Source: Bacteroidota bacterium (GTDB lineage Bacteria; Bacteroidota; Rhodothermia; Rhodothermales; JABDKH01). Taken from it: a DNA stretch of 52,400 nucleotides. The position numbers and the translations under genes were made by a program. Below are positions 1 to 52,400 of this stretch, in pieces. The stretch is from positions 1 to 52,400 of the forward strand of contig JAGQWL010000231.1 of the NCBI GenBank assembly GCA_020437385.1. The letters run 5' to 3'. The notes beneath the pieces are model-generated. The model did not search any database, was not told where the DNA came from, and saw nothing but the letters and a program-made list of their open reading frames with translations. The stretch's first letter is position 1, and each line of letters opens with the position of its first letter.

Positions 1-161
1 CCGTGGAGGTCTGCGGCCTTTCGGCAGAGATTCATGATCTCAGCCTGAATTTCGACATGGCGCGGCCAGCTCTCGCGGGTGCGCTTCAGCGTGTACGATT
101 CTTCGAGCAGCTCCTCGATCCGTTTCATGTAGGTGTGGAGGAGTCTTTTCTTGTCGTCCAT
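1..161 (-). CDS. Hypothetical protein, N-terminal fragment (cut by window edge)
   Basis: An ATG on the minus strand at 161 opens a frame that stays open to the window edge, giving 53 codons. The product begins MDDKKRLLHTYMKRIEELLE and is rich in Lys, Arg and Glu with heptad-like leucines, so it is probably helical and cytosolic. There is no signal peptide. I do not recognise the family, and the rest of the gene lies outside the window. The minus-strand terminator at 321-350 lies upstream of it, so it probably has its own promoter in 162-320, where I see no other feature. Confidence 0.5.
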   Translation of the reverse strand, partial: MDDKKRLLHTYMKRIEELLEESYTLKRTRESWPRHVEIQAEIMNLCRKAADLH

Positions 162-320
162 GGGATTGGCCGATTGGGGGAATAGAGCAAATATCGGGGC
201 TGCCCCGTTTTGCTTAAGCCCAATGTGGCGCAACCCGTTGTCGGCGAACGATTGGCGCGACGATTCAAGGGTTCTTCACGTTCGCGGCGATCCCGAGGCC
301 TCCCGGCTCAACCCGGGGAA

Positions 321-350
321 AACAAAAAAGCCCGCCTCGAAGAGACGGGC
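321..350 (-). terminator. Intrinsic terminator after the D-aminoacylase-like gene
   Basis: Read on the minus strand, GCCCGTCTC and GAGGCGGGC (one mismatch) pair around a TTC loop and are followed directly by six T. It lies about 110 bp past the stop of the minus-strand amidohydrolase gene and would end the cutC-amidohydrolase transcript. Confidence 0.85.
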
Positions 351-463
351 CACGAAGGCGTCTGCCTGTGCGTGTGTATAAGAGTTTTGTCGTTTAGCAG
401 CTTGCCTCGCTGTCAATAATGGGACGGTGGCGCTTTCGTGTTTCAGTTTCGCAACATCGGCTT

Positions 464-2218
464 TCAATCCGACCAGCCCGTCCAGCCTGGTCCGCGGACG
501 AATCGGCCGGGTTTCGCACCCGTGTGCTCGCCGTCGTAGAGAACCGACACACCGTTTACGAGCACGTGCTGCACGCCCGTCGAATATTGGTGCGGCTCTT
601 CAAAGGTCGCATGATCCTGGATCCTGTCGGGATCGAACACGACTACATCCGCATAGTAGCCGGGCTGGAGCCGGCCGCGTCTCCGCAGACCGAGGTTCTC
701 TGCCGGAAAACTTGTCAGCCGCCTCACCGCCTCTTCAACGGGTACCACCTTTTCTTCGCGTACGTATTTCGCAAGGAGGCGGGCGAAATTCCCGTACGCC
801 CGCGGATGGGGATTACTCTGTAGAAACAATCCCTCCGGTGCCATCGACCCGGCATCCGAATCGAAGCTCATCCATGGAAGCGCAACCTGACGCGCGACGT
901 TCTCCTCGGACATGAGGAAGTACACGACGTCCACGCGACTCGAGTCCTCCACAACAAGATCCATTATGGTCTCGGCCGGACTGGTACCTCTGCTATCGGC
1001 AACCTCCGCCAGCGTTTTGCCGATAAGATCGCGCAGGTCTTTGTTCCGGAAACCGACGAGCAGCGTACCCTCGGGGCCGGCGGAAAGGAAGAGGTTTTCC
1101 CATTCGTCGGTTGGCGTCATGATCTCTCGCGCAACGCGACGTCGGATGGCCGGGTCCATGAGTCGCCTTCGCCACTCACCGAAACCACCCTCCTGCACCC
1201 ACGGCGGCATTGCGGCGTCGAGGCCTGTTGAGCCGGCGGTATAGAGGTACATGTCTGCCGTGATTCGCTGCCCGGAATTGCGGGCCGATTCGACCCGGTC
1301 GATCACTTCATCGAGTTTGTCCCAGTTCTGCTTACCGGCAGCCTTGAGGTGGTAGATCTCAGCGGGGACTCCCGCTCGTCTGCTGATTTCGATCAGCTCG
1401 TCCACCGCCGCGAGAAGATTGTTTCCCTCGCTTCGCATGTGTGAGATGTACATCCCACCGTATTCGCCCGCAGCACTTGCCAGTGCGACGAGCTCGTCCG
1501 TATCCGCGTAGAAAGCGGGTGCATAGATCAGCGACGAGCCAACGCCGAGTGCGCCCTCGCGCATCGCATCGCGCACCAGGTCCTGCATCCGGGTCAGCTC
1601 CGCTTCGTCGGGCGCACGGTTCTCGTAGCCCACTTCGTGAACACGAACGGTGGTTGCACCAACAAACGACGCGACATTGGTCGAGACGCCCTTTTCCTCG
1701 AGATAGCCGAGGTACTCACCGAGTGTCCGCCACGGAAGTGACAACCTCGTTCCCGGGCCGTATGGAACGTCGAGCAATTCGGCGGCCCGCTCCTCACCTT
1801 CAACGCGGCCGACGAGCGATCGCAACGCCTCATCCGCCATTTCTTCGGTCAGCGGACCTTCGGATTCTCCCTCCCCGAACACTTCAAGCGTGACGCCCTG
1901 GCGGATGTCACTTTGGGAGTGCCCATCGATGATCAGTGACGTTGTCGCCCAGCTCAACATGTTGATGAACCCCGGAGCCACGACCAGGCCATCCGCATCG
2001 ATTTCCGTTGCACCCCCGCCGGCGAAGGAGCCAACTGCGGCGATTGTGTCTGCTCGGATCGCAATGTCGCCGCGCACACCCGGCGAGCCGCTCCCGTCAA
2101 CAAGCAATCCGTTGCGGATCACGACGTCGTAGGGTGCTTCCTGTGCACACCCTGGAGCCATGATGATCAAGAAGCCGACGAGGACGGTCATCGTGGCCAA
2201 AGCGTGCCGTGAGGTCAT
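464..2218 (-). CDS. D-aminoacylase / N-acyl-D-amino-acid deacylase family lipoprotein
   Basis: A 584-residue amidohydrolase-superfamily protein. The ATG at 2218 overlaps the cutC stop as ATGA, and it places a lipoprotein signal (hydrophobic stretch, then APGC with Cys24) at the N-terminus; a longer upstream extension is unlikely. The body follows the D-aminoacylase pattern: DVVIRNGLLVDGSG, PGFIN, IRQGVT, a YISHMRSEG histidine, an EIYHLKAAG histidine, SFDSDAG, HPRAYGNFARLLAKYV and a closing ADVVVFDP strand. Two usual metal-site elements are replaced: the HxH after PGFI reads NMLSWA, and the GNCG cysteine loop reads VFGEGES. Members hydrolyse N-acyl-D-amino acids; here the protein would be anchored in an envelope membrane. 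The family assignment is firm, but activity and substrate are uncertain because of these replacements. Confidence 0.85.
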   Translation of the reverse strand: MTSRHALATMTVLVGFLIIMAPGCAQEAPYDVVIRNGLLVDGSGSPGVRGDIAIRADTIAAVGSFAGGGATEIDADGLVVAPGFINMLSWATTSLIIDGHSQSDIRQGVTLEVFGEGESEGPLTEEMADEALRSLVGRVEGEERAAELLDVPYGPGTRLSLPWRTLGEYLGYLEEKGVSTNVASFVGATTVRVHEVGYENRAPDEAELTRMQDLVRDAMREGALGVGSSLIYAPAFYADTDELVALASAAGEYGGMYISHMRSEGNNLLAAVDELIEISRRAGVPAEIYHLKAAGKQNWDKLDEVIDRVESARNSGQRITADMYLYTAGSTGLDAAMPPWVQEGGFGEWRRRLMDPAIRRRVAREIMTPTDEWENLFLSAGPEGTLLVGFRNKDLRDLIGKTLAEVADSRGTSPAETIMDLVVEDSSRVDVVYFLMSEENVARQVALPWMSFDSDAGSMAPEGLFLQSNPHPRAYGNFARLLAKYVREEKVVPVEEAVRRLTSFPAENLGLRRRGRLQPGYYADVVVFDPDRIQDHATFEEPHQYSTGVQHVLVNGVSVLYDGEHTGAKPGRFVRGPGWTGWSD

Positions 2219-2979
2219 TGTTGTTCGATTTGATTCAATGCGTGCCGTCCGATCGCCTCGCGCAATGACCGCACCAGTTCTACCGATGTTTCCCGACGAC
2301 CCATCGGATCTCTTGCGGGCGTCGATCCGTGATCCGGAATCCAAACCGACGCCGAGCTGTGGATCGAGCGGACACCCGTCCGGCCGACCAACATCGCCGC
2401 ATTCTCCGGACGGACACCAGCTCCTGCCATGATCTCAATCCGTCCGTTTGCGTGGGCCACCATGCGGCCAATGAGGGCGGTGCCTTCGGGTGCGGACACG
2501 GCCTGGCCGGACGTCAAAATATGGTCATACCCAAGTTCCGCAATAATGTCGATCGCCTCAAGCGGATCGCGGGAAACGTCAATCGCCCTGTGGAACGTAC
2601 ATGAAAACGGATAGGCGGCCTGGGCGAGTCTGGCGGACAACGTCTCGTCGACTGTGCCGTCTGCGTTCAGGCAACCGGTCACGATGCCTTCGGCTCCCAG
2701 TTCCACGACTCGTTCGATGTCGGCCAGCATCACCTCGGTCTCCCGCTGCGAATAGACAAACGAACCCCCGCGCGGGCGTATCATCACGCGAACCGGAAGC
2801 GAACAGTCCGCCATGACGCGTTCAAGGAGTCCGATGCTCGGCGTCAAGCCGCCGTCAGACAGCGCGGAGCACAGCTCGATGCGGTCGGCACCGCCGGCCT
2901 CCGCGGCGAGGGCACCTGCAAGCGACTCAACACAGATTTCGAGTTTCACACGTTGGGGGGCATTACTCATACGGTTCAC
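2215..2979 (-). CDS. cutC: CutC family protein
   Basis: A 254-residue TIM-barrel protein of the CutC family. Visible family features are the N-terminal strand LEICVESLAGALAAEAGGAD followed by RIELCSAL, the SDGGLTPS loop, VRVMIRPRGGSFVYS, EGIVTGCL, FHRAIDVS, ILTSGQ and a C-terminal SSASVW. CutC was linked genetically to copper tolerance, but its biochemical role is not settled. The protein is cytosolic. It is the first gene of a two-gene unit, and its stop overlaps the start of the amidohydrolase by 4 bp (ATGA), so translation is probably coupled. The promoter should lie in 2980-3174, shared with the divergent hydrolase. Confidence 0.95.
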   Translation of the reverse strand: MNRMSNAPQRVKLEICVESLAGALAAEAGGADRIELCSALSDGGLTPSIGLLERVMADCSLPVRVMIRPRGGSFVYSQRETEVMLADIERVVELGAEGIVTGCLNADGTVDETLSARLAQAAYPFSCTFHRAIDVSRDPLEAIDIIAELGYDHILTSGQAVSAPEGTALIGRMVAHANGRIEIMAGAGVRPENAAMLVGRTGVRSIHSSASVWIPDHGSTPARDPMGRRETSVELVRSLREAIGRHALNQIEQQ

Positions 2980-3004
2980 CAGCTGGCCAATCAGGATTTT
3001 TCAT

Positions 3005-3034
3005 CGGGATCGCTCTTCGGGATCGCTCTTCGGG
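3005..3034. repeat. 13-bp tandem duplication in cutC / hydrolase intergenic region
   Basis: The unit CGGGATCGCTCTT occurs twice in direct succession (3005-3017 and 3018-3030), followed by the first four bases of a third copy. It lies in the 195-bp region between the divergent cutC and CocE-like genes, about 25 bp upstream of the cutC start. Confidence 0.8.
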
Positions 3035-3174
3035 CTGCTTCCGCCGAAACCCGCTCCGGATAATCCACCCGGAAGCCGATTTCACGCTCAATTAGTACGA
3101 TCCTCGCACTACACAGGATGCGCATCTGTACACTTGTTCGTCCGTGAAAAATCAGGATAACGAGAATCGGAACC

Positions 3175-5067
3175 ATGAGAACGCTGTCCACGCACCGCGG
3201 CCCGATCGTCGCCGCGCTTATCGCCTTCACTTTCGCGTTGCTGCCCGAAGCCATCGCGCAGGATCGGTTCGATGTACGTTCGAACTACGAGAAGTTCGAG
3301 TATCAGATCCCGATGCGTGACGGTGTGAAGCTTTTCACTACCGTGTATGTTCCCCGCGACCATTCGAAGTCCTATCCCTTCCTTATCAAACGAACGCCCT
3401 ACAGCGTGATGCCGTACGGAGAGGACTATATGAACTTCATTGGTCCAACCGGCTCGCCACGCTTCGCGAAAGAGGGTTACATCTTTGTCTATCAGGATGT
3501 CCGGGGCCGATTCATGTCTGAGGGACAGTTTCTCAACATGACGCCGCATCACGACAAGCACGGCTCGAAAAAGGTGGTCGATGAGAGCACAGACACGTAC
3601 GACACCGTCGACTGGCTCCTGCAGAACGTCAAGCCGAACAACGGCCGCGCCGGACTCTGGGGTATTTCATATCCCGGATTCTATGCGGCCGCATCTATCA
3701 TCGACACGCACCCGGCCATCAAGGCATCGTCGCCACAGGCGCCGATCGCCGACTGGTTCATCGGCGATGACTTTCACCACAATGGCGCGTTCTATCTGCA
3801 GGACGCATTCGGGTTCTTCACGTTCTTTGAGGGACCGGGTCCCAATCCGACGGACTCGTGGGGTGAGCGATTCGACTTTGGCATGGACGACGCCTATCAA
3901 TTCTACCTCGATATGGGGCCGCTCAAGAACGCAAACGAGAAGTACTTTCACGGCAAGATCGCGTTCTGGGATTCGCTGATGCAGCACGACACGTACGACG
4001 CCTTCTGGCAGCGTCGCAACATCCTTCCGCACCTCAAGAACATCAACACCAACGTGATGACCGTCGGCGGACTCTTTGATGCGGAGGATCCTTACGGCGC
4101 GCCGAATGTCTACGCCCGAATCGAGGAATACAATCCGGGCATCAACAACACCCTGGTGCTGGGTCCGTGGTTTCACGGTGGATGGGTCCGGGCGGATGGT
4201 CACGAGCTCGGCAACGTGCAATTCGAATCAACGACGTCGTTGTACTATCAGGAAAACGTCGACCTTCCGTTTTTCAACTACTATCTAAAGGACAAGGGCA
4301 CCGTCGATCTTCCCGAGGTGCTCGCGTTCGCGACGGGTTCGAACGAATGGCACCGGTTCTCATCGTGGCCGCCGGAGAACACAGAACCGGTCGCGCTGTA
4401 TCTCAGACAGGGAGGAGGCGTTTCGATGACAACGCCGGGCGCCGATGAGGGATTCGACGAATACGTGTCCGACCCTGCACATCCCGTTCCGTACACGCAG
4501 AAGGTTACGATCCAGCGGACACGCGAATACATCGTTGAAGATCAACGATTTGCCGCCACACGACCGGATGTGCTCGTTTTCGAATCGGACGTGCTGGCTG
4601 AGGATGTGACGCTCGCGGGGCCGCTTCGGGCGAACCTGTTCGTCTCTACAACCGGGACGGACGCCGACTTCGTTGTCAAGCTGATCGACGTTTATCCTGA
4701 TTCAACCAGCGAGCAGGAGAAGCCGGAAGACAAATACATGGACGTGCCGATGGCAGGATACCAGATGCTCGTCCGCGGCGAGGTGATGCGAGCTAAATTC
4801 CGAAACAGCTTTGAAGAGCCGGAGCCGCTTGTACCTGGCGAAGTGACGGAAGTGGGTTTCCGCATGCCGGATATTCTCCACACGTTCAAGGCCGGGCACC
4901 GGATCATGGTGCAGGTACAGAGCTCGTGGTTCCCACTGGTCGACCGGAATCCACAGACCTTCGTGAAGATCAGCGACGCAACAGAAGACGACTTCAGACC
5001 CGCTACGCATCGAGTCTTTCATACGGCCGAGTATCCGTCAAACTTATCCGTTCGACGCGTCCGGTAG
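3175..5067 (+). CDS. Secreted CocE/NonD family hydrolase (X-Pro dipeptidyl-peptidase S15-like)
   Basis: A 630-residue exported alpha/beta hydrolase. The first 29 residues form a Sec signal peptide (hydrophobic core, cleavage near AIAQ-D). The catalytic domain shows the family hallmarks: a MRDGVKL strand, VYQDVRGRFMSEG, the nucleophile motif GISYPG with Ser165, an acid in GGLFDAEDPYG, and a histidine in GPWFHGGW. It ends with a jelly-roll domain (ADFVVKLIDVYPD, HRIMVQVQSSWFP). Family members cleave Xaa-Pro peptides, cocaine esters or cephalosporin-type acyl groups, so the substrate cannot be named from sequence. It is divergent from cutC and monocistronic; the stop codon lies inside a 13-bp tandem repeat. 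Confidence 0.93.
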   Translation: MRTLSTHRGPIVAALIAFTFALLPEAIAQDRFDVRSNYEKFEYQIPMRDGVKLFTTVYVPRDHSKSYPFLIKRTPYSVMPYGEDYMNFIGPTGSPRFAKEGYIFVYQDVRGRFMSEGQFLNMTPHHDKHGSKKVVDESTDTYDTVDWLLQNVKPNNGRAGLWGISYPGFYAAASIIDTHPAIKASSPQAPIADWFIGDDFHHNGAFYLQDAFGFFTFFEGPGPNPTDSWGERFDFGMDDAYQFYLDMGPLKNANEKYFHGKIAFWDSLMQHDTYDAFWQRRNILPHLKNINTNVMTVGGLFDAEDPYGAPNVYARIEEYNPGINNTLVLGPWFHGGWVRADGHELGNVQFESTTSLYYQENVDLPFFNYYLKDKGTVDLPEVLAFATGSNEWHRFSSWPPENTEPVALYLRQGGGVSMTTPGADEGFDEYVSDPAHPVPYTQKVTIQRTREYIVEDQRFAATRPDVLVFESDVLAEDVTLAGPLRANLFVSTTGTDADFVVKLIDVYPDSTSEQEKPEDKYMDVPMAGYQMLVRGEVMRAKFRNSFEEPEPLVPGEVTEVGFRMPDILHTFKAGHRIMVQVQSSWFPLVDRNPQTFVKISDATEDDFRPATHRVFHTAEYPSNLSVRRVR

Positions 5068-5099
5068 ACGCGCCCGGTAGACGCGCCCGGTAGACGCGA
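5061..5099. repeat. Three copies of a 13-bp tandem repeat over a stop codon
   Basis: CCGGTAGACGCGC is repeated at 5061-5073 and 5074-5086, with a third copy at 5087-5099 ending in A. The TAG inside the first copy is the stop codon of the CocE-like hydrolase. Expansion therefore lies just outside the coding frame. Confidence 0.85.
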
Positions 5100-5213
5100 T
5101 GTAACCTGCGGTCGCCCTGATCCGTAATAGTCAGAATTGAATCAACGTGCGGTTCGACCCACGTGCGTTGCTACAGTTCGCATCAACGACTCGGATCAAC
5201 AACAGGTACGCCC

Positions 5214-5681
5214 ATGACCCGCGGAAAAACTACAGCCTCGCTGCGCTTCGCACTGCTGATTGCGGCCGCAGTTCTTACGACGACGTTCTTCTCTACTCGT
5301 GCGTTCGCACAGTCGCGCGTGTACGAGAAGGATCTGATCGGCGAATGGCGACTCGTGATCGATCTACACAAGAAGGGTGACAACGCCCTCGAACGGATCG
5401 TCATGGGAGCAGTCGACGGGATCATGGACGAGATTGACCTGCACTTTGAGTTCATGAAGGACGGGCAGCTTCACGTCACGACGGCACTCGATGAGGACGC
5501 CGATGACGAGGATACCGAGTGGCGAATCAACTCAAAGGGTCAGCTCGAACTGGGAGACACCGAACACTTTGATTCGGACAGTGTCTGGATGATGAGCGAC
5601 GGAAGGCTGTATGCCTACGAGGACGAAGACGGCGAACTCGTCCGCAAGGAAGAGGTGTACCTCGAGAAGATCGGCAGGTAG
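5214..5681 (+). CDS. Small secreted protein, lipocalin-like pattern
   Basis: A 155-residue protein with a clear signal peptide (MTRGKTTASLRFALLIAAA, cleavage near AFAQ). The ATG at 5214 is preferred over an upstream start because it puts the signal peptide at the N-terminus; AGG at 5204 is a weak ribosome-binding site. The mature part opens DLIGEWRLVIDL, alternates beta-type strands with a very acidic middle (EDADDEDTE) and ends VYLEKIGR. The GEW opening and strand rhythm resemble lipocalin-like domains found in Bacteroidota exported proteins, but I cannot assign a family with confidence. Function unknown. Confidence 0.65.
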   Translation: MTRGKTTASLRFALLIAAAVLTTTFFSTRAFAQSRVYEKDLIGEWRLVIDLHKKGDNALERIVMGAVDGIMDEIDLHFEFMKDGQLHVTTALDEDADDEDTEWRINSKGQLELGDTEHFDSDSVWMMSDGRLYAYEDEDGELVRKEEVYLEKIGR

Positions 5682-5701
5682 CCGCGCACGAGGGGGAAGC
5701 G

Positions 5702-5772
5702 AGGTGACGGGCGGAATCGAACCGCCGTACAAGGTTTTGCAGACCTTTGCCTAACCACTCGGCCACGTCACC
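5702..5772 (-). tRNA. tRNA-Cys (anticodon GCA)
   Basis: The minus strand folds as a 71-nt tRNA: acceptor GGTGACG with CGTCACC, D arm around GAGTGGTTAGGC, anticodon stem AGGTC/GACCT type with loop CTGCAAA and anticodon GCA (complement of 5738-5740), and T arm GGTTCGATTCC. The discriminator is T and CCA is not encoded. It lies 63 bp downstream of tRNA-Arg on the same strand and is probably co-transcribed with it. Confidence 0.96.
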
Positions 5773-5835
5773 TGTTGTTCAACCGGGCCTTCGGCTCGGC
5801 TGGATACGGACTTCCTGTTTCGCAGGCATCCTGGG

Positions 5836-5910
<75 letters not shown>

Positions 5911-6004
5911 GGCGCGCTGAACCTGAAAGATAACAAATTGTCTGCGATGTAACGTTTTCTCCGCCTATCTTGGATCCTGCTCGAACGAAAAAGGCGGAAG
6001 AAAC

Positions 6005-7933
6005 ATGGCAGAGGGTTACCCGGATCCGTACATCCCGGCTTCAGAGTCTCCGGCCGAGGCAACAGTCAAGTCCGTCGCCGCCGGCATCGCCTTCGGTATC
6101 CTCTTCGGGGCAGCAAATGCCTATCTGGGGCTGCGGGCGGGACTGACGATATCGACGTCAATCCCGGTTGCGGTAATGACGGTCGCGCTGTTTCGGGCTC
6201 TCCGTGCCGTCGGTGTCAAGAGTACAATCCTGGAGGCCAACCTCTCACAGACCGTGGGGTCTGCATCGAGCTCAGTTGCTTCCGGGGTAATTTTCACCCT
6301 CCCGGCCCTGTTTCTCTGGGGATTCGACACCAACGTCGTTCAGATTACCCTGCTGGCGATGAGCGGCGGATTGCTCGGCGTGCTGTTCATGATTCCGCTG
6401 CGATCGTATCTCATCGTGAAGGAGCACCCGAACCTTCCCTACCCCGAGGGTACCGCCTGCGCCGAAGTGCTGAAGGCCAGCGAAACCGGCGGAGCGAAGG
6501 CACGCAACGTGTTTCTCGGTCTCGGCATCGGGGCGCTGGCCAAAGGCCTCACCGGCTGGCTGAAGCTTGTGCCGGACGAGTTGGTTCTGAAGATCCCGTT
6601 TATTCGAAAGGCGCAGGTCGGCAGCGACGTGAGTGCCGCACTTTTTGGTGTCGGATACATTCTCGGACCCCGGGTAGCGGCCATCATGGTGGGCGGCGGG
6701 CTTCTGTCGTGGCTCGTAATCATCCCGGTGATCGCCTATTGGGGCGGCGGGCGCGTCGAGCCGCTGTACCCCGAATTGACGCTTCCCATCGCGGACATGT
6801 CGCCGGGACTTATCTGGACGCGCTACGTGCGTTACATCGGCGCCGGCGCCGTGGCGATGGGAGGCTTGATAACGCTCGTAAGGAGCATCCCGACCATGAT
6901 CGAAAGCTTTCGGATCGGCGCGAAGCAGCTTCGGGAGCGGATCGGCGAGGGCGAATCAGGCACGGTACTCCGAACCCAGGCCGATCTGTCACTTCGAACG
7001 GTTGGGCTTGGCGCGATTGCCATCTTCGCGGTACTGGCCGCCGTCCCGCAGGCATTCAGCACCATCGAAATGCCGATCGGCCGAACGCTGGCGGCGCTTC
7101 TTGTTGTCATTTTTGCCTTTTTCTTCGTGACGGTCAGTTCGCGGATCGTCGGGCTGGTAGGCGTTACGTCGAACCCTACAAGCGGCATGACCATAGCGAC
7201 GCTATTAGGGACGGCATCCGTGTTCCTACTGCTGGGATGGACGGATGCATCAGGCAAGGTCGCGGCGTTGACCGTCGGCGCCGTCGTCGCGATCGCAGCG
7301 TCAATCGCAGGGGACACGTCGCAGGACTTGAAGACGGGCTACCTCCTTGGAGCGACGCCACGGCGACAACAGTTGGGTGAGCTTGCGGGGGTCCTGACAT
7401 CCGCAGCCTTCGTCGCCCTGACGGTACTGCTTCTGGCGCACGCGTACGGGTTCGGGGGCGAGGAGCTTCCGGCTCCGCAGGCAACGCTGATGAAGCTCGT
7501 GATTGACGGCGTGCTGTCGCAATCGCTGCCGTGGACGCTGGTCGGCATCGGCGCCGTGCTCGCTATCGTCGCCGAGCTGTTCCGCATTCCGTCGCTGCCG
7601 TTCGCCGTAGGCGTGTACCTGCCGGTATCCACCATGGTACCGGTATTCCTCGGCGGATCGCTGCGGTGGCTGCTTCAGCGTCGCGCGAGGAACGAGGAAG
7701 ACGCCATTGCGCGTCGAGACCGGGGCATCCTGCTTGGCTCGGGACTGGTCGGAGGCGAGGGGCTTATCGGCGTGGTGATCGCGGGAGCCGCCGGGTACGC
7801 GGTGTCCAGTGGTCGGTCGCCCTGGAGCGTCGGATACGAATGGGCAGGCGCGGCGGCTGAATGGCTGGCACTCGCACTGTTCGTGGGGATCATCTACGTC
7901 TTCTGGAAGCTGACGGTACCAAGACACGCCTGA
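6005..7933 (+). CDS. OPT family oligopeptide transporter
   Basis: A 642-residue polytopic inner-membrane protein of the oligopeptide transporter (OPT) family. The start is supported by GGCGGAAGAAAC before the ATG. The N-terminal membrane segment ends AANAYLGLRAGLTISTSIPV, the usual bacterial OPT opening. Later come the NLPYPEGTACAEVLK block, a SSRIVGLVGVTSNPTSGMTI block, GDTSQDLKTGYLLGATPRRQ and a closing GLIGVVIAGAAGY. These blocks are typical of bacterial OPT proteins, which are secondary transporters of peptides or metal chelates; the substrate here is unknown. The gene stands alone between tRNA genes, with opposite-strand units on both sides. Confidence 0.95.
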   Translation: MAEGYPDPYIPASESPAEATVKSVAAGIAFGILFGAANAYLGLRAGLTISTSIPVAVMTVALFRALRAVGVKSTILEANLSQTVGSASSSVASGVIFTLPALFLWGFDTNVVQITLLAMSGGLLGVLFMIPLRSYLIVKEHPNLPYPEGTACAEVLKASETGGAKARNVFLGLGIGALAKGLTGWLKLVPDELVLKIPFIRKAQVGSDVSAALFGVGYILGPRVAAIMVGGGLLSWLVIIPVIAYWGGGRVEPLYPELTLPIADMSPGLIWTRYVRYIGAGAVAMGGLITLVRSIPTMIESFRIGAKQLRERIGEGESGTVLRTQADLSLRTVGLGAIAIFAVLAAVPQAFSTIEMPIGRTLAALLVVIFAFFFVTVSSRIVGLVGVTSNPTSGMTIATLLGTASVFLLLGWTDASGKVAALTVGAVVAIAASIAGDTSQDLKTGYLLGATPRRQQLGELAGVLTSAAFVALTVLLLAHAYGFGGEELPAPQATLMKLVIDGVLSQSLPWTLVGIGAVLAIVAELFRIPSLPFAVGVYLPVSTMVPVFLGGSLRWLLQRRARNEEDAIARRDRGILLGSGLVGGEGLIGVVIAGAAGYAVSSGRSPWSVGYEWAGAAAEWLALALFVGIIYVFWKLTVPRHA

Positions 7934-7961
7934 TCCGGGGTTCGCCGCAAGAACGGCATCG

Positions 7962-8004
7962 ACAAAAAACAAAGGCACTGTTGCCACAACGGACAACAGT
8001 GCCT
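7962..8004 (-). terminator. Intrinsic terminator after tRNA-Pro
   Basis: On the minus strand an 11-bp perfect stem AGGCACTGTTG / CAACAGTGCCT is followed by TTTGTTTTTT. It starts 27 bp after the tRNA-Pro 3' end and would end the rpmB-rpmG-DUF4295-tRNA unit. It lies 28 bp past the stop of the convergent OPT gene and has no T-run on the plus strand. Confidence 0.9.
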
Positions 8005-8031
8005 GGAGTCGACCTGCAAAGATCGTAGTAG

Positions 8032-8106
<75 letters not shown>

Positions 8107-8114
8107 AACGAAAT

Positions 8115-8285
8115 TCAGGATTTGGCCGCCTTCAGTTCGTCCGCCACTTCGCTCTGCTGCACCATCTTGCTTTCAAAGCTGTAGTGGCCGTTCTGCTTCT
8201 TCGTGGCCGCGATGATCTTGACCATCTTCTTGGCTTCCGCCTTCTGACGGAGGACCTTATCGCCAAAGGACTGTTTCTTTGCCAT
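8115..8285 (-). CDS. DUF4295 small basic protein
   Basis: A 56-residue basic protein beginning MAKKQSFGDKVLRQKAEAKK, then MVKIIAATKKQNGHYSFESK and VQQSEVADELKA. It matches the DUF4295 pattern known from Bacteroidota, where this gene regularly follows rpmB and rpmG. Its role is not established; the size, charge and constant neighbourhood suggest a ribosome-associated protein, which is inference. The start follows rpmG by 67 bp and the stop is 8 nt before tRNA-Pro. Confidence 0.85.
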   Translation of the reverse strand: MAKKQSFGDKVLRQKAEAKKMVKIIAATKKQNGHYSFESKMVQQSEVADELKAAKS

Positions 8286-8352
8286 GACTTCTGATTGACT
8301 TCAGATTGACTTCAGATTGCGGATGCTGCGTTGATTGACGCGGAGATCCGAT

Positions 8353-8523
8353 TTACTTGATCTCGCGATGGACCGTGTGCTTGCGGAGCTTCGAATTGTA
8401 CTTCTTCAGCTCAAGCCGGTCCGGCGTGTTTCTGCGGTTTTTCTTCGTCGAGTAGCGCGAAGTGCCGGGCGCTTCGGTGCACTCGAGGATTACCTGTATC
8501 CGCGTGTCTTTTCCCTTTGCCAT
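8353..8523 (-). CDS. rpmG: 50S ribosomal protein L33
   Basis: A 56-residue protein with the L33 pattern: [20 protein letters not shown], then [20 protein letters not shown] and [16 protein letters not shown]. It has a single cysteine (Cys15) instead of the two CxxC pairs, so it is the zinc-independent form. Length is as expected. It lies 25 bp downstream of rpmB and is part of the large ribosomal subunit. Confidence 0.97.
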
Positions 8524-8548
8524 TTCAGTCGACTAGAATTTGATGCCG

Positions 8549-8785
8549 CTACAGTTTGATGCCGCGCGCACGTGCATCGTCCAGAACGGCCTTGATGCCC
8601 TTCTTGTTGATCGTCTTGATCGTCTGCGTGGACACACGCAACGTGACCCAACGGTCTTCCTCCGGTACGAAGAATCGCTTCTTCTGGAGGTTGACCTCAA
8701 AACGACGCTTCGCCTTGTTGTTGGCGTGCGAGACGTGGTTGCCGGTCATCGGGCCCTTGCCGGTGATCTGATCCTTGCGTGACAT
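8549..8785 (-). CDS. rpmB: 50S ribosomal protein L28
   Basis: A 78-residue protein with the L28 signature: [34 protein letters not shown], and [20 protein letters not shown] near the end. It is the first gene of the rpmB-rpmG-DUF4295-tRNA-Pro unit. The promoter should lie between 8786 and the terminator at 8881-8903, but I could not identify clear -35/-10 boxes. Confidence 0.97.
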
Positions 8786-8880
8786 ACCGATTACTGGATT
8801 TTTCGAAACTGCTGCTCGCTACCGGGCTTCGGAATCCTCCGAAGTGGAACGAACCCGCTCGAATCCTGGGGTAGCTTGGA

Positions 8881-8903
8881 CAAAAATGGCCGCGAAGCGG
8901 CCA
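8881..8903 (-). terminator. Intrinsic terminator downstream of the ComA-like gene
   Basis: On the minus strand a 7-bp perfect stem TGGCCGC / GCGGCCA with loop TTC is followed by TTTTTG. It lies about 160 bp past the stop of the phosphosulfolactate synthase gene and 96 bp before rpmB, separating the two units. A second inverted repeat ACGGTGT / ACACCGT lies just upstream on this strand (about 8918-8945). Confidence 0.8.
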
Positions 8904-9061
8904 AGACAATTAAAATACGGTGTCCCGATCGTTTTCAAAACACCGTGAGGCAGGTTTTTCGCGCTCCTTCTAGAATTTTCGGCGCGGATCGGCGTCAACC
9001 GACCGGAAAGACGCTCGCAAACGGCGTTGCCGGAAGCGGCCATTTACCTTGATCCACGACG

Positions 9062-9889
9062 TTAAACGCCATGATGTTCCGAAGTCGACGACGGCTTCGG
9101 CACCCGCTTTCGCCCCTGTCCCTCCTCAAAAAAGTCGAAAAGCGTGTCCGCTCGCAGCCCCAGGCGGAGCGTCTCCAGCGGCAGCACCTCCTCCGGAGCA
9201 ATGTTTCCGAGACTCACATTTGAGCCAAATTTCTGCAGAAACCACACCTGTTGCGCCTTCCGCGGCGCCTCAAAAAGGACGCGCTCCATTCCGACAAGAT
9301 CCACGATTTCATCAACAAGCCCCGATCGCACCTCCCCGTTCGGCCGGAAAATGCCGACAGTGCCGCTTTCCCGTGCCTCACAGATTACCATCGAACTTCC
9401 GGCCTCCAGCTCGGACTTGATCAGCTGCACCCATTTGTACGGCGGCATGATCTCCTCCTGATCCTTGGACCCGACCTCGCTCAACACGGTGAAATCGGTC
9501 GCGAAGTCGTGAATGATTGCCAGCTTTTCGTCCTGATCGAGTTCGACGCTTCCGTCGGACACCTCGACGTGATCGATTCCGAACTGGTCGAGAATGGTCT
9601 TGTACACATCAAGCTGATTCCGCAAATAGAACGCCTCGAACAGCGTCCCGCCGAAGTATACCGGAATATCATGGGCGCGATAGATCTCGAGCTTCTTGTC
9701 CAGCTGCGGCGTGATCACCGACGTACCCCAACCCAGCTTCACGATGTCGACGAAGTCCGAACTCACGTCGAGGACATCTTCCACCTCCCGACTCGACAGC
9801 CCCTTATCAAGCATCATCGTTTTACCGATCGTTCGCGGCTTCGGAGGTCGTTCTGGAATACCGATGATGTTGAATCGTTTGTGTATCAA
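9062..9889 (-). CDS. comA: Phosphosulfolactate synthase (ComA family)
   Basis: A 275-residue TIM-barrel protein with the ComA pattern: GKTMMLDKGLSSREVEDVLD, DFVDIVKLGWGTSVI, PVYFGGTLFEAF, HVEVSDGSVEL, VLSEVGSKD, ICEARESGTVGIF, VLFEAPRKAQQVWFL and SLGNIAPEEVLPLETLRLGLR. The family adds sulfite to phosphoenolpyruvate to make phosphosulfolactate, the first step to coenzyme M in methanogens and to sulfolactate in Bacillus spores. No comB or comC lies in the window. In this lineage the product could feed sulfonate or sulfonolipid synthesis, which is inference. It is probably the last gene of the lipoprotein-LolE-like-comA unit, with a 78-bp gap before it. Confidence 0.93.
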   Translation of the reverse strand: MIHKRFNIIGIPERPPKPRTIGKTMMLDKGLSSREVEDVLDVSSDFVDIVKLGWGTSVITPQLDKKLEIYRAHDIPVYFGGTLFEAFYLRNQLDVYKTILDQFGIDHVEVSDGSVELDQDEKLAIIHDFATDFTVLSEVGSKDQEEIMPPYKWVQLIKSELEAGSSMVICEARESGTVGIFRPNGEVRSGLVDEIVDLVGMERVLFEAPRKAQQVWFLQKFGSNVSLGNIAPEEVLPLETLRLGLRADTLFDFFEEGQGRKRVPKPSSTSEHHGV

Positions 9890-9967
9890 GTTCTCACCTC
9901 CACAGGAAAATGGCCACAGGGCCGCATCGACAACCCGTCGATACCAAAAGTTAACACTCCGGCAGGA

Positions 9968-11230
9968 CTATCCGTCCGACGCAATTGCCGAGGCTGGCTC
10001 GACGGAGGCAGCGCGAAATGCCGGATAAACAGACGCCAGCATCGCAAGTGCAAGTGCCACAACGACGACCGCCGCGACGTCTCCGAACCGAACAGCCACC
10101 GGATACGCGCTGATGAGAAACGAGTCCGCCCCCGCCAATGGTACGAGTTCAAATCTCGCCTGCAGCCAGACCAGGCCGAGGCCGAACAAAAGGCCGACAC
10201 CGGTTCCAATCGAACCCAGTAGAAACCCCTCAATCAGGAAGATCCGCCGGATATTCCTTCTTGTAACACCCATTGCCTGCAGAACGCCGACATCGCGGCG
10301 CTTTTCGATCACGACCATCGTAAGCGAACCCACGATCGTGAACGCCGCGACCACAATGATGAGGGCCAGTATCATCGACGCTGCCCACTTCTCGACTTTC
10401 ATCGCATCGTACTGCGCCCGCTGCAGGTCGTACCAGGTACTGACCCTGAATCGCTCCGTGCCCAGTGCGTCTTGAACCGATCGCTTCACGGCCGCCGAAT
10501 CCTTCAGGCGACGCGCGGAGATTTCGATAGACGAGACCGACGAACCCATGCGAAAGAGCTGTTGCGCGTCGGCCAGCCCAACGTAGACCACACTCTCGTC
10601 GGTAACCCTCCGCAGGTCGTAAACACCGCGAACCTCAAAAACTCGCTCGGCTGCCGGCCAAAGCTGCGTCAGCGTCCGCTCAATCGCCGGTGCGGAAAGC
10701 AGCTGCACCCGAGCGGCGGATCGCCGCAGGCCACCTGGAAGCATGCCCATACGCTCGGACAGGTCGAACCCCACGATCACCCCCGAGCGCCCGTCGCGGC
10801 GCGACAAGTCGAAATCTCCCGCGATCGTCTCAACCACTTCGGGCCGAATAGCGGCGACGCCGCTGCTGTCCACGCCGTGAACGATGACAACCTTGTTGAC
10901 CTCGGCCGAATCGTCAACCCGCCGGATCAGAGCCTTGCCGGATACCATCGGCGTCGCACTCTCCACGTGGGGAAGCGAAAGCACGACCCCCAGAACGGAA
11001 TCAGGGTTCGCGATTGCACCCGCGGAAGCCTCAATGCGCACATCGGGGTCGGACGCCGTCAGCAGCTCCTGTACGAAGTCGTAAAAGCCGTTCATCACGG
11101 ACAATACGACGATCAGCGCCGTGACGCCGACTCCAACACCGACGATTGAGATTCCGGTAATCACCGAAATCACCGAGAAGCGGCGCGGGCTGAACAGGTA
11201 GCGGCGGGATATGAACCACCGATAGTCCAT
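9968..11230 (-). CDS. LolC/LolE-like ABC transporter permease (FtsX domain)
   Basis: A 420-residue inner-membrane permease. The N-terminus MDYRWFISRRYLFSPRRFSV followed by a first transmembrane segment (ISIVGVGVGVTALIVVLSVM) and NGF is typical of the LolC/LolE group. A periplasmic MacB/PCD-like domain follows, then three C-terminal transmembrane segments with the FtsX motif (MILALIIVVAAFTIVGSLTM, KRRDVGVLQAMG). The family releases lipoproteins from the inner membrane with a LolD ATPase. No ATPase gene is adjacent, so it would have to be encoded elsewhere. A lipoprotein gene ends 10 bp upstream, suggesting a joint role in the envelope. Confidence 0.9.
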   Translation of the reverse strand: MDYRWFISRRYLFSPRRFSVISVITGISIVGVGVGVTALIVVLSVMNGFYDFVQELLTASDPDVRIEASAGAIANPDSVLGVVLSLPHVESATPMVSGKALIRRVDDSAEVNKVVIVHGVDSSGVAAIRPEVVETIAGDFDLSRRDGRSGVIVGFDLSERMGMLPGGLRRSAARVQLLSAPAIERTLTQLWPAAERVFEVRGVYDLRRVTDESVVYVGLADAQQLFRMGSSVSSIEISARRLKDSAAVKRSVQDALGTERFRVSTWYDLQRAQYDAMKVEKWAASMILALIIVVAAFTIVGSLTMVVIEKRRDVGVLQAMGVTRRNIRRIFLIEGFLLGSIGTGVGLLFGLGLVWLQARFELVPLAGADSFLISAYPVAVRFGDVAAVVVVALALAMLASVYPAFRAASVEPASAIASDG

Positions 11231-11240
11231 GCGGCGATCC

Positions 11241-12095
11241 TCAACTTTCGGAGAGCGAACCCTCCGGCGACGTGAACAGCTTGCCGTCGACGCTTAGCGG
11301 CATTTCCAGCGGGGAGAGATCGATAACAAACGAGCCGTCGGGCGATACCTTGCGCGTCGAGAGCCGACCCGACAGGCCGTCTGCGTCAAACTCCTTGTAG
11401 TCAATCCACTTCGCTGTCGACATCTTGCTCCGACCTTGCAGCAGGTAATTCCAGTGGTCGATGAGTCCGGTGTCGCGATTGATCCACAGCCAGTAATTGT
11501 CTTCGGGGGTATAGCCGACACCTTCGAAAGTCAGTCGGATGACGCCGGTCTCCGAGTCCGACGAATCGGGCACGAGGCTCCGCTGAACCCCCTCGTCAAA
11601 AAGCTTCGTGGGCATCAGCAGCCAGTAGGTGTCGTTGACAAACGCTCGATGGGCCCGACTGACAAGTGACTCGTTTCGACTGCCCTGTGCCGCTGCGCCG
11701 TTCAGGTAAGCCGTTCCCTTGGCATCCCTCGCGTTGAAGAGAACAACAACAGAAGTGTCTGGCTTGATCTCATACTCGAGGCGATACTGCCCGGTCTTTC
11801 GGTTCCACAGGTGCCGGCGGGGAGCGCCGCCGGCCGTGAAATTGAACCGGACATAGGGTATGTGACTTCCCGCCCACATTTCGGGACCGCCCGCGGCCTC
11901 GTAGGCCCGGTACGCCAACGAGTCCGCCGTTGTACGCAATTCCACTTCCGGCATCGTGATGGATCCGCTGCCCATGTCAGACGGGTTGCAGGCCCCCAGC
12001 GAAAGGAGCAGGCCCAGGATGGTCAGAACGGAATACCTTGACACAAACGGTTTCGGAGAAGACGGCCTGCTTCGGTAGTTTGGGATAGTTCTCAT
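11241..12095 (-). CDS. Outer-membrane-type lipoprotein (DUF6503-like)
   Basis: A 284-residue lipoprotein. The ATG at 12095 is chosen because it places a hydrophobic segment (VLTILGLLLSLGAC) and lipobox at the N-terminus; the longer frame to 12356 has no signal character. The mature part has AYRAYEAAGGPEMW, VRFNFTA, a tyrosine- and tryptophan-rich beta pattern, NDTYWLLMPTKLFDEGV and YWLWINRDTGLIDHW. This pattern recalls the DUF6503/LolA-like proteins of Bacteroidota (YWLLMP is characteristic), but the match is from memory. It is 10 bp upstream of the LolC/E-like permease. Confidence 0.7.
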   Translation of the reverse strand: MRTIPNYRSRPSSPKPFVSRYSVLTILGLLLSLGACNPSDMGSGSITMPEVELRTTADSLAYRAYEAAGGPEMWAGSHIPYVRFNFTAGGAPRRHLWNRKTGQYRLEYEIKPDTSVVVLFNARDAKGTAYLNGAAAQGSRNESLVSRAHRAFVNDTYWLLMPTKLFDEGVQRSLVPDSSDSETGVIRLTFEGVGYTPEDNYWLWINRDTGLIDHWNYLLQGRSKMSTAKWIDYKEFDADGLSGRLSTRKVSPDGSFVIDLSPLEMPLSVDGKLFTSPEGSLSES

Positions 12096-12120
12096 TTGTT
12101 CTATTGTTCGGATCGCCCGC

Positions 12121-12909
12121 ATGGCATTCTGCAGCATCGAGATACCGGGAGTCAGTCGGGGCGGCCGGACAAGATACGCAGATTCGCGGCCCACAATTCG
12201 ATTCGCGGCGATCGTCGCCTCAGCCGTGGTCTGTCTCTGGTCGGCTCCTCGCGTCAATGCGCAGGCTCCCGGCGAGTCGATTGCATCCGGGATGGAGCTT
12301 TTCCTTACCAACTCGGGCTTCGGCATCGGGGGATACGTTCGCGACTCCGTTAACACACGCTATGCCCTAACCGGCGAGTTGCGCTTCGGTTCAATCAAGG
12401 ATGAGCGAGAGAGCGCCTTCTTCAACAGGCTGGGTGAGCGCTCAATACCCGGGAAGGCCAACTACTTTCTGGTGCTTCCAATTCGCGCCGGCCTTCAACG
12501 CAGGGTTTTTGCGGAACAGATCGAGGACAACTTTCGCCCCTTCGTACAGGCGACAGCCGGTCCGGTTGTCGGGTGGCTGTACCCGTATTTCGACGACTGC
12601 AACGGAAACGCGATACTCGAGCCGAACGCCGACTGTGATGGGGATGGGTCGTTCGAAGAAGGTGAAGGGGAGCGGCGGCTGGGTCGCGGGACGGCAATTT
12701 CGCGCGGCAGCGCCAGGCTCGGGCTCGGGGGGTCGATCGGCGTGGGCGCCTACATCCGATACGGAAGCCAGGGCGCGAGGGGGTTTCGCATCACCTACTC
12801 GTTCGACTACTTCCCCAGCGCTATCAGGCTTCTCGAAGCCGACGTACGAGGCCCGCAGCGATTCTTTGGCACGCCCTCGATCACCGTGTTCTTCGGACAC
12901 CTTTTTTGA
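12121..12909 (+). CDS. Exported protein, probably an outer-membrane beta-barrel
   Basis: A 262-residue protein with an N-terminal export signal (IRFAAIVASAVVCLWSAP, cleavage near VNAQA) after an unusually long 26-residue leader from the ATG at 12121. Strands with alternating hydrophobic residues, glycine-rich turns (LGLGGSIGVGAYIRYG) and a terminal aromatic (FFGHLF) suggest an outer-membrane barrel. A DxDxDG-like loop (DDCNGNAILEPNADCDGDGS) with two cysteines may bind calcium. No family recognised. It is divergent from the lipoprotein gene with only 25 bp between starts. Confidence 0.65.
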   Translation: MAFCSIEIPGVSRGGRTRYADSRPTIRFAAIVASAVVCLWSAPRVNAQAPGESIASGMELFLTNSGFGIGGYVRDSVNTRYALTGELRFGSIKDERESAFFNRLGERSIPGKANYFLVLPIRAGLQRRVFAEQIEDNFRPFVQATAGPVVGWLYPYFDDCNGNAILEPNADCDGDGSFEEGEGERRLGRGTAISRGSARLGLGGSIGVGAYIRYGSQGARGFRITYSFDYFPSAIRLLEADVRGPQRFFGTPSITVFFGHLF

Positions 12910-12935
12910 CCGCGCAAGCGCCGCGGCGGCAGCAA

Positions 12936-14033
12936 CTAGACGTTGAACCGGAAGAGTAGAATATCGCCGTCCTGCACTTCGTACTGCTTTCCTTCAGAGC
13001 GCATGGCACCGGCCTCGCGCACTTTTGCCTCCGTCCGATACGTGACGTAGTCGTCGTACTTGATCGTTTCCGCTCGAATGAAGCCTCGCTCGAAGTCGGT
13101 GTGGATGACGCCGGCGGCCCCCGGAGCAAGCGTGCCGCGTCGGATCGTCCATGCCCGGGCCTCCTTCGGTCCAACCGTGAAATACGTAATCAATCCGAGA
13201 AGCTGGTACGCGGCTGTAATCAACCGCGACAGGCCCGACGTCGGCAACCCGAGCTCCGCGAGGAACAGGTCCCGTTCCTCCTCGTCGAGTTCGGCAATCT
13301 GTGCCTCAAGTTCGGCCGAAACCACGATCACCACGGCGCCCTCTTCGGCAGCACGCGACTTGACGACGTCCACGAACGGATTCCCATCAGGCACGTCGGA
13401 TTCTCCAACGTTCGCTGCGTACAGAACCGGCTTCGCGGTCAGCAGGAACAGCGATCGGAACCACTCGGCGTCCTCCGGTCGGAAGTCAAACGATCGCGCA
13501 GGCTTCGCGTCGTCGCCAATATGCTTCAAGAGACGATTGTAGAAGGCGAGCTCGTCCTTAACCTTGGCATCGCCGCTCTTGGCCTGCTTCGACGTCCGAT
13601 CTATCCGCTTCTCAAGCGTGTCGAGGTCTTTCAGGAGCAACTCCGTTTCGATTACCTCGATGTCACGGGCGGGGTCGACGGAGCCCGAGACGTGTACTAC
13701 GTTCGAATCATCAAAACAGCGAACCACGTGGATGATCGCGTCGACCTCGCGGATGTGCGCCAGGAACTGATTGCCGAGGCCCTCACCTTTTGAAGCACCT
13801 TCGACCAATCCGGCGATATCGACGAACTCGATGGTCGCGTGGATCGTTTCTTTGGACCCGGCGAGCCCGGCGAGCGTAGTCAGCCGCTCGTCCGGCACGG
13901 GAACAACGCCCACGTTCGGTTCGATTGTGCAGAACGGGTAGTTTGCCGATTCGGCACCTGCCTGACTGAGCGCGTTGAACAGCGTCGATTTACCGACGTT
14001 CGGAAGGCCGACGATTCCGCATCGGAGAGCCAT
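12936..14033 (-). CDS. ychF: Redox-regulated ATPase YchF (Obg family)
   Basis: A 365-residue P-loop protein of the Obg family: [20 protein letters not shown] (G1), [11 protein letters not shown] (switch I), [20 protein letters not shown] (G3) and the C-terminal TGS domain with [17 protein letters not shown] and [12 protein letters not shown]. Length is normal. The protein binds ribosomes and prefers ATP over GTP because the usual NKxD motif is changed (NVGE here). It acts in the cytosol in translation and stress control. It is a single gene flanked by two small exported-protein genes on the other strand. Confidence 0.97.
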
Positions 14034-14080
14034 CTCGTATACTAGGTTGAAGTGATTTCAGGAATCAGAAGGTAGCCGAT

Positions 14081-14698
14081 TTGCACCGACGCACCCTCCT
14101 CGGCCAGGGCCAGCCCGCTCGCCGCGACGACCGATTGGTTCTGCCGGGCGGATCGCGACTAATCTGCTGCCGCCGCATTTGTTCCTCCGCCTTTGGCTCG
14201 GTGATCGCCCTGTTGCTCGGCATGGTCGCTCCGGCGCCCGCTCTGGCACAGGAGAGTTCGTTTCCGCCGTCCAGCACCGTAATGGCCGGAATCGGTGGCC
14301 TCCCCGGTCTCGGCGTGGCAGTCGGCTACGTCGCCCCCGGCCGCATGTACACGCGCGAGGCGATGGTTTTCGGAGACGCCATTATCCCGCGACGCACCGG
14401 CGACGGAAGTGCCTACGTCGCAGTTGTCATCGGCGGTTCACTGCGCTTCATCGGTATCGGCGAAACGCTCGGATTCCTCCCACCGAAGAAGTACGACATC
14501 GATGTAGGCCTTCGAATCGGTCCGTCGCTGGTATTTGAATTCGATGAGTCACGTGCCGACAAGAACAAGAGGTTCAACATCGCCGCAGAGCCGTTCGCCC
14601 GATTCGCCAGAAAACTCGGACCGCGACAGCGGACGTTCTACGTGGAAGGCGGACTCATCCGACCGACTCTTCGCATCGGAATCTGGTTCGGCTTCTAG
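14081..14698 (+). CDS. Small exported protein, possible outer-membrane beta-barrel
   Basis: A protein of about 205 residues if the TTG at 14081 is used (AAGGT about 8 bp upstream); TTG at 14135 is an alternative. An export signal ([20 protein letters not shown]) precedes a glycine-rich mature part ([40 protein letters not shown]) and a terminal strand ending in aromatic residues ([10 protein letters not shown]), as in outer-membrane barrels. No family recognised. It is divergent from ychF, and its TAG overlaps the stop of the convergent phosphatase gene (CTAG). Confidence 0.6.
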
Positions 14699-15351
14699 TC
14701 CGCGTATGGAACGGAAATGAACTCGCGCTCGGGAAGGCGAACCGCCGTGAGTCGGCCGCGCTTGGGGTGCATGAAATAGACGCAACCGGTATCGACGTTG
14801 ATCAGAAGTGGACGATCAATCGGCTCCTCAACCGGTGTGTGTCCGCAGACCACCGGCTTCTCCCACGCCAGCGTCGATGCACGAAGGTGCGAGCGCTCCC
14901 AGAGAAACGTATCCTCGCCGAGGAGCGCCATATTCTCAGCTACCGTAAGATTGGGATCGAGTCCGGCGTGTACGAAGAAGAAATCGGGCGTGTCGAAATA
15001 GAGCTTTGTCGAGCGGATGAATTCGATGTGTTACATTGGAATTGCAAGGTTGCGCTCCGCATCGAGGTAGCTGTTGAGCGTTGCGACTCCGCCGTTCATC
15101 GCCCAGACATCGTATTCGCCCTCATCGATGTAGCCGAGCATCAGCGCTTCGTGGTTTCCCCGAAGGAAGACGCTGTTGAACTCCGATTTCAACTTGAGCA
15201 GACGTGTGATGACCCCGCGTGAATCCGGACCGCGGTCCACGTAGTCGCCGACGAATATTAGCTGATCATCCGCTCCCGGCTGCACTGCCTCAATCAGCGC
15301 ATCCAGCGACTTCGGACATCCGTGTATGTCGCCGATGGCTATCAGACTCAT
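14695..15351 (-). pseudogene. PPP-family serine/threonine phosphatase gene with one in-frame TAA
   Basis: The minus-strand frame from ATG 15351 encodes the N-terminal half of a calcineurin-like phosphatase: GDIHGC (Asp8, His10), GDYVDRG and GNHE (residues 65-68). A TAA at 15033-15031 (codon 107) then stops it. The same frame continues without any shift: [32 protein letters not shown] and an ordinary end at 14695. Without the stop the product would be 218 residues, the usual size of PrpA/PrpB-like enzymes. Both metal-site histidines of the second half lie after the stop, so the truncated product should be inactive. It may be a recent nonsense mutation, a readthrough case or a sequence error. 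It lies 27 bp downstream of nusB. Confidence 0.85.
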
Positions 15352-15378
15352 GTTGGGCGTCGGGTTTCTGTCGCGGCG

Positions 15379-15849
15379 TCAGGCTCGGTCCTCGATCGAA
15401 TCGAGCCCGACCAGGCCGCGACCACTCTTCTTGAGACGGCCGTCACGTGCAAGGGTCAGGACGACGGCATCGAGAATTCCGTTGATGAACTTGCCGCTCT
15501 TGGCCGTGCTGAACTTCTTTGCAACCTCGATCGCTTCATTGATGGACACTTTCGGGGGAATGTCCTCGAACGTGAGGATCTCTACGATGGCCATACGAAG
15601 CAGAAGGCGGTCAATAAGGGCGATTCGTGACACCTCCCAGTTCTCGGTGTGCTGAACAATCAGCTCGTCGGCTTCATCACGGCGATCAAGACTTCGTAGA
15701 AATAGTTGTTCCGCGAAAACACGCGTCGTGTCGTCATCGATCTCCGGGACAAGAACCGATGAAATGATGTGCTTTGCGTCACCACCCCCAAGCTCAAATG
15801 CGTAAAGGGCCTGCATCGTGCGCTCTCGCACCTGGCGCCGGTTGCTCAT
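15379..15849 (-). CDS. nusB: Transcription antitermination factor NusB
   Basis: A 156-residue all-helical protein with the NusB pattern: MSNRRQVRERTMQALYAFEL at the N-terminus, IDRLLLRMAIVEILTFEDIP in the middle, and VSINEAIEVAKKFSTAKSGK followed by FINGILDAV. NusB with NusE (S10) binds boxA RNA and supports antitermination of rRNA operons. Length is normal. Its promoter should be in the 242-bp region shared with divergent comEC. Confidence 0.97.
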   Translation of the reverse strand: MSNRRQVRERTMQALYAFELGGGDAKHIISSVLVPEIDDDTTRVFAEQLFLRSLDRRDEADELIVQHTENWEVSRIALIDRLLLRMAIVEILTFEDIPPKVSINEAIEVAKKFSTAKSGKFINGILDAVVLTLARDGRLKKSGRGLVGLDSIEDRA

Positions 15850-16091
15850 GCGCTCACCATTTGCGTTACGGTCATTCTAGTTGCGCAGAGTTCAGTATTT
15901 CAACGATCGGGTCAAAACAGGCACTGCGTTGCTGCAAACAGCACCAAAGATACTACCCAATGCGCGGTGTTCATAGAAAATGGATCATGGACGGAAAGGA
16001 TCCGGCAATCAAAGAGCGAAAGGTTTCAAAATCGGGTCCGCGCTTGTCTTACTCACCACACTACTCCTGAACATCGTGATCGCCAGGGACG

Positions 16092-18506
16092 ATGCCGCCA
16101 CTCCTGGTCGCCGCGGCTGCCCTCGCCGCCGGTACCGTACTCGCAGACAAACTTCCCGCCGTCTCGCCCCGCTTCTTCGGCGTCTGCTGTGCGCTGCTCC
16201 TGGTGTATTCGTGGATTCCTCGGCGACACCGCCCCGATGTTCCTGCCGGTTTGACTCGTACCGCGATCTTGGCGTCCGTATTCACGCTCCTGGGTGCTTT
16301 TCATGCTCGGGATATTCAGAACAGGCAATTCGCCAGCCGAACGCTCGTTACGAACCCCGCCGTAACGTCACTGCGGGGTACCGTAGGTCTTCAGAAGTCG
16401 AGTTCCGGCCCGTCCGTACGCCTCGATTTGAAGATCGACACCGTCTGCAGCTCAGTTTGCTTTCGGCGAAACGTTCGCATCCTCCTCATTGCGGACGCGG
16501 AGTTGGTACGGCGCGTTTCACCCGGAGACCATGTCGAACTTGTCGGGTCGGCATCCGAAGTCCGGCCGGCCTCGAACCCCTTCGAATTTGACTACCGAAC
16601 ATACCTGTGGCGCAGCGGCATCGTTGCTGAATACCGGCCGCAATCAGAATCCGACTTCGTGGTCCGATCGGGTGCGTCAAGGTACCAATTCGACTACCTG
16701 GTGGGTCGCGCCCGACTGACCGTCCGGGAACATATCGACAGCGTCATTCCATCTTCCAGCGGGCGCGCGTTGCTCCAAGCCCTGCTGCTCGGGGATCGAT
16801 CAGGGATCGATCAGGTGACGTTGAACCAGTTTCGCGAAACCGGGCTCATGCATCTCATGGCGGTGTCCGGACTTCACGTGCTGATCGTCGGCCTGTCGGT
16901 GTATCGCCTCCTCGGTTGGATCGTATCCAGACTGCGCTTCAACTGGGCCGTGCGCGAGCGGACACGGTTCCTGATAACGTCCGCCGTTCTGCTTGTCTAC
17001 TATTTCCTGGCTGGTCAGTCGATCTCGATCTTCCGTGCCGTCGTGATGACGAACGTGTATCTGTTGCAGTTTGTGCTTCGCCGCGAATCAGCAATCCTGA
17101 ATACGCTGGGCGTGGCAGCTACGATCGTGCTGCTTCGAAATCCGTTCGACCTCTATTCGGCAGGCTTTCAGCTCTCGTTTGCGGCGGTGGCATCGCTCGT
17201 ATTGCTTGGTTCCGCCACGATCGGTCCGCCCGAACCCATCGTTCGTGTGCCTCGCCCGTTGCGCCGGCTTTCTGCGGGATTGACACGTTCGGTGGGCAGT
17301 TCTACCGCTGTAACCGTTGGCACGATGCCGATCCTCGTGTTTCATTTCGGGTTTGTATCGTTTTCCGGTCTCCTTTTGAACGTTGTGGCAATTCCGCTTA
17401 CCGCGATTACACTTGCATCCGGAAGTCTCGCGGTACTCGTTTCATTCGCCCATCCGGGAGCTGCAACGCTGTTTGGAAACACATCGGACGTTGCCGCCGC
17501 GGCCCTGATCGCCGTCACGCGGATTGGAAGTGCGACTGCATCTGCCGCTTCGCTTTCGATAAACTGGCCGGGACCTGCTGTCGTGTTGCTTGCGCTGGCG
17601 TTGATCGCGCTATACGCCGCCCGAAAAAAGAGACGGATCAGATCGCGAATCGGGTTGTCGATCGCCGCTGTGGGCGTCGCTTTCCATCTGCTCAGCAGTC
17701 TGACAAATCGTCCCCGATTGGACCTGATTTTCCTTGACGTGGGTCAAGGTGACGCGATCCTGGTTCGAACACCCGAGCACGTATCGGTGATGATTGATGC
17801 CGGGCCGTCACCGTGGCGCGTAGGTTCGACCGCCGAGCTGGTGCAACGGGTCCTTTCCGGACTCAACGTGAACAGCATTGAGCTGCTTGTCTTGACGCAT
17901 CCACACGCAGACCACATCGGCGGTGCTGCCGAGATTATTGAGTCGATCGGCATTCAGCGAATCTTTGATTCGGGGCGCTCCGCGGATACACAAACGTACC
18001 ATCGATTCGAGAACGTCGTCAGCAGGATCGGCCTGGAAAGACATACGTCCGGGCCTCGAGAAGAAGTGAGGATTTCGAAGTCTACAAGAATCGATGTGCT
18101 GTCTTCGACGGGGCAGGAGCAGAGTAACAATGTGAACGAAGATTCCATCGTTATTCGACTTGTATACGGCAACAGCTGCGCATTGCTCACCGGTGACATT
18201 GAGGCGGCAGCTGAGTACCGGCTACTGGAGCAATACACCTCGACCCTTCAGTGTCAGGTCGTAAAGATTCCTCATCACGGATCTACCACCAGCAGCACGA
18301 CGGCTTTCGTTTCGCGTTTCCGCGGAGTTGAGAATCTTGTCGCGGTGGCGAGCGTGGCACTTCGAAATCAGTTCGGTCTTCCCGACCAGGAGGTCTTGAG
18401 CCGGTGGCGCGAGACTGGTGCGACCGTCTACACGACACAGCAGGGAGCCGTCTGGCTGCAATCCGACGGCGAGCGCTTTCGGCCACACGACTGGCGCCGC
18501 AAATGA
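16092..18506 (+). CDS. comEC: DNA internalization protein ComEC/Rec2
   Basis: An 804-residue inner-membrane protein. The order is: two N-terminal membrane segments, a DUF4131-type OB domain (about residues 90-200), and the competence domain with ALLLGDRSGIDQVTLNQFRE, TGLMHLMAVSGLHVLIVG and a run of membrane segments to about residue 510. A C-terminal metallo-beta-lactamase domain follows with LIFLDVGQGDAILVRTP and LTHPHADHIGG. ComEC forms the channel that takes single-stranded DNA into the cytosol, and the C-terminal domain is a proposed nuclease. Its presence suggests natural transformation ability. The ATG at 16092 is the first good start. Confidence 0.95.
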   Translation: MPPLLVAAAALAAGTVLADKLPAVSPRFFGVCCALLLVYSWIPRRHRPDVPAGLTRTAILASVFTLLGAFHARDIQNRQFASRTLVTNPAVTSLRGTVGLQKSSSGPSVRLDLKIDTVCSSVCFRRNVRILLIADAELVRRVSPGDHVELVGSASEVRPASNPFEFDYRTYLWRSGIVAEYRPQSESDFVVRSGASRYQFDYLVGRARLTVREHIDSVIPSSSGRALLQALLLGDRSGIDQVTLNQFRETGLMHLMAVSGLHVLIVGLSVYRLLGWIVSRLRFNWAVRERTRFLITSAVLLVYYFLAGQSISIFRAVVMTNVYLLQFVLRRESAILNTLGVAATIVLLRNPFDLYSAGFQLSFAAVASLVLLGSATIGPPEPIVRVPRPLRRLSAGLTRSVGSSTAVTVGTMPILVFHFGFVSFSGLLLNVVAIPLTAITLASGSLAVLVSFAHPGAATLFGNTSDVAAAALIAVTRIGSATASAASLSINWPGPAVVLLALALIALYAARKKRRIRSRIGLSIAAVGVAFHLLSSLTNRPRLDLIFLDVGQGDAILVRTPEHVSVMIDAGPSPWRVGSTAELVQRVLSGLNVNSIELLVLTHPHADHIGGAAEIIESIGIQRIFDSGRSADTQTYHRFENVVSRIGLERHTSGPREEVRISKSTRIDVLSSTGQEQSNNVNEDSIVIRLVYGNSCALLTGDIEAAAEYRLLEQYTSTLQCQVVKIPHHGSTTSSTTAFVSRFRGVENLVAVASVALRNQFGLPDQEVLSRWRETGATVYTTQQGAVWLQSDGERFRPHDWRRK

Positions 18507-18557
18507 GAGAATCGTGAATCGGCCCGTATCTTTCAGTTCACGTTTACGGTTCCGCGA

Positions 18558-19676
18558 TTGGCCTTTCACCTTGCATATCTTGCCGATGGACACAACTACC
18601 ACGTAAAGAAGTGGGTTCGGGCTATTGCCGAGACCGGTGCACACGTAACCTTGATTACCTTTCGGCCGCCGGATGAGACCATCCCGAACGTCAGCATCGA
18701 GCGACTTCCTATTCGTCTAGGGACGAAAGAACGATACAGCTATCTCAATTATCTCCTCGCGGTTCGCCGAGTCCGATCAATACTAAAACGAATCAACCCG
18801 GACGTGTTGCTCGGTTCGTATGCGACGCACTACGGATGGGTTGCGGCGCGGACGGGTTTTCATCCCTTTGCGCTTCAAACCTGGACGTTCGACCTAACAT
18901 CCTACCCGTTTAAAGGGGCGAAGCGTCTGGTCTTTGGCCCCATTGTTCGGTACAGCCTCACAGCCGCTGACCTCGTTACGACAGATGGACCGGCCTTGCT
19001 TGCAGAAGGCAGGCGCTTGTATCCACACCTGGCTGACAAATTCGAGTCAATCCGGTGGGGAATTCGTCTCTCTAACTTTCGCTTCGGGGAGCATGAGCGC
19101 GACCACGCACGGTCGAAGTTGTCGATACCGGAGAAGGCAGTCGTCATCACAAGCCCGCGAGGCTTATTGCCTGTTTACCGGTCTGAGATTGTCCTACCCG
19201 TCCTCGAAAAACTGCTGGCTGCTCATCAGGATTTCTACGCGATCGTCCTGACCCTCGGCCACAGCCCAACCGAGTCGACGAGAACACTGTTGAACCGGCT
19301 TGCGACGCATCCGCGGGTTCAGGTCCTGGACCGATTTCTGGATGTTGATGAGATGCGAAATATCTGGTCCGCAACCGATATTGTTGTCTCAATTCCACAT
19401 TCTGACGGCATCTCCGAGTCGCTTCTGGAGGCAGTTTATTCTGGCGCCTACCCGGTGATGAGTGACATTGTCAGCAACCGTTCACTGGTCGACGAGGGAA
19501 TCCGCGGTACACTCGTGCCTGAGCCTCCTGCGTCCCAACTCGAAGAAGCGATTGTCAAGGCTGCCGAAAAGTGTCGGGAAAGCGACACGACGACCGCAAA
19601 TCGGAACTGGATAAAAAACAACGCCGCTGTCGAATCAACTGCACATCATCTGATCGGACTGCTCCAGTCGTTGTAG
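18558..19676 (+). CDS. Glycosyltransferase, GT4-type (GT-B fold)
   Basis: A 372-residue cytosolic glycosyltransferase. The product starts LAFHLAYLADGHNYHVKKWV, the usual GT4 opening strand and glycine loop, so the TTG at 18558 must be close to the true start; no in-frame ATG precedes it. The acceptor half includes ADLVTTDGPALLAEG; the donor half has AVVITSPRGLLPVYRSEIVL, VQVLDRFLDVDEMRNIWSAT and DIVVSIPHSDGISESLLEAV, the nucleotide-sugar-binding ExxxxE-type region. Substrates cannot be inferred; polysaccharide or glycolipid synthesis is likely. It follows comEC by 51 bp. Confidence 0.88.
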   Translation: MAFHLAYLADGHNYHVKKWVRAIAETGAHVTLITFRPPDETIPNVSIERLPIRLGTKERYSYLNYLLAVRRVRSILKRINPDVLLGSYATHYGWVAARTGFHPFALQTWTFDLTSYPFKGAKRLVFGPIVRYSLTAADLVTTDGPALLAEGRRLYPHLADKFESIRWGIRLSNFRFGEHERDHARSKLSIPEKAVVITSPRGLLPVYRSEIVLPVLEKLLAAHQDFYAIVLTLGHSPTESTRTLLNRLATHPRVQVLDRFLDVDEMRNIWSATDIVVSIPHSDGISESLLEAVYSGAYPVMSDIVSNRSLVDEGIRGTLVPEPPASQLEEAIVKAAEKCRESDTTTANRNWIKNNAAVESTAHHLIGLLQSL

Positions 19677-19699
19677 CACGACTCCAGCATGGACGAGGA

Positions 19700-20539
19700 T
19701 CAGTTGTCCAGGAAGAGCGGGACCGGACATTCCTTCAGGAGTCCGGCGGTAGTTGATCCAAAGGCAACGCGTTTGATCGCGGAAACCGAATGCGCGCCTG
19801 CGACAACCAGATCTGCACCCGAGTTGTTGGCGTATTCGATGATGTCGTTCTCAGTGGACGAACTCTGCAGGGTGGTCGTGCGCGCTCCGTATCCGTACGA
19901 GGACACGTAGTCCTTCAACAAGCCGACAAGCAACTCTGCATCGTCCTTTTCCTTCTCGTACAGAGAGAGTATTTCGATTTCGATGTTCGTCCCAAATGGC
20001 GAGAGGTGAAGAAATTCCTGAGCAGCCCGCGCCGACGCACCACTTCCGTCATAGGTGATGAGGACCTTCTTGACGTCTCTGAAGCTTGTTCCGACCACGA
20101 GCGTGGCCGCAACCGTATTCTTCACCACGCGCGCAACCGTGTCCGTGTCCTTGTCTGGATGAGCGTAGAAAAAATGAGGGTTTTTGCCCATTATCAAGAG
20201 ATCGTGGTACTTCATGTCCTCAACGATCCGTTCAAACGGCACGCCTTCCTCGGCATGGACGCCGTACTTGACACCAGAGCCCTCCATGGCGTTCGAGAAT
20301 CTTCGCGAGATCTCCTGCGCCTTTTCCCGCGACTCATCCGTCAGGCGTTCCCGAAGCATCTTTCCGTAGTAGAAACTGCCAATACCCCCACCTCGAGAAC
20401 TGGATTCGATGCTCTCCATGTCGACCACCGTAAGACCGTTAATCTGCGCCTCGTGCCGTCGCGCAATTTGAATCGCGACGGAAGTGGCCGCCTTGGTGTC
20501 GAGATCGGGATCAAGAGCGACTAGGATACGCTTGAGCAT
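19700..20539 (-). CDS. Universal stress protein, two tandem UspA domains
   Basis: A 279-residue cytosolic protein with two Usp domains. Domain 1 starts MLKRILVALDPDLDTKAATS and contains HDLLIMGK. Domain 2 starts KVLITYDGSGASARAAQEFL and contains ADLVVAGAHS, followed by FGSTTAGLLKECPVPLFL, matching the ATP-binding GxxxxGxxS/T-type end. The start at 20539 is chosen because MLKRILV is the domain's first strand; the frame upstream has no Usp character. It converges on the glycosyltransferase gene with a 23-bp gap. On its upstream side lies the AT-rich origin-like region. Confidence 0.93.
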   Translation of the reverse strand: MLKRILVALDPDLDTKAATSVAIQIARRHEAQINGLTVVDMESIESSSRGGGIGSFYYGKMLRERLTDESREKAQEISRRFSNAMEGSGVKYGVHAEEGVPFERIVEDMKYHDLLIMGKNPHFFYAHPDKDTDTVARVVKNTVAATLVVGTSFRDVKKVLITYDGSGASARAAQEFLHLSPFGTNIEIEILSLYEKEKDDAELLVGLLKDYVSSYGYGARTTTLQSSSTENDIIEYANNSGADLVVAGAHSVSAIKRVAFGSTTAGLLKECPVPLFLDN

Positions 20540-20639
20540 CGGAGTTGGGAACAGTCGTTTGTTGCTCTGGTCGTTTGATTGCTCTGGGGCTGAACAATAA
20601 GCTACGCCAAGTCGCATCGACACCCAAATGCAGTATTGC

Positions 20640-21211
20640 GCCACACTCTCGGCTTACTCACACGCTCTATAATCTTCGAGAGATATATTTCTAAAATAAG
20701 TTGTAGTAGTAGGGACTGTTGGTAACTGGAACAACCATGTTGTACACCAAGTCCCCACACCACTAAAACCCATCCCTTCGGCTACTAACACATTATCCAC
20801 ACACAAAACGCCCTGAATCACCCTCCTCCTGAAGTAGTGTTGACATTCGTGGACATAATCTTGATGGAGAATGGAAAAGTGCACAAACCTGTCGATTTAT
20901 TGACAATTTTGGTGAACTGAACAGGTTGTGGGTATCTCATGATATCTCGGCCACCTTTCCACTGTGGCTACCAATGTTGATAGTTCTCAACAAACGGGGC
21001 GGTCGAAACGTTGGTTATCAACCCGTTATAAACAGGTGTGGAACAACCAGTTATGGGCGCAAACTGCGCAAAAACATCATCATTTGATAATATCGGGTCC
21101 CTTGATCCGCACCGGTTTTCGCGTCAGGACGCGGACAACGTTTGGAACAGTTTCTGATACCTCCTGTTGCTTGAAGACATCTTTAACAGACGCTGCGAGT
21201 CAGCGCTAGCC
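20640..21211. other. AT-rich intergenic region with DnaA-box motifs; candidate replication origin
   Basis: This is the longest gene-free stretch of the window and visibly richer in A and T than its surroundings. It holds one perfect DnaA box TTATCCACA (20793-20801) and several degenerate ones or CCACA/TGTGG cores near 20641, 20755, 20849, 20926, 20964 and 21037, plus TTATTGACA near 20898 and TTATAAACA near 21026. The 11-mer TGGAACAACCA occurs at 20727 and 21039, and two short inverted repeats, GTTGA/TCAAC and GTTG/CAAC, lie near 20976 and 21010. AT-rich tracts at about 20681-20703 and 20893-20911 could unwind. I see no convincing gene; a 76-codon minus frame here looks accidental. dnaA is not in the window, so the origin call is a hypothesis. 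Confidence 0.4.
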
Positions 21212-21832
21212 ATGAAAAACTACCTACTACGGATCGGGATCTTCGCGTTGCTTGTTTCTGCTTCGGCCTTCACGTTCCAACGGGAGGAAGCTGAGCCGCT
21301 GAAGATCGGCGATCCGGCACCGTTGACAAACCGTTCGTTAATGACAACGGCCGGTACCGAGGTGACGTTGGCATCGGTCAAGGGTGAGGGCGGTCTGCTC
21401 GTTATTTTCTCGTGCAATACGTGCCCGTGGGTTGAGAAGTGGGAGGACAGGTATCACACGGTTGCCTCGGCTGCATCGAGCCACAGTATTAACACGATTC
21501 TTCTGAATTCCAACGAGGCACTCCGTGACGGTGAGGAGTCGTTGGACGCGATGAAGAAGAGGGCGGCGTCGATGAGTTACTCGTTCCCTTACGCGGTTGA
21601 CCCGAACGCTGAACTTGCAGACGCTTTCGGTGCCAACCGGACACCTGAGGTCTATCTGTTCGACAAGGACCTGAAGCTGATATATCATGGTGCGATCGAT
21701 GACAACGCGCGCGACGCGTCTGCAGTAGAGTCTCCCTACCTGATGGATGCTATCGCGGCCTATGGATCCGGTAAGGCGATTCAAACGGCAGAAACGAAGT
21801 CGATCGGCTGTACCATCAAGCGGAAGCGGTAG
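21212..21832 (+). CDS. Exported thioredoxin-like (redoxin/TlpA type) protein
   Basis: A 206-residue protein with an N-terminal signal segment (LLRIGIFALLVSASAF). The ATG at 21212 places this segment at the start. The thioredoxin fold follows: LKIGDPAPL, LLVIFSCNTCPWVEKWEDRY with the CxxC pair Cys68/Cys71, YPFAVDP-type strand (SYSFPYAVDPNAELADAFGA) and TPEVYLFD with the cis-proline region. It ends SIGCTIKRKR, a tail common in this redoxin subfamily. It probably acts in the periplasm in thiol-disulfide exchange or peroxide reduction; the partner is unknown. A strong terminator follows at 21882-21914, so it is monocistronic. Confidence 0.88.
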   Translation: MKNYLLRIGIFALLVSASAFTFQREEAEPLKIGDPAPLTNRSLMTTAGTEVTLASVKGEGGLLVIFSCNTCPWVEKWEDRYHTVASAASSHSINTILLNSNEALRDGEESLDAMKKRAASMSYSFPYAVDPNAELADAFGANRTPEVYLFDKDLKLIYHGAIDDNARDASAVESPYLMDAIAAYGSGKAIQTAETKSIGCTIKRKR

Positions 21833-21881
21833 TCTCACCCGTTCGATTCCGTCTGCGCGAAGGTTATCTCCTTGAACTCGG

Positions 21882-21914
21882 AGGCCCCGGTGCAACCAGG
21901 TACCGGGGCCTTTT
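21882..21914 (+). terminator. Intrinsic terminator after the redoxin gene
   Basis: A 10-bp perfect stem AGGCCCCGGT / ACCGGGGCCT with a 10-nt loop is followed by TTTTCTGTC. It lies 50 bp after the redoxin stop on the same strand. Confidence 0.88.
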
Positions 21915-21976
21915 CTGTCTCGCAACTTAACAGCGGGTGACTGCGCGTCGATACTGACCTCTTATTCAGCACCTCG

Positions 21977-22177
21977 ATGCAACAGACAGAATTCGTAGAT
22001 CAGTTTCTCACATCCGCACTTCTCAAGAAGTACGCGGATGATGCTTTTGCCGACCGGGAGAGGCGTGGCGTTCGTCTGCCGTTCCGCCACTTCGACCACT
22101 CGTATTTCTGCAAAATGGCGGAGCCAAAGGACGCGACGAGCGGCAGAGAACAGGCGCAATCGCCCTTCAGTCGCTGA
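21977..22177 (+). CDS. Possible small hypothetical protein
   Basis: A 66-codon frame in the 396-bp gap between the redoxin and Nudix genes. It begins MQQTEFVDQFLTSALLKKYA and stays rich in charged residues. It has no visible ribosome-binding site and no recognised domain; the last 20 residues look like random sequence. It could be a real short leader gene of the Nudix unit or chance. Confidence 0.25.
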   Translation: MQQTEFVDQFLTSALLKKYADDAFADRERRGVRLPFRHFDHSYFCKMAEPKDATSGREQAQSPFSR

Positions 22178-22204
22178 TATTTCTCTTTCGTGACGTTGTA
22201 TATT

Positions 22205-22223
22205 CCTCCGTGTTTTTCGGAGG
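22205..22223 (+). promoter_or_regulatory. Hairpin masking the Shine-Dalgarno of the Nudix gene
   Basis: CCTCCG (22205-22210) pairs perfectly with CGGAGG (22218-22223) across a seven-base loop TGTTTTT. The 3' arm contains the Shine-Dalgarno GGAGG, 5 nt before the ATG at 22229. In the mRNA this would hide the ribosome-binding site, so translation may respond to temperature, a trans-acting factor or upstream translation. Confidence 0.5.
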
Positions 22224-22228
22224 TATGT

Positions 22229-22894
22229 ATGATTCTGTTCTATTCGGCGCGGCGGTCCGAGCTGGCCTCGATTGAAGTCGACGGATTGCCCAGGCGAAAG
22301 AAGAAGACCTACAAGCTGTTCACCAAGTTGAAGCTCGCCAAGAAGGCGGCAGGCGGCGTCGTGCTCGTCATCGACCCGGCGATCGACGGCAGTTGGTTGT
22401 CCCTGGTTCTCGGAGATGACGCCATCAGTGTGTCCGAGGTGCCGCGTCGATGGATCGTCAACATTGAGCCGTATGCACGCCCGATGGTGGTTAACGCCGC
22501 AGGAGGCGTGATCTCGCGTGTCAAGGATGGTCAGCGACAGGTCCTGCTGATCTACCGGCGCGGTTACTGGGACCTTCCGAAAGGCAAACGGGACGAAGGT
22601 GAGTCGACCAAGGACTGCGCACGACGCGAGATAATGGAAGAGGTCGGTGTTTCGTCGGTTGATATTCGCCAGCCCCTTGGCGAGACGGTTCACGGTTATC
22701 GTGAAGAAGACTGGTATGCGGTCAAGATGACACGCTGGTTCGAGATGCAGACCAACGAGGCGGGGCTGCTGCCGCAGCGAGAAGAGGGAATCGAGAAGGT
22801 GCAGTGGTTTCCTCTTGAGGAGGCGATAGGCCTGCTCGGCTATCCGACACTTCGTTCACTTCTCCGGCGCGCAAGCGATTCGCTTTGTCGCTGA
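22229..22894 (+). CDS. Nudix hydrolase
   Basis: A 221-residue cytosolic protein. The ATG at 22229 follows a strong GGAGG; an out-of-frame ATG sits 4 bp before it. The Nudix box is complete: G-x5-E-x7-REIMEEVGV starting at GKRDEGE, preceded by WDLPKG. An N-terminal extension of about 90 residues (SLVLGDDAISVSEV) precedes the Nudix domain, as in several Bacteroidota proteins. The family cleaves nucleoside diphosphates linked to another group; the substrate is not evident. It converges on the M14 peptidase gene with a 9-bp gap. Confidence 0.93.
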   Translation: MILFYSARRSELASIEVDGLPRRKKKTYKLFTKLKLAKKAAGGVVLVIDPAIDGSWLSLVLGDDAISVSEVPRRWIVNIEPYARPMVVNAAGGVISRVKDGQRQVLLIYRRGYWDLPKGKRDEGESTKDCARREIMEEVGVSSVDIRQPLGETVHGYREEDWYAVKMTRWFEMQTNEAGLLPQREEGIEKVQWFPLEEAIGLLGYPTLRSLLRRASDSLCR

Positions 22895-22903
22895 ACCGGG
22901 AGA

Positions 22904-25441
22904 TCAGCGGGCAAAAATTGCGTTTCCGAACAACTGTCCGCCGGCGCGCCAGAAACCCCGATACAGCGGATCATCGGCGAGATAAACAACGCCGCCGCGA
23001 CCGATTTCCTGCGCCATGATGACGGCCGACCCACGAAGTGGCTCAACCGTTCTGTATCCTGAAAAGCCGCTGACGGGCCTACCGTCACCGAGTACTCCCA
23101 CGTTCCACCCCTTGTCGCCGTCCAGCGGGTCGTATCCGGTTACTGATCGCTTGAGTGCGAAGTAGGTGCTCCCGAGTCCGTAGCCGATCGGGTGAGTGGG
23201 ATCGATTGCTACCTTGTAGATGCTGCCCGGGATGTCGTTCGACACGGCTTTTCGGTCGCGGTCAATCCAGTTGTCAGAGTCTGGCGTGACGGCCGTGGTG
23301 TCTGACTGACGCGGACGGGCCTTGACGTTGAAACCCGGCTTGCCGGAAAGGAAGGACACCGCTCGCTCGATGGCCACCAGCCGGCCGCCGTTTCGCATCC
23401 ACTCGACCAACCGCTCGAGTGCCTCGTCAGGTAGAATGCTCCCATAGTTGCCGTCCGGCAAAACAAGCACGTCAAACGCGGAGAGGTCCGTTCGTCTGAC
23501 GTTATCCGCAGGCAGGAGCGTCACAGGATATCGCAGTGTTTCATCGAAGAAGTGCCACACCTCGCCGCTGGCGTAAGACGAAACGGGTTCGCCGATCACA
23601 ACGGCAACGTTCGGGGCCTCCATGAACGTGAACGTTCCCGAGCCAAGGTCCGAACCACCATCGACCAGCCCGCTGCCCAGTTCGAACACCGGCTGCTGGA
23701 AGTGATCGGCTTCGTCTCGGACGATGCCCCCCAGGCGATCCCCCAGGCGATTGTTTCCGGCACGAGTGATCACGACCGTTCCAGGCGCAAACGTCCTCGA
23801 GTCAGCTTTGAACGGACGCGAGGCCATGCGAACGTTCACTCCGCGGCGAAGCAGGGCCGCAACGAGCTTCTGGTCCCTCGCACTTTGCCATTCGAGAATC
23901 CATGCGTACGGATCGTCTCCGGGTTCGGGCTGCGCCGCTGATTCGTTTGAAGTCTCGTCGGTTGATGCGGCCTGCAGGATTGCGGGAACCACGTCACGGG
24001 AAGCGACCCCAGCGATGCCAAAAGCATAGGGCTGGGCCCATCCGGTTATGTCATAGGTCACCGAATCCTGCAGGGCCGAGCGGGGCTCAAACAGGATCTT
24101 GGCCAATCGCGACTTCGGCTGCCGCGCGGGAATGACGAGATCGCCACGCTTCACCTCGTAGTTGCCTGTCGTTGCGTCGGCGTATCGAAAGCCCCGAACG
24201 GTCTGGTCATCCGATGCAATTCCGTATTGAATTCCCTGGCGGTCGAGCAGGTCGGCAAGATCTGCGGCGGCGTCCGGGTTGCCCGATCGATCAAGCACCC
24301 ACGCTTTGTATACTCCGGGCGGCGTGTCGACGGCCGATCGAAAATAATCGCGGAACTCGCGAACGATTCGAGAACGGTTCGTGCTCACCGCCTCGATTGT
24401 TGACACGCTGGATGTGTAGTGGTGCGTGAGCCTGTCAAGCAGTGAGAGCGTGTCGGACTCCGCCGTGACGATTGCCAGTCCGGCTCGACCGGAGCCGGCC
24501 TGTTCGTAGGTCATTCCCACGGCGCCGTTGTAGGTTGGCCACGAGTCGCCGTAAGCCGGATAAAACAGGTCGAACACCTCGCGCGTGAAGTAGAGCCAGT
24601 TGTTCGCGTCGAAATGCCGGGCGTTGTTGCGCCCGATGATATCCTGCAGCTCGGCCTGCCAGGCGGTGATATCTTCGTGATAGGGTCTGGCGGCCGGCGC
24701 AAAGTAGTACGGCTGGTTCACGCCCTGTTCGTGGAAATCAACGTGAACGTGCGGCATCCATTCGCGGTAAACGTTGAGGCGTGCGCGCGTTTCTTTCTGG
24801 GTCGCCCAGGCCCAGTCGCGGTTGAGGTCGAACAGGTAGTGGTTGGTTCGGCCGCCGGGCCACGGCTCATCGTGCGACCAGTCATCGGCGTCTGCCGTGG
24901 GAGTGGAGCCGACAACGCGGTTGTACCAGTTAACATATCGATCGCGACCATCCGGGTTGATGCACGGGTCAATAATTACAATCGTATTCTTGAGCCACTC
25001 TTTCGATTTTGGGTTGGACGGATCGGCCAACTCGTGAAGCACTTTCATCGATGCTTCAGTACTTGACGATTCGTTTCCATGCACGTTGTAGCTCAACCAT
25101 ACAATTGCTGGTGCATCACCCTCGTCGCCGGCCAGCGCGTCTGTGCCCTCCACGAGAGCGAGGTTGCCGAGTCGCGCGTCCTCTAGCGTACCCGCCGGAA
25201 TTCGATCCGAGACGATGGCGACAAGCAGCGGCCGATGCTCGTTCGTTTCTCCGTACTGAACCACCTCTACGATCGGCGACTGTTCCGCGACGTGGCGAAC
25301 GTAGTCGACAACGCGGTAGTGTGGCGTGAAGCGCGATCCGAGTTCGTACCCGAGAAAGGCGTCAGGTGATTGAAGCTGGGCGTGCGAGTCGGCCGCGAGC
25401 ATGAAGAGCGATGCGGCCACTACGGTAAGTCGACGTGTCAT
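22904..25441 (-). CDS. Exported zinc carboxypeptidase (M14 family) with C-terminal GATase-like domain
   Basis: An 845-residue exported metallopeptidase. The ATG at 25441 gives a clean signal peptide (RLTVVAASLFMLAADSHAQ); the longer frame upstream is not signal-like. The M14 domain has the zinc motif HGNE (His121, Glu124) in WLSYNVHGNESSS, IIDPCINPDGRDRY, and HVHVDFHEQG with the third ligand. The C-terminal third includes VLVLPDGNYGSILPDEALER and WMRNGGRLVAIE, typical of the class I glutamine amidotransferase-like domain found in these large M14 proteins. It probably trims peptides outside the cytoplasm for nutrition. No T9SS tail is present. Confidence 0.92.
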   Translation of the reverse strand: MTRRLTVVAASLFMLAADSHAQLQSPDAFLGYELGSRFTPHYRVVDYVRHVAEQSPIVEVVQYGETNEHRPLLVAIVSDRIPAGTLEDARLGNLALVEGTDALAGDEGDAPAIVWLSYNVHGNESSSTEASMKVLHELADPSNPKSKEWLKNTIVIIDPCINPDGRDRYVNWYNRVVGSTPTADADDWSHDEPWPGGRTNHYLFDLNRDWAWATQKETRARLNVYREWMPHVHVDFHEQGVNQPYYFAPAARPYHEDITAWQAELQDIIGRNNARHFDANNWLYFTREVFDLFYPAYGDSWPTYNGAVGMTYEQAGSGRAGLAIVTAESDTLSLLDRLTHHYTSSVSTIEAVSTNRSRIVREFRDYFRSAVDTPPGVYKAWVLDRSGNPDAAADLADLLDRQGIQYGIASDDQTVRGFRYADATTGNYEVKRGDLVIPARQPKSRLAKILFEPRSALQDSVTYDITGWAQPYAFGIAGVASRDVVPAILQAASTDETSNESAAQPEPGDDPYAWILEWQSARDQKLVAALLRRGVNVRMASRPFKADSRTFAPGTVVITRAGNNRLGDRLGGIVRDEADHFQQPVFELGSGLVDGGSDLGSGTFTFMEAPNVAVVIGEPVSSYASGEVWHFFDETLRYPVTLLPADNVRRTDLSAFDVLVLPDGNYGSILPDEALERLVEWMRNGGRLVAIERAVSFLSGKPGFNVKARPRQSDTTAVTPDSDNWIDRDRKAVSNDIPGSIYKVAIDPTHPIGYGLGSTYFALKRSVTGYDPLDGDKGWNVGVLGDGRPVSGFSGYRTVEPLRGSAVIMAQEIGRGGVVYLADDPLYRGFWRAGGQLFGNAIFAR

Positions 25442-25569
25442 GGAGCCAGGCGAGCGTTTTGCGGAAAGATACGTACCCGCGCGAATCCGCCAATTCGTCG
25501 TGCAACAGGCCGCGCATTGGTTCGTTCGAAACCATTCTGTGAGATGTCTCTCAAAGCAACTTCGGTTTG

Positions 25570-26526
25570 ATGATTCCTGGTGGACGATCAAGCATCCTGT
25601 CGTACACGCTGGCGCTGCTGGTATCAGTCGGGCTGGGTGGATGTGCGCCGATTTATTACGTCGGGATGCCGCTCGTATACGATCGCGCGGATGCTGGCAG
25701 CGCCGCCGTCGAGCGGGACGTGTCGTACGTTCGCGGCGTCGAGGATCCGAAGCGAACCGTTGATCTCTTTCTGCCCCGGGGCAGCGGTTGGCCGCTGATG
25801 ATTTTTGTCCATGGGGGTGGCTGGAACCACGGCGACAAGGGGCTGCGAGTCGGCGGTAAGGATGTCTACCGGAACATCGGGCGGTATTATGCGGGCAAGG
25901 GAATCGGTGTGGCGGTGATCAACTACCGTCTGCTGCCGGGGGTTCATTGGAAGACGCAGCTGAACGACGTCGCAGATGCGGTGTCGTATTCCTGGCAGCG
26001 GGCTGTTGACGCGGGCGCCGATCCGAAGCGTCTGTTTCTCTCCGGGCATTCGGCGGGGGCGCAGCTCGCGACGCGCGTGGCCCTCGATGGCTCGCTCTTA
26101 TCCACGCGAGGCGTTGCCCCCGCGAACGTTTGCGGCGTGGTGGCGGTGTCCGGCGGTGGGTACGACATGGAGGACGCCGAGACATACGCACTCGGCGCAC
26201 AGTTCTCCTATCTTCAGGATCGCTTTGGGAATGTCGATACCGGTGATAGCTGGTCGCATGACGCTTCCGTCGTACAGTTTATTGACGCGAACTCCCCGCC
26301 GTTTCTCATACTTTATGGAGAACGTGAGCCCCGTTCGCTGCAGCGGCAGTCGCAGCTCCTCGCCGACGTGCTCACCGGCGCCGGCGTCCCCAACAATGTC
26401 CGCGTACAGCCGAAACATACCCACCCGCGTATGGTCCTTGCCATGACGACCGAAGGCCGCGTGACTTCGACGGCAATCGAGGACTTCGTCCTGCACGAGC
26501 AGTGTGGACAGACTACCGGACAATGA
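25570..26526 (+). CDS. Lipoprotein alpha/beta hydrolase (carboxylesterase type)
   Basis: A 318-residue lipoprotein with a hydrophobic segment and lipobox (LLVSVGLGGC, Cys25). The alpha/beta hydrolase fold shows the oxyanion-hole motif HGGGW (residues 81-85), VINYRLLP, the nucleophile motif GHSAG (Ser161) and a C-terminal HTHP histidine. This set marks the esterase/lipase group with HGGG. Its stop overlaps the start of the radical SAM gene as ATGA, so it heads a three-gene operon. Substrate unknown; removal of an ester-linked acyl group is the likely chemistry. Confidence 0.88.
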   Translation: MIPGGRSSILSYTLALLVSVGLGGCAPIYYVGMPLVYDRADAGSAAVERDVSYVRGVEDPKRTVDLFLPRGSGWPLMIFVHGGGWNHGDKGLRVGGKDVYRNIGRYYAGKGIGVAVINYRLLPGVHWKTQLNDVADAVSYSWQRAVDAGADPKRLFLSGHSAGAQLATRVALDGSLLSTRGVAPANVCGVVAVSGGGYDMEDAETYALGAQFSYLQDRFGNVDTGDSWSHDASVVQFIDANSPPFLILYGEREPRSLQRQSQLLADVLTGAGVPNNVRVQPKHTHPRMVLAMTTEGRVTSTAIEDFVLHEQCGQTTGQ

Positions 26527-27599
26527 AGCCGATCCTCTGCAACTACTACCTGACCTACCGCTGCAACGCGAAGTGTGGCTTCTGCGACATCTGGGAGCAG
26601 CCGTCTCCGTTGGTCGATGCAGCGGACGTGCGACAGAATCTCGCCGCACTTCGCCGGATGGGTGTTCGGTTCGTGGATTTCACCGGAGGCGAGCCCCTGC
26701 TTCATCCGAAACTGCCCGAGTTCCTGGCGGAAGCCCATCGGCTGGGGATGCGAACAACCGTCACAACAAACGGACTCCTGTATCCGAAGAGAGCGAAACA
26801 GCTCGCCGGAAAAGTTGACCTCCTGCATTTTTCGATCGACTCGTCTGATTCGGAAGAACACAACAGATCCCGCGGGGTCGACTGTTTCGACAAGTTGATG
26901 GAGTCGATCGAGGTGGCGCTGGAGATAGGAGAACGACCGGATCTGCTCTTCACCGTGACGAACCACAACGTTGATGAGCTCGAGCGCATTTACGAAACGA
27001 TTTCGTTTCCGAACGGACTCGTGCTCATCGTCAACCCGCTTTTTGAATACGGCTCACTCGGGGAATCCCTGTCCACCTCGGTGCTTGATCGGATGGAGCG
27101 GTTCGCGGAACGACCGCTGACCTATCTGAATCCGTCGTTTCTGGATCTGCGGCGGAAAGGTGGCAATGACCCCGCCGATCCAGTGTGCAAGGCCGTTTCA
27201 ACCTGTGTCGTGATCTCCCCGTCCAATGAGCTGGTGCTGCCGTGTTACCACTATGGCCTCGATCGTTTTCCAATCGAGGGGCGCCTGGAGGAGCTGTGGC
27301 GGTCGCAGCTTGTCGCAGAACATCGTGCGCTCGAGGGCCGACACGAGGTTTGTCGCGGATGTACGATCAACTGCTACTTTGAACCAAGCTTTGCAGTGTC
27401 CCCGGGCTCCCGCTATTTCTGGAGGAGCCTCCCGAGCAAGCTGAACTACGGATGGACAAAATTCGTTACACAGCGTATGGACAGACGGGCCGGCCCGAGA
27501 CGCGCCATCCTGCCTGATCGCACCGAAAAGATTCAGCAAGCAACGGAAATGCAGCGGGCAACAGAAATGCAGCAGGCAACAGAACCAGCCATCGAATGA
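26523..27599 (+). CDS. Radical SAM protein with SPASM-like C-terminal cysteines
   Basis: A 358-residue cytosolic enzyme. The ATG at 26523 overlaps the esterase stop (ATGA). The radical SAM cluster motif CxxxCxxC is at Cys14, Cys18 and Cys21 (YRCNAKCGFCDIW), followed by FTGGEPLLHPKLPEFL and TTVTTNGLLYP. The C-terminal half has CKAVSTCVVISPSNELVLPC and CRGCTINCYFEPSF, which look like ligands for an auxiliary Fe-S cluster of the SPASM/Twitch type. Such enzymes modify peptides, lipids or cofactors. The last 20 residues are three imperfect six-residue repeats ending near ATEPAIE. No precursor peptide gene is evident nearby. Confidence 0.9.
   Translation: MKPILCNYYLTYRCNAKCGFCDIWEQPSPLVDAADVRQNLAALRRMGVRFVDFTGGEPLLHPKLPEFLAEAHRLGMRTTVTTNGLLYPKRAKQLAGKVDLLHFSIDSSDSEEHNRSRGVDCFDKLMESIEVALEIGERPDLLFTVTNHNVDELERIYETISFPNGLVLIVNPLFEYGSLGESLSTSVLDRMERFAERPLTYLNPSFLDLRRKGGNDPADPVCKAVSTCVVISPSNELVLPCYHYGLDRFPIEGRLEELWRSQLVAEHRALEGRHEVCRGCTINCYFEPSFAVSPGSRYFWRSLPSKLNYGWTKFVTQRMDRRAGPRRAILPDRTEKIQQATEMQRATEMQQATEPAIE
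27534..27587 (+). repeat. Three 18-bp tandem repeats at the radical SAM C-terminus
   Basis: The 18-bp unit CAGCRRGCAACRGAAATG occurs at 27534-27551 and 27552-27569, with a diverged third copy at 27570-27587. It encodes QQATEM, QRATEM and QQATEP. It is in frame and adds a hydrophilic tail after the cysteine-rich domain. Confidence 0.85.
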
Positions 27600-28129
27600 A
27601 GAAGATCATCGTCACGGCGGTAGTTGGAATCGCGCTCTTCATCTGGTTCCGGGCTGGAATCGGGCGTGATGCTGAATGGGGTGCCGTCCTCAAATCGATC
27701 CGCGCACGCTACCCCGACGTTCGTCAGGTGCCGACGGATTCGCTGGCGATGTGGCTTCAGAAGCCAGATAGCAAGGTCGTGCTGCTCGACGTCCGAACAT
27801 CCGCCGAGTACCGCGTGAGCCATATCAGGGGCGCGATCAACATCTCGCCGGACGCGACGGAGTTTCCTGTTCTTGACTCGGTGCCACGTGACGCACGGAT
27901 TGTTGCCTACTGCTCGGTTGGTTACCGATCGTCGGAGATTGCTTCGGCGCTGGCGAAGAAGGGCTTTACGAATGTCGCGAACCTCGAGGGCTCGGTTTTC
28001 AAGTGGGCAAACGAAGGACGGCCGCTAACGAACGGCGATGGCAGGACCGACGAGGTGCATCCGTACAATGCGCTGTGGGGGAGGTTGCTCGACAAATCGC
28101 ATCGTGCCTCGGTGCCGGACGAGAAGTAG
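27596..28129 (+). CDS. Membrane-anchored rhodanese-like protein
   Basis: A 177-residue protein with an N-terminal membrane segment (IIVTAVVGIALFIWF) and one rhodanese domain: VVLLDVRTSAEYRVSHIRGA, then the active-site loop CSVGYRSS with Cys106, and NVANLEGSVFKWANEGRPL. It ends VHPYNALWGRLLD. The cysteine suggests a working sulfurtransferase or persulfide carrier; the CSVGYRS loop and C-terminus are shared by a widespread but uncharacterised subgroup. Its start overlaps the radical SAM stop (ATGA), so it is the third gene of the operon and may supply sulfur to the same pathway, which is inference. Confidence 0.9.
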   Translation: MKKIIVTAVVGIALFIWFRAGIGRDAEWGAVLKSIRARYPDVRQVPTDSLAMWLQKPDSKVVLLDVRTSAEYRVSHIRGAINISPDATEFPVLDSVPRDARIVAYCSVGYRSSEIASALAKKGFTNVANLEGSVFKWANEGRPLTNGDGRTDEVHPYNALWGRLLDKSHRASVPDEK

Positions 28130-28159
28130 GCACTTATAACGGGCACGTTGGCAGAGGCG

Positions 28160-29005
28160 CTACGCCTCCTGCTCGCGGCTGGAAGTCCGCACGCTCCGGG
28201 CAGGCATCTTCAACAAAGAGGCCATCGAGGCAGCGTCTTCCGGCGAGAACTCGTCGAGCCCGAACTCGATCTCTGATGGATCAGGTCTGATTCGGAAGCT
28301 GCTGAACAGGCGGTCCCAGATAGACAGAAACGCGCTGTAGTTGGAGTCTGTCTCAAGGCGAATTCGTGAGTGATGCACCTTGTGCATGTTGGGGGTAACG
28401 ATTACCACTCGGAGAATCCTGTCCAGCGCATCCGGAAGTCGAATGTCCGCATGATGAAACTGAACGACCGCAAACATCAGGGTTTCGTAGAGAACGAGCT
28501 CCCAAACGTACACGCCGAGCAGAATAATCAGGGGAATTCGCAGTGCAGACGACAGGACGATCTCGCCGAAATGGAAACGCGTCGCGGTCGTGACATCCAT
28601 CTGCCGATCCGAATGATGAACTCTGTGAAATCGCCACAGAAACGGAATACGGTGATTCATCCGATGCCACAAATACGTCCAGGCGTCCAGCAGCAGGACG
28701 GCAAGCAGCACGTGTGCCCAGACCGGAAGTCCCACGTTTGAATGGAGGACGTTGAGCAGGCCGAAGTTGTTTGCGAACGCCCACTCTGCCGCAGCCAGCC
28801 AGAGCGCAACAAACACGAAGGCCACGGCAAGGCTGTTGATTGCTCCAAGGATCAGGTTTGTCGCCACGTGTCTGAACCGCCCGCGGCTTGCCCGCCCGAA
28901 GAAACCAAAAAATGGCTGAATGCTCTCCCAGGACAGGAAGATCGCGAGGCCGATGACCAGCGAAAGGGCCTGCGTCAGTGAGAGTCCGGTAAGTAGTTCC
29001 TGCAT
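28160..29005 (-). CDS. Sterol desaturase / fatty acid hydroxylase family protein
   Basis: A 281-residue integral membrane protein of the di-iron hydroxylase superfamily. Several membrane segments precede the histidine clusters HRMNH, HRVHHSD and HKVHHSR, and a further histidine pair lies in VQFHHADIRLP. Members hydroxylate or desaturate lipids using oxygen. The gene starts only 4 bp after the hisIE stop and on the same strand, so it is probably the distal gene of the histidine transcript, although no link to histidine synthesis is known. It converges on the rhodanese gene with a 30-bp gap and no clear terminator. Confidence 0.92.
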   Translation of the reverse strand: MQELLTGLSLTQALSLVIGLAIFLSWESIQPFFGFFGRASRGRFRHVATNLILGAINSLAVAFVFVALWLAAAEWAFANNFGLLNVLHSNVGLPVWAHVLLAVLLLDAWTYLWHRMNHRIPFLWRFHRVHHSDRQMDVTTATRFHFGEIVLSSALRIPLIILLGVYVWELVLYETLMFAVVQFHHADIRLPDALDRILRVVIVTPNMHKVHHSRIRLETDSNYSAFLSIWDRLFSSFRIRPDPSEIEFGLDEFSPEDAASMASLLKMPARSVRTSSREQEA

Positions 29006-29009
29006 GCGG

Positions 29010-29624
29010 TCAATTGCTCAGGTGCCGGTGCTTGAGTACGGCCGACACATCCTCGAGTGCGAGCCCGCGCGAATGAAGCAGAACAAGCAGGTGGTAGATC
29101 AGATCGGCTGCCTCCCCGAGGAATTCCTCGTCTTCCGATGCGATCGCCGCCAGAGCCGTTTCGACACCCTCTTCGCCGACCTTCTGTGCAATGCGCTTCG
29201 TGCCCGCGTCGAACAGCGAACGTGTGTAGCTGCCGTCGTGATCTGCGGATTGACGCGCCTTTACGATGCGATCGAGGTCCGCGATGAAGCCCGACGCTGG
29301 CCGGGCGTCACCGTAGCAGGACTCGGTTCCAAGATGGCAGGTCGGTCCTTCCGGAATCGCGAGTACAAGAACTGCGTCGTTGTCGCAATCGGCGTAGAGC
29401 CCCTGGAGCGTCAGGTAGTTGCCGCTTGTCTCTCCCTTGGTCCACAATTCTTTCCTCGAGCGGCTCCAGAACGTCACCTTCCCTGTGCTCACGGTTAATG
29501 CCAGGGCCTCACGATTCATGTAGCCCGTCATCAGAACCGTTCCTGTTTTCGCGTTCTGTACGGTTGCCGGTACGAGTCCGTTTTCTCCGGACCAGTTGAT
29601 CGTGTCTGGGTCAAGTGCCTTCAA
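29010..29624 (-). CDS. hisIE: Bifunctional phosphoribosyl-AMP cyclohydrolase / phosphoribosyl-ATP pyrophosphatase
   Basis: A 204-residue fusion. The HisI part has [40 protein letters not shown] and the metal-site DCDNDAVLV and CHLGTESCY. The HisE part (from about residue 110) has [20 protein letters not shown] and [13 protein letters not shown]. It catalyses steps 2 and 3 of histidine synthesis. The start is TTG at 29624, overlapping the hisF stop (TTGA). Length is normal for HisIE. Confidence 0.97.
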
Positions 29625-30388
29625 ATTCGTACGGGTATGTTGCGGGCGTGCAGGAACGTCTTCAGCGACCCGATTTGAACAATGTCGCGGTGGAAGACAG
29701 ATGCGGCGAGCGCACCGTCGACGCGACTCTTTGTAAAGACGTCGGCGAAGTGCTGCTCTGTTCCCGCACCGCCGGACGCAATGAGCGGCACGAAGCAGCG
29801 TTCGCGCGCCGCGGACAACTGCTCAATGTCGTAGCCCGTTCGTACGCCGTCGGAGCCCATGCAGTTCAATACGATTTCGCCGGCCCCTCTATTCTGAACC
29901 TCATCGATCCATTCGAGCGTTCGGCGGCGCGCATCCGACATGAGGTCCGGACTTCCGGTGAACTGTTTGATCCGCCATTCGCCGTCTTCGTTGATGCTGT
30001 CGATGCCAATTACGACGCACTGGTTTCCGAATGTGCCCGACAATTGGTCGATCAGGGAAGGATCCTGAAGCGCAGGCGTATTGATCGAGACCTTGTCCGC
30101 CCCTGCGCGCAGAATCGTCCACGCGTCGTCGAGGCTGCGTATCCCGCCCGCCACACAGAACGGAATGTCAATGATCCGTGCGACGCGCTCGACCCAGTCC
30201 CGATCGACACGGCGCCCTTCAGGGCTGGCAGTGATATCGTAGAAGACGAGCTCGTCGGCTCCTTCCCGCGCATAACGCTGCGCCAGTTCGACGATATCGC
30301 CCACGACCTCGTGTTCGCGAAATCGGACCCCTTTCACGACAACACCGTCCCGAACGTCAAGACACGGTATGATTCTCCGAGCCAGCAA
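29621..30388 (-). CDS. hisF: Imidazole glycerol phosphate synthase subunit HisF
   Basis: A 255-residue TIM-barrel. Visible are [20 protein letters not shown] (catalytic Asp11), [55 protein letters not shown] (catalytic Asp in MGSDG) and LIASGGAGT. With HisH it forms the synthase that makes IGP and AICAR. It uses a TTG start at 30388, 2 bp after the hisA stop, and its stop overlaps hisIE. Confidence 0.97.
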
Positions 30389-30390
30389 GG

Positions 30391-31104
30391 TCAGTCGCCT
30401 TCGAGTGTAACGGTACCCTCAAGCAACGCACGCCCGACGATTGCACCCGCCGCACCCGCCCTGCGGAGGTCGTCAATGTCTGCCTGCGAGCTGACGCCTC
30501 CGGAAGCCTGAAGCAGTATCTGCGGATAATCCGCGACGATCTGCCGATACAGCTCGACGTTGGGTCCGCTCATCGCGCCGTCCCTGCTGACGTCTGTTAT
30601 GAGCACGTGTTCAACGCCGTACTTGACGTAGAAATCGAGCAGCGACTTGAGGCTCGTGGGTACCGCGGAAAGCCATCCGTTGGCAACGGGCCTGTATTCG
30701 TCACCCTCTGGACGCACGTCGAGCGCCACGCAGATCCTCTCCGCGCCATGAACATTGACCAGATCGATTACGACATCCGGCTGTTTCATTGCCACACTTC
30801 CAAGTACAACTCGATGGATGCCGCTGTCAAGTAGTTCAGCGGCATCGGCTGCCGATCGGATGCCGCCGCCCACCTGTACAGGTGAAGCAGAAGCCGCCGC
30901 CATTTTCAGGATGAGGCTGCGATTTCCAGCGCGACCGGTCTGCGCTGCGTCAAGGTCGACGATGTGAATCAGTTCCGCACCGGAAGACACGTACTTCTCG
31001 ATCAGCTCGACCGGGTCACGGTCGTAGACCGTCTCCGCACCAAAGTCGCCCTGCAGAAGACGCACGCATCGGCCGTTCCGTATGTCGATCGCCGGAATGA
31101 TCAT
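30391..31104 (-). CDS. hisA: Phosphoribosylformimino-AICAR isomerase HisA
   Basis: A 237-residue TIM-barrel: [79 protein letters not shown] and [17 protein letters not shown]. It isomerises ProFAR to PRFAR, step 4 of the pathway. The ATG at 31104 overlaps the hisH stop (ATGA). Confidence 0.97.
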
Positions 31105-31703
31105 TGGCCGGAAGGCGGAATGCCCGACAGGAAGTTCTTCAAGATTGTTGCGCCTGATAGGGACGAACGTTCGGGGTGGAATTGCGCGCCGACGAAGTTG
31201 TCTCGTCGAGTCACCGCCGTGAATACGTTACCGTAGTCAGATGTTGCGACACTGAATTCATTTACTGGAGCGAAGTAGCTGTGGACGAAGTAGGCCCACG
31301 AACCATCGGCAACGTTCTGCATCAGGGGGTCTTCCTTCTCGAACCGAAGTGTGTTCCATCCCATATGTGGAACCGTGAGTCCCGTGCCGCTAAAGCGCCG
31401 GCACGTTCCGGGGATGATGCCGAGGCATTCGACATCACCCTCCTCAGACGCCGAATACAGGAGCTGCATTCCAAGGCAGATGCCAAACACCGGCTGCCGA
31501 AGCGACTTTATGAGTTCATCCAGCCGGGACCGGCGCAGAACACGCATCGCTGCTTCGGCAGCTCCAACGCCGGGGAGGATCACGTGAGAGGCCGAGCGGA
31601 TCGTGCTCTCGTCGGATGTCAGGATCGATTCGACGTTCAGCCGCATGAGTGCGGCCTGGACGGAACCGATGTTCGCCCCGCCGCTGTCAACAATGGCTAC
31701 CAT
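31101..31703 (-). CDS. hisH: Imidazole glycerol phosphate synthase subunit HisH (glutamine amidotransferase)
   Basis: A 200-residue class I glutamine amidotransferase: MVAIVDSGGANIGSVQAALM, VILPGVGAAEAAM, the nucleophile motif PVFGICLGMQLLYSASEEGD, VPHMGWNTL, YFVHSYF and the closing VGAQFHPERS with catalytic His and Glu. It supplies ammonia to HisF. Its start lies within the last 7 bp of hisB, and its stop overlaps hisA. Confidence 0.97.
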   Translation of the reverse strand: MVAIVDSGGANIGSVQAALMRLNVESILTSDESTIRSASHVILPGVGAAEAAMRVLRRSRLDELIKSLRQPVFGICLGMQLLYSASEEGDVECLGIIPGTCRRFSGTGLTVPHMGWNTLRFEKEDPLMQNVADGSWAYFVHSYFAPVNEFSVATSDYGNVFTAVTRRDNFVGAQFHPERSSLSGATILKNFLSGIPPSGQ

Positions 31704-32773
31704 GTTAATGTGCCTTTGGAGCTTGGCACCTCGTTAGCCCGTGTTCCGCCCTCTCTCGCGACAGCGTCGCGAAGTGCCCGACCGACGCCCTTGAAAATCG
31801 CCTCGACCTTGTGGTGCGTGTTGTCACCATCGACAGAAATATTCAGGGTTGCGCCCAGGTTCTGTGCGAAGGAGTAGAAGAAGTGCTCAACCATCTCTGT
31901 CGGAAGCTCGCCGACGTACTCCCGTTCAAACGACGCGTTGAACACCAGATACGGGCGACCGCTTAGGTCGAGCGCAATCCGGGCAAGGCTTTCGTCCATT
32001 GGCAGAAGGAAGCCGAATCGACCGACACCGCGTCGGTCGCCCAGTGCTTTCGACAGCACACTTCCCAGGACGATCCCGCAATCCTCAATGGTATGGTGCT
32101 CGTCGACGTTGAGATCGCCGTCGCAATCAAGCTCCAGAGATATTCCGGCATGACGCGCGATCTGTTCGATCATGTGGTCGAAGAAGCCGAGTCCCGTGTT
32201 GATGCTGACGGGAGACGATGCGTCGAGGTTGATGTTCGCGCGGATCTTCGTTTCATTCGTGATACGCTCGATGGATGCTGTTCGCGGCCGGCCGACGAGC
32301 GACTCGAGTATCGATTTCCAGGAATGACCGTCCGGCCCGATTCGGAACGAATCGACTCCCAGGTTTCGTCCGAGTTGTTCGTCGCTCTCGCGATCCCCGA
32401 TCACGTAGCTGTTTTCGCGATCCAGGTCGGGCAGATAACCGAGGAGCATGCCGACACCCGGTTTACGCGTGGGTTCGTTTTCGTGCTCGAACGATCGGTC
32501 CACGTGGATCGCGGAAAACGTTACGCCCTGCGATTCAAGCACATCCAGAACGAGTTGATGGGGTCCAGCAAAGTGCTGCTCGGGAAAGGAATCCGTACCC
32601 AATCCGTCCTGATTCGTGACCATCACGAGCTCCCACCCGGCCGATTGGAGCGTGTGGAGCGCCGTTATCGCATCGTCCACGAAGCGGACCTTTTCAAAGC
32701 TGTCGACCTGCTCGTCCGGCGGCTCGTGAATAATTGTACCATCACGATCAACAAAGAGGATTCGCCTGCTCAT
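31697..32773 (-). CDS. hisB: Bifunctional histidinol-phosphatase / imidazoleglycerol-phosphate dehydratase
   Basis: A 358-residue fusion. The N-terminal HAD phosphatase has the DxDGT motif FVDRDGTIIHEPPDEQVDSF and VIGDRESDEQLGRN. The C-terminal dehydratase (from about residue 170) has LGFFDHMIEQIARHAGISLE, DEHHTIEDCGIVLGS, the ALGDRRGVGRFG block, VEHFFYSFAQN and HHKVEAIFKGVGRALRDAV. It does steps 6 and 8. The ATG at 32773 overlaps the hisD stop (ATGA), which fixes the start; an upstream ATG would add 12 residues. Confidence 0.97.
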   Translation of the reverse strand: MSRRILFVDRDGTIIHEPPDEQVDSFEKVRFVDDAITALHTLQSAGWELVMVTNQDGLGTDSFPEQHFAGPHQLVLDVLESQGVTFSAIHVDRSFEHENEPTRKPGVGMLLGYLPDLDRENSYVIGDRESDEQLGRNLGVDSFRIGPDGHSWKSILESLVGRPRTASIERITNETKIRANINLDASSPVSINTGLGFFDHMIEQIARHAGISLELDCDGDLNVDEHHTIEDCGIVLGSVLSKALGDRRGVGRFGFLLPMDESLARIALDLSGRPYLVFNASFEREYVGELPTEMVEHFFYSFAQNLGATLNISVDGDNTHHKVEAIFKGVGRALRDAVAREGGTRANEVPSSKGTLTW

Positions 32774-34110
32774 GGTTGTGTTTCCTTCTCCATGGATTGA
32801 GTGGCCCATCGGCTTTCGGTGTCGCCGAGTCGAATGTCGACGGCGCGGGCGTGTGCGTCCAGTCCCTCGGCGCGGGCCAGTTCGGTCGCCGTCGCGGCGA
32901 GGGTTTTCAGTCCGTCTCTGCTTGCTCGCTGAACGGTCATCTGCCGCATGAACGAGTCGACGGACACGCCGCTGGTCGATCGGGCAAACCCGTACGTCGG
33001 CAGGACGTGATTGGTACCCGAGCAGTAGTCGCCGAGGGTCTCCGGCGTCCAGTGGCCGACAAAAACAGATCCCGCCGAACTGATCTGCGTGCTCAGTTGG
33101 TCTGCGGACGCGGTCTGTATGATCAGGTGTTCGGGCGCGTACTGATTCGCGACATCGATTGCGGCCGGCTCGTCGTCGACCACGATCGAAACGGAATGCT
33201 CGAGCGACTGCCGTGCGGTGTCGCGAGTTTTCAGTGTAGCAAGTTGATCGACGATGGCGCGCTCAACTGCGTCGGCGAAGTCATTGGAGCGGCATACAAC
33301 GATGGCCTGAGAGTCGGGGCCGTGTTCGCATTGTGAGAGAACGTCGGCTGCCACGAACGCCGGATTGGCTTGGTCATCCGCAATCACCATCACCTCGGAT
33401 GGCCCGGCCGGCATGTCGATCGATACGCCGTTCGGCCCCTGGGCCGCCAGCATCTTGGCGGCTGTAACCCATGCATTTCCGGGCCCGAAAATCTTGTCGC
33501 AGCGCGGAATCGACTCGGTACCCCATGCCATCGCGGCGATTGCCTGCGCACCACCGATCCTGAAAATTCGGGAGACGCCGCATTCCGTGGCGGCATAAAC
33601 CACCACGGGATCGACAGTTCCGTCCTTGCGCGGCGGAACACACAGGACGCGTTGTCGACAGCCGGCAAGCCGGGAGGGCACTCCCAGCATGAGAGCGGTT
33701 GAGGGCAGCGGTGCGCGCCCGGCCGGCACATAGAGGCCTACGGTGTCAATCGGCACGGGGCGCCGCTCACAGATCACCCCGGGTGCTGTCTCGACCGCAA
33801 CCGGCTGCGGAATGCAGGCAGCGTGGAAGCGTTCAATTCGTTCGATTGCGTCCTTCACGGCACGTTTGACGGCATCCGAAACAGCGGCGCGAGCACGTTC
33901 GATCTCGCCTGTGGTCAAGGCGAGGGGCGCGGCGGACACGCCATCGAACCGACGCGTGTAGTCTCCAACCGCAGCGTCGCCGCGGAGCCTCACGTCATCC
34001 AGAATCGCAGCTACGGCCTCAAGCAGATCCTTCGAATACGAAGCATCCGGCCGGGCGAGCGCCACCGCTCGCTGTGGCTCGTTCAGGGTTGTCCAGTTGG
34101 CCCTTTTCAT
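32770..34110 (-). CDS. hisD: Histidinol dehydrogenase
   Basis: A 446-residue zinc enzyme that oxidises histidinol to histidine in two NAD steps. Motifs seen: VGLYVPAGRAPLPSTALMLG, IFRIGGAQAIAAMAWGTESI, CDKIFGPGNAWVTAAKMLA, IDMPAGPSEVMVIADDQANP, LLSQCEHG-type metal block (VLSQCEHGPDSQAIVV), NQYAPEHLIIQ and GTNHVLPTYGFAR. Length is normal. It starts 3 bp after the hisG stop, and the next gene hisB overlaps it. Confidence 0.97.
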   Translation of the reverse strand: MKRANWTTLNEPQRAVALARPDASYSKDLLEAVAAILDDVRLRGDAAVGDYTRRFDGVSAAPLALTTGEIERARAAVSDAVKRAVKDAIERIERFHAACIPQPVAVETAPGVICERRPVPIDTVGLYVPAGRAPLPSTALMLGVPSRLAGCRQRVLCVPPRKDGTVDPVVVYAATECGVSRIFRIGGAQAIAAMAWGTESIPRCDKIFGPGNAWVTAAKMLAAQGPNGVSIDMPAGPSEVMVIADDQANPAFVAADVLSQCEHGPDSQAIVVCRSNDFADAVERAIVDQLATLKTRDTARQSLEHSVSIVVDDEPAAIDVANQYAPEHLIIQTASADQLSTQISSAGSVFVGHWTPETLGDYCSGTNHVLPTYGFARSTSGVSVDSFMRQMTVQRASRDGLKTLAATATELARAEGLDAHARAVDIRLGDTESRWATQSMEKETQP

Positions 34111-34113
34111 TGT

Positions 34114-35016
34114 TTACAGCAACATTTTTTCAACCGGCAGAACCAGAATTGAACTTGCACCCGCCTCCTTCAGCGACTCGAGGTGTTCCCAGAGTACGGT
34201 CTCCGTACAGACGGCGTGCAGCGCCACTTTGTCTGGATGCCCTGCAAGCGGGAGAATCGAAGGCGTTTCCGCACCCGGAATCAGCCGAGATATTGCCTCT
34301 ACGGCATTTCGAGGAGCGTGCAGCATCACGTATTTCGATTCCTTGACCTGCAACGCACCGTCGATTCGCAGCAGGAGCCGGTCGAGAAACTCGCGGTTGG
34401 CGGCCGACATCGGCTTCGCCGATTGCAGCATCACGGCAGACGACTGCACGACGGTCGCGACTTCGCGCAGCTTGTTCGCACGGAGCGTGGCGCCGCTGGA
34501 CACGATGTCTGCGATCGCGTCTGCGGTACCGAGGCTGGGAGCAATTTCAACGGAACCTGACAGCGAAACGATTTCTGCCGAAAGCCCGTTTTCATCCAGG
34601 AAACGCCGGGTGATCGCGGGGTAGGTGGTGGCGATCCGACGGCCGTTCAGGTCGTCGAGATCGGCGAAGGGCAGTGCCTCGGGAATGGCGATTGCCAGCC
34701 GGCAGTAGCCAAAGTCGAGGCGACGGAGTTCGGTGTACGCGGACGACCCGTTTCGGAGGGCATTGGACAACGCATACTCCTGCGCGACATTCTGCCCGAC
34801 GATACCGAGGTCGCAAACGTTGTCGCGAAGGAGCTGCGGAATATCGTCGTCGCGGACCAGCAGCAGGTCTATCGGAAGATTTTCTCCATAGCAGAAGAGC
34901 TGGTCCTTGCTGAATGCGAAGCGGATGCCGCAGCGCTTCAGCAGGGCGATTGATTCATCGGAGAGTCGCCCCGACTTCTGGACTGCGATTGACAGTCTGT
35001 TTGGATCACGAACCAT
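34114..35016 (-). CDS. hisG: ATP phosphoribosyltransferase, long form
   Basis: A 300-residue HisG. The ATG at 35016 is chosen because MVRDPNRLSIAVQKSGRLSD is the family start; a longer frame adds 20 unlikely residues. Seen are LLLVRDDDIPQLLRDNVCDL, GIVGQNVAQE, RLAIAIP, IATTYPAITRRFLDE, SVEIAPSLGTADAIADIVSS (PRPP loop) and a C-terminal ACT-like regulatory domain (LHAPRNAVEAISRLIPGAET), so it should be feedback-inhibited by histidine and not need HisZ. It overlaps the upstream regulator gene by 11 bp. Confidence 0.96.
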   Translation of the reverse strand: MVRDPNRLSIAVQKSGRLSDESIALLKRCGIRFAFSKDQLFCYGENLPIDLLLVRDDDIPQLLRDNVCDLGIVGQNVAQEYALSNALRNGSSAYTELRRLDFGYCRLAIAIPEALPFADLDDLNGRRIATTYPAITRRFLDENGLSAEIVSLSGSVEIAPSLGTADAIADIVSSGATLRANKLREVATVVQSSAVMLQSAKPMSAANREFLDRLLLRIDGALQVKESKYVMLHAPRNAVEAISRLIPGAETPSILPLAGHPDKVALHAVCTETVLWEHLESLKEAGASSILVLPVEKMLL

Positions 35017-35314
35017 AAAGGCGTTGAAATGCGAGGTCGTATCCGCCGGTGCCCGCCTCGATGCACCTGGCGACACGACCGATTGTGGTTACGGAGACGC
35101 CGGTACGATCGTGTATCTCCCGGTACGGTATCCCCTTTTTCAACAGCGGGACGACGCGCCAGCGATCGGCCATTGCCTCGATCTCTGCCGGTGTGCAGAG
35201 ATCCTGCAGCAGCATCCGCACGTCCGTCGGGCTGTTCATCGCCGCAAAACTCCGGCAGAGTTCAAGCTCTGCGGTTCGCTGTTCACGGGACGGCCGTCGA
35301 GCAACTCGTTTCAT
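35006..35314 (-). CDS. TrpR-family regulator, YerC/YecD type, heading the his operon
   Basis: A 102-residue DNA-binding protein of the TrpR superfamily: AELELCRSFAAMNSPTDVRM, LLQDLCTPAEIEAMADRWRV, then the helix-turn-helix KGIPYREIHDRTGVSVTTIG and RVARCIE. The YerC/YecD subgroup has been proposed by comparative genomics to regulate histidine genes in Firmicutes (HisR). Here it is the first gene of the his operon, overlapping hisG by 11 bp, which fits a histidine-responsive repressor that also controls its own synthesis. This role is inferred from position and family. Confidence 0.92.
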   Translation of the reverse strand: MKRVARRPSREQRTAELELCRSFAAMNSPTDVRMLLQDLCTPAEIEAMADRWRVVPLLKKGIPYREIHDRTGVSVTTIGRVARCIEAGTGGYDLAFQRLYGS

Positions 35315-35339
35315 CTTCGAGCAGGTTTCTGTCGTGGCT

Positions 35340-35365
35340 GTAATAATGTACTAATGTACTATTAC
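35340..35365 (-). promoter_or_regulatory. Candidate operator/promoter of the his operon
   Basis: A 26-bp element with perfect outer arms GTAATA / TATTAC enclosing two direct copies of AATGTACT (35345-35352 and 35353-35360). It begins 26 bp upstream of the yerC-like ATG. On the minus strand TTGTAA and TATTAC separated by 16 bp could serve as -35 and -10 boxes, so a bound protein would block the promoter. The GTACTA core recalls TrpR operators (ACTAGT-type half sites), which fits the TrpR-family product. Site use is inference. Confidence 0.55.
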
Positions 35366-35507
35366 AAAACGACAGGCGCAATACCTGGAGGGACGAGGTT
35401 ACTGCGAACGGAATTGATGCCACCGGGGACGAGGCGCCGCCCGCCGGACGTCGTGTTACAGGAATCGACAGCGCCCGGTATGGCGGTGTCGCGATGGAAA
35501 CAGGCGA

Positions 35508-36158
35508 TCAGCTGCGAAAATCGACCTTCCGATGCGTGCCGTCGCAGAAGGGCTTGTTCGACGAATGGCCGCATCGGCAGAAGGCTGCTACGTCGCCTTC
35601 TCTCTCCTCACCGTCGGATCCGCGAAGGCGAAACTTGCCTCGAATGACAAACGGACCGTTCTTGGATGGGGCCACCTCGAGCCTGTCCGGCGGGAGCGCC
35701 GACGAACTCTTGAGTCCGCCTTCCCCAAGTGTCCCCTGGTCAGCGAAGCCGCCATCGACGTGTGCGCGGTCACAGAAGGGTTTGTTGGACGAAAGTCCAC
35801 ATCTGCACAGCGCGACTCGGACGTCTTCAACAATCGTCTCACCGGATTCATCCATGACGACGATGTCTCCTCTGACGTAGAGCGGGCCGTCCGGATCTAC
35901 GGAGACGGAGTTGGTCGAGTCGGGCTGCTCCTCGGGGCCGTCGTCGCGACGAACGAAATGCAGCGCGCCGGTCGGACAGTGTGTGATCGTCTCGGCGATC
36001 CGGTCTGGTTCAGATGCCTCCGGATCGACCCAGGGTCGCCGCTCCGGATTAAAGGCCCGAGGGAGTCTTCGAACACATTCCGCCGCGTGGATGCAGCGTT
36101 TCAGTTCGTAGCGGACTTCGATGTCGTCCGACGTGTATGAGTGGATTCGATCCGCCAT
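35508..36158 (-). CDS. Fe-S protein: divergent 4Fe-4S domain plus two CDGSH domains
   Basis: A 216-residue cytosolic protein. The N-terminal part (about 1-75) is a Fer4_19-type domain: VRYELKRCIHAAECVRRLPR, RPWVDP and THCPTGALHFVRR. Two CDGSH-type 2Fe-2S motifs follow, CRCGLSSNKPFCDRAH and CRCGHSSNKPFCDGTH, each with the three-Cys-one-His pattern. Members of this family are thought to act in electron or Fe-S cluster transfer. The ATG at 36158 is used rather than the TTG one codon upstream. It lies about 140 bp upstream of the his operon regulator, same strand, and there is no clear terminator between. Confidence 0.93.
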   Translation of the reverse strand: MADRIHSYTSDDIEVRYELKRCIHAAECVRRLPRAFNPERRPWVDPEASEPDRIAETITHCPTGALHFVRRDDGPEEQPDSTNSVSVDPDGPLYVRGDIVVMDESGETIVEDVRVALCRCGLSSNKPFCDRAHVDGGFADQGTLGEGGLKSSSALPPDRLEVAPSKNGPFVIRGKFRLRGSDGEEREGDVAAFCRCGHSSNKPFCDGTHRKVDFRS

Positions 36159-36176
36159 CAAAGTCTAAAGAGATGC

Positions 36177-36228
36177 GACGCCTGAGCCGGGGCCTGTCGC
36201 CGGCGAGCCGACGACAGACCGGGGCGTC
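36177..36228. terminator. Long imperfect hairpin after the HiPIP gene
   Basis: Outer arms GACGCC / GGCGTC and inner arms CTGTCG / CGACAG lie on either side of a GC-rich centre. It begins 7 bp past the HiPIP stop. The downstream T-run on the minus strand is weak (ATCTCTTTAG), so it may be a processing or stabilising structure as much as a terminator. Confidence 0.5.
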
Positions 36229-36234
36229 AATTTA

Positions 36235-36609
36235 TCAGGCCGGCTTTGCTGCCCATGACGTGCAGTAGCCACCCGGCGCGATCGGGCCTTTGAGAATGGT
36301 GCAGGCACCACAGGCTCCGCCGCCTTCCGCTGGTGTATAGAACTGGCAGTTCGAACAGAGCTTCGCCGGGTCCGGAGAGGTCTCGACGTATTGCAGTGTC
36401 TGCCGCAGATTCTTGTCAGCATCCGAAAGCCCCGACACGTCGGAGCAGTCCATTGCAGCCTTTGCCTGGCTACCACCCGACGCGGCGGCGCCTGCTTCGC
36501 CACCCTTGTCACCACCGCAGCCGGCCATGGCCGGAACGATTGTAACGCTAGCCGCGACTGCTCCCAGTTTCAGCAGAAACCCGCGACGCGAATCTTTCTC
36601 AGTATTCAT
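36235..36609 (-). CDS. High-potential iron-sulfur protein (HiPIP)
   Basis: A 124-residue exported protein. The N-terminus carries a twin-arginine signal (DSRRGFLLKLGAVAASVTIV), followed by AGC, which may also be a lipobox. The mature C-terminal 70 residues have the HiPIP cysteine pattern: KLCSNCQFY, GGGACGACTILKGPIAPGGY and CTSW, four ligands for one 4Fe-4S cluster. HiPIP carries electrons in the periplasm; in Rhodothermus marinus it is a known donor to the caa3 oxidase, which fits a Rhodothermales host. It lies 104 bp downstream of recJ. Confidence 0.93.
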   Translation of the reverse strand: MNTEKDSRRGFLLKLGAVAASVTIVPAMAGCGGDKGGEAGAAASGGSQAKAAMDCSDVSGLSDADKNLRQTLQYVETSPDPAKLCSNCQFYTPAEGGGACGACTILKGPIAPGGYCTSWAAKPA

Positions 36610-36713
36610 TTTTCATCCTCACTCGTGAACATTCAGCGACGAACGCCGTCCGCCGCCCCACTCAGGTGGACATAAAGATACGCATCCGATAAACCACGGT
36701 TCACAGGTATGTC

Positions 36714-38513
36714 TCAGCCGGAACTTCGGTCGGAGGCGGAAACCTCTGCAACTGCCATACTGGCCCCGTCTGCGCGCATGTCGCGTGGACGCAGTTGAAG
36801 GGTCTTGGTGTTTTTCCACTCGTTTTCATCGACGGTGTACGCCATCGAGAGCGTCGCGCCGGAGCTGAACAAGCCGCTTACGAAGTCCTGACGGTCTCCC
36901 ATGTCGAATCCGATGACGTCCCTGACGATTCCGCGGGCGGTTCCTGACTGGCGCACCTTGAACTTCAGGTGCTCGCCGCGCTTCCCCAGTACCCGGGGAG
37001 GTTGGACGACCTCCAGCCCATGACTCACAAACACCGGTCGGCTGTTCGACGGCCCGAAGGGTTCGAACTGTTTGAGAACGGCCCAGAACCGCTCATCGAT
37101 TTCCTCGAGTGAAACCTCTGCATCTATCCGGATGGCGGGTCGGCGTAGTTCGGGAGTCAGCTGTTCGCTTACGGCCTCTTCAAATCGACGCCTGAAAGCG
37201 TCTACCTGCGAGCGTTCGAGCTGCACACCTGCCGCAAAGTCGTGACCGCCAAACTGAATGAGCACGTCCCGGCATTTGCTGATTGCTTCGTACACGTTGA
37301 CGCCGTGGATGCTGCGGGCGGACCCCTTGACCGTTCCATCGACATCCGTCAGCATGATGGTGGGCCGGAAGAATCGTTCCACAACGCGGCTCGCCGTGAT
37401 GCCGATCACACCGGGATGCCAGGAGGCATCATAAAGTACGTAGGCATCTGCGGATCGCTCCGACCGGATCCGCGAAGCCATCTCGACTGCCTGCAGTTCG
37501 GTATCCGCGTCGATCTTCTTTCGTGTGGCGTTTGTTGTTTCGATCTGCTTCGCGAGGTCGCGAGCAACCGCGGCATCGGCCGCAAGCAGCAGTCTGGCCG
37601 CGTCGGCTGCCTCGGCCAGCCGGCCGGCAGCGTTGATCCGTGGCGCAATTCCGAATACGATCTGCGACGGACTGCACGTCCGAATATCCAGTCGAGCGCC
37701 GCTGGCCAGTGCTCTGGTTCCGATTCGCGAATCCGATCGCAACACGTCGAGGCCCGCCCGGAAGAGGATTCTATTTTCGCCCGTAACCGGGACGATGTCG
37801 CTCGCGATCGAGATCGCAACGAGGTCCAGCAGCGGGTGCAGTTCGCTGCGATCTCGTCCCAAGAGGAGCAAGGCAGCTTCGGCAAGCTTGAATCCAACGC
37901 CGCATCCAGAGAGATGCGGATACGGATACGAGCAATCCGGCCTTTTGGGATCGAGTACGGCAACCGCGTCGGGGATGGCGTCTCCCACCGTATGGTGATC
38001 GCAGATGATGAGGTCAAGGCCGAGTTTCCGAGCGGCCAGTGCGGGCTCGACCGCTGTAATCCCGCAGTCCAACGCCACCACAAGTGTGCATCCTGTCGAA
38101 GCGGCGAATTCGAGCCCGGCAACATGGAGTCCGTAGCCGTGCGTCTGCCGGTTGGGAATAAAGAACCTGGTCTCCACCCCGAGGCTCGTCAGAAACGAGG
38201 TCATCATCACAGTCGACGTCACCCCGTCCACGTCGTAGTCGCCGTACACGAGTACCTTCTCGCCACGATGAATGGCGGCGACCAGGCGATCCGCCGCTGC
38301 GTCCATATCCTTCATCAGGAACGGATCGTGAAGTTGCTCGAGGTTTGTTCTGAAGAACGCACGAGCGTCTTCAAAACCGGTTATTCCGCGAAGGACGAGA
38401 GCCCGGGCGAGGCCCACAGGGAGGTTGTTGAGGTCACGTGAGAGGGCAGCCACCGTTTCGGGATCCGCCCCTTCTCTCATTTCCCATCGATAAGTGACCG
38501 ACTCAACCTGCAT
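36714..38513 (-). CDS. recJ: Single-stranded-DNA-specific exonuclease RecJ
   Basis: A 599-residue DHH-family 5'-3' exonuclease used in recombination and mismatch repair. Motifs: VLVYGDYDVDGVTSTVMMTS (motif I), ALDCGITAVEPALAA, LIICDHHTVGDAIPDAVAVL (DHH), the DHHA1 block IQFGGHDFAAGVQLERSQVD and the OB-fold LGKRGEHLKFKV. Length fits the family. It is divergent from the histidine kinase gene; the 310-bp region between holds a palindrome cluster. Confidence 0.97.
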   Translation of the reverse strand: MQVESVTYRWEMREGADPETVAALSRDLNNLPVGLARALVLRGITGFEDARAFFRTNLEQLHDPFLMKDMDAAADRLVAAIHRGEKVLVYGDYDVDGVTSTVMMTSFLTSLGVETRFFIPNRQTHGYGLHVAGLEFAASTGCTLVVALDCGITAVEPALAARKLGLDLIICDHHTVGDAIPDAVAVLDPKRPDCSYPYPHLSGCGVGFKLAEAALLLLGRDRSELHPLLDLVAISIASDIVPVTGENRILFRAGLDVLRSDSRIGTRALASGARLDIRTCSPSQIVFGIAPRINAAGRLAEAADAARLLLAADAAVARDLAKQIETTNATRKKIDADTELQAVEMASRIRSERSADAYVLYDASWHPGVIGITASRVVERFFRPTIMLTDVDGTVKGSARSIHGVNVYEAISKCRDVLIQFGGHDFAAGVQLERSQVDAFRRRFEEAVSEQLTPELRRPAIRIDAEVSLEEIDERFWAVLKQFEPFGPSNSRPVFVSHGLEVVQPPRVLGKRGEHLKFKVRQSGTARGIVRDVIGFDMGDRQDFVSGLFSSGATLSMAYTVDENEWKNTKTLQLRPRDMRADGASMAVAEVSASDRSSG

Positions 38514-38709
38514 TGTATGATGCTCCGTCTGTACGTCAGGGTTTGTGTTTCAGGCGCATGCGTTTCGTACACGCGCGCTGGTCGCGTGTTCGGGGGGTAC
38601 GTTTCGCGGTTGCGCTTCTGGACTCGTCCGTTTGTGTCAACTACACCGGCAATTTAGCGTGGATGTCGAGCGTTTTCACTCCTGCGCCCGCAGGCATCAA
38701 ATCAACACG

Positions 38710-38738
38710 TTCTTGCGCGCAAGAATGCATTCATTCTT
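38710..38738. promoter_or_regulatory. Adjacent palindromes in the recJ / histidine kinase intergenic region
   Basis: TTCTTGCGCGCAAGAA (38710-38725) is a perfect 16-bp palindrome. Overlapping it, AAGAATG / CATTCTT (38721-38727 and 38732-38738) forms a second inverted repeat with a 4-base loop. The pair lies about 86 bp before the kinase ATG at 38824. It looks like a dimeric protein binding site; the rest of the 310-bp region shows nothing else clear. Confidence 0.45.
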
Positions 38739-38823
38739 CTAATGAACCGTGAAAGAGCGCCGATCCTTCCACAGAGTACCCTGCCGACAGTCCGGCACGG
38801 TCGACGAACGCGAATCGCTGATT

Positions 38824-41328
38824 ATGGAGCCACCGGCAGGAATCAAGAACAGAAAGCCACCCTATCCGTGGTTCTCCTTTCTGTTGCCGCTCGTACTGTT
38901 CAGTATCCTCGCGGTTGCGTCAGCGCGAATCTTCGCACTGCTGGCACCGCGAGCGCTGCCGATCATCTTTGCCGGATTGATCCTCCTGCTGGGCGTTGCC
39001 ATCGCCGGAGGCGTCTATGCATCCTACAGGTTGTGGGTCAATCTCCGGCGCCTCGAGGATGATCTCGAAAGCCGCGAGCGGCTGAGCCGCGAGACCAACG
39101 CCCGCCTTGTTGTTCTCGAGGAGGAGCGTATGGACTACGAGCGTTCGATCCTGGACGTGAGTGTTGAGGCGCAGCGGCGCGTCGACGCCATCCGCGACGA
39201 ACTGGCCGGTGTGCGGGAAGAGGCGCAGTCGGCTTCGACGGCGCTGGCCGAAAGCGAAGACCGATGGACACGCCTTCTGGAGAATCACCCGGAGGGCGTC
39301 ATCGTCACGGTTGGCCGCAGAATCGTCTACGTCAATAAAGCAGCGGTCGAGATACTTGGTGCCCGGAGCGAGGAGGATGTTGTTGGCACGGACGTTCTCC
39401 GGTACTCGCCACAGAGCCTCCACGAGCAGCTCGCCAGGCGATTTGCCGAGATCGAGGCCGGCTCCGGTCAGGATCCGATCGAGTACCGCATCCTCGGGCT
39501 TGACGGGACGGAGCGATTCGTCGAGGCCTTCGGCGTTCAGATCAACTTTCGCGATTCGCTTGGTGTTCAGACGGTTGTGCGCGATGTGACAAATCGCCGC
39601 AACGCTGAGCGAGATCTGCGCAAGTATGCAGAGCGCCTTGCCGTTGTCAACGAGATCGAGAAGAACATCCTCGTCGAAAAGAAGCCGGGAGAAATCGCAG
39701 ACCACGCGCTCAGCCACCTCACGCGCCTGGTGGAATGCCATCGGGCGATCGTGATGCAGTACCACGAGGGTGACGGTGAAGTGCTCGCCGCGTTTGCTCG
39801 ATCGGGCGGCACCCGCTTTCAGCCTGGAGCGAGTGCCGGAATGATCTGGATCGAAGACGAAAGCACAACATCCTCGCCGGACATGCGGCACGTGCGCTCG
39901 CTGCATACGCAGAGTCGGCTCACCGCGCTCGAGCAGGCACTGCGCGCCGAGGATTCGGACTCCTACCTCAGCGTGCCTCTTGTGATCAAGGGGCAGGTTT
40001 TCGGAGCCCTGGTGGTTGCTTCGGAGTCACCCGAAGGCTTCACCGACGCGGAAATCCAGGTCGCGTCCGAAATCGCCGACCTCCTGGCGGTCGCGTTGCG
40101 CCAGTATCAGGTCGAACAGGAGCGCATCAGCTACGAGCTGGAGCTGCTCACCGCCAAGGAGCACGCCGAGGAGATGGTTCGTCTCAAGACCGCGTTCCTG
40201 ACAAACATGAGCCACGAAATCCGGACACCGCTCACCGGTATCATCGGATTTGCCCAGATCCTGACCGAGGAAATCGACGAAGCGCACAGCGAGTTTGTGC
40301 ACCTTATCGAACAGAGCGGACGCCGCCTGCTTGACACCATCAACTCGGTCCTGGACCTGGCCCGTCTCGAGTCGAACCGGATGCAGATGTCGTTGGAGCC
40401 GATCAACGTCGCCGAAGAAGCACGACGCAGCGTCAAGCTCCTGACGCCGTTGGCTGAGAAGAAGGATCTGTGGTTGAAACTGGATTGCCCGTACGACGAG
40501 GTCTGGGTTGAACTCGACTCTGCCGGACTCGACCGCATCATGAACAACCTGATCGGCAATGCCATCAAGTTCACAACGACCGGAGGGATTGTTGTGCGGA
40601 TCAACAAGAGCAGCGCGAACGTCGAGTTGACGGTCCAGGACACTGGAATCGGAATGTCGGAAGCGTTCATCCCGGTACTGTTCGAAGAGTTTCGGCAGGA
40701 ATCGTCGGGGGCGAATCGTTCGCACGAAGGATCCGGAATGGGACTGTCGATAACGCGGAAGCTCGTCGAGATCATGGGCGGGTCGATCGCGGTGGACTCG
40801 AAGAAGGGCGTGGGCACGACCTTCACGATCACCTTCCCGACGGAGAAGCCTCAGGTGCCGCTCGCTCCGGACCGTCCACCTGTGCACAGCTCGGAACGAA
40901 CGAGCGATCGTCCCGTCATCCTTGTGGTTGAAGATCAGGAAGAGGCTCGCTTTCTCCTGCAGTATACCCTGCACGAAGCGTTCGACCTGCGCCTCGCTCC
41001 GGACATGGCTGTTGCCGCCGAGATTGCCCGGGGAACGAATGTCGATGTGGTACTTCTTGATGTAAATCTTGGCGGTATCCAGGCGTCCATGGCGGATGTT
41101 ACGAGATTCCGCAAGACCGGCATCCTCACAAACGTGCCGATCGTCGGGATGACAGCGTATCCCTGGCAGGGCGATCGCGATGAACTCATCGGCAGCGGAT
41201 TCAGCGAGTACATTTCCAAGCCCTTTGAAGTCGAGATTGTGACCGGAGTCCTGAACGGCGTGCTGGAATCCGGTGACCGAGGTGTCTTCCGAGCCGAATG
41301 GGAATCGCCGGGTCGAGCGCGCATTTAG
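38824..41328 (+). CDS. Hybrid sensor histidine kinase (PAS, GAF, HisKA, HATPase, receiver)
   Basis: An 834-residue signalling protein using ATG 38824; a GTG at 38749 would add 25 residues without signal character. Order: two membrane segments (FSFLLPLVLFSILAVASARI and LPIIFAGLILLLGVAIAGGV), a coiled coil (about 65-135), PAS (WTRLLENHPEGVIVTVGRRI), GAF (VVNEIEKNILVEKKP to LLAVALRQYQ), HisKA with NMSHEIRTPLTG (His464), the ATPase domain (NNLIGNAIKFTTTGG, DTGIGM, GSGMGLSI) and a receiver with VVLLDVNLGG (Asp746). It has no separate DNA-binding output, so it must relay to another protein. It may form a two-gene unit with the MFS gene 69 bp downstream. Confidence 0.95.
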   Translation: MEPPAGIKNRKPPYPWFSFLLPLVLFSILAVASARIFALLAPRALPIIFAGLILLLGVAIAGGVYASYRLWVNLRRLEDDLESRERLSRETNARLVVLEEERMDYERSILDVSVEAQRRVDAIRDELAGVREEAQSASTALAESEDRWTRLLENHPEGVIVTVGRRIVYVNKAAVEILGARSEEDVVGTDVLRYSPQSLHEQLARRFAEIEAGSGQDPIEYRILGLDGTERFVEAFGVQINFRDSLGVQTVVRDVTNRRNAERDLRKYAERLAVVNEIEKNILVEKKPGEIADHALSHLTRLVECHRAIVMQYHEGDGEVLAAFARSGGTRFQPGASAGMIWIEDESTTSSPDMRHVRSLHTQSRLTALEQALRAEDSDSYLSVPLVIKGQVFGALVVASESPEGFTDAEIQVASEIADLLAVALRQYQVEQERISYELELLTAKEHAEEMVRLKTAFLTNMSHEIRTPLTGIIGFAQILTEEIDEAHSEFVHLIEQSGRRLLDTINSVLDLARLESNRMQMSLEPINVAEEARRSVKLLTPLAEKKDLWLKLDCPYDEVWVELDSAGLDRIMNNLIGNAIKFTTTGGIVVRINKSSANVELTVQDTGIGMSEAFIPVLFEEFRQESSGANRSHEGSGMGLSITRKLVEIMGGSIAVDSKKGVGTTFTITFPTEKPQVPLAPDRPPVHSSERTSDRPVILVVEDQEEARFLLQYTLHEAFDLRLAPDMAVAAEIARGTNVDVVLLDVNLGGIQASMADVTRFRKTGILTNVPIVGMTAYPWQGDRDELIGSGFSEYISKPFEVEIVTGVLNGVLESGDRGVFRAEWESPGRARI

Positions 41329-41397
41329 CCATCCGCAGCGTCTCGAAACCTTTTACATCGGGGGCTTGTTCGACGACGACAGCAAAAAGGAGGCTAC

Positions 41398-42651
41398 TTG
41401 CTACGCGATCGAACAACTGACAAGCTGGTCCTTGCGGCGCTCTGGTTGATGATGTTCTCGGCCAGTGCCCAGATCATGATCGTATCTCCGATTCTTCCGG
41501 AGATTGCCGATGCCCTTGGAACTCCAGTCAAGTCGCTGGGCTGGCTCATCTCGTCGTATACCGTTTCGCTTGCCGTCGTTGCGCTGATCACGGGCCCGAT
41601 CTCCGACGCGATCGGACGACGGCGCATCCTCCTCTTTGGTACGGGCTCGATGGCGCTGACGCTCTATCTGCACGCCATGGTCGACAGTTTTACGTCGATG
41701 CTTATCGTGCGTGCGCTTGCCGGGGCGGCCGGAGGCATGCTCAGCGGAGCGGCCGTATCGTACGTGGGCGACTACTTCCCCTACGAGCGACGCGGCTGGG
41801 CGACGGGTTGGATCATGAGCGGAATGGCTGTCGGGCAGATCCTCGGCATTCCGCTCGGAAAGGTGCTGGCCGCTTCGTTCGGTTTCCGCTGGCCATTTCT
41901 GATGTTCGCGGTGACCATGACCGGAGCGACACTTCTCGTTGCCTGGTTTGTGCCGCAGCCGGATGTCAAGCGCGATGCCGAACGCCTTTCAATCGTCGGC
42001 TCCCTCAGGAACTACGGCAAACTGCTGCGTCAACGCCCGGTAGTTGTTGCGTCGGCGGCGTACCTGCTGATGTACGCGAGCATCGGGTTGTACGTTGTTT
42101 ATCTCCCACTGTGGATGGAGACGGAGGTCGGGATTGCCAAGAATCAGATCGCGTCGCTCTTCTTCGTCGGCGGCATCGCGAACGTGATAGCGGGACCCAT
42201 GGCCGGAAGGGTGTCAGATTCGATCGGCAGAAAACCGTTGATCATCACTTCCTGTATCGGACTCGGGATACTGATGATCCTTACAACGCGAATCGTAACC
42301 AACGCCTGGTTTGCCTACCTCGTTTTCGGACTTGCGATGGTGATGGTCGCGCTGCGAATCAGTCCGCTTCAGTCACTCATGACGGCACTGGTACCCGCTT
42401 CCCGAAGGGGAATGCTCATGAGCCTGTCGGTCGCGATCGGTCAGCTCGGAATGTCGGTCAGCGCGTCCGCCTCGGGCTTTCTCTACGAGTCTCGCGGCTT
42501 CTTTTCAAACACGGTCGCTGCGGCAATCGTGATTCTCCTCATGGCCATACTGGTGCACAAGCTGCTGCCCGAGCCGCGCAGTGATGTCGATGCCGAAGTT
42601 GACGCCGCAGATGAAGAACATCTCGCCGCCGCAGAAGTCGCGAGTGGGTAG
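41398..42651 (+). CDS. MFS transporter
   Basis: A 417-residue inner-membrane protein with about 12 hydrophobic segments. The TTG start at 41398 is supported by AAGGAGG 4 bp upstream. MFS motifs are seen: GPISDAIGRRRILLFGTGSM (motif A between segments 2 and 3), RALAGAAGGMLSGAAVSYVGD and YFPYERRGWATGWIMSGMAV; a second motif-A-like GRVSDSIGRKPLIIT starts the C-terminal half. The pattern is that of drug/H+ antiporters of the 12-segment type, but the substrate is unknown. It converges on rho, with a hairpin and a repeat array between. Confidence 0.93.
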   Translation: MLRDRTTDKLVLAALWLMMFSASAQIMIVSPILPEIADALGTPVKSLGWLISSYTVSLAVVALITGPISDAIGRRRILLFGTGSMALTLYLHAMVDSFTSMLIVRALAGAAGGMLSGAAVSYVGDYFPYERRGWATGWIMSGMAVGQILGIPLGKVLAASFGFRWPFLMFAVTMTGATLLVAWFVPQPDVKRDAERLSIVGSLRNYGKLLRQRPVVVASAAYLLMYASIGLYVVYLPLWMETEVGIAKNQIASLFFVGGIANVIAGPMAGRVSDSIGRKPLIITSCIGLGILMILTTRIVTNAWFAYLVFGLAMVMVALRISPLQSLMTALVPASRRGMLMSLSVAIGQLGMSVSASASGFLYESRGFFSNTVAAAIVILLMAILVHKLLPEPRSDVDAEVDAADEEHLAAAEVASG

Positions 42652-42653
42652 GC

Positions 42654-42672
42654 GCGCGATCGAAGATCGCGC
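42654..42672 (+). terminator. Short GC hairpin right after the MFS stop
   Basis: GCGCGATC / GATCGCGC with loop GAA forms an 8-bp perfect stem starting 3 bp after the TAG. No T-run follows on the plus strand. It may stabilise or end the MFS transcript with the repeat foldback that follows. Confidence 0.5.
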
Positions 42673-42828
42673 CGGAATGGTGTGGGGAATGGAGGGCGGA
42701 ATGAACGAATGAAGGACTGAACGAATGAAGGAGCAGTCGCGGATGCGTTCTGCCACCTTCTTTCATTCCATCATACCATCATTCCATCATACCATCATTC
42801 CATCATTCTCTCATTCCTTCATTCCCCT
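42673..42828. repeat. GAATG-unit array forming a purine/pyrimidine foldback between MFS and rho genes
   Basis: The left part (about 42673-42732) is G/A-rich with units such as GGAATGG, GGCGGAATGAACGAATGAAG and GAACGAATGAAGGAG. The right part (about 42759-42828) is the complementary C/T-rich type, with the 16-bp unit CATTCCATCATACCAT at 42764-42779 and 42780-42795 and a partial third copy. The two arms can pair imperfectly. The array fills the whole convergent intergenic region up to the rho stop. The same type of units follows the T9SS cargo gene at the window end. Confidence 0.8.
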
Positions 42829-44853
42829 TTACGAGTTCATCACCACAACGAACTCGTCGTTGTTGCGCGTGCCACGCATCTTCTCGAGGAGGAACGTCAT
42901 CGCCTTGATCGGCTCCATGTCCGCAAGGATGTTTCGGAGGATCCAGATGCGATGCAGCTTCGCTTCGTGAATGAGCAGCTCCTCGCGACGTGTACCGGAC
43001 TTGATCACGTTGATTGCCGGGAAGACGCGCCGGTCCGCGAGACCGCGGTCGAGCACGATTTCCGAGTTGCCGGTGCCCTTGAACTCTTCGAAGATAACTT
43101 CGTCCATTCGGGAGCCGGTTTCGATGAGAGCCGTTCCGATAATCGTGAGCGATCCGCCCTCTTCGACATTTCTAGCGGCCCCGAAGAACCGCTTCGGTCC
43201 GCGCAGCGCGCCTGCCTCGATACCACCGGAAAGCGTCTTGCCGGTGTTCGGCATCACCGCGTTGTGCGCGCGAGCAAGGCGCGTGATCGAGTCGAGCAGA
43301 ATAACGACATCCTGCTTTGCTTCGACGAGACGCTTCGCCTTCTGCAGTACAATCTCCGAAACTTCGACGTGACGCTCCGGATCCTGGTCGAACGTGGACG
43401 CGATCACTTCCGCGCCGGGCACGTTACGCTGCATGTCCGTCACTTCTTCCGGTCGTTCGTCGACGAGGAGGATGATCAGATACGATTCCGGATGATTCTC
43501 CACGATCGCATTCGCGATCTTCTGCATCAGAATCGTCTTACCGGTTTTCGGCTGTGCGACGATGAGCGCACGCTGCCCTTTCCCGATCGGCGCAAACAGA
43601 TCGAGTACGCGCATGCTCGTCTCGGACGCTGACGTTTCGAGATTCAGATGCTCGTGCGGGTAGAGCGGTGTGAGATAGTCAAAGTTGGCGCGCTCTTCGA
43701 GTTCTTTCGGATCGCGGCCGTTGACGGTGTTGACTTGTATCAGCGCGAAGAACCGTTCGCCCTCCTTCGGAGGTCGCACTTCGCCGTCTACCGTATCGCC
43801 GAGCTTCAGGCTGAAACGCTTGATCTGGGATGGCGAGACGTAAATGTCATCCGGGCTCGGAAGGTAGTTGTACTCCGCTGAGCGAAGGAAGCCGTATCCG
43901 TCAGGAAGCACCTCGAGGACGCCGACCTTGCGGATCATGCCGTCGAGGTCCGTGTTGTTCGGGTCGTACTCGGACATGTAAACCGGCCGACCGTCGTACA
44001 CCTTTTTGAGGCGCTCCTCGCGCGCCTGGCGCGACTCCTGCTTCCGCTTGTTGCGCCGGTCATTCCGGTCGTTGCCGCCTTGACGGTCGTTTCGATCGTT
44101 TCGATCGTTGCCGCCCTGACGGTCATTCGGCGTATTTCGGGAGTTGCGGTCGCCCTTTCGGTTTTTTCGATCGTTGGACCTTCGGTTGCCATCCGATCGC
44201 CGGTTGCGATTTTTGTCGCGTGACCGGTCACGGCGGTCAGACCGTGAGTTGTCACGCTGATCGCCGCCACGATCGCCACGCGAATCGCCGCGATCACCAC
44301 GTGAATCATTGCGATCACCGCGATCACCGCGTGAATCATTGCGATCGCCGCGTGAGTCATTGCGATCGCCACGTGAGTCATTGCGATCGCCGCGCGAGTC
44401 ACCGCGATCTCCACGTGAGTCACCGCGCGAATCTCCCCGCTGGTCGTTTCGTTCACGTCGAGAGTCGCGTCGCTGATCGTTCCGGCGATCATTGCGACGA
44501 CGTCCCTCGTCACGGTCGCTATCGTCACCGCGACTCTGGTCGTTTTCGGTTTCAGTCATGGCCTTATCATTGCCGTTGTTGTCTGACCGTGGTTGGTCGC
44601 CCTCGTCGCCACGACGGGAGCCGTTGCGACTCTGTCGGGACGGGGCATTGCGTGAACCTGAGTCGGCGGCCGGTGCAGCTGCGGTGGCAGCTTCGGCGGA
44701 ACGCTTGAGGGCCGACGACTTCTCGGCGTGTGCCTCCAGGATCATGTAGATGAGCTCCTGCTTCCGCAATCCGGAGTATCCGGAGAGCCCGAGATCTCGG
44801 GCCGAGTCGCGAAGTTCGGAGAGTTTCTGATCCTTGAGATCCGAAATCTTCAT
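42829..44853 (-). CDS. rho: Transcription termination factor Rho with long disordered insertion
   Basis: A 674-residue Rho, about 250 residues longer than E. coli Rho. Residues 1-48 are the SAP-like N-terminal domain ([20 protein letters not shown]). About 50-290 is a low-complexity region of Arg, Asp, Asn, Gly and Ser with repeated SRGDRND units. The RNA-binding OB domain follows ([20 protein letters not shown]), then the ATPase with [20 protein letters not shown] (Walker A), [15 protein letters not shown] (Walker B) and the R-loop region. Such insertions occur in Bacteroidota and have been tied to RNA binding and phase separation. It acts as a hexamer. A 378-bp leader region separates it from folC. 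Confidence 0.97.
44270..44440 (-). repeat. In-frame 21-bp repeats coding the Rho disordered region
   Basis: Units of the form GTGAATCATTGCGATCACCG (plus strand) recur near 44301, 44331, 44352 and 44373 with spacings of 30, 21 and 21 bp, and decay on both sides. They encode seven-residue SRGDRND-type repeats. The multiples of three keep the rho frame open, so unit number could vary without loss of function. Confidence 0.8.
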
Positions 44854-45027
44854 TTGTTAGAACTGTGTTGGACGGTTAACTGCCAAAAACACGCAACTAC
44901 AGGACGCTAATGGAGACACGCTATACGGGTCCGGAGTATTGTTGGACGTTCGATAAGGCGCGGGGACGAACGTTCCGAATATGACGGAAACGGACGCCGG
45001 GCCAGGAAGCGTTACGGTAGGCGGGTC

Positions 45028-45082
45028 AAAAAGGGAAGTGCTTACTAGAGGAGGTGACACCAGGTCACTTGCGTGAGCACTT
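45028..45082 (-). terminator. Two-tier inverted repeat with T-run between folC and rho
   Basis: Read on the minus strand, AAGTGCT and AGCACTT (45076-45082, 45036-45042) enclose an inner stem GTGAC / GTCAC with a 5-nt loop. CCC and then TTTTT (45032-45028) follow. It lies about 150 bp past the folC stop and 175 bp before the rho start. It could end the porX-tsaE-folC transcript or act as an attenuator in a rho leader. The rest of the 378-bp gap shows no gene. Confidence 0.55.
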
Positions 45083-45231
45083 CGGATGGATAGTCACAAA
45101 GTTGAAGACTCAATCCGACGGTAAGATAGGGCAAACGGCACAATTGTCAACTGCTTTAGCTCCTAACCGCCGGTTTCACCTTATATGATCGACAATGCTG
45201 CAAGGTTCTTAAACCCGCAAAACTGCCCTCA

Positions 45232-46521
45232 TTATGTGCTGAAAAGCAAATTCTGGTCCAATTGGGCTACAACCTGGTGCGAACCCGCCAACAACAGGCA
45301 ATCTTCCGTCGATTCGGTCCGCACGAACGCATCAGCCACCGTTTGCGCATCTGCCACAGAGGCAACAGGGGCTCCCTCCTTCCGGAAAACATCGACGAGA
45401 CGCTCAGCCTCGAGTGCCCGTTCACCCGCGAGCGGAATCACGTGCACGAAGTCCGCGACCGCCGCGACCCTCCGTGCAATTGCGACACAATCCTTGTCGC
45501 GCAGCAGGCCGATCGCGACGTGCAGTCGACCCGCACATTCTGATCGCGCGAACGCAAGGGCCGTCGCGATGCCGGATTCGTTGTGACCGACGTCCGCAAC
45601 GATCATCGGGCGCGTCCGAAGCACTTCAAGCCTTCCGCGGAGGCCCGACAGTCGGCGCGTGTTCGCGAGCCCTGTCCGCACGGCCGGCATCGGATCAGGG
45701 ATAAGGTGTTCGGCGGCGGCGACGGCGAGCAACGCGTTTGAGACCTGGTGGCTTCCGGCGAGGTCGAGTTCAACGCGTCCGTAGTCATGTCGCGTGCTCA
45801 CCAGATGAAGGACGGTCCGCCCAGATCCGTTCTCTACACTCGCCACGGGGAAGTGAGTCGCGATCGTCTCGAACGGAGCGTTCCGATTCTCCGCGGCAGA
45901 CCTTAACACGTCGATGATTTCTGGGTCGTCGTTGGAAGTAACAACGGGGACGCCCGGCTTGATGATTCCGGCCTTCTCGGCCGCGATCGCCCTGACAGTG
46001 TCGCCGAGGATGGCCACGTGATCGATTCCGATTGCGGATATGGCACAGACCGCCGGATCCACGACATTCGTGGCGTCGAGCCTGCCGCCAAGTCCAACCT
46101 CGACCACCGCAAGGTCGACGTTCATCTCCGCAAAGTAGATGAAGCTGAGGGCAGTCACGGCCTCGAAGAAACTCGGCCCGATCTTCTCGAGCGGGCGCCT
46201 CAGAAGCGAGACCGTTCGATCGAGCCACTCGTGCGAGGCGGGCAACCCGTCAATCCGCATCCGCTCGGTCACATCGAAAAGGTGCGGGGATGTCTGCAGG
46301 CCCACGCGAAGGCCTGAAGACGTGCCGATTGCGGCCAGCATCGAGCTCGTGGAACCCTTGCCGTTGGTCCCGGCAATGTGCGCAACCGTGTAGGCTCGAT
46401 GCGGGTTTCCGGCAAGGGACAGAATCCGCTCTATCCGATCAAAACCCGGCTTGAGCGACGCCGCACCGCGCTTGTCGTAGCGCGGAAGGTTCAGGAGGAA
46501 GTCGAACGATGATCCACTCAT
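45232..46521 (-). CDS. folC: Bifunctional folylpolyglutamate synthase / dihydrofolate synthase
   Basis: A 429-residue Mur-ligase-fold enzyme that adds glutamate to dihydropteroate and folates. Motifs: AHIAGTNGKGSTSSMLAAIG (P-loop), TSPHLFDVTERMRIDG, VEVGLGGRLDATNVVDP, AISAIGIDHVAILGDTVRAI, AAEKAGIIKPGVPVV and VADVGHNESGIATALAF. The N-terminus (FLLNLPRYDKRGAASLKPGF) fits FolC. Its ATG at 46521 overlaps the tsaE stop (ATGA), so it is the third gene of porX-tsaE-folC. Confidence 0.97.
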   Translation of the reverse strand: MSGSSFDFLLNLPRYDKRGAASLKPGFDRIERILSLAGNPHRAYTVAHIAGTNGKGSTSSMLAAIGTSSGLRVGLQTSPHLFDVTERMRIDGLPASHEWLDRTVSLLRRPLEKIGPSFFEAVTALSFIYFAEMNVDLAVVEVGLGGRLDATNVVDPAVCAISAIGIDHVAILGDTVRAIAAEKAGIIKPGVPVVTSNDDPEIIDVLRSAAENRNAPFETIATHFPVASVENGSGRTVLHLVSTRHDYGRVELDLAGSHQVSNALLAVAAAEHLIPDPMPAVRTGLANTRRLSGLRGRLEVLRTRPMIVADVGHNESGIATALAFARSECAGRLHVAIGLLRDKDCVAIARRVAAVADFVHVIPLAGERALEAERLVDVFRKEGAPVASVADAQTVADAFVRTESTEDCLLLAGSHQVVAQLDQNLLFST

Positions 46522-46967
46522 CGGATGTTGCGAAGTTCAATCACGCGGTCACTCCCGTCAATCGCAATTGAAACCAGGATTGTGCGTTCCGGAAGCAGTT
46601 CCTCGATGTGCGACGGCCATTCGACGAGGCAAATGCCGTCCCCGAAGAAGTAGTCCTCGTAGCCGAGTTCGACCAGTTCGTCAAGGTGCTTAATCCGATA
46701 CACGTCCAGGTGAAACACGGGCACCGATCCACCACGATATTCATTCACGATGGCGAAGGTCGGGCTGTTGACGACCCGGGGATCGATGCCGAGACCGGAG
46801 CAGACCCCGCGAACGAATTCCGTTTTTCCGGCGCCGAGGTCGCCGTGAAGCGCGACAATGTCGCCCGGGTTCAACAGTGTTGAAAGGGTCGAACCGGCCC
46901 TTGCCGTTTCTTCCGGCGACCGGCTGCGGACGGTTTGTCCGGGTCGCCACAATTCAATCGCTGCCAT
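46518..46967 (-). CDS. tsaE: tRNA threonylcarbamoyladenosine biosynthesis ATPase TsaE
   Basis: A 149-residue P-loop protein: VALHGDLGAGKTEFVRGVCS (Walker A), VNSPTFAIVNEYRGG, VFHLDVYRI, ELGYEDYFFGDGICLVEWPS and LPERTILVSIAI. It works with TsaB and TsaD to make t6A37 in ANN-decoding tRNAs. The ATG at 46967 is chosen because MAAIELWRP matches the family length; the frame extends 79 codons upstream inside porX in another frame and is not real there. It follows porX by 17 bp and overlaps folC by 4 bp. Confidence 0.96.
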   Translation of the reverse strand: MAAIELWRPGQTVRSRSPEETARAGSTLSTLLNPGDIVALHGDLGAGKTEFVRGVCSGLGIDPRVVNSPTFAIVNEYRGGSVPVFHLDVYRIKHLDELVELGYEDYFFGDGICLVEWPSHIEELLPERTILVSIAIDGSDRVIELRNIR

Positions 46968-46984
46968 GCGCTGACACGTCCCGG

Positions 46985-48532
46985 CTACTTGGCCTTGAGC
47001 TGAACAAAAGGAAGAATCATCTCCTCGAGTGACGCGCCTCCGTGCTGAAGTGAATCGCGATACTTGTTGGAGTACTGATTGTAATTCGTCGGGTAAACGA
47101 AGTAGTAATCCTCCTTTGCGATGATGTAGTTCGTGTTCAACGACGTGACGGGCAACCCGTACTTCTCCGGATCGCGCACGAAGATCGCGTGTCGCTTGTC
47201 GCATTTGAGGTTGCGACCATACTTATAGCGGAGGGCCGTCGATGTCTGGCGGTCCCCGATCACCTTCGTCGGGTGCAGGCTTCGGATGGCGCCGTGATCG
47301 GTAGTCAGCACAATCGTCGCGTCCGCGGCTCGCAGCGTCTGCAGCGCCTGAAAGAGCCACGAGTGTTCAAACCACGTGCGCGTCAACGCGCGGTAGGCCT
47401 TCTCATCCGGGGCGATTTCCTTGAGTACGGCAGAGTCGGATCGGCTGTGCGCGAGGATGTCGACGAAGTTCACGACGACGGCGCTGAGGTCGAATTGCGT
47501 GAAACTGTGGACATTCTGGGCGAACTCGCGACCGTCTGCAGATCCGATGATCTTCTCGTACTTGAGGCGTGCGTCGACGCGACTGCGCTTCAGCAGGTCT
47601 GTCAGCAACAGCTCCTCGTCGCGATTTCGCGAATGTTCGTCCTCCTCGCCTTCTGCCCAGAGTTTGGGATACTTCTTCGCCATCTGACTTGGCAGCATCC
47701 CGCTGAAGATCGCGTTTCGCGAGTACGGCGTGGCCGTGGGCAGCAACGAGTAATAGAAACTTGTTGTAATCTCGAACAGCGGAAACAGCAATTGCTCGAA
47801 CATGAGCCACTGATCATACCGCATGCAGTCGATCACGAAGAACACGACAGGTTTGCCTTTTCCGAGCAGGGGAAACACCCGTTCGGCAACGATCTCCTGA
47901 GACATTGTCGGGCGGTCGTCGGCCCGCCCATCCGCAATCCAGTTTTCGTACGAGTCCTCAACGTACTTGCCGAAGACGCGGTTCGCTTCGCGGTATTGGT
48001 CTTCGAGGATCTGCCTCACGCCGTCGTCTCCGTCGAGGTCCAGGTCAAAGCGCACGAGTTCGCGATACAGGTCGACCCACTCTTCGTGGCCCAGCCTGTC
48101 GGTCAGCGCGGACGTGATCTTGTTGAACGACTGCAGGTAGTCCTGTGAGATTGTCCGCGACTGCAGGCGGTTTCGATCGAGGATGCGCTTGCAGGTCAGC
48201 AGGACCTGACTCGGGTTGACGGGCTTGGTGAGGTAGTCCGAAATCTTACGGCCGAGCGCCTCCTCCATGATCCGCTCCTCTTCGGACTTCGTGATCATGA
48301 CGACCGGCAGCTCCGGCGTGAGCCGGTTGATTTCTGCGAGCGTCTCCAGACCGCCCATGCCCGGCATCTGTTCGTCGAGGATGACCATCTCAAAGGGTTC
48401 GGACTTGACCTTGTCGATCGCGTCCGAGCCGTTGCTCACGCTCGTGACTTCGTAGCCCTTGGATTCGAGGAAGAGAATGTGGGGTCGGAGGAGTTCGATC
48501 TCATCGTCCGCCCAGAGGATTCGTGGTGACAT
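46985..48532 (-). CDS. porX: PorX-type response regulator with PglZ domain (T9SS regulator)
   Basis: A 515-residue protein with an N-terminal receiver: MSPRILWADDEIELLRPHIL, VILDEQMPGMGG (Asp53) and DYLTKPVNPSQVLL. A helical linker (about 125-200) leads to a PglZ domain of the alkaline phosphatase superfamily: VVFFVIDCMRYDQWLMFEQL, TPYSRNAIFSGMLPSQMAKK, VVVNFVDILAHSRSD and VLTTDHGAIRS. In Porphyromonas gingivalis PorX with kinase PorY controls type IX secretion genes. It heads the porX-tsaE-folC unit, the usual porX-tsaE order in Bacteroidota. The T9SS cargo gene at 49236 is consistent with a working system in this genome. Confidence 0.93.
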   Translation of the reverse strand: MSPRILWADDEIELLRPHILFLESKGYEVTSVSNGSDAIDKVKSEPFEMVILDEQMPGMGGLETLAEINRLTPELPVVMITKSEEERIMEEALGRKISDYLTKPVNPSQVLLTCKRILDRNRLQSRTISQDYLQSFNKITSALTDRLGHEEWVDLYRELVRFDLDLDGDDGVRQILEDQYREANRVFGKYVEDSYENWIADGRADDRPTMSQEIVAERVFPLLGKGKPVVFFVIDCMRYDQWLMFEQLLFPLFEITTSFYYSLLPTATPYSRNAIFSGMLPSQMAKKYPKLWAEGEEDEHSRNRDEELLLTDLLKRSRVDARLKYEKIIGSADGREFAQNVHSFTQFDLSAVVVNFVDILAHSRSDSAVLKEIAPDEKAYRALTRTWFEHSWLFQALQTLRAADATIVLTTDHGAIRSLHPTKVIGDRQTSTALRYKYGRNLKCDKRHAIFVRDPEKYGLPVTSLNTNYIIAKEDYYFVYPTNYNQYSNKYRDSLQHGGASLEEMILPFVQLKAK

Positions 48533-48746
48533 GGCGTTTCAACGATGCGCGTTCGTGATTGGTTCGGCCCCGTGCAGGATGTTGTTTCGCGCTCGATCAT
48601 CGATCTTGTCCTGATGTCGATGCCTTTGGCGCGATAGGGAGAAGGCGGTTCGCGCAGTCTCAATTTGGGCGTCCGACTTTCATCTTACAACGCAACAGGT
48701 TAAACTCACTCTTCCACCCACCGCCGCCCACCAAGCGGATCATGTC

Positions 48747-49199
48747 GTGCCGTGCGGGCGGCGAATCACCAGCTTGCCTTACAATCGACTGCTTATACTG
48801 CCGATACTGCTGTTGTCTTCACTGCTGAATTGCAACGGCAGTCGATCCCAGCAGCCGTCCATGACGCACGATTCGTCTGATGTCCCGATTTCTGCTCCCG
48901 GGCCGGCGCCCGCTCCCGGCACGATCAGCGCCCAGGCAGTCCTTCGGAACTGTGTCGAGCGTACGGGCGGTTTTCGTTGTACCGTTGTTTCCCTTTCCGA
49001 TGTTGTGCGCGGCATGAACGTCCACGCTGACCTGAGAACGCCCTTCGAAGTATCCGTTTCCGATGGCGTCCTCAAGTCAGTCGACGAAGGAGGCTTGCCG
49101 CGGGACCTGCCGGTTGACAAGCCGGTACGCCTGGTGTTGGCTGTGGGACAGCCGATGCCGGGCGGACAAAGCCCGATGGAAATTCTCCGTATCGATTGA
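48747..49199 (+). CDS. Small lipoprotein of unknown function
   Basis: A protein of 150 residues from GTG 48747, or 141 from TTG 48774; the latter gives a more compact signal. A hydrophobic segment ends in a lipobox (LLLSSLLNC). A Pro/Ala/Ser linker (SAPGPAPAPG) follows, then a small domain with two cysteines (RNCVERTGGFRCTVV) and strands such as PFEVSVSDGVLKSVDEGGLP and PVRLVLAVGQPMPGG. No family recognised. It lies 36 bp upstream of the large T9SS cargo gene and may be co-transcribed with it. Confidence 0.65.
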   Translation: MPCGRRITSLPYNRLLILPILLLSSLLNCNGSRSQQPSMTHDSSDVPISAPGPAPAPGTISAQAVLRNCVERTGGFRCTVVSLSDVVRGMNVHADLRTPFEVSVSDGVLKSVDEGGLPRDLPVDKPVRLVLAVGQPMPGGQSPMEILRID

Positions 49200-49235
49200 C
49201 CGGCCCAGTCGCACACACACACTGACTCCCGGACA

Positions 49236-52205
49236 ATGAAACGGAATCTATTGCTTGCCTCGGCGATCACTGCCGTGGCCCTCGTGCTTGTTGTACTCGT
49301 TATCCCAACGGACCGGAATCAGGGCGAGCGGCCCGACGCGCCGGATGTCCTCCCCGCTGTGGAGGAGACGGGAGACGATGCGCAGGCGCGAGCAGAATTC
49401 GAGCTGCGTCGCCTTGCCGATCCGATGACCGGACGCATCCCCGAGGACATCAGGCGCAGGGAACTGGAGTTTGCGAAGGTGCTCCCCCGGCGCGTCGCGG
49501 CAGGAAAAACGACGGCTTCCACCTGGGAAGCGCGCGGTCCGATCAACGTCGGTGGCAGAACGCGAGCGCTAGCGTATGATGCGGGAGACCCTGACGTGGT
49601 CATCGCCGGCGGCGTTTCCGGCGGCATCTGGCGATCAACGGATGGTGGCAACAACTGGACGAAGAGCACCTCTCCTTCCGATCTCCACAGCGTCACGGCC
49701 ATCGTTCAGGCGGGAACGTCGAGTGACTGGTACGCCGGAACCGGCGAGTACACCGGCAACTCGGCTTCCGCATCGGGAGCGTTCTTCTTTGGCGACGGAC
49801 TCTTCAAGTCCACAGACGGCGGAATTTCCTGGGCGCCGCTGCCGGCGATCTCCGGCTACGATCCGACCGGGTTCGCCGTTCGCGAGCAGTTCGTCTGGGA
49901 TCTCGCGTTCGACGCGACGAACAGCCTGCTGTACGTGGCAACGTACGACCAGATACTGCGGAGCAACAACGGAGGAACGAGCTTTTCGGTCGAGATCGGC
50001 GGAACCACCAACTCCCGCTATACGGATGTCGCGACGACATCTACCGGCATCGCATATGCGGCTCTGAGCGCCGATGCGGGCGCGTCCGGGGTCTGGGTGA
50101 ACACGACGGGGGTCGCGGGTGCCTGGACGAGCATCACACCAGTCGGCTTCCCGACGGATTTTCGGCGCGTGAAGCTTGCCGTCAGCCCGTCGAACGAAGA
50201 CCACGTCTGGCTCCTTGCCTACACACCGGGTGGCGGGCAGGCGAGCCATTCGCTCTGGCGTTATGACGCCGGAATTACGCAGTGGCAGGATTTCTCGACG
50301 TTGATACCAAACGACGGAGGCCTTACCGGTACCTTCGATTCGCAGGGCGGATACGACCTTGTCATCGAGGTGCATCCCGACGACGACAATCTGATCTTCA
50401 TCGGCGGCACCAACCTGTATCGGATCAACGTGAGCGGAACGACTCACACGTGGATCGGCGGCTATACGTCAGCGAACAACTCGTACGCTCTGTATCCGAA
50501 TCACCACCCGGACCAGCACGCCCTCGCGTTCCACCCGCTCGACGGTGATCTCATGCTCTCAGGAAGTGACGGCGGTGTACGTGAGACGGCGGACAATACC
50601 GTGGCCGGCCACGGCAACGTGACGTGGACGCCGCGTAACATCGGATACTTCACTTCTCAGTTCTACACGATCTGTATGAACCCGAGCGGGAGCGACGATC
50701 TGATTGCCGGGGGCTTGCAGGACAACGGAACCTGGAGCACGGAATCATTCTCAGTCAATGATCCGTGGGTCGAGGAGTGGGGCGGAGACGGCGCCCACTG
50801 CGCGATTGCCGATCGAGTGCTTTCCGCGGGCAAGACGAAATGGATTTCTTCCCAGAACGCGGCGCTAACGCGAAAACTGTATAATTCGGGAGATACACTT
50901 GATACCTGGGTCTATTCGTATCCGCAGGTTCACGGGGGCATTCTGTTCATCCATCCGTTTGCCGTCGATCCGTCGAATCCGCAGGTGGTCTATTTCCCTG
51001 CGAGTGATACGGTTGGAGTCGACCACGGTACGATTTGGCGCACGACGTCTGCCGAAACCGCCGGTGTTGGTACTGGCTGGAGCGATATGCAGCTTACGGG
51101 TGTGCCGACGACCATCTCAGCGATCTCCGTATCGGCGACGGGGAGTGTTGTGTACATCGGCACTTCTGCCGGTACGGTGCATCGAATTGACGGAGCAGAC
51201 ACGGCGACGCCGCCCGTTGCGCCCACCGATGTGACCGGAGCCTCGTTCCCGGGCGGTGCCTGGGTGAACGACATCGCAATAAACCCGAACGACTCGGATG
51301 AGGCGCTCGTCGTGTTTTCGAGCTACGGTGTTTCAAGCCTCTTCCATACGACGGATGCCGGCGCGACGTGGACCGAGGTTGAGGGCAATCTCAGCGGTGC
51401 CTCGGGGCCATCCGTTCGAACCGCGGCAATTATGCCGGGAACGGGGTCGCCATACGTAATCGGAACGAGCGTCGGGCTTTACTCCGCATCTGCGATGAAC
51501 GGTGGATCGACCGTGTGGATGCAGGAGGCCGCATCAACCATCGGCAATGTTGTTGTTGACATGGTGCGCGGCCGCATGTCAGACGGAATGATCGTTGCCG
51601 CCACACATGCGAACGGGGTGTACGCGACGGAGGTGGTGCTGGCGGTCGAGCTAACCCAGTTCGAGGCCGTGGGCGGCGAGGGCAGTGTGTCCGTTGCGTG
51701 GTCAACCGCCCGCGAAGAGGCCAGCCGGGGTTTCGAAATCGAATATCGGGCCGCAGATTCGGACGATCCGTTCAGCAAGCTGGCATTCGTTGACGGCGCA
51801 GGGGAATCGTCGACCGAACGTCTTTACCGCCACGAGGTGAAGCTTGATCCGGGCACTTACGCGTTCCGGCTTAAGCAGATTGACGCGAATGGAACGTTCG
51901 TGTACTCTGGCGAAGTGGAGGCGGCGGTGGGTGTCCCTGACGGCTTCCTGGTAACCGATGCGTACCCGAATCCGTTTTGGGAATCCGCGCGCTTCAGCGT
52001 TGCGCTGCAGAAGGAGCAGCGCACAACGATCGAGCTGTACGACCTGACGGGTCGCCGCGTGCGGACGCTTCACGACGGGGAGTTGTCGGGCGGTACGACA
52101 CACAGCTTTGTTGTTGATGGCAGCGGGCTTGCCAGCGGACAGTACGTTGTTTCGGTTCGGACCCCTTCGCGTTCGGAGAGCCGGTCGGTGGTGCTGGTGC
52201 GGTGA
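49236..52205 (+). CDS. Large secreted Asp-box (BNR/sortilin-type) protein with T9SS sorting domain
   Basis: A 989-residue secreted protein. The start MKRNLLLASAITAVALVLVV is a signal or anchor segment. Asp-box repeats (S/T-x-D-x-G-x-x-W) of a beta-propeller are seen as WRSTDGGNNWTKS, FKSTDGGISWAPL and FHTTDAGATWTEV, with related VVIAGGVSGGIW and YAGTGEYTG strands. A fibronectin-like part (VELTQFEAVGGEGSVSVAWS) precedes a type A T9SS C-terminal domain: YPNPFWESARFSVALQ, TIELYDLTGRRVRTL and ASGQYVVSVRT ending VVLVR. It should be exported by Sec, then by T9SS, and be attached to the surface or released. Substrate or ligand unknown. Confidence 0.93.
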   Translation: MKRNLLLASAITAVALVLVVLVIPTDRNQGERPDAPDVLPAVEETGDDAQARAEFELRRLADPMTGRIPEDIRRRELEFAKVLPRRVAAGKTTASTWEARGPINVGGRTRALAYDAGDPDVVIAGGVSGGIWRSTDGGNNWTKSTSPSDLHSVTAIVQAGTSSDWYAGTGEYTGNSASASGAFFFGDGLFKSTDGGISWAPLPAISGYDPTGFAVREQFVWDLAFDATNSLLYVATYDQILRSNNGGTSFSVEIGGTTNSRYTDVATTSTGIAYAALSADAGASGVWVNTTGVAGAWTSITPVGFPTDFRRVKLAVSPSNEDHVWLLAYTPGGGQASHSLWRYDAGITQWQDFSTLIPNDGGLTGTFDSQGGYDLVIEVHPDDDNLIFIGGTNLYRINVSGTTHTWIGGYTSANNSYALYPNHHPDQHALAFHPLDGDLMLSGSDGGVRETADNTVAGHGNVTWTPRNIGYFTSQFYTICMNPSGSDDLIAGGLQDNGTWSTESFSVNDPWVEEWGGDGAHCAIADRVLSAGKTKWISSQNAALTRKLYNSGDTLDTWVYSYPQVHGGILFIHPFAVDPSNPQVVYFPASDTVGVDHGTIWRTTSAETAGVGTGWSDMQLTGVPTTISAISVSATGSVVYIGTSAGTVHRIDGADTATPPVAPTDVTGASFPGGAWVNDIAINPNDSDEALVVFSSYGVSSLFHTTDAGATWTEVEGNLSGASGPSVRTAAIMPGTGSPYVIGTSVGLYSASAMNGGSTVWMQEAASTIGNVVVDMVRGRMSDGMIVAATHANGVYATEVVLAVELTQFEAVGGEGSVSVAWSTAREEASRGFEIEYRAADSDDPFSKLAFVDGAGESSTERLYRHEVKLDPGTYAFRLKQIDANGTFVYSGEVEAAVGVPDGFLVTDAYPNPFWESARFSVALQKEQRTTIELYDLTGRRVRTLHDGELSGGTTHSFVVDGSGLASGQYVVSVRTPSRSESRSVVLVR

Positions 52206-52400
52206 CTGGAGAGGGGGAATTGGGAATGAATGAAGGAATGAAGGAATGGTGGAATGAATGGGAGAATAGGAGAATAGGGGAATAGGGGAATGGGCGAATA
52301 GGGGAATGGGAGAATGGGGGAATGAATAGGAGAATAGGGGAATGGGCGAATAGGAGAATGGGGGAATGGGGGAATGGGCGAATAGGGGAATGGGCGAATA
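52206..52400. repeat. Array of GGNGAATR octamers after the T9SS cargo gene (runs off the window)
   Basis: After the stop of the secreted protein, the plus strand turns into tandem short units of mostly 8 bp, consensus GGNGAATR (GGAGAATA, GGGGAATA, GGGGAATG, GGCGAATA), preceded by GGAATGAATGAAGGAATGAA-type units. More than 15 units are visible and the array continues past 52400. There is no coding frame. The composition matches the array at 42673-42828. Confidence 0.88.

Follow-up and report, generated by a model that had tools for sequence, protein, structure and literature searches.

The 669-bp non-coding gap at positions 20543-21211 of the window, the whole 52,400-nucleotide stretch of Rhodothermales DNA analysed here, is very probably the chromosomal replication origin (oriC) of this bacterium. 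The assignment is made from sequence, and is built on the gap's DnaA boxes, its DnaA-trios, spacer and AT-rich element, the turn in GC skew that it marks, the uniqueness of its unwinding module in the genome, the conservation of the region, and the skew minima at its counterparts in relatives. The activities that we infer for it—DnaA binding, melting and helicase loading—are drawn from other bacteria.

A cluster of DnaA boxes upstream of usp

An origin with clustered DnaA boxes had been proposed in an AT-rich gap at 20640-21211. The right edge of that gap stands; the left moves to 20543, being set by the conserved usp start ATG at 20542 and not by the upstream GTG at 20644. Within the gap so defined, between usp (-) and a redoxin gene (+), GC content is 0.46, as against 0.55-0.62 for most of the window, and the cluster is borne out: six DnaA boxes lie within one mismatch of TTATC(C/A)ACA (TTATCCACA or TTATCAACA). 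The number expected from 500 dinucleotide shuffles is 0.40 (sd 0.60, maximum 3; none reaches six), and no other stretch of the window as long as the gap holds more than two. The features of the gap and its surroundings are:

19700-20542, minus strand: usp, universal stress protein gene (Pfam Usp match; homologues and their upstream gaps), the conserved neighbour of the origin in the order
20543-21211, no strand: predicted oriC, the gap between usp and the redoxin gene, with six near-consensus boxes, the skew turn, and homologous gaps upstream of usp across Rhodothermales
20793-20801, plus strand: perfect DnaA box TTATCCACA
20975-20983, minus strand: DnaA box CTATCAACA
20984-20992, plus strand: DnaA box TTCTCAACA
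21015-21045, plus strand: array of three distal boxes, spaced in steps of 11 bp, TTATCAACC (+), TTATAAACA (+) and TGTTCCACA (-)
21212-21832, plus strand: redoxin gene, ATG at 21212; in the complete relative G020 it is 3 kb more distant, with pgi and moeA in between

The perfect TTATCCACA is thus present, as originally predicted. The distal array scores 23/27, the shuffle maximum being 20. Some 265-330 bp away, the origins of relatives often have a distal triad of boxes (+,+,-), which in several of them may be a second DnaA assembly site. A model made from these triads, R2, finds no match in the window or in the draft genome to which it belongs, and the window's array would be a degenerate form of the triad, a resemblance noticed post hoc. 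The repeats cited in the original prediction are there and carry little weight: the 11-mer TGGAACAACCA at 20727 and 21039 is a short two-copy match, and the one inverted repeat, of 11 nt (21003/21136), is imperfect; both are of chance quality. The gap contains a single GATC and no GATC cluster, and an Rfam search of the window returned tRNAs only.

A predicted unwinding module beside the window's most AT-rich stretch

The left part of the gap holds a feature absent from the original prediction, an unwinding module (20668-20725) that strengthens the reading as oriC and decides the question of an origin. The basal unwinding system (BUS) known from oriC of Bacillus subtilis, with homologues predicted elsewhere, has a DnaA box, a short GC-rich spacer, at least three trios, and an AT-rich region (PMC6669920, PMC8287927); the window's module has these in the same order and strand polarity. 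The published rule allows up to two mismatches in the DnaA box and 0-16 bp of spacer, and asks for three or more NAN trios (PMC8287927). The corresponding elements of the window are:

20668-20703, no strand: predicted AT-rich duplex-unwinding region, of which 20668-20702, at 80% AT, is richer in A and T than any other 35 bp of the 52.4 kb
20704-20712, plus strand: three DnaA-trios, TAGTAGTAG (3'-GAT-5' repeated, outward from the box), aligning with the motif in relatives
20713-20716, no strand: GC-rich spacer GGAC, 4 bp, between trios and box (BUS rule, PMC8287927)
20717-20725, minus strand: module DnaA box TTACCAACA, two mismatches from TTATCCACA
20696-20724, plus strand: match to model R1, which has no other in the 4.69-Mb draft genome (E 0.004 over that genome, 5.1e-5 over the window plus the dnaA contig)

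Trios have a defined polarity, 3'-GAT-5' read outward from the box. Read in that direction, TAGTAGTAG becomes 3'-GATGATGAT-5', with a central A in each trio and the correct polarity. The box with its two mismatches, the 4-bp spacer and the three trios all lie within the limits of the rule, three being its minimum number of trios. The window's most AT-rich element lies directly against the trios. R1 is a profile of the modules of ten relatives, from which the window was left out. The window's module scores 19.5 bits on it, against up to 43 in relatives, many of which score higher; its score is lower because its boxes follow the TTATCAACA-like variant.

GC skew turns at the gap and at its counterparts in several relatives

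A minimum in the cumulative GC skew of the full chromosome was expected at the proposed origin; a turn at this place is found within the window, and a minimum at the homologous gap of several complete relatives. Since the genome is a draft of 488 contigs, the curve was computed within the window: it falls to a minimum at 20.5-21 kb, then rises. Mean G-C per 500 bp is -9.2 to the left of the gap and +4.5 to the right (block-permutation p about 1e-4, neighbouring blocks being not fully independent).

The module marks the local skew minimum to about 2 kb in four complete relatives and to about 4 kb in a fifth. In G020 (3,261,604 bp) the curve is still descending at dnaA (0.7 kb) and reaches its turn at 32 kb, the site of the module (32257-32305). 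Skew sampled around this chromosome is nearly always positive between 40 kb and 1.5 Mb and without exception negative from 1.65 Mb round to the origin, the pattern expected for bidirectional replication; by 20 further samples the opposite turn falls between 1.5 and 1.65 Mb, at half a chromosome's distance. Minimum and module stand at 585 and 586.3 kb in G028, at 236 and 236.27 kb in G037, and at 1492 and 1491.91 kb in G051, these being local minima from the 80-120 kb around the module. The fifth, G017 (3,551,823 bp), has its module at 13.0 kb and its minimum at about 17 kb.

Three further genomes, complete or near-complete (G011, G015, G016), show local skew that is noisy or a turn displaced from the module. 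The displacement in the complete 4.5-Mb chromosome G015:C1 is at least 65 kb, with the module at 2394105 and the turn beyond 2460 kb; a recent rearrangement or a different origin would account for it.

The predicted origin is separated from dnaA

The sole Bac_DnaA match of the genome lies on another contig (C349, 5.5 kb), next to dnaN, which puts dnaA at least about 20 kb from the gap. The absence of dnaA from the window was correctly noted in the original prediction; the gap is adjacent to neither dnaA nor dnaN, and neither dnaN nor gyrB was found among the large ORFs scanned in the window. The 669 bp upstream of dnaA contain three box-like sites, two of them perfect TTATCAACA, against six in the gap, and R1 finds no match on the dnaA contig. 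A richer cluster beside dnaA, which would have spoken for an origin there, was accordingly not found, and an origin at that place was rejected. The boxes upstream of dnaA more likely serve autoregulation.

All the closed or near-closed genomes of the order that were examined show this separation, at distances of 12-230 kb. From the module to the nearest dnaA listed, the distance is about 12 kb in G017 and G027, 13 kb in G083, 21 kb in G051, 31 kb in G020 and G006, 70 kb in G015, 111 kb in G016 and 230 kb in G011; in G028 and G037 a second dnaA copy lies 25 and 30 kb from the module, the other copy being 164-170 kb away. The proposal of an origin apart from dnaA is thus upheld by the box cluster, the skew turn and the conservation described below, and holds for the members of the order examined.

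We considered that the gap might instead titrate DnaA, as datA does, or be a DnaA-regulated promoter site with boxes controlling usp and the divergent redoxin gene, the true origin being elsewhere, for example by dnaA. Divergent promoters do share the gap, for usp (-) on one side and the redoxin gene (+) on the other, and two perfect TTATCAACA sites also lie upstream of dnaA. A titration site, however, needs neither trios nor an AT-rich unwinding element, and would not be expected to mark the skew minima of complete relatives. Boxes are fewer near dnaA, where R1 finds nothing, and in G020 the neighbouring pgi reads towards the gap, so that a shared divergent promoter is not conserved. We regard this explanation as very improbable.

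Two full-length dnaA genes are present in many Rhodothermales (G001-G005, G012, G017, G027, G028, G032, G037), and in several of these genomes only one copy adjoins dnaN; the draft genome containing the window shows one dnaA. G048 has, besides its true dnaA, sixteen short DnaA-like ATPase matches, which are probably helper ATPases of insertion sequences.

The module is conserved beside usp across much of Rhodothermales

Conservation of the intergenic region, another check on the original prediction, is seen in much of the order, where the module lies upstream of the same usp. Homologues of usp are 42-57% identical across the order, and in most of the genomes examined the AT-rich gap upstream has 4-11 boxes. 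The core of the relatives' sequences aligns nearly ungapped, as TAGTAGTAG, a spacer and TGTGGA-NA-TGTGGA. R1 finds a match at E up to 1 in 97 of the 114 genomes of the order, many of the matches being strong and some of the weak ones due to chance. At 33 usp loci, in records labelled Rhodothermales, Rhodothermia, Rhodothermus or Bacteroidota, the match lies about 70-310 bp upstream of usp in some two thirds to three quarters; boxes average 4.0 in the 669 bp upstream, compared with 0.26 in 404 control stretches. Some usp loci, such as L198 and L204, have no boxes; paralogy of usp or loss of the linkage would explain them.

The flanking genes named in the original prediction are both present, and it is usp, not the redoxin gene, that is the fixed neighbour of the origin. 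The order in G020 is usp, origin, pgi, moeA, redoxin, and by eye the coding start that comes after the gap in G023 and G010 looks like that of MoeA. In relatives the redoxin gene comes after moeA or elsewhere, and it was rejected as a conserved neighbour; its position directly after the origin in the window implies that pgi and moeA have either disappeared from this interval or moved. The usp gap of G001 has only a degenerate module, and a module-like sequence, TAGTAG...TTGTGGA, lies beside one of its two dnaA genes (L064, G001:C1, ~2640); in this lineage the origin may have moved or been duplicated.

These data bear on two further explanations. A chance cluster in an AT-rich intergenic region, which the chance quality of the 11-mer pair and the inverted repeat would suit, can practically be discounted, given that no shuffle in 500 reaches six boxes, that the module is the sole genome match to a model made from other species, and that place and make-up are alike in dozens of relatives. 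An origin belonging to a mobile element, such as an integrated plasmid, is just as hard to credit: plasmid origins also have DnaA boxes and AT-rich stretches, but chromosomal housekeeping genes (ychF, comEC, rho, the histidine operon, recJ, folC) lie on both sides of this one, no replication gene was seen next to it, and the gap is conserved in chromosomes, at the skew minimum.

A chromosomal origin remains by far the most probable reading. A more speculative extension, which we think unlikely, is that in Rhodothermales the origin parted from dnaA in the distant past and became tied to usp, and that the linkage has been retained in much of the order through functional coupling, with transcription of usp or its product modulating origin firing under stress.

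Comparison with known origins

By analogy with other bacteria, DnaA would bind the box at 20717-20725, and the other boxes over about 330 bp, and would extend from the module box along the single-stranded trios TAGTAGTAG (20704-20712), building a filament on their strand; melting of the AT-rich DNA at 20668-20703 would let helicase load there, and two forks would leave in opposite directions. The origin would work in trans to dnaA, its initiator being encoded on C349.

The origin of Bacillus subtilis is at dnaA. The window's module differs from the BUS of that species in lying far from dnaA and in having a box that follows the TTATCAACA-like variant of its lineage. Origins unlinked to dnaA, as in the window, are found in Escherichia coli and Synechococcus lividus PCC 6715 (PMC8287927, PMC6323995). 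The BUS score of E. coli is relatively weak (PMC8287927), whereas the unlinked origin of the window keeps a standard BUS; it also differs from that of E. coli in having no GATC cluster. With other predicted Rhodothermales origins it shares the gap upstream of usp, the trios and the tandem boxes, and is set apart from them by the missing pgi and moeA before the redoxin gene and by its degenerate triad. As a type, the dnaA-unlinked oriC with a canonical BUS is known, and the window's origin is another case, of ordinary mechanism. What is new, to a modest degree, is that origins throughout the order lie apart from dnaA while keeping usp beside them and the module intact, a combination that the literature examined does not describe. 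In titles and abstracts we found no published description of a Rhodothermus or Salinibacter origin; the DoriC database may already list these origins.

A standard unwinding module can, it appears, persist in an origin unlinked from dnaA. For an order known mostly from draft metagenome assemblies, the origin now has a useful landmark in sequence—the gap upstream of usp in which TAGTAGTAG is followed, after a spacer of 3-5 bp, by TGTGGA or TGTTGG—which makes estimates of replication rate from read depth possible and corrects the habit of placing base 1 of such genomes at dnaA.

One minor observation concerns the rho gene of the window (42829-44853): at 674 aa its product is far longer than the 413-residue family model, and must carry a large insertion or extension.
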